Below, piece after piece: positions 1-17,294 of a stretch of 17,294 nucleotides of DNA. Origin of the DNA: Flavobacteriia bacterium (GTDB taxonomy: Bacteria; Bacteroidota; Bacteroidia; Flavobacteriales; Flavobacteriaceae); contig QNYL01000036.1 of NCBI GenBank assembly GCA_003973375.1, positions 1 to 17,294 on the forward strand, read 5' to 3'. Within the stretch, counting starts at the first letter, position 1. Each line of letters begins with the position of its first letter. Position numbers and translations under genes: made by a program. The notes under the pieces were generated by a model, which saw only the letters and a program-made list of their open reading frames with translations, searched no databases and was not told the DNA's origin.

Positions 1-16
1 ACATCTAAATAAGAAG

Positions 17-90
17 GGTCGCGTAGCTCAGCTGGATAGAGCATCTGCCTTCTAAGCAGACGGTCACAGGTTCGAATCCTGTCGCGATCA
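17..90 (+). tRNA. tRNA-Arg (anticodon UCU)
   Basis: A complete cloverleaf can be folded by eye. The 7-bp acceptor stem is 17-23 with 83-89 (one G-U pair), the D arm is 26-29/39-42, and the anticodon stem is 44-48/56-60 with loop 49-55. The T arm is 66-70/78-82 around a TTCGAAT loop. The anticodon at 51-53 is TCT, which reads AGA, so this is a tRNA-Arg for the Arg codon favoured in AT-rich genomes. The discriminator base is A90. No 3' CCA is encoded, so it must be added after transcription. A short terminator follows directly. The promoter is not clear in the 16 bases available upstream. Confidence 0.96.
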
Positions 91-95
91 CAAAT

Positions 96-198
96 GAACG
101 AAAACCAATGCAAAGCATTGGTTTTTTGATTTTAAAATTTGTTATATGAGAATTTGATAAACAAAAAATATATCGCTTTAGCAGATTGGTTTTCGTTC
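96..198. repeat. 14-bp distal inverted repeat overlapping the tRNA terminator
   Basis: Positions 96-109 and 185-198 are perfect reverse complements over 14 bases, separated by 75 bases. The left copy shares bases 101-109 with the left arm of the tRNA terminator, so the two pairings exclude each other. It may be the scar of a duplicated or inverted terminator, or chance in AT-rich DNA. No function is known. Confidence 0.5.
101..127 (+). terminator. Rho-independent terminator of tRNA-Arg
   Basis: The sequence folds into an 11-bp perfect hairpin (101-111 with 115-125) with a 3-base AAA loop, and its 3' arm runs into a tract of six T at 122-127. It starts 11 bases after the tRNA end, the usual place for a tRNA terminator. 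Part of the left arm also lies in a longer distant inverted repeat (96-109 with 185-198). Confidence 0.85.
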
Positions 199-801
199 TC
201 AAAATTTTAGGGTTACCCATTTAAATCTCATTTAATTTCTGAATCGTAAATGAAAATAGTTTTCGTTTCACCATTATTATTATCTTGTTTTATGAACTAC
301 CCCAAGGAATTCTATAGACTAAAGTCAAACAAAAAATATCGGGTTAGTTTAAGGTTAAAAAGCAGCAGAAAATTTTGCCAAAATACGTTCTGTAATTGAT
401 ACTACCATAAAAAATGGATTGAAGGTGATGCAAAGCCTTTCTATTATTGCTAAACTGCATACTGATTAGTAACCAAAATACAACTTTTAAAACATTTTTT
501 CAACTTTAGATCACCTTAAAACACTATTAAAATCAATACTTTAAAGATTTTCAGGGGATAGATAAATATTATTACGGTTTTTTGAATATTGATAAAAACG
601 GATCAGGTAATAAGAACAGTAGTTTGTTTTTATAAATGTATATCCTATGGGAATAAGTGAAGAAGCAAAGAATCTAAAAGACCGGCAAAAACAACTTAAG
701 GCAGAAGGAAAAGTAGAGCAAAAAAGAAAAAAAAAGCAAAGAAATTAAATTAGGCACTATTATTGGTGTAGTTTTACAAAATCACTTAAATAACATTATT
801 C
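128..801. other. Gene-poor, decayed region between tRNA-Arg and the lipoprotein gene
   Basis: About 670 bp with no convincing intact gene. It holds the right arm of the inverted repeat (185-198) and a frameshifted transposase-like relic (about 305-469). It also holds a 33-codon ATG frame at 647-748, which is lysine- and glutamate-rich (starting MGISEEAKNLKDRQ and ending in a run of K/R/Q/N). That frame has no recognised homologue and no clear promoter, so it is as likely a chance or relic frame as a gene. A one-mismatch -7 box (TAGTTTTA, 769-776) lies 25 bases before the lipoprotein start. The rest is AT-rich DNA in which nothing further is seen. Confidence 0.6.
305..469 (+). pseudogene. Relic of a transposase C-terminus (IS66-like)
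   Basis: From 362 to 469 one frame encodes 35 residues and a stop, beginning AAENFAKIRSVIDTTIKNGL and ending KLHTD. This resembles the extreme C-terminus of IS66-type transposases, where a basic K-V-S-G-x-F-R-type segment is followed by A-x-x-x-A-x-I-R-S-x-I-x-T-x-x-K-N-G. In a neighbouring frame just upstream (about 320-358) the preceding basic segment (K-K-Y-R-V-S-L-R) can be read, so a frameshift near 360 separates the two halves. The catalytic domain and the terminal inverted repeats are not present. The similarity was judged from memory of the family; IS66 is the best guess and another transposase family is possible. Confidence 0.45.
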
Positions 802-1302
802 ATGAAAAAATTGATACTACTTATTCCGACCCTTTTATTATTTTTCAACAGTTGTACAACTGGCCCTCCAGGTCCACCAGGTCCTCAAGGTCAGGATGGT
901 TTACTCGCTCAAATCTTTGAAGCCAAAGTTAGTTTCTCAAATCAGAACAATTATGAAGTATTAGTAGAATTTCCAAACAATATTAAAGTTTTTGATACTG
1001 ATATTGTTATGGCTTATATTCTTACAGGAGTTGACAACGGCGTAGATATTTGGGAGCCGCTGCCACAGTCCTTATTTTTTAATGATGGTTCTTTACTTTA
1101 CGGTTATAACCACACTTATACTGATATTGTTTTCTTTTTGGATGGAACAGTAAATTTGGATACTCTGGACACACAATTTACAAATAATATTGTGTTTAGA
1201 ATTGCTATTATCCCTGCTGATTTTGCCAAAACCTTCAACATCAATAATTATAACGAAGTGGTAAGAAATCTCCAATCAGATAACATTATAAAACTTTACT
1301 AA
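802..1302 (+). CDS. Small lipoprotein with a short collagen-like motif
   Basis: Predicted 166-residue secreted lipoprotein of unknown function. Residues 1-17 form a lysine-started hydrophobic signal peptide ending in a lipobox-like F-N-S-C, so Cys18 would be lipidated after cleavage by signal peptidase II. Immediately after come Gly-X-Y triplets (GPPGPPGPQGQDG, residues 21-33), a very short collagen-like stretch. The rest (34-166) has a beta-rich pattern with aromatic and aspartate residues and no catalytic motif that I recognise. Small lipoproteins with this arrangement are frequent hypothetical proteins in Flavobacteriia. No Shine-Dalgarno is seen. A TAGTTTTA box at 769-776 is the only promoter-like element and has one mismatch to TAnnTTTG. 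The gene stands alone between two decayed regions. The gene call is firm; the role is unknown. Confidence 0.85.
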   Translation: MKKLILLIPTLLLFFNSCTTGPPGPPGPQGQDGLLAQIFEAKVSFSNQNNYEVLVEFPNNIKVFDTDIVMAYILTGVDNGVDIWEPLPQSLFFNDGSLLYGYNHTYTDIVFFLDGTVNLDTLDTQFTNNIVFRIAIIPADFAKTFNINNYNEVVRNLQSDNIIKLY

Positions 1303-1637
1303 ATCTGATAAAAGTTTGTTGTTCATATTGATAATAGGATGTAATATAGATAAATCACAGATTCTTTTTATGCGAAAATATATCTTGGTAACAGTATTTT
1401 TTTCTATTGGATTAGTCTTATTGCCGTTTAGTATTTAAAAAAACAACAAGTCCTTATACAAAGAGATTGTTTTTTCAAAGGAATCAGCTTCTTTTGAAAA
1501 AACAATTTCTTCCTTTCTTTCTCAGATAAGCAACAATGTATAAGACATCTAATCTAATCCGGTTTCGGTAATCCTGAAAAAATTAGTAGATACTGCTTAT
1601 ATTCAAAGCATTTTTTTCAATAATCTTGGAGAGATAC
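1303..1637. other. Decayed intergenic region between convergent genes
   Basis: About 335 bp between the lipoprotein gene and the convergent L,D-transpeptidase gene. It contains a very long hairpin (1461-1511) and a broken reading frame with a signal-peptide-like start (1370-1645). No conventional terminator with a T tract is visible for either flanking gene. Confidence 0.6.
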
Positions 1638-1645
1638 TTATTTAG
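1370..1645 (+). pseudogene. Possible decayed small secreted-protein gene
   Basis: An ATG at 1370 opens a 22-residue hydrophobic, signal-peptide-like segment (MRKYILVTVFFSIGLVLLPF then SI) that ends at a TAA (1436-1438). The same frame then continues with reasonable protein-like composition to a TAG at 1643-1645, interrupted only by two further TAA codons (1541 and 1550). Three internal stops in 92 codons is below what random AT-rich DNA would give, so this may be a dead gene for a small exported protein. However, the internal hairpin at 1461-1511 constrains the sequence and could by itself produce this look. No homologue is recognised. Confidence 0.25.
1461..1511. repeat. Long near-perfect hairpin (23-bp stem, 5-base loop)
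   Basis: Bases 1461-1483 pair with 1489-1511 around a five-base TCAGC loop. All 23 positions pair if the plus strand is transcribed: 21 are Watson-Crick and two are G-U (1465/1507 and 1480/1492). On the minus strand those two become A-C mismatches, so the structure is better in plus-strand RNA. The central part holds runs of six T and six A. It lies 158 bases after the lipoprotein stop. It may act as a factor-independent 3' end or RNA-stability element for that gene; the T tract of a classic terminator is missing. Confidence 0.65.
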
Positions 1646-3209
1646 AGGAGCTAAACAACGTTTCTTTTAGCTTTTTATCTCTGTTATAAATATCATACCA
1701 AAAGATCAAATTGCCATCAGCATCAGTATCACAGGTGATATACTGTATATAAACCGGCAGATGTTTGTTCAACTCAATCTTCTTTTCAATCTTTCTCTTC
1801 ACATATACTTCGATACTGTCTTTATTGTATTCATTCTCGTCATACTTCAATACCCTGTCGGCCAGATCAATAGCATTCTGAACCCGGATACAGCCATGAC
1901 TGTATGCTCTGATATCTCTTTTAAAATGATATTTAGTGGGGGTATCGTGTAAATAGATTGAATATTTATTCTTAAAAATAAATTTTACAAGCCCAAGCGC
2001 ATTAGAATAGCCTCCTTTCTGGCGAATATAATAGTTGAAATTCTCACGGTTTAATGTATCCCATTTAACATTTTTCAGATTGACAGGCTGTAAGCTTTTG
2101 GTAAATACCTCATAATGATTTCGGGTCATGTATTCAGGATCTTTTTTAGCTTTTACAAGGATCTCATTTACTGAAATACTCCTGGGCACATGCCAGTAAG
2201 GATAAGCTACCAGATAATTTAATTTACTGTAAACTTCCGGAGTCTTTTTGCTCCTTTTTCCCACTACAACTCTGTATACATTATGCAATTTGTTATTTAT
2301 ATAAAATTTCAACTGATACGAAGGAATATTTACATACAGAAAATCTTTTTCCCGGGGAATCTTCCATCGCCATCGCTCCATACTCATCGCGACATCCCGG
2401 TAATAATCAAGAGTGCTTTTGGAAAGGGCCCGTGCAGTATATTTACCTATGATCCCATCAGAGCTTAAACCATGGTCGTATTGAAATTTCCTTAAAGCTT
2501 CCAGAAATAAAGTATCAGATATTTTTTCATCAGAAATATACTGATGTAAAAACAAGGCTTTTCTGGCCTGGTCATACGAACGAACTGAATCAGAACGATA
2601 CGGATCAACCTTTATTTTCTCTTCAGATAAAACTGTCTTATCCAGATATTTAACCAATGCTTTTTGGAGATTTCTATATTCAGTCTGTTTGGGCTGAAGG
2701 TCGGTGAGATATTTCAGCAGACTGTCATTTTTAACTGCATCCTGAAAATATTTCAGCAGATCAATACTAAATTTTTTACGTTCCAGTCTTGTAAATATTT
2801 TCACACTGTCAACTCTTCCGTAATTCAGATCCTTTCCCATCTGAAAATAATTGAGGCTCAACTTTTTCTCTAACTTTTCAGCGATATTCCTTCTCTTTTG
2901 TTTATCGTTGATTTCGCTAAGTTGTTCTGAGATACTCTTTAATTTTTTATAATAGTAATACTCCGGTTCGAGTCCGTAATACCTTGCATTTTTAATAAAT
3001 TCCAGAAAAGAATCTCCTTTCTCATTGAGTTTTTGCTCTTTATTGATCCAGATATATTTATTGTGATTTAAAGTATAAAATGAATCGACAAGAGAGGTAT
3101 CCGAGAAAACAGGGTTTGACTTTATTCCGAATCGATAAAAATCATTTCTGAATCCCAATGAAAGGAATAAAAACAATAATATTGTTAATAAGTTGAGGGG
3201 ATACTTCAT
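1638..3209 (-). CDS. L,D-transpeptidase, YcbB/LdtD-like (YkuD domain)
   Basis: Cell-wall enzyme of 523 residues expected to form L,D (3-3) cross-links between peptidoglycan stem peptides in the periplasm. Residues 1-20 are a hydrophobic signal or anchor segment. A long helical scaffold (about 35-205), as in YcbB/LdtD, is followed by a peptidoglycan-binding-1-like domain (about 213-262, containing K-F-Q-x-x-x-G-L-x-x-D-G-I-I-G). The YkuD catalytic domain covers about 288-455. The active-site signature is S-H-G-C-I-R at 437-442, with Cys440 as nucleophile and His421 (in Y-L-H-D-T-P) and His438 in the expected places, so the enzyme looks active. Length and order match the large Bacteroidota members. 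The gene is transcribed alone from a -7 box at 3256-3263, and its 3' end faces the decayed region. Whether it makes 3-3 links or anchors another substrate cannot be told from sequence. Confidence 0.93.
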   Translation of the reverse strand: MKYPLNLLTILLFLFLSLGFRNDFYRFGIKSNPVFSDTSLVDSFYTLNHNKYIWINKEQKLNEKGDSFLEFIKNARYYGLEPEYYYYKKLKSISEQLSEINDKQKRRNIAEKLEKKLSLNYFQMGKDLNYGRVDSVKIFTRLERKKFSIDLLKYFQDAVKNDSLLKYLTDLQPKQTEYRNLQKALVKYLDKTVLSEEKIKVDPYRSDSVRSYDQARKALFLHQYISDEKISDTLFLEALRKFQYDHGLSSDGIIGKYTARALSKSTLDYYRDVAMSMERWRWKIPREKDFLYVNIPSYQLKFYINNKLHNVYRVVVGKRSKKTPEVYSKLNYLVAYPYWHVPRSISVNEILVKAKKDPEYMTRNHYEVFTKSLQPVNLKNVKWDTLNRENFNYYIRQKGGYSNALGLVKFIFKNKYSIYLHDTPTKYHFKRDIRAYSHGCIRVQNAIDLADRVLKYDENEYNKDSIEVYVKRKIEKKIELNKHLPVYIQYITCDTDADGNLIFWYDIYNRDKKLKETLFSSSK

Positions 3210-3255
3210 AACAATTAATCTTAAAAGTCTTTAGATGGATCAGTAACTATTTTTA

Positions 3256-3263
3256 CAAATATA
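3256..3263 (-). promoter_or_regulatory. -7 promoter box for the L,D-transpeptidase gene
   Basis: On the minus strand the sequence reads TATATTTG, an exact match to the Bacteroidota TAnnTTTG box. It lies 46 bases before the start codon at 3209. No TTG at the -33 position with normal spacing is evident. Confidence 0.5.
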
Positions 3264-3330
3264 CTGAATTCTAGTTCTTTTTAAAGATATATACCCTTCA
3301 AGATATGAAATATTCACATCTTAAAGCAGA

Positions 3331-3364
3331 ATTTCTTAGGTTTACAACTCCAATCTTAAGAAAT
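3331..3364 (-). terminator. Weak hairpin downstream of pyrD
   Basis: An 8-bp perfect inverted repeat (3331-3338 with 3357-3364) with an 18-base loop lies 17 bases past the pyrD stop. It is AT-rich and not followed by a T tract on the minus strand, so it is a poor intrinsic terminator at best. Confidence 0.25.
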
Positions 3365-3380
3365 AAAATCATTTAGAGAA

Positions 3381-4394
3381 TTATTTTACAATGGCCTCTT
3401 TTATTTGTTTTACCAGCTCCGGACCTTCGTAAATAAAACCTGTAAAAAGCTGAATCAGATCGGCTCCTGCTTCCATTTTTTCTATTGCATCTTTGGCAGA
3501 ATGTATACCTCCTACTCCAATGATCGGGAAGGCTTTACCTGAATTTTCAGATAAGAATCTGATCACTTCAGTAGATCTTTCCGCCAAGGGTTTTCCGCTC
3601 ATCCCTCCGGTTTCTTTTTTATTCACTGAATTAAGTCCTTCTCTTGAAATAGTGGTATTGGTGGCAATCACACCGGCAATTCCGGTCTCTTTTACGATAT
3701 CAATAATATCCAAAAGCTGTTCATCGGTAAGATCCGGGGCAATTTTTAGAAGAATCGGTTTGGGTTTATCCTTCTTTTTATTTTCTTCCTGAAGAGTGTT
3801 TAACAGTTTGGTTAAAGGCTCCTTATCCTGCAAAGCCCTAAGATTTGGAGTATTGGGAGAGCTCACATTAACTACAAAATAATCAACCACATCAAAAAGT
3901 TCATAAAAACAGATCACATAATCATCAACAGCATTTTCATTAGGAGTTACTTTATTCTTCCCGATATTTCCTCCGATGATCACATCAGTTCTTTTATGCT
4001 TTAGTCTTTCTGCAACCCTTTTTACCCCTTCATTATTAAATCCCATTCTGTTGATCAGGGCTTCATCTTCCACAAGCCTGAACATTCGTTTTTTAGGATT
4101 TCCGGGTTGTGGTTTTGGGGTAACGGTACCAATTTCAACAAAACCAAAACCAAGATCGGCAAACTCATCAAAAACCTCAGCATTTTTATCAAGCCCGGCA
4201 GCAAGACCTACAGGATTTTTAAATTTCAATCCGAAAAGCTCTCTTTCCAGACTTTTATCCTCAAGTTTAAATTTATTCCTGATCACTGATCTTATAGGTG
4301 TTTTAAACACAGTTTTAATCATTGAAAAAGTAAAATTATGAGCAACCTCAGGATCAAGTTTAAAAAGGGCTTTACGAACTACAGATTTGTACAT
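3381..4394 (-). CDS. pyrD: Dihydroorotate dehydrogenase, class 2 (quinone-dependent)
   Basis: Catalyses oxidation of dihydroorotate to orotate, the fourth step of UMP synthesis, passing electrons to membrane quinone. The 337-residue protein has the N-terminal amphipathic extension typical of class 2 (about 1-45), then an FMN-binding alpha/beta barrel. Visible signatures are [11 protein letters not shown] (60-70), [12 protein letters not shown] (89-100) and [11 protein letters not shown] (176-186). By alignment with E. coli PyrD the catalytic base is Ser179. The C-terminal I-I-G-V-G-G-I-x-S-A-x-D-A (291-303) is the FMN-phosphate loop. Length is usual for the family. It is a single-gene unit with a TATCTTTG box at 4409-4416. 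The terminator of pheT separates it from the gene upstream. Confidence 0.97.
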
Positions 4395-4408
4395 TTTTGA
4401 AATTTTTG

Positions 4409-4416
4409 CAAAGATA
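4409..4416 (-). promoter_or_regulatory. -7 promoter box for pyrD
   Basis: The minus strand reads TATCTTTG, an exact TAnnTTTG match, only 14 bases before the pyrD ATG. This implies a very short 5' untranslated region. No -33 element at good spacing is seen. Confidence 0.6.
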
Positions 4417-4452
4417 TATTAATTTGAGATTTATGTTTTAAAAAAACAAATT

Positions 4453-4490
4453 AAAAAACCCTCTGAATTTACTTAAAAATATAGAGGGTT
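4453..4490 (-). terminator. Rho-independent terminator of pheT
   Basis: An 8-bp perfect stem (4457-4464 with 4483-4490, A-A-C-C-C-T-C-T type) with an 18-base AT-rich loop. On the minus strand it is followed by a T tract (complement of the A run 4453-4458). It sits 22 bases beyond the pheT stop and ahead of the pyrD promoter. The loop is long but the GC core and T tract fit an intrinsic terminator. Confidence 0.75.
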
Positions 4491-4512
4491 AATAAATCCT
4501 TTCAGATTGTTT

Positions 4513-6942
4513 CTATCTGAGTTCAGCACCAAATTGTTTAATAAAGGTCTGCTGAAGTTTATTCATGATCTTATCGATCTGTTTATCGTTAAGGGTTTTA
4601 CTTTCATCCTGAAGAGTAAAACTCAATGCGTAGGATTTTTTGCCTTTTGGCAATTTATCTCCGGTATAAACATCAAAAAGATCAATATTCTTTAAAAATT
4701 TCTTTTCACTCTGGAAAGCTGCCTGATACAGATCAGAAAACTTCACATCCTCGTCGAGCAACAAGGCCAGATCCCGTTTTACTTCGGGATATTTAGACAA
4801 TAAAGAGATACTTATTTCTTTATTTCCTGCATGTTCCAGTACATTATCCCAATTGAAATCGGCATACAGAACCTCCTGTTTGATACCGAATTTCTTTAGG
4901 ATACTGTTCTTTACCACACCCATTTCAACCAACCGGATCTTTTTATCACTCATTGTAATTCCTTCCGAGAAGATATCGTTCTTTGTGGCAGAGACCTTCA
5001 GGTTTTCAAATCCCAGTCGTGAAAGAACAGCAACCACAATTCCTTTCAGGTAAAAGAAATCAGACATTTTATTTTGAATATTCCATGATTCATTCCATCT
5101 TTTACCGCTTACAACCAAACTCAAATGCTTCCGCTCGGTGTATCCGCTTTGAAACTTGTGATAGGTTTTACCAAATTCGAAAAATTTGATATTCTTGTTC
5201 TTTCTATTGATGTTGTAGGCTACCGCTTCAAGTCCGCTAAATAACAACGACTGGCGCATTACCTCAAGATCAGAACTCAGGGCATTCAGCATTTTCACAT
5301 TGTGCTCTTCTTTCAGATTTTCCGATAAAGAAACATATTCAGGTGTGGTCAACGAATTGGCCATGGTTTCATAAAAACCCTGTGCGATCAGGATCTGCGA
5401 AATGATATTCTCAAGTTTTTCATTGTTCTTTCCTGAAAAAGACAGTGAAGTATTCAGTTTATCAGAGATTTTTATATTGTTGTATCCATAAACTCTCAGG
5501 ATCTCTTCCACAATATCGGCTTCCCGGGTAACATCAACACGATAAGACGGAATTGTAAGTCCTAAACCTGATTCTGTCTGGTTATTGATCTTGATATCCA
5601 GTGAGGCCAGAATATTTTTAATAACATCTGTTGGAATCTCTTCACCAATCAGACGGAAAGCTTTTTCATAGGATAAATGCACCTGAAAATCTTCTATTTT
5701 ATGAGGATAGATGTCAATTACATCTGAAACGATCTTTCCTCCTGCGATATCTTTAATCAGAATAGCAGCTCTTTTTAAAGCATAAACAACAGTATCCGGA
5801 TTAATTCCTCTTTCAAACCTGAAAGAAGCATCCGTATTCAATGCATGACGTTTTGCTGTTTTACGTACAGAAACCGGATTAAAATATGCACTTTCAAGGA
5901 AAATACTGGTTGTAGTATCTGAAACGCCCGAAGTTTCTCCTCCAAAAACACCACCAATACACAACGGATTGCTTTCACCATCACAGATCATGATATCATC
6001 TTTGTGCAATTTTCTTTCCACACCATCAAGCGTAGTAAATTTAGTGCCTTCGGGTAAGGTTTTAACAACGATCTTATTTCCTTTGATCTTGGCAGCATCA
6101 AAAGCGTGCAAGGGCTGTCCAAGACTGTGTAAAATATAATTGGTGATATCCACCACATTATTGATCGGCTTTAAGCCTATAGCCAGTAATCTGTTTTTAA
6201 GCCATGCCGGTGATTCTTCTATGGTCAAATCTGTTAAAGTAATTCCTGCATATCTCGGTACCAGATTATGGTCCTCCACTTCTACATTGATCTTAAAAGT
6301 ACGCTCATCTACATCAAAATCGCTTACCGAAGGAGTGATCAGTTCTTTATTGATATCTTTTATCTGCAGTAAACCGGCACGGAGATCTCTGGCTACCCCT
6401 AGATGACTCATAGCATCAGCACGGTTCGGCGTAAGTCCGATCTCAAAAACCTTATCGGTTTCAACCTCAAAGATCTCAGCAGCTTCAATTCCTGTTTCAA
6501 CCTCCTCATCCAGCACCATAATTCCGTCGTGATTATCACCAAGACCCAGTTCATCTTCAGCACAGATCATCCCAAAACTTACTTCACCTCTGATTTTTCC
6601 TTTTTTAATGGTAAAACTCTCACCTTTATCATTATATAATTTTGTACCCACAGTAGCCACAGGAACTTTTTGTCCGGCAGCAACATTGGGTGCTCCGCAA
6701 ACAATCTGAACCGGTTCCCCTGTACCCAGATCTACAGTTGTTATTTTTAACCTGTCGGCGTTAGGGTGTTTTTCACAGGTAAGTACTTTTCCTACAACAA
6801 CTCCTTTCAGTCCCCCTTTAACACTTTCAAAATCTTCAATTCCTTCCACCTCAAGTCCGAGATCCGTAAGAATCTCTCCAACTTCAACAACATCAAGATC
6901 TATATCTAAGAATTGCTTTAACCAAGAATATGATATCTTCAT
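4513..6942 (-). CDS. pheT: Phenylalanyl-tRNA synthetase beta subunit
   Basis: Non-catalytic but essential beta subunit of the (alpha-beta)2 PheRS; it binds tRNA-Phe and edits mischarged Tyr-tRNA. The 809 residues show the full bacterial layout. An EMAP-II-like tRNA-binding domain (about 42-150) contains E-K-H-P-N-A-D-R-L, I-V-C-G-A-P-N and G-M-I-C-A-E-D-E-L-G-L. The B3/B4 editing region is about 210-385, the B5 domain about 415-485 (I-P-S-Y-R-V-D-V near 464-471, then E-A-D-I-V-E-E), and the synthetase-like core about 490-700. A C-terminal anticodon-binding FDX-ACB domain covers about 715-809. The alpha subunit gene pheS is not adjacent, so pheT is a lone transcription unit here. It starts at an ATG 22 bases after a TATCTTTG box and ends at the 4453-4490 terminator. 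It shares a divergent promoter region with the acyl-CoA synthetase gene. Confidence 0.98.
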   Translation of the reverse strand: MKISYSWLKQFLDIDLDVVEVGEILTDLGLEVEGIEDFESVKGGLKGVVVGKVLTCEKHPNADRLKITTVDLGTGEPVQIVCGAPNVAAGQKVPVATVGTKLYNDKGESFTIKKGKIRGEVSFGMICAEDELGLGDNHDGIMVLDEEVETGIEAAEIFEVETDKVFEIGLTPNRADAMSHLGVARDLRAGLLQIKDINKELITPSVSDFDVDERTFKINVEVEDHNLVPRYAGITLTDLTIEESPAWLKNRLLAIGLKPINNVVDITNYILHSLGQPLHAFDAAKIKGNKIVVKTLPEGTKFTTLDGVERKLHKDDIMICDGESNPLCIGGVFGGETSGVSDTTTSIFLESAYFNPVSVRKTAKRHALNTDASFRFERGINPDTVVYALKRAAILIKDIAGGKIVSDVIDIYPHKIEDFQVHLSYEKAFRLIGEEIPTDVIKNILASLDIKINNQTESGLGLTIPSYRVDVTREADIVEEILRVYGYNNIKISDKLNTSLSFSGKNNEKLENIISQILIAQGFYETMANSLTTPEYVSLSENLKEEHNVKMLNALSSDLEVMRQSLLFSGLEAVAYNINRKNKNIKFFEFGKTYHKFQSGYTERKHLSLVVSGKRWNESWNIQNKMSDFFYLKGIVVAVLSRLGFENLKVSATKNDIFSEGITMSDKKIRLVEMGVVKNSILKKFGIKQEVLYADFNWDNVLEHAGNKEISISLLSKYPEVKRDLALLLDEDVKFSDLYQAAFQSEKKFLKNIDLFDVYTGDKLPKGKKSYALSFTLQDESKTLNDKQIDKIMNKLQQTFIKQFGAELR

Positions 6943-6964
6943 TTTTTTATTTTTTAAGAATGTG

Positions 6965-6972
6965 CAAAGATA
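6965..6972 (-). promoter_or_regulatory. -7 promoter box for pheT
   Basis: The minus strand reads TATCTTTG, an exact TAnnTTTG match, 22 bases upstream of the pheT ATG. No good -33 element is visible. Confidence 0.6.
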
Positions 6973-7077
6973 TACAATTGTATCGACTGGAAATATATAA
7001 GAAATAGAAATATTTAAAACAAAAAACTTTTTCTAATTCAATCAAAATAATTATTTTGCAGAATAAAAACTCCTAAT

Positions 7078-8856
7078 ATGCCTATCGAAATAAAAAGACT
7101 CTTTGACTTTGTTTACTATCAAAAAGAAAAATTTAATCTGGAAAAATCTCTCGTTACCAAATACAATGGTAAATGGGTAGCCACTTCCACCCAGGAATTT
7201 ATTGATCAGGCCAATGCTATCAGCCGGGGTCTGTTGAAATTAGGTATAAAACCAGGCGATAAAATTGCCGTAATTTCTTCTACAAACCGTACAGAATGGA
7301 ACTTATTGGATATAGGAGTTTTACAGTTAGGGGCCATCAATGTGCCTATTTATCCAACGATTAGCAAGGATGATTATAAATATATTTTTAATCATGCAGA
7401 AGTTAAGTACTGTTTCCTTTCCGATGAAGTCCTTTTTGAAAAAGCCAATTCTATTAAAGATGAGGTGCCTTCGCTTAAAGAGATCTATTCTTTTGAAGAT
7501 ATAAAAGGCTGCAAGAACTGGAAAGAAGTAATTGAACTGGGAAAAGACGACAGCAATCAGGATAAGGTGGAAAAACTGATGGATAAAGTTAAATCCAACG
7601 ACCTTGCCACTATTATTTATACTTCCGGAACAACCGGTGTGCCAAAAGGGGTAATGTTATCGCACAGCAATATTGTTTCCAATGTAGTTGACAGTAAACC
7701 CAGACTGCCTATTACCGAAGGAAGAACCAAGGTACTAAGTTTTTTACCGGTATGCCATATTTTTGAAAGAATGCTTCACTATTTATACATCCAAAATGGA
7801 TTAACGATTTATTTTGCAGAAAGTATCGAAAAAATATCGGATAACATAAAGGATGTAAAACCGAATCTTATGAGTGTCGTTCCGAGATTGCTCGAGAAAA
7901 TTTACGACAGCATCATTACCAAAGGTTCAGAATTGACCGGAATTAAAAAACGACTCTTCTTTTGGGCTGTTGAACTCGGTTTAAAATACGAACCTTATGA
8001 AGCAAATGGATGGTGGTATGAAAAACAGCTGGCCCTTGCCAACAAACTTATATTCAGCAAATGGAGAGAAGCCCTTGGCGGAAATCTTTCAACGATGGTT
8101 TCGGGAAGTGCTCCGTTACAACCACGACTGGCCCGAATCTTTGCCGCAGCACAAATGCAGGTAATGGAAGGCTACGGACTTACAGAGACCTCTCCCGTGG
8201 TATCTGTAAATATGTATAAAGATCATATGTTTAAGATCGGTACGGTAGGAAAACCCATAGATCATGTAGAGGTGAAAATTGCTGAAGACGGAGAAATACT
8301 GATCAAAGGCCCGAATGTAATGCAAGGATATTATAAGGATCCTGAAAGAACGGCCCAGGTGATGACCGGAGAATATTTCCATACAGGAGACAAAGGAGAG
8401 ATCGACAAAGATGGTTTCCTGAAAATTACCGGAAGAAAAAAAGAGATCTTTAAAACCTCCGGAGGAAAATACATCGCTCCTGCTGCTCTTGAAAATGAAA
8501 TGAAACAATCCAGGTTTATTGAGCAGATCCTGGTAATTGGTGAAGGACAAAAAATGCCGGCAGCCATTATCCAGCCCAATTTTGATTTTGTAATTGAATG
8601 GGCAAACCGTCATGAAATTAAACTGGGAGACAGTTTGAAAGACATTATTTCTAATCCGAAAGTTAAGGAAAGGATCATGCAGGAAATTAAGACAGGAAAT
8701 AAAAAATTCGGAAAATGGGAAACCATTAAAAAGATTGAGCTTACCCCGGAGATCTGGAGTGTAGACAATGAACTGCTAACCCCTACTTTTAAACCCAAAA
8801 GAGAAACAATACTAAAAAAATACAAACATCTTTACAATAAGATATACGAACTGTAA
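7078..8856 (+). CDS. Long-chain acyl-CoA synthetase (AMP-forming)
   Basis: Activates fatty acids to acyl-CoA in two steps (acyl-adenylate, then thioester), probably at the inner membrane, for lipid synthesis or beta-oxidation. The 592-residue protein belongs to the ANL/AMP-binding superfamily. The phosphate-binding loop is Y-T-S-G-T-T-G-V-P-K-G (181-191), the adenine-site motif is E-G-Y-G-L-T-E-T (364-371), and the ribose-binding hinge region is Y-F-H-T-G-D-K-G (433-440) followed by T-G-R-K-K-E-I-F-K-T-S-G-G-K (451-464). The C-terminal lobe carries L-L-T-P-T-F-K-P-K-R, the ACSL-type end found in eukaryotic and many bacterial long-chain enzymes. Chain-length preference cannot be read from sequence. 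It starts at an ATG 19 bases after TTATTTTG (7051-7058), a one-mismatch -7 box. Downstream, dnaX begins after 37 bases with its own box. Confidence 0.94.
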   Translation: MPIEIKRLFDFVYYQKEKFNLEKSLVTKYNGKWVATSTQEFIDQANAISRGLLKLGIKPGDKIAVISSTNRTEWNLLDIGVLQLGAINVPIYPTISKDDYKYIFNHAEVKYCFLSDEVLFEKANSIKDEVPSLKEIYSFEDIKGCKNWKEVIELGKDDSNQDKVEKLMDKVKSNDLATIIYTSGTTGVPKGVMLSHSNIVSNVVDSKPRLPITEGRTKVLSFLPVCHIFERMLHYLYIQNGLTIYFAESIEKISDNIKDVKPNLMSVVPRLLEKIYDSIITKGSELTGIKKRLFFWAVELGLKYEPYEANGWWYEKQLALANKLIFSKWREALGGNLSTMVSGSAPLQPRLARIFAAAQMQVMEGYGLTETSPVVSVNMYKDHMFKIGTVGKPIDHVEVKIAEDGEILIKGPNVMQGYYKDPERTAQVMTGEYFHTGDKGEIDKDGFLKITGRKKEIFKTSGGKYIAPAALENEMKQSRFIEQILVIGEGQKMPAAIIQPNFDFVIEWANRHEIKLGDSLKDIISNPKVKERIMQEIKTGNKKFGKWETIKKIELTPEIWSVDNELLTPTFKPKRETILKKYKHLYNKIYEL

Positions 8857-8864
8857 TAATTTAT

Positions 8865-8872
8865 TATTTTTG
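8865..8872 (+). promoter_or_regulatory. -7 promoter box for dnaX
   Basis: TATTTTTG matches TAnnTTTG exactly and lies 21 bases before the dnaX ATG, within the 37-base gap after the acyl-CoA synthetase gene. Read-through from upstream is also possible because no terminator separates the genes. Confidence 0.5.
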
Positions 8873-8893
8873 TCAAGCCTAAAAAAAAGCTGA

Positions 8894-10645
8894 ATGGAAC
8901 CTTTTATAGTATCTGCAAGAAAATACCGTCCTCAGAAGTTTGATGATGTGGTGGGCCAGCAGGCCATTACCAATACGCTTGAAAATGCTATAAAGAGTAA
9001 TCATTTGGCTCAGGCCCTGCTTTTTACCGGTCCGAGAGGCGTTGGAAAAACCACTTGCGCACGTATTCTTGCCAAAAGAATTAATCAGGAAAGCAGCGAG
9101 AACATCTCAGAAGATGAAGATTTTGCCTTTAATATTTTTGAACTTGATGCCGCTTCCAACAATTCTGTTGACGATATAAGAAGCCTTACAGAACAGGTAA
9201 GGATTCCTCCTCAAACAGGTAAATACAAGGTGTATATCATCGATGAGGTGCATATGTTGTCTCAATCAGCCTTCAATGCATTTTTAAAAACACTTGAAGA
9301 GCCTCCGGCACATGCCATTTTTATTTTGGCTACAACCGAAAAACACAAGATCATTCCAACGATCCTATCCAGATGTCAGATCTTCGATTTTAAAAGGATC
9401 GGAGTTTCAGATATTAAAAAATATCTTCATAAAATAGCAAAAGAAGAAGGAATTGAAGCCGATGATGATGCTCTGCATATCATCGCACAAAAAGCTGACG
9501 GAGCTTTGCGTGATGCCCTTTCCACTTTTGATCGCGTGGTAAGTTTTGCAGGGAAAAATCTTACGCGGCAGGCCGTTACCGAAAATTTAAATGTACTCGA
9601 TTACGATTATTATTTTAAGGTAACCGATTTGCTTACAGAGCATAAGATCCCCGAAGTTCTGCTTGTTTTTAATGAAATTCTCGACAAGGGTTTTGATGGA
9701 CATCATTTTATTTCCGGGCTGGCTTCACATTTCAGAGATCTGATGGTAGCCAAGGACAAAGAGACGGTTTCATTGCTTGAAGTTGGCGATAATACAAAAA
9801 AATTATATCTCAATCAGGCCGTAAAAACGAGTCTTCGGTTTTTATTGCAGGCCCTGGATCTGGCAAATGAATGCGATCTGAAATACAAAACCAGTAAAAA
9901 TCAACGGCTGCTTGTAGAGCTTACGCTGATGCAGATTGCCTCTATCGATTTCGATGGAGAAAAAAAAAAGCCTAAATACTTTATAATACCCGCTTCTCAC
10001 TTTGCAAGCAGGGTTGTAGAAGAAAGATATGACCGGAAGCTAAAGGTTTCTTCTTCTGAAGAACACGAGAAAACCACTGCAATTCCTCCAAAGGAATTAG
10101 TACAAAAAAAACAAACTGTTACAAGTGAGGCAATAAAACCCGAACCTCCTATTCTAAGAAAACCCGAAAAAGGCAGAAAGCGAAATTCAGCCCTGAGTAT
10201 CAATAGTTTAAACAGAAAAAAGGAAGAAGAAGCTGCACTCCTGGCGCGTACACGGATCCATGAGGATAAAAAAAATCTTCCCTCAGATCCGTTTACTGAA
10301 GAAGCCTTTTTGAATGTATGGAATGATTTTATCAATATTTTACTTCAGGATGGAAAAAAAATCTATGCTTCCATACTCAATGCCGATAAGCCCAAAATCA
10401 AAGACAACCTGATCCACGTTACTTATTCCAATAAACTAATGGCTGATGAACTTAACAGGATCAAGCCAAAGACTTTAAAATATCTTCGTGAAAAACTCAA
10501 CAATTACAGCATTGATTTTAAGGTAACTGTAAATGAAGAACAGGCCGCAAAAGTGGCTTATACCACCCTCGAAAAATACGATCTCCTTAAAAGTAAAAAT
10601 CCTAATCTGAAGAAACTAAAAGATACTTTTAAACTGGATCTTTAA
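8894..10645 (+). CDS. dnaX: DNA polymerase III subunit tau (possibly also gamma)
   Basis: Clamp-loader ATPase that loads the beta sliding clamp; the full-length tau form also links the loader to the polymerase and helicase. The 583 residues begin with an AAA+ module: Walker A G-P-R-G-V-G-K-T-T (46-54), Walker B I-I-D-E-V-H (115-120), sensor-1 L-A-T-T-E-K-H (145-151) and the S-R-C motif (159-161). The collar domain III ends near 355. A basic, low-complexity linker (about 375-465) leads to a C-terminal domain (about 468-583). The zinc-binding cysteine cluster normally found after Walker A is absent; residues 61-80 are acidic instead and only Cys55 and Cys161 occur nearby. At codons 356-359 a run of ten A sits at the domain III boundary and may cause frameshifting to a gamma-like product. 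The start ATG follows a -7 box at 8865-8872. Confidence 0.96.
   Translation: MEPFIVSARKYRPQKFDDVVGQQAITNTLENAIKSNHLAQALLFTGPRGVGKTTCARILAKRINQESSENISEDEDFAFNIFELDAASNNSVDDIRSLTEQVRIPPQTGKYKVYIIDEVHMLSQSAFNAFLKTLEEPPAHAIFILATTEKHKIIPTILSRCQIFDFKRIGVSDIKKYLHKIAKEEGIEADDDALHIIAQKADGALRDALSTFDRVVSFAGKNLTRQAVTENLNVLDYDYYFKVTDLLTEHKIPEVLLVFNEILDKGFDGHHFISGLASHFRDLMVAKDKETVSLLEVGDNTKKLYLNQAVKTSLRFLLQALDLANECDLKYKTSKNQRLLVELTLMQIASIDFDGEKKKPKYFIIPASHFASRVVEERYDRKLKVSSSEEHEKTTAIPPKELVQKKQTVTSEAIKPEPPILRKPEKGRKRNSALSINSLNRKKEEEAALLARTRIHEDKKNLPSDPFTEEAFLNVWNDFINILLQDGKKIYASILNADKPKIKDNLIHVTYSNKLMADELNRIKPKTLKYLREKLNNYSIDFKVTVNEEQAAKVAYTTLEKYDLLKSKNPNLKKLKDTFKLDL
9960..9969 (+). promoter_or_regulatory. 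Candidate slippage / programmed frameshift site in dnaX
   Basis: Ten consecutive A bases cover the codons for Glu356-Lys-Lys-Lys359, right after the last helix of clamp-loader domain III. A -1 shift reads Lys-Ala and then TAA at 9973-9975, giving about 360 residues. A +1 shift reads Ser-Leu-Asn-Thr-Leu and then TAA at 9984-9986. A small imperfect stem (9989-9995 with 10006-10013, one bulge) lies about 19 bases further on, rather far for a ribosomal stimulator. Known dnaX genes make gamma by this type of event (ribosomal in E. coli, transcriptional in Thermus). Use of this site here is inferred. Confidence 0.5.
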
Positions 10646-10669
10646 ATTTTTCTATTACCTTTCTTTTAC

Positions 10670-10677
10670 TATCTTTA
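10670..10677 (+). promoter_or_regulatory. Probable -7 box for the antiporter gene
   Basis: TATCTTTA differs from TAnnTTTG at the last base and lies 24 bases before the TTG start at 10702, the same spacing as in the other genes of this window. Co-transcription with dnaX across the 56-base gap is the alternative. Confidence 0.35.
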
Positions 10678-10701
10678 GGAAAATTTTAAACCCTTAAAAA
10701 T

Positions 10702-12621
10702 TTGGATCTAAAGACTCTTTTTATCATATTGATCGGTTTTATGATTGTAGCCATTGCTTCCAATCAGATCGCTAAAGTTTTTCAAAGGATAAAGTTTCCG
10801 CTGATTACCGGATTTATCATTACCGGTATTTTAGCAGGTTCCTCTTTTTTAAATTTTATTCCTAAAAGAGCGATCGACAACCTGGAATTTCTGAATGAAA
10901 TTGCCCTGTCTATCATTGCTTTTTCTGCCGGAGCAGAATTATATCTCGATGATATGAGAAGCCGGATCAACAGCATCAAATGGATGACCATCTGGCAACT
11001 GGTGATCACTTTCTTTCTTACCAGTTTTGTTATTTATTTTATAGCAGACCAGATTCCTTTTATGGCTGAAATGGAAGAGGCCGTAAAGATCTCAGTAGCA
11101 ATACTCTTCGGAACTATCTTTGTGGCTCGCTCCCCTTCTTCAGCCATTGCTGTGATTAATGAAATGAGAGCAAACGGCCCTTTTACTAAAACCGCTATTG
11201 GAGTAACCGTTGTAGAAGATGTTCTGGTAGTGATTCTTTTTGCTATTAACTTTTCAATTGCAAAGATGCTTATCAGTGGTGAAGAGATCAATTTACTTTT
11301 CTTCGGAATACTTTTCTTTGAACTCATTGCCTCTTTTGGTATTGGATATGTTACCGGAAAAGTGCTTGAATTTCCTTTTCAATTCAAGCTCGATAAAAAT
11401 ATGAAAGGGATCATAGTGATCTTTATAGGTTATTTTGTTTACTTCTTTTCTAATTTTATTGTGGGCTTTAGCAAAGAACTGTTAGGGCATGAGATCATTC
11501 TGGAACCCCTTTTAATTGCCATTGTAGGAAGTTTTGTACTGACCAATTACAGCAAACACAGGATAGAATTTAAAGAAGTACTCGAATATATCAGCCCTGT
11601 TATTTATATCGTTTTCTTTACACTTACCGGTGCCTCCCTTTCTTTTCATACCCTGATCAGTGTTTTTGGAATTGCTGTTGGTCTTTTCCTTTTAAGATTG
11701 ATCACAATGATCCTGGGAGGAATCTTCGGAGTAGTATCCGCAAAGGATCCGAAAAAATATACTTTTATTGCCTGGATGCCCTATTTAACGCAAGCTGGTG
11801 TGGCACTGGGTTTAGCAACCATTGTTTCAACAGAATTTCCCGGATGGGGACATCACTTTGAAACCATTGTCATTGCCATTATAGTGATCAATCAATTGCT
11901 GGGTCCCCCACTTTTTAAATGGGTATTGAATTACGTAAAGGAAAGTCACCTGAAAGCAAAATCCGATCTTAAGGAAAGCACCAGGGATGCGGTTATTTTC
12001 GGACTCGAAAGTCAGTCGATTGCACTGGCCAAGCAGCTGGAAAAACAAAACTGGTCAGCGCGTATCATTTCTATGGAAGATTATGACCTTGAAGGGGAAC
12101 ATAAATGTGAGATTATCAATAATTTTAATCCCACAGTAGCAAATCTCAAAAAACTCAATCTCGATAAAGTTGAGGCTGTTGTACTTATGCTTACCGATGA
12201 AAAGAACTATATCCTTGCCGAAAAGATCTATGAGAATTTTGGCACAAAAGACATTATTGTTAGATTAAATCAGCATGAAAATTTTGAAAAGTTCTATAAA
12301 CTCGGTGCCTTGATCATTGAACCCTCCACGGCCATTGTGAGTCTGCTCGACCATTTTGTACGATCTCCAAATGCCACTTCACTACTTTTGGGTATGGATG
12401 ACAATCAGGATACTATGGATATTGAGATCAAAAATAAAGATTATCACGGCCTACGCATCCGGGAACTCCGCCTGCCTACGGATCTGATCATCCTATCAAT
12501 CAAACGAAGAGGACAAATGCTTATTACCCATGGGTATACACGTTTACGCATTGGTGATGTAATTACATTGGTCGGATCTAAAAAAAGCCTTGAAGAGACC
12601 AAGATCAAGCTAAATCCATAA
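10702..12621 (+). CDS. CPA2-type cation/proton antiporter with C-terminal RCK (TrkA) domains
   Basis: Inner-membrane exchanger of monovalent cations for protons, likely in pH or K+/Na+ homeostasis. The 639-residue product has an exchanger domain of about 12 hydrophobic segments (residues 5-410), including A-R-S-P-S-S-A-I-A-V-I (142-152) and V-E-D-V-L (171-175), where the Asp typical of CPA2 ion sites lies. It is followed by a TrkA-N-like domain (about 428-545) and a TrkA-C domain (about 570-635, ending in R-L-R-I-G-D-V-I-T-L-V-G). In the TrkA-N part the nucleotide-binding G-x-G-x-x-G is degenerate (G434-L-E-S-Q-S). I take the TTG at 10702 as start because the next ATG (10741) falls inside the first membrane segment and the TTG fits the promoter spacing. 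The transported ion cannot be deduced; KefB/C-like K+ efflux and Na+/H+ exchange are both possible. Confidence 0.9.
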   Translation: MDLKTLFIILIGFMIVAIASNQIAKVFQRIKFPLITGFIITGILAGSSFLNFIPKRAIDNLEFLNEIALSIIAFSAGAELYLDDMRSRINSIKWMTIWQLVITFFLTSFVIYFIADQIPFMAEMEEAVKISVAILFGTIFVARSPSSAIAVINEMRANGPFTKTAIGVTVVEDVLVVILFAINFSIAKMLISGEEINLLFFGILFFELIASFGIGYVTGKVLEFPFQFKLDKNMKGIIVIFIGYFVYFFSNFIVGFSKELLGHEIILEPLLIAIVGSFVLTNYSKHRIEFKEVLEYISPVIYIVFFTLTGASLSFHTLISVFGIAVGLFLLRLITMILGGIFGVVSAKDPKKYTFIAWMPYLTQAGVALGLATIVSTEFPGWGHHFETIVIAIIVINQLLGPPLFKWVLNYVKESHLKAKSDLKESTRDAVIFGLESQSIALAKQLEKQNWSARIISMEDYDLEGEHKCEIINNFNPTVANLKKLNLDKVEAVVLMLTDEKNYILAEKIYENFGTKDIIVRLNQHENFEKFYKLGALIIEPSTAIVSLLDHFVRSPNATSLLLGMDDNQDTMDIEIKNKDYHGLRIRELRLPTDLIILSIKRRGQMLITHGYTRLRIGDVITLVGSKKSLEETKIKLNP

Positions 12622-12640
12622 TTTTTCAGATATATGGATT
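12613..12640 (+). terminator. Weak hairpin at the end of the antiporter gene
   Basis: An 8-bp perfect inverted repeat (12613-12620 with 12633-12640) with a 12-base loop overlaps the antiporter stop codon. There is no strong T tract after it and it abuts the promoter of the next gene, so termination here is doubtful. Confidence 0.3.
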
Positions 12641-12644
12641 GATA

Positions 12645-12676
12645 TTTGTGTTTTGAAAATTTAGCCTGTACTTTTG
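12645..12676 (+). promoter_or_regulatory. Promoter (-33 TTTG and -7 TACTTTTG) of the GHL10 gene
   Basis: TTTG at 12645-12648 and TACTTTTG at 12669-12676 match the -33 and -7 elements of the Bacteroidota sigma factor, separated by 20 bases. The -7 box ends 20 bases before the ATG at 12697. This is the only promoter in the window where both elements are evident. Confidence 0.65.
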
Positions 12677-12696
12677 AATTTCCTTATAATCAATGT

Positions 12697-14217
12697 ATGA
12701 AAAAGATATATTTATTATTTCTTCTATTATTAACTGATTCTCAATTTTTATCTGCCCAGCAGAATAACAACCGAGAATTCAGAGGAGTATGGATTGCTAC
12801 AGTAAAAAATATCGACTGGCCGAGCAAAGATAATCTGAGTACAGAAGAGCAAAAAAAAGAATTGATCCTGCTTCTCGACAAGTTTAAAGATTTAAATCTC
12901 AATGCTGTAATCTTTCAGATTCGTCCTTCAGCGGATGCTTTTTATCATTCTAAATATGAACAATGGTCGAAATATCTTACCGGAAAGAACGGTAAAGCAC
13001 CTGCCCCCTATTATGACCCGCTGGCTTTTGCAATAGAAGAAACCCATAAGCGTGGAATGGAATTTCACGCCTGGCTAAATCCGTACCGTGCTATAGTTGA
13101 TTATAAAGAATATCAATCCAATCCTCTACCTCTTACCTATAACAAACCCGAATGGTTTATCAACTACGGTGATAATAAATATTTTAATCCGGGTATCCCC
13201 GATGTAAGAAAATACATCAACAAGGTTGTTGCCGATATCGTTCAGCAATACGATATTGATGCCATACATTTTGATGATTATTTTTATCCTTATAAGATTA
13301 AAAATCAGGCCTTTCCGGATTCTCTTAGCTTTAAAAAATACGGAGGAGATTTTTACCCAAATCGTATAAACGACTGGCGTAGAGAGAATGTAAATCAGAT
13401 TATTTCCGAATTACACCGGACCATAAAGAACATCAAACCCTGGGTACAGTTCGGGGTAAGCCCTTTTGGAGTATGGCGCAACAAAAGTCTTGATTATGAA
13501 GGATCTGATACTCAAGCCGGACAAACCAGTTATGATGATCTCTATGCGGATATTCTTCACTGGTTAGAAAAGGGATGGTTGGATTACGTTCTGCCTCAGG
13601 ACTACTGGCATATCGGTCATAAAAAAGCTGATTATAGAACTGTTGCAGAATGGTGGACACTTCACGCATATAATGCAAATCTGTATATCGGTCACGGACT
13701 CTACCGGCTCGACCGGAAAAAGGAGCACCGTGCCTGGAAGAAAAAGAAACCTACAGAAATTGAAAAACAACTCGATCTGAATAAAACACTTCCTTTAATT
13801 TCCGGCAGTGTATATTTTAGTGCCAAAGTATTTTTAAACAATCCTTTGAATATCAATAAGATCCTGAAGGAAAAGTATTATCCAAATCCTGTATTGCCTC
13901 CCGGACTACAAAAAGGAATCAAATACCATCCTGAACCTGTAAACGATGTTGAAATAATAAAAATCAGCTCAAGAAAACAACGACTCGCATGGAAAAGTAT
14001 GCCTGAAAATGCTGAAAAGGAAGCGGTAAAATTTTTAATCTATAAATTTCAAAAAGGAGATCAGGTAGATCTTGATAACAGCGATAAGATTGTAGCCCTA
14101 ACAGGTGAGCATCACCTTGATTTTAATAAAAAAGACCTTAAAAAAGGCAGTATTTTCGTCATACTGGCGGTTAATCGAAATAATAACATCAGTAATCCGG
14201 TGTATTTCAGAAGATAA
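12697..14217 (+). CDS. Secreted GHL10-family (DUF187) glycoside hydrolase, DigH/YngK-like
   Basis: Exported protein of 506 residues. Residues 1-20 are a signal peptide (MKKIYLLFLL then LLTDSQFLSA) with likely cleavage before Gln21. The catalytic TIM-barrel domain of the GHL10/DUF187 family covers about 26-400, starting with R-E-F-R-G-V-W-I-A-T. It carries the family's acidic motif I-D-A-I-H-F-D-D-Y-F-Y-P-Y (187-199), G-V-S-P-F-G-V-W-R (253-261) and W-L-D-Y-V-L-P-Q-D-Y-W (294-304). A C-terminal fibronectin-III-like domain covers about 412-505. E. coli DigH of this family cleaves glycan strands lacking stem peptides during cell division, so peptidoglycan is the most likely substrate here, but other polysaccharides cannot be excluded. 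A TTG start at 12646 would add 17 residues in front of a good signal peptide and would overlap the promoter, so ATG 12697 is preferred. Confidence 0.9.
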   Translation: MKKIYLLFLLLLTDSQFLSAQQNNNREFRGVWIATVKNIDWPSKDNLSTEEQKKELILLLDKFKDLNLNAVIFQIRPSADAFYHSKYEQWSKYLTGKNGKAPAPYYDPLAFAIEETHKRGMEFHAWLNPYRAIVDYKEYQSNPLPLTYNKPEWFINYGDNKYFNPGIPDVRKYINKVVADIVQQYDIDAIHFDDYFYPYKIKNQAFPDSLSFKKYGGDFYPNRINDWRRENVNQIISELHRTIKNIKPWVQFGVSPFGVWRNKSLDYEGSDTQAGQTSYDDLYADILHWLEKGWLDYVLPQDYWHIGHKKADYRTVAEWWTLHAYNANLYIGHGLYRLDRKKEHRAWKKKKPTEIEKQLDLNKTLPLISGSVYFSAKVFLNNPLNINKILKEKYYPNPVLPPGLQKGIKYHPEPVNDVEIIKISSRKQRLAWKSMPENAEKEAVKFLIYKFQKGDQVDLDNSDKIVALTGEHHLDFNKKDLKKGSIFVILAVNRNNNISNPVYFRR

Positions 14218-14241
14218 TATATTGTTTTATCTCGTAAATAC
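14202..14241. terminator. Hairpin spanning the convergent stop codons
   Basis: Bases 14202-14207 pair with 14236-14241 and bases 14212-14217 with 14227-14232, with a small internal loop and a 9-base apical loop. The two inner arms contain the stop codons of the GHL10 gene (plus strand) and yaaA (minus strand). It is AT-rich; a bidirectional 3' end is possible but weakly supported. Confidence 0.35.
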
Positions 14242-14985
14242 TAACTCATTTCCGGAAGACAGGTTGTCATCAAAAGCATAGCCCTCACGATTAAAAAGCT
14301 TTAGATCTTCTGATCTTTCTATATGGTTATCCAGGATAAAACGCACCATCATTCCTCTTGCTTTTTTGGCAAAGAAACTGATCACTTTTAGTTTTCCATT
14401 TTTAAGATCTTTAAAAACAGGAGTTATAAGCTGTGCTTTTAACAATTTATTATTCAATACTTTAAAGTATTCATTACTGGCGAGATTAATCAGTTCTTCA
14501 CCTTCCTGCATCTCTTCATTCAGAGCTTCTGTTAAAGTATTTCCCCAGAATTGATAGAGATTTTCTTTGGTCCCGACTTTGAGTTTCGTTCCCATTTCAA
14601 GGCGGTAAGGCTGTATCAGATCAAGAGGTCTTAAAATTCCGTATTGTCCGGAAAGAATCCTTAATTTTTGTTGTAACTTCTCCATCTTTTCTTCGGGTAA
14701 GGAATAAGCATCCAGCCCCTCATAAACAGTACCTTTAAAAGCAAAAACTGCCTGACGCCCGTTTTCCAATGTAATAGGCAAATGCCATTCCTGATTTCTC
14801 TCCCAGTTTAAATCGGCCAGTTTTTCTGAAACCGACATCAATTCAGAAAGTTGTTTCGGACTTTTCTTTTTCAGTACGTTGTTAAGTTTCTCTGCATATG
14901 CTAAAAACTTTGCCTCAGTATATTTTTCTGTAGGTATCCGGGTTTTAAAATCAAGGGATTTCGCAGGTGAAATTACAATCTTCAT
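14227..14985 (-). CDS. yaaA: Peroxide stress protein YaaA (UPF0246/DUF328)
   Basis: Cytoplasmic protein of 252 residues, the normal family length. The family hallmark M-K-I-V-I-S-P-A-K-S-L-D-F is at the N-terminus, and I-S-F-F-A-K-K-A-R-G-M-M near the C-terminus matches the conserved I-S-F-x-A-K-x-A-R-G element. In E. coli YaaA limits intracellular free iron under hydrogen peroxide stress and so protects DNA and proteins from Fenton damage; structural work suggests nucleic-acid binding. It is probably the last gene of a PASTA-rluD-yaaA transcript, since it begins 39 bases after rluD with no -7 box in the gap. Its stop is only 9 bases from the stop of the convergent GHL10 gene. Confidence 0.94.
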   Translation of the reverse strand: MKIVISPAKSLDFKTRIPTEKYTEAKFLAYAEKLNNVLKKKSPKQLSELMSVSEKLADLNWERNQEWHLPITLENGRQAVFAFKGTVYEGLDAYSLPEEKMEKLQQKLRILSGQYGILRPLDLIQPYRLEMGTKLKVGTKENLYQFWGNTLTEALNEEMQEGEELINLASNEYFKVLNNKLLKAQLITPVFKDLKNGKLKVISFFAKKARGMMVRFILDNHIERSEDLKLFNREGYAFDDNLSSGNELVFTR

Positions 14986-15024
14986 TTGTAGGTGTTTATG
15001 TATTTATTTGTTTAAGAATCAATA

Positions 15025-16050
15025 TTAATCCTTTTGATGAATGGTATAGTTTCTCCATTTTTCCAGACACTGTTCCATATCATCCGGGATCTTGGAATCA
15101 AAACTTAAAAATTCCCTGGTAACAGGATGTGTAAATCCGAGGATTTTTGCATGCAAGGCTTGTCTTGGAAGGATTTTAAAACAATTCTCTACAAACTGTT
15201 TGTATTTGGTAAAGGTAGTTCCTTTTACAATTCTGTCACCCCCGTAACGGGCATCATTGAACAACGGATGACCGATATATTTAAAATGAGCCCTGATCTG
15301 ATGGGTTCTTCCTGTTTCAAGTTTACACTGAACCAGGGTAACGTAATTAAATCTTTCAATAACCTTATAATGTGTAACCGCATGTTTACCAAAATCTCCT
15401 TCAGGAAAAACATCCATCTGCAAACGGTTCTTAAAACTTCTTCCTATATTTCCCTCAATAGTTCCTTCCTCTTCATCAAGATTTCCCCAGATAAGTGCAT
15501 AATATAATCTCTGCGTGGTCCTTTCGAAAAACTGACCTGCCAGGTTGGCCATGGAAAATTCTGTTTTTGCCACAACCAGTAAACCACTGGTATCCTTATC
15601 AATTCGGTGTACCAGTCCGGGACGTTCATTTGAGTTCTTTGGCAGATTTTCAATATGATGGATCAATCCGTTTACCAGGGTACCGCTGTAATTACCATGT
15701 CCGGGGTGAACCACCATTCCGGCCGGTTTATTCACCACCATCACCTCATCATCTTCATAAACAATATCAATAGGAATATCTTCAGCAACCAAAAGGTTTT
15801 CATGAGGCGGATGCGCCAGAACGATCCTTACAACATCATAAGGTTTTACTCTGTAATTGGCTTTTACCACATTGTCATTAACCAGTACATTACCTGCTTT
15901 TATAGCTTGTTGTATCTTGTTACGTGTGGCATTTTCGATGAAATTCATCAGAAATTTATCAACACGAAGCGGTTCCTGACCTATGGACGCCGTAAACCGG
16001 TAGTGTTCGTACAGATCATCATTCAGTATTTCCTCAGTAGTATCATTCAT
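15025..16050 (-). CDS. RluD-type 23S rRNA pseudouridine synthase (RluA family)
   Basis: Converts specific uridines of 23S rRNA to pseudouridine in the cytoplasm. The 341-residue protein has an N-terminal S4 RNA-binding domain (about 28-75) and an RluA-family catalytic domain (about 98-310). The catalytic motif G-L-V-H-R-I-D-K-D-T-S-G-L-L is at 145-158, with Asp151 as the nucleophile by comparison with RluD. Other family elements are V-V-N-K-P-A-G-M-V-V-H-P (105-116) and L-E-T-G-R-T-H-Q-I-R-A-H (244-255). The S4 domain favours RluD (helix 69 sites) over RluA, but RluC-like specificity is possible. Its ATG overlaps the end of the upstream PASTA gene by 8 bases, suggesting translational coupling. 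The start gives a standard N-terminus. Confidence 0.94.
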   Translation of the reverse strand: MNDTTEEILNDDLYEHYRFTASIGQEPLRVDKFLMNFIENATRNKIQQAIKAGNVLVNDNVVKANYRVKPYDVVRIVLAHPPHENLLVAEDIPIDIVYEDDEVMVVNKPAGMVVHPGHGNYSGTLVNGLIHHIENLPKNSNERPGLVHRIDKDTSGLLVVAKTEFSMANLAGQFFERTTQRLYYALIWGNLDEEEGTIEGNIGRSFKNRLQMDVFPEGDFGKHAVTHYKVIERFNYVTLVQCKLETGRTHQIRAHFKYIGHPLFNDARYGGDRIVKGTTFTKYKQFVENCFKILPRQALHAKILGFTHPVTREFLSFDSKIPDDMEQCLEKWRNYTIHQKD

Positions 16051-16645
16051 TAGGATTTTCCTTTAGCTGAGCAATGCTGTCAAGAATTGCCTGGTCCGGA
16101 GCATCATCCCAGATCACCACATCGATCACAGAATATTTTGGCAGGATATCACCCGGATTGATCTGCTTATTATTAAATTCGAGTCCTTTAACAAGTCCTT
16201 TCCACTTCCCTTTTACATAGTTCTTTTTTCCAATCTTAAATCCGGCTGCTTTTAAATGAGAAACTGCCTGACGAGTTGGCTGACGAAGAACTTCAGGAAC
16301 TTTTATTTTACGGTAATTAGTAGGATTTAGAGTTAAATAGATCTTTCTGTTCATTTTAACCTTATCCCCCGGTTCCGGATTTTGCTCAATAACGGATCTT
16401 GGAGGATACTCGGGATTAAAACTTGCCGAGTCGATCACCACAAAGGTCAGATCTTTTTCAGAAAGCACCTTTTCGGTTTCTGCCAGCGATAATTTTTCAA
16501 GATTCGGCACTTCGATCTTTTCATCATGATGTGTATAACTGTTCATCCATTTCCCTAAACCAAAGATCAAAAGAACAACAATGGCTGCAATTGAAATCAG
16601 CGTTACCAAAAACTCTTTACTGGTTAAATATTTAACAAATCCCAT
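16043..16645 (-). CDS. Membrane-anchored PASTA-domain protein
   Basis: Protein of 200 residues with a short cytoplasmic N-terminus, one membrane helix (about 13-34) and a periplasmic part of two PASTA domains (about 43-107 and 112-180). The PASTA pattern is visible as V-P-N-L...A-E-x-x-L...V-I-E-Q-N-P-E-P-G-D-K-V and V-P-E-V-L...A-V-S-H-L-K-A-A-G-F. PASTA domains bind peptidoglycan fragments or beta-lactam-like ligands in Ser/Thr kinases and penicillin-binding proteins. Here no kinase or transpeptidase domain is attached, which is known in Bacteroidota. It is the first gene of the probable PASTA-rluD-yaaA unit, with a TATCTTTG box 17 bases upstream. The tail after 180 is short and acidic. The ligand and partner are unknown. 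Confidence 0.9.
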   Translation of the reverse strand: MGFVKYLTSKEFLVTLISIAAIVVLLIFGLGKWMNSYTHHDEKIEVPNLEKLSLAETEKVLSEKDLTFVVIDSASFNPEYPPRSVIEQNPEPGDKVKMNRKIYLTLNPTNYRKIKVPEVLRQPTRQAVSHLKAAGFKIGKKNYVKGKWKGLVKGLEFNNKQINPGDILPKYSVIDVVIWDDAPDQAILDSIAQLKENPNE

Positions 16646-16662
16646 AGAAAAATTTTAGATCT

Positions 16663-16670
16663 CAAAGATA
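16663..16670 (-). promoter_or_regulatory. -7 promoter box for the PASTA-rluD-yaaA cluster
   Basis: The minus strand reads TATCTTTG, an exact TAnnTTTG match, 17 bases before the PASTA gene ATG. It lies in the 136-base divergent gap shared with the M90-like peptidase gene. No -33 element at normal spacing is evident. Confidence 0.6.
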
Positions 16671-16781
16671 ATTTATTTTTACAAACTTTAAAGAATGCTT
16701 TTACAGAGTTTTATTTTACTGAAATTTAATAATTTATTTTAATTTATATACATTCGTATGTTTTTGTAATTTGAATTCTAA

Positions 16782-17294
16782 ATGATACTTAAATACAAAA
16801 TTTATAATCTTTTCTTTGGCAGTAAACTTAAAAGTGAATGCCATCAAATACTTATTGATAAAAATACCTATTACAAAAATTTATCATCAGAAAATAAAAA
16901 GATCTTTCTGATTAGAACCCTTTATTTTTATGCTTTTACTTACTTTACAAGTGAAAGAAGATATCCTATTAAAAAGAGTATGGAATTTCTGATCTCGAGT
17001 GCTTTTGTACAAATCACTTTTGGATTAAATGTTGATCTTTTACGTCATTTTAAAACAATTGAAATTGTACCTGAGTCCTATTCCTATAGAGATACGAATA
17101 AAACCTATCATGGAGATGTCAACCCTAAAAGTAAAAAAATCAGCCTGGTTTGGCCTGTTGTTGAAAGAGGTTTTTTAATTTCTGATGATGCTTTAAATTT
17201 ATCTATACATGAATTTGGCCATGTATTGATCATAGAAAATTCATTAAGAAATTACCTGAACAGAATCTTTCCTCAGAAAAAATGGTCTCATTTT
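16782..17294 (+). CDS. MtfA-like zinc-dependent peptidase (M90 family), 3' end outside the window
   Basis: An open frame of 171 codons runs from ATG 16782 to the window edge without a stop, so only the N-terminal part is present. It ends with a zinc-peptidase motif S-I-H-E-F-G-H-V-L at 141-149, whose H-E-x-x-H supplies two zinc ligands and the catalytic Glu144. The order of preceding segments fits the M90/MtfA family: F-x-x-R near 42-45, S-S-A-F-V-Q-I-T-F-G-L (72-82), I-V-P-E-S-Y (95-100), Y-H-G-D-V-N (109-114) and I-S-L-V-W (120-124). E. coli MtfA modulates the glucose phosphotransferase regulator Mlc, but Bacteroidota members have no assigned role. No signal peptide is seen. It is divergent from the PASTA gene. 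The third zinc ligand would lie beyond the window. Confidence 0.85.
   Translation, partial: MILKYKIYNLFFGSKLKSECHQILIDKNTYYKNLSSENKKIFLIRTLYFYAFTYFTSERRYPIKKSMEFLISSAFVQITFGLNVDLLRHFKTIEIVPESYSYRDTNKTYHGDVNPKSKKISLVWPVVERGFLISDDALNLSIHEFGHVLIIENSLRNYLNRIFPQKKWSHF

Follow-up and report, generated by a model that had tools for sequence, protein, structure and literature searches.

The question raised by this locus is whether a single dnaX gene is the source of two clamp-loader proteins and, if so, at which level of gene expression the second one arises. The window, i.e. the whole stretch of 17,294 nucleotides that was analysed, contains at 8894..10645 of the forward strand the gene for the gamma/tau subunit of DNA polymerase III, whose encoded form, tau, is 583 amino acids long. 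NCBIfam model NF011531 (DNA polymerase III subunit gamma/tau) matches residues 1-583, i.e. the full length, TIGR02397 matches residues 6-348, and domain III, as defined by Pfam, spans residues 224-350. Six codons beyond the end of this collar domain (residue 350) begins a run of ten A (9960..9969, forward strand), a candidate slippage site conserved in the family, which is bounded by G at 9959 and at 9970 and spans codons 356-359 (GAA AAA AAA AAG). The -1 frame, reached by one A added to the mRNA or by a -1 ribosomal shift, continues after the run with AAA GCC TAA; its stop lies at 9973..9975 (forward strand) and the predicted gamma product is 360 aa long. The +1 frame, reached by one A lost from the mRNA, continues with AGC CTA AAT ACT TTA TAA, for a stop at 9984..9986 (forward strand) and a predicted gamma-like product of 363 aa. 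The gene is thus predicted, very probably, to give both a long and a short clamp-loader protein through a slip on the conserved A10.

From the letters alone, the earlier note had described the ten A's over codons 356-359, a -1 exit reading Lys-Ala-TAA, a +1 exit of five codons and a TAA, and a truncation just after the clamp-loader collar domain, all of which agree with the positions given above. Two of the three A8 runs that it had placed in the same gene are where it had put them, near 10104 and 10267 (10104-10111 and 10268-10275), while the third, listed near 10344, is at 10354-10361, ten bases further on. It did not foresee the reversed default in many relatives, nor the hairpin 5' of the run, both described below.

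Taken alone, the run in the window is explicable by chance: when synonymous codons were drawn for this protein with the codon usage of its own dnaX, 47% of the draws retained a run of at least 9 A's. The source genome (2.09 Mb, 76% complete) contains four exact A10 runs, of which the one in dnaX is alone in lying within an open frame longer than about 90 codons. As the run is not rare in this gene alone, the case rests on the relatives, where its conservation is beyond what chance explains. Altogether, 365 dnaX loci of the phylum were scored for the length of the longest A run close to where domain III ends. They were drawn from the window's family (198 of 199 genomes gave a locus, G105 being the one that did not), from its genus, from samples of the order, the class and the phylum, and from a set of 80 named loci. 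After removal of 6 duplicates, 359 unique loci were obtained, 32 of which, having runs under 8, were left out of the stop, hairpin and state analyses. The order, class, phylum and G263-family samples leave out 13 matching genomes, and 3 more had no match at 1e-40. Named loci were retrieved by six peptide patterns and are enriched for the run, because DFDGEKKK is one of these patterns; the sets obtained by genome search are free of such bias. A tree of 358 rows was built by using FastTree on the N-terminal part of DnaX only.

Run lengths are strongly concentrated around ten: A10 was found in 267 of the 365 loci, A11 in 34, A9 in 23, A12 and A13 in 4 each, A8 in 1 and shorter runs in 32, so that 332 loci fall between A9 and A13. 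Within the window's family, 200 of 201 unique loci have at least nine A's just after domain III, and 168 have exactly ten; the window's genus carries the run in all six genomes (five A10, one A11). The sole family locus lacking A9 or more, L286 (genome G023), has a frame that stops at codon 354, with the C-terminal domain in the -1 frame. For unique loci elsewhere, at least nine A's were found in 23 of 25 from the order, 26 of 32 from the class and 6 of 21 from other classes, as well as in 71 of 80 of the named set. The run is also present in L349, where the surrounding retrieved stretch is 66% GC. Among 160 single-ORF family genes, AAA is used for the two middle lysine codons in 100% of 158 rows and 99% of 160 rows, respectively, versus 71% expected. 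Both the conservation of the run in relatives and the avoidance of synonymous AAG, which the earlier note had proposed to look for, are therefore borne out.

The stops that close the other frames are equally constant. A -1 stop lies within 30 nt of the run in 231 of the 232 single-ORF genes of the phylum (the exception is L310), and a +1 stop within the same distance in 224 (the exceptions are L008, L010, L037, L267, L274, L303, L304 and L310). When both stops were required to be close (-1 within 12 nt and +1 within 24 nt), 94% of 169 family genes qualified versus 19% of synonymous draws keeping the protein, so that the immediate out-of-frame stops anticipated by the earlier note are found in relatives too; for the 63 other single-ORF genes, the corresponding values are 78% and 27%. 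Isoleucine 364, the source of the +1 stop, is encoded by ATA in 85% of the family, against 23% expected. Excess codon conservation, computed over stretches of seven codons in 160 family genes, reaches its gene-wide maximum in the stretch starting at codon 349 and its second highest value at codon 358. Taken singly, the serine columns 217 and 334 have a higher codon conservation than any column of the site; a possible reason is that no single mutation converts a TCN serine codon into an AGY one. By these measures of codon use, the site is kept under strong selection.

The position of the tau frame relative to the run was determined by tblastn. Tau is one ORF in 232 genes, and 64 are split, with the C-terminal domain encoded in the -1 frame (54 genes) or the +1 frame (10 genes). 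In 31 of 327 genes the C-terminal frame was missed by tblastn; open frames settled 24 of them, and 7 are without a state. As a result, 247 genes are tau-default and 73 of the 320 determined genes are gamma-default (64 from tblastn, 9 inferred from open frames). In the latter, the frame as encoded has its stop where gamma ends, and a slip would be required for tau. All of the 64 split genes have a stop in the default frame at most 30 nt from the run, and 63 of them have one in the third frame as well; in nearly every gene, then, one of the three exits is predicted to lead to tau, and the other two to end at once. The dnaX of the window is a single ORF and hence is not of the two-ORF, gamma-default type, which occurs in one of the six genomes of its genus (G004, 69% complete, A11). 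Among the named loci, all 5 of Flavobacterium and both of Chryseobacterium are gamma-default, and Aquimarina mytili is tau-default while Aquimarina sp. RZ0 is gamma-default. On the tree of 358 rows, at least 46 switches between the two defaults are needed (24 when only the family is counted). The site is, by prediction, a conserved slippage device whose exit frame changes often. That the device is what selection keeps, while the frame behind it flips across the Bacteroidia and leaves species with different encoded defaults, tau or gamma, is a tentative reading, to which we would give slightly less than an even chance.

One lineage is without the run. In the G263 family, at least nine A's were found in 0 of 34 loci (30 from the G263 family and four named; L338, L383-L411 and the named L033, L049, L053 and L077), one of which has an A8. 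We infer that this family corresponds to the Bacteroidaceae. L385 is identical codon for codon to the named Bacteroidaceae locus L033 over the compared stretch, so that the two may be one species. Judging from the genes, the lineage may make tau only. A G run followed immediately by a -1 TAG (GGG-CGT-AGC or GGG-CAT-AGC) was considered as a replacement in Bacteroidaceae-type genomes and was rejected, being present in 9 of the 34 loci and lost in 25. Within this family, L409 (from the single-contig genome G315) has a G10 slightly 3' of the position where the A run normally lies, and its -1 frame stops two codons further on. Two outliers elsewhere were also recorded. L066, from an uncultured Bacteroidales (SRR10912534 bin 42), has no A run and shows an in-frame TAG at dnaX codon 366, just after domain III, beyond which the C-terminal domain is encoded without a change of frame; this could reflect readthrough, an altered genetic code or an error. 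In L325 (G216, a 0.3-Mb genome of the same order), the dnaX frame ends right after domain III, at codon 345, and tblastn gave no C-terminal domain; this reduced genome may encode gamma as its sole form of DnaX.

Directly 5' of the run, at 9940..9959 of the forward strand, an 8-bp hairpin is predicted (arms 9940-9947 and 9952-9959), which is proposed as a stimulator of slippage. Its energy in the window is below that of all 100 synonymous draws. The common form in the family is a 7-bp stem, the last G of which touches the run; all seven pairs form in 106 of 200 family genes and at least six in 115, versus 0-10 genes in slid registers. A stem ending within 3 nt of the run, with an energy of at most -3, was found in 92% of the 200 family genes, in 70% of their synonymous draws and in 34% elsewhere in the same genes; in 101 of the 200 the folding energy falls in the lowest 5% of synonymous draws. 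Codon choice in the hairpin is biased in the family (observed versus expected: Ile ATC 79% and 18%, Gly GGA 84% and 29%, Ala GCC 71% and 29%, Ser TCT 65% and 24%). Outside the family, the signal fades: the hairpin reaches the 5% level in 4 of 24 genes of the order, 3 of 22 of the class and 0 of 10 from other classes; it does so in 21 of 71 named loci, many of which belong to the window's family. Run length and hairpin strength showed no link (Spearman 0.01, p 0.84). A gamma-default gene of the same order, L321 (G220), has only an A8, yet carries a 14-bp hairpin (-26.7 kcal/mol) directly 5' of it; perhaps the strong stem offsets the short run.

These features can be assembled into one scheme, parts of which are held with different confidence: recoding at the dnaX A run we regard as nearly certain, and it is probable that transcription is the level at which slippage takes place, as it is that the A10 is a programmed RNA polymerase slippage site yielding tau and gamma. 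RNA polymerase would slip on the dT10 template and release dnaX mRNAs with ten, more or fewer A's. In-register mRNAs would be translated into tau (583 aa). On those shifted in either direction, translation would end at a stop no more than 17 nt past the run, and the product, a gamma of about 360 aa, would comprise domains I-III only. At the moment when the 9-10 bp RNA-DNA hybrid consists entirely of rA:dT pairs, the hairpin of the nascent RNA would occupy the RNA exit channel; it could hold the polymerase there and raise slippage, a hairpin over such a hybrid favouring realignment. In single-ORF genes, the A10 starts at the second position of the codon in 190 cases, at the third in 11 and at the first in 5. 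A length held near ten while the codon phase varies, together with shifts in both directions, is fitted better by transcriptional slippage than by a -1 ribosomal shift. Slippage of this kind would also explain the closure of both other frames, the split genes in both directions, and a structure favoured 5' of the run and not in general 3' of it.

It could be objected that nothing programmed happens at all, the run being an ordinary lysine stretch in AT-rich DNA and the split genes assembly errors or decay. The survival of nine or more A's in nearly half of the window's synonymous draws agrees with such a view, and single split cases may indeed be assembly errors. In L295, a doubtful +1-type gene, the run is 206 nt away, and some other +1-type split genes come from draft assemblies, where homopolymer length could be wrong. 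The A10 is found, however, also in Hymenobacter (three loci at 61-62% GC), where for L080 nine A's were retained in 0 of 200 synonymous draws, and the conservation counts contradict an ordinary lysine stretch. Since whole genera, with Flavobacterium in all of its five loci, and single-contig genomes (e.g. G027, G059, G219 and G227) share the gamma default, assembly error is not an easy explanation, and in split genes no stop interrupts the C-terminal frame over about 600 nt or longer (medians of 648 and 651 nt). This objection is therefore very improbable. A more serious competitor, although still an unlikely one, is that tau and gamma come from -1 ribosomal frameshifting on A_AAA_AAG (or AAA/AAC/AAT) within the run, with transcript slippage minor. 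The window does contain A_AAA_AAG at 9964..9970 (forward strand), in the phase that PMC3711429 gives for the frameshift site of E. coli dnaX, and because of it -1 frameshifting may contribute there; moreover, 54 of the 64 split genes need exactly a -1 shift, and a downstream stem is predicted in the window itself. Such a heptamer, however, needs no ten A's and would not tolerate three phases, the +1 frame too is closed by selection, and the ten +1-type split genes need the other direction, which a -1 ribosomal shift cannot serve. Structure downstream of the run is better than 95% of the synonymous draws in no more than 8.9% of the 169 family genes and 7.9% of the 63 others; the window's own downstream stem ranks at 15% of draws, and that of its 93%-identical sister L084 at 75%. 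An E. coli-like downstream stem was consequently rejected as a stimulator, as it is no better than synonymous draws, and a search with Rfam models found no dnaX element at the window site. Upstream, a GGAG is present at 9956-9959, 4 nt from the heptamer; the Shine-Dalgarno-like stimulator of E. coli is about 10 nt from its heptamer. For F. johnsoniae, the anti-SD is described as playing a small role (PMC8710568).

With slippage by RNA polymerase as the preferred reading, the part of the hairpin has still to be judged, and here the chances of its being a stimulator are about even. The stem's 3' arm should be inside a ribosome decoding the run, which makes an action on translation less likely. 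The homopolymer slippage reported for E. coli RNA polymerase need not involve a hairpin. It is only a little less probable that the run and stops drive recoding by themselves, and that GCCTCTATCACTTTTGATGGAG is kept as sequence, for some other reason or by descent. An identical 21-mer common to 58 of the 200 family genes would agree with this, and so would the commonest serine codon, TCT, with which a G-U pair forms in place of the G-C pair that TCC would allow. In a tree-aware count of covariation, four pairs lean to joint change and three are neutral, with no significance and, for most contrasts, too few cases to attain it; such a count is weak evidence in any case, because loss of the entire motif produces joint changes too. 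On the other side, 85 family genes are without the standard stem, and of these 24 beat 95% of shuffles and 14 beat 95% of synonymous draws, often by means of other stems that end at the same place. Double-change cells number 87 versus 56 +/- 7 in shuffles that ignore relatedness, none of 1000 shuffles reaching 87, and 52-71 in slid registers. Finally, pair -16/-5 is still formed in 37 of the 58 rows in which its 5' letter is altered.

Whether cells need gamma is an old question. A passage of a 2012 review (PMC3290774) states that most bacteria beyond enterobacteria and Thermus have no dnaX frameshift signature and may not make gamma. In contrast, the signature was found here in 200 of 201 family loci and in 26 of 32 from elsewhere in the class, and 73 of 320 genes would require the slip for tau itself. 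If real, slippage of this kind argues that both DnaX forms are needed. Tau-default, gamma-default and run-less genes form a natural series for testing the role of gamma, the run-less lineage serving as a contrast group for its function. Furthermore, dnaX is a candidate for hairpin-stimulated RNA polymerase slippage in a chromosomal gene, and gene callers would probably read a gamma-default dnaX as truncated or frameshifted.

Slippage in Thermus, frameshifting in E. coli and two-ORF dnaX genes (Antonov et al. 2013) are already established; in the open-licence literature, no account was found of a class-wide site, of repeated switching or of a 5' hairpin in dnaX. Genes of the Thermus type give mRNAs with extra or missing A's, and gamma at about 1:1. 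The window shares with them a homopolymer A run of about nine or more, an undivided tau ORF, stops close by in both of the other frames and, as far as can be predicted, a gamma made from slipped mRNAs. It differs in having A10 in place of the A9 of Thermus thermophilus, on which slippage is transcriptional (Larsen et al. 2000, cited in PMC1088944, PMC5009743 and PMC6260861), in the position directly after domain III, in the 5' hairpin, and in relatives that switch the default to gamma. Placed in E. coli, the Thermus run is reported to slip in both directions (PMC6260861); according to PMC5009743, the RNA polymerase hybrid is of 9-10 bp, slippage is efficient on nine A's or T's, and one nucleotide can swap the roles of the recoding products.

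Antonov et al. (PMC3711429) list 17 two-ORF dnaX genes from 12 genera, nine of them with A10, and suggest transcriptional realignment. The gamma-default relatives found here resemble these genes, as described there, in that tau would be made by recoding; the single ORF of the window is unlike them, as they are split and shift in the -1 direction only. With E. coli dnaX the window has in common an in-phase A_AAA_AAG and a -1 frame that stops after a single new codon; unlike E. coli dnaX, genes of the window type have ten A's in variable phase, both other frames closed, no conserved downstream stem and no clear role for an upstream Shine-Dalgarno sequence. The closest parallel for the hairpin is the Roseiflexus IS630 element, in which, as reported in PMC5009743 from Penno et al. 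2015, a stem loop lies directly 5' of the slippage motif, as does the 8-bp stem of the window (end at 9959), where dependence on the stem is putative. That motif, in the same account, is a T5C5 in a transposase gene and loses one C, whereas the site described here is an A10 in a chromosomal replication gene, at which slippage would be expected in both directions.
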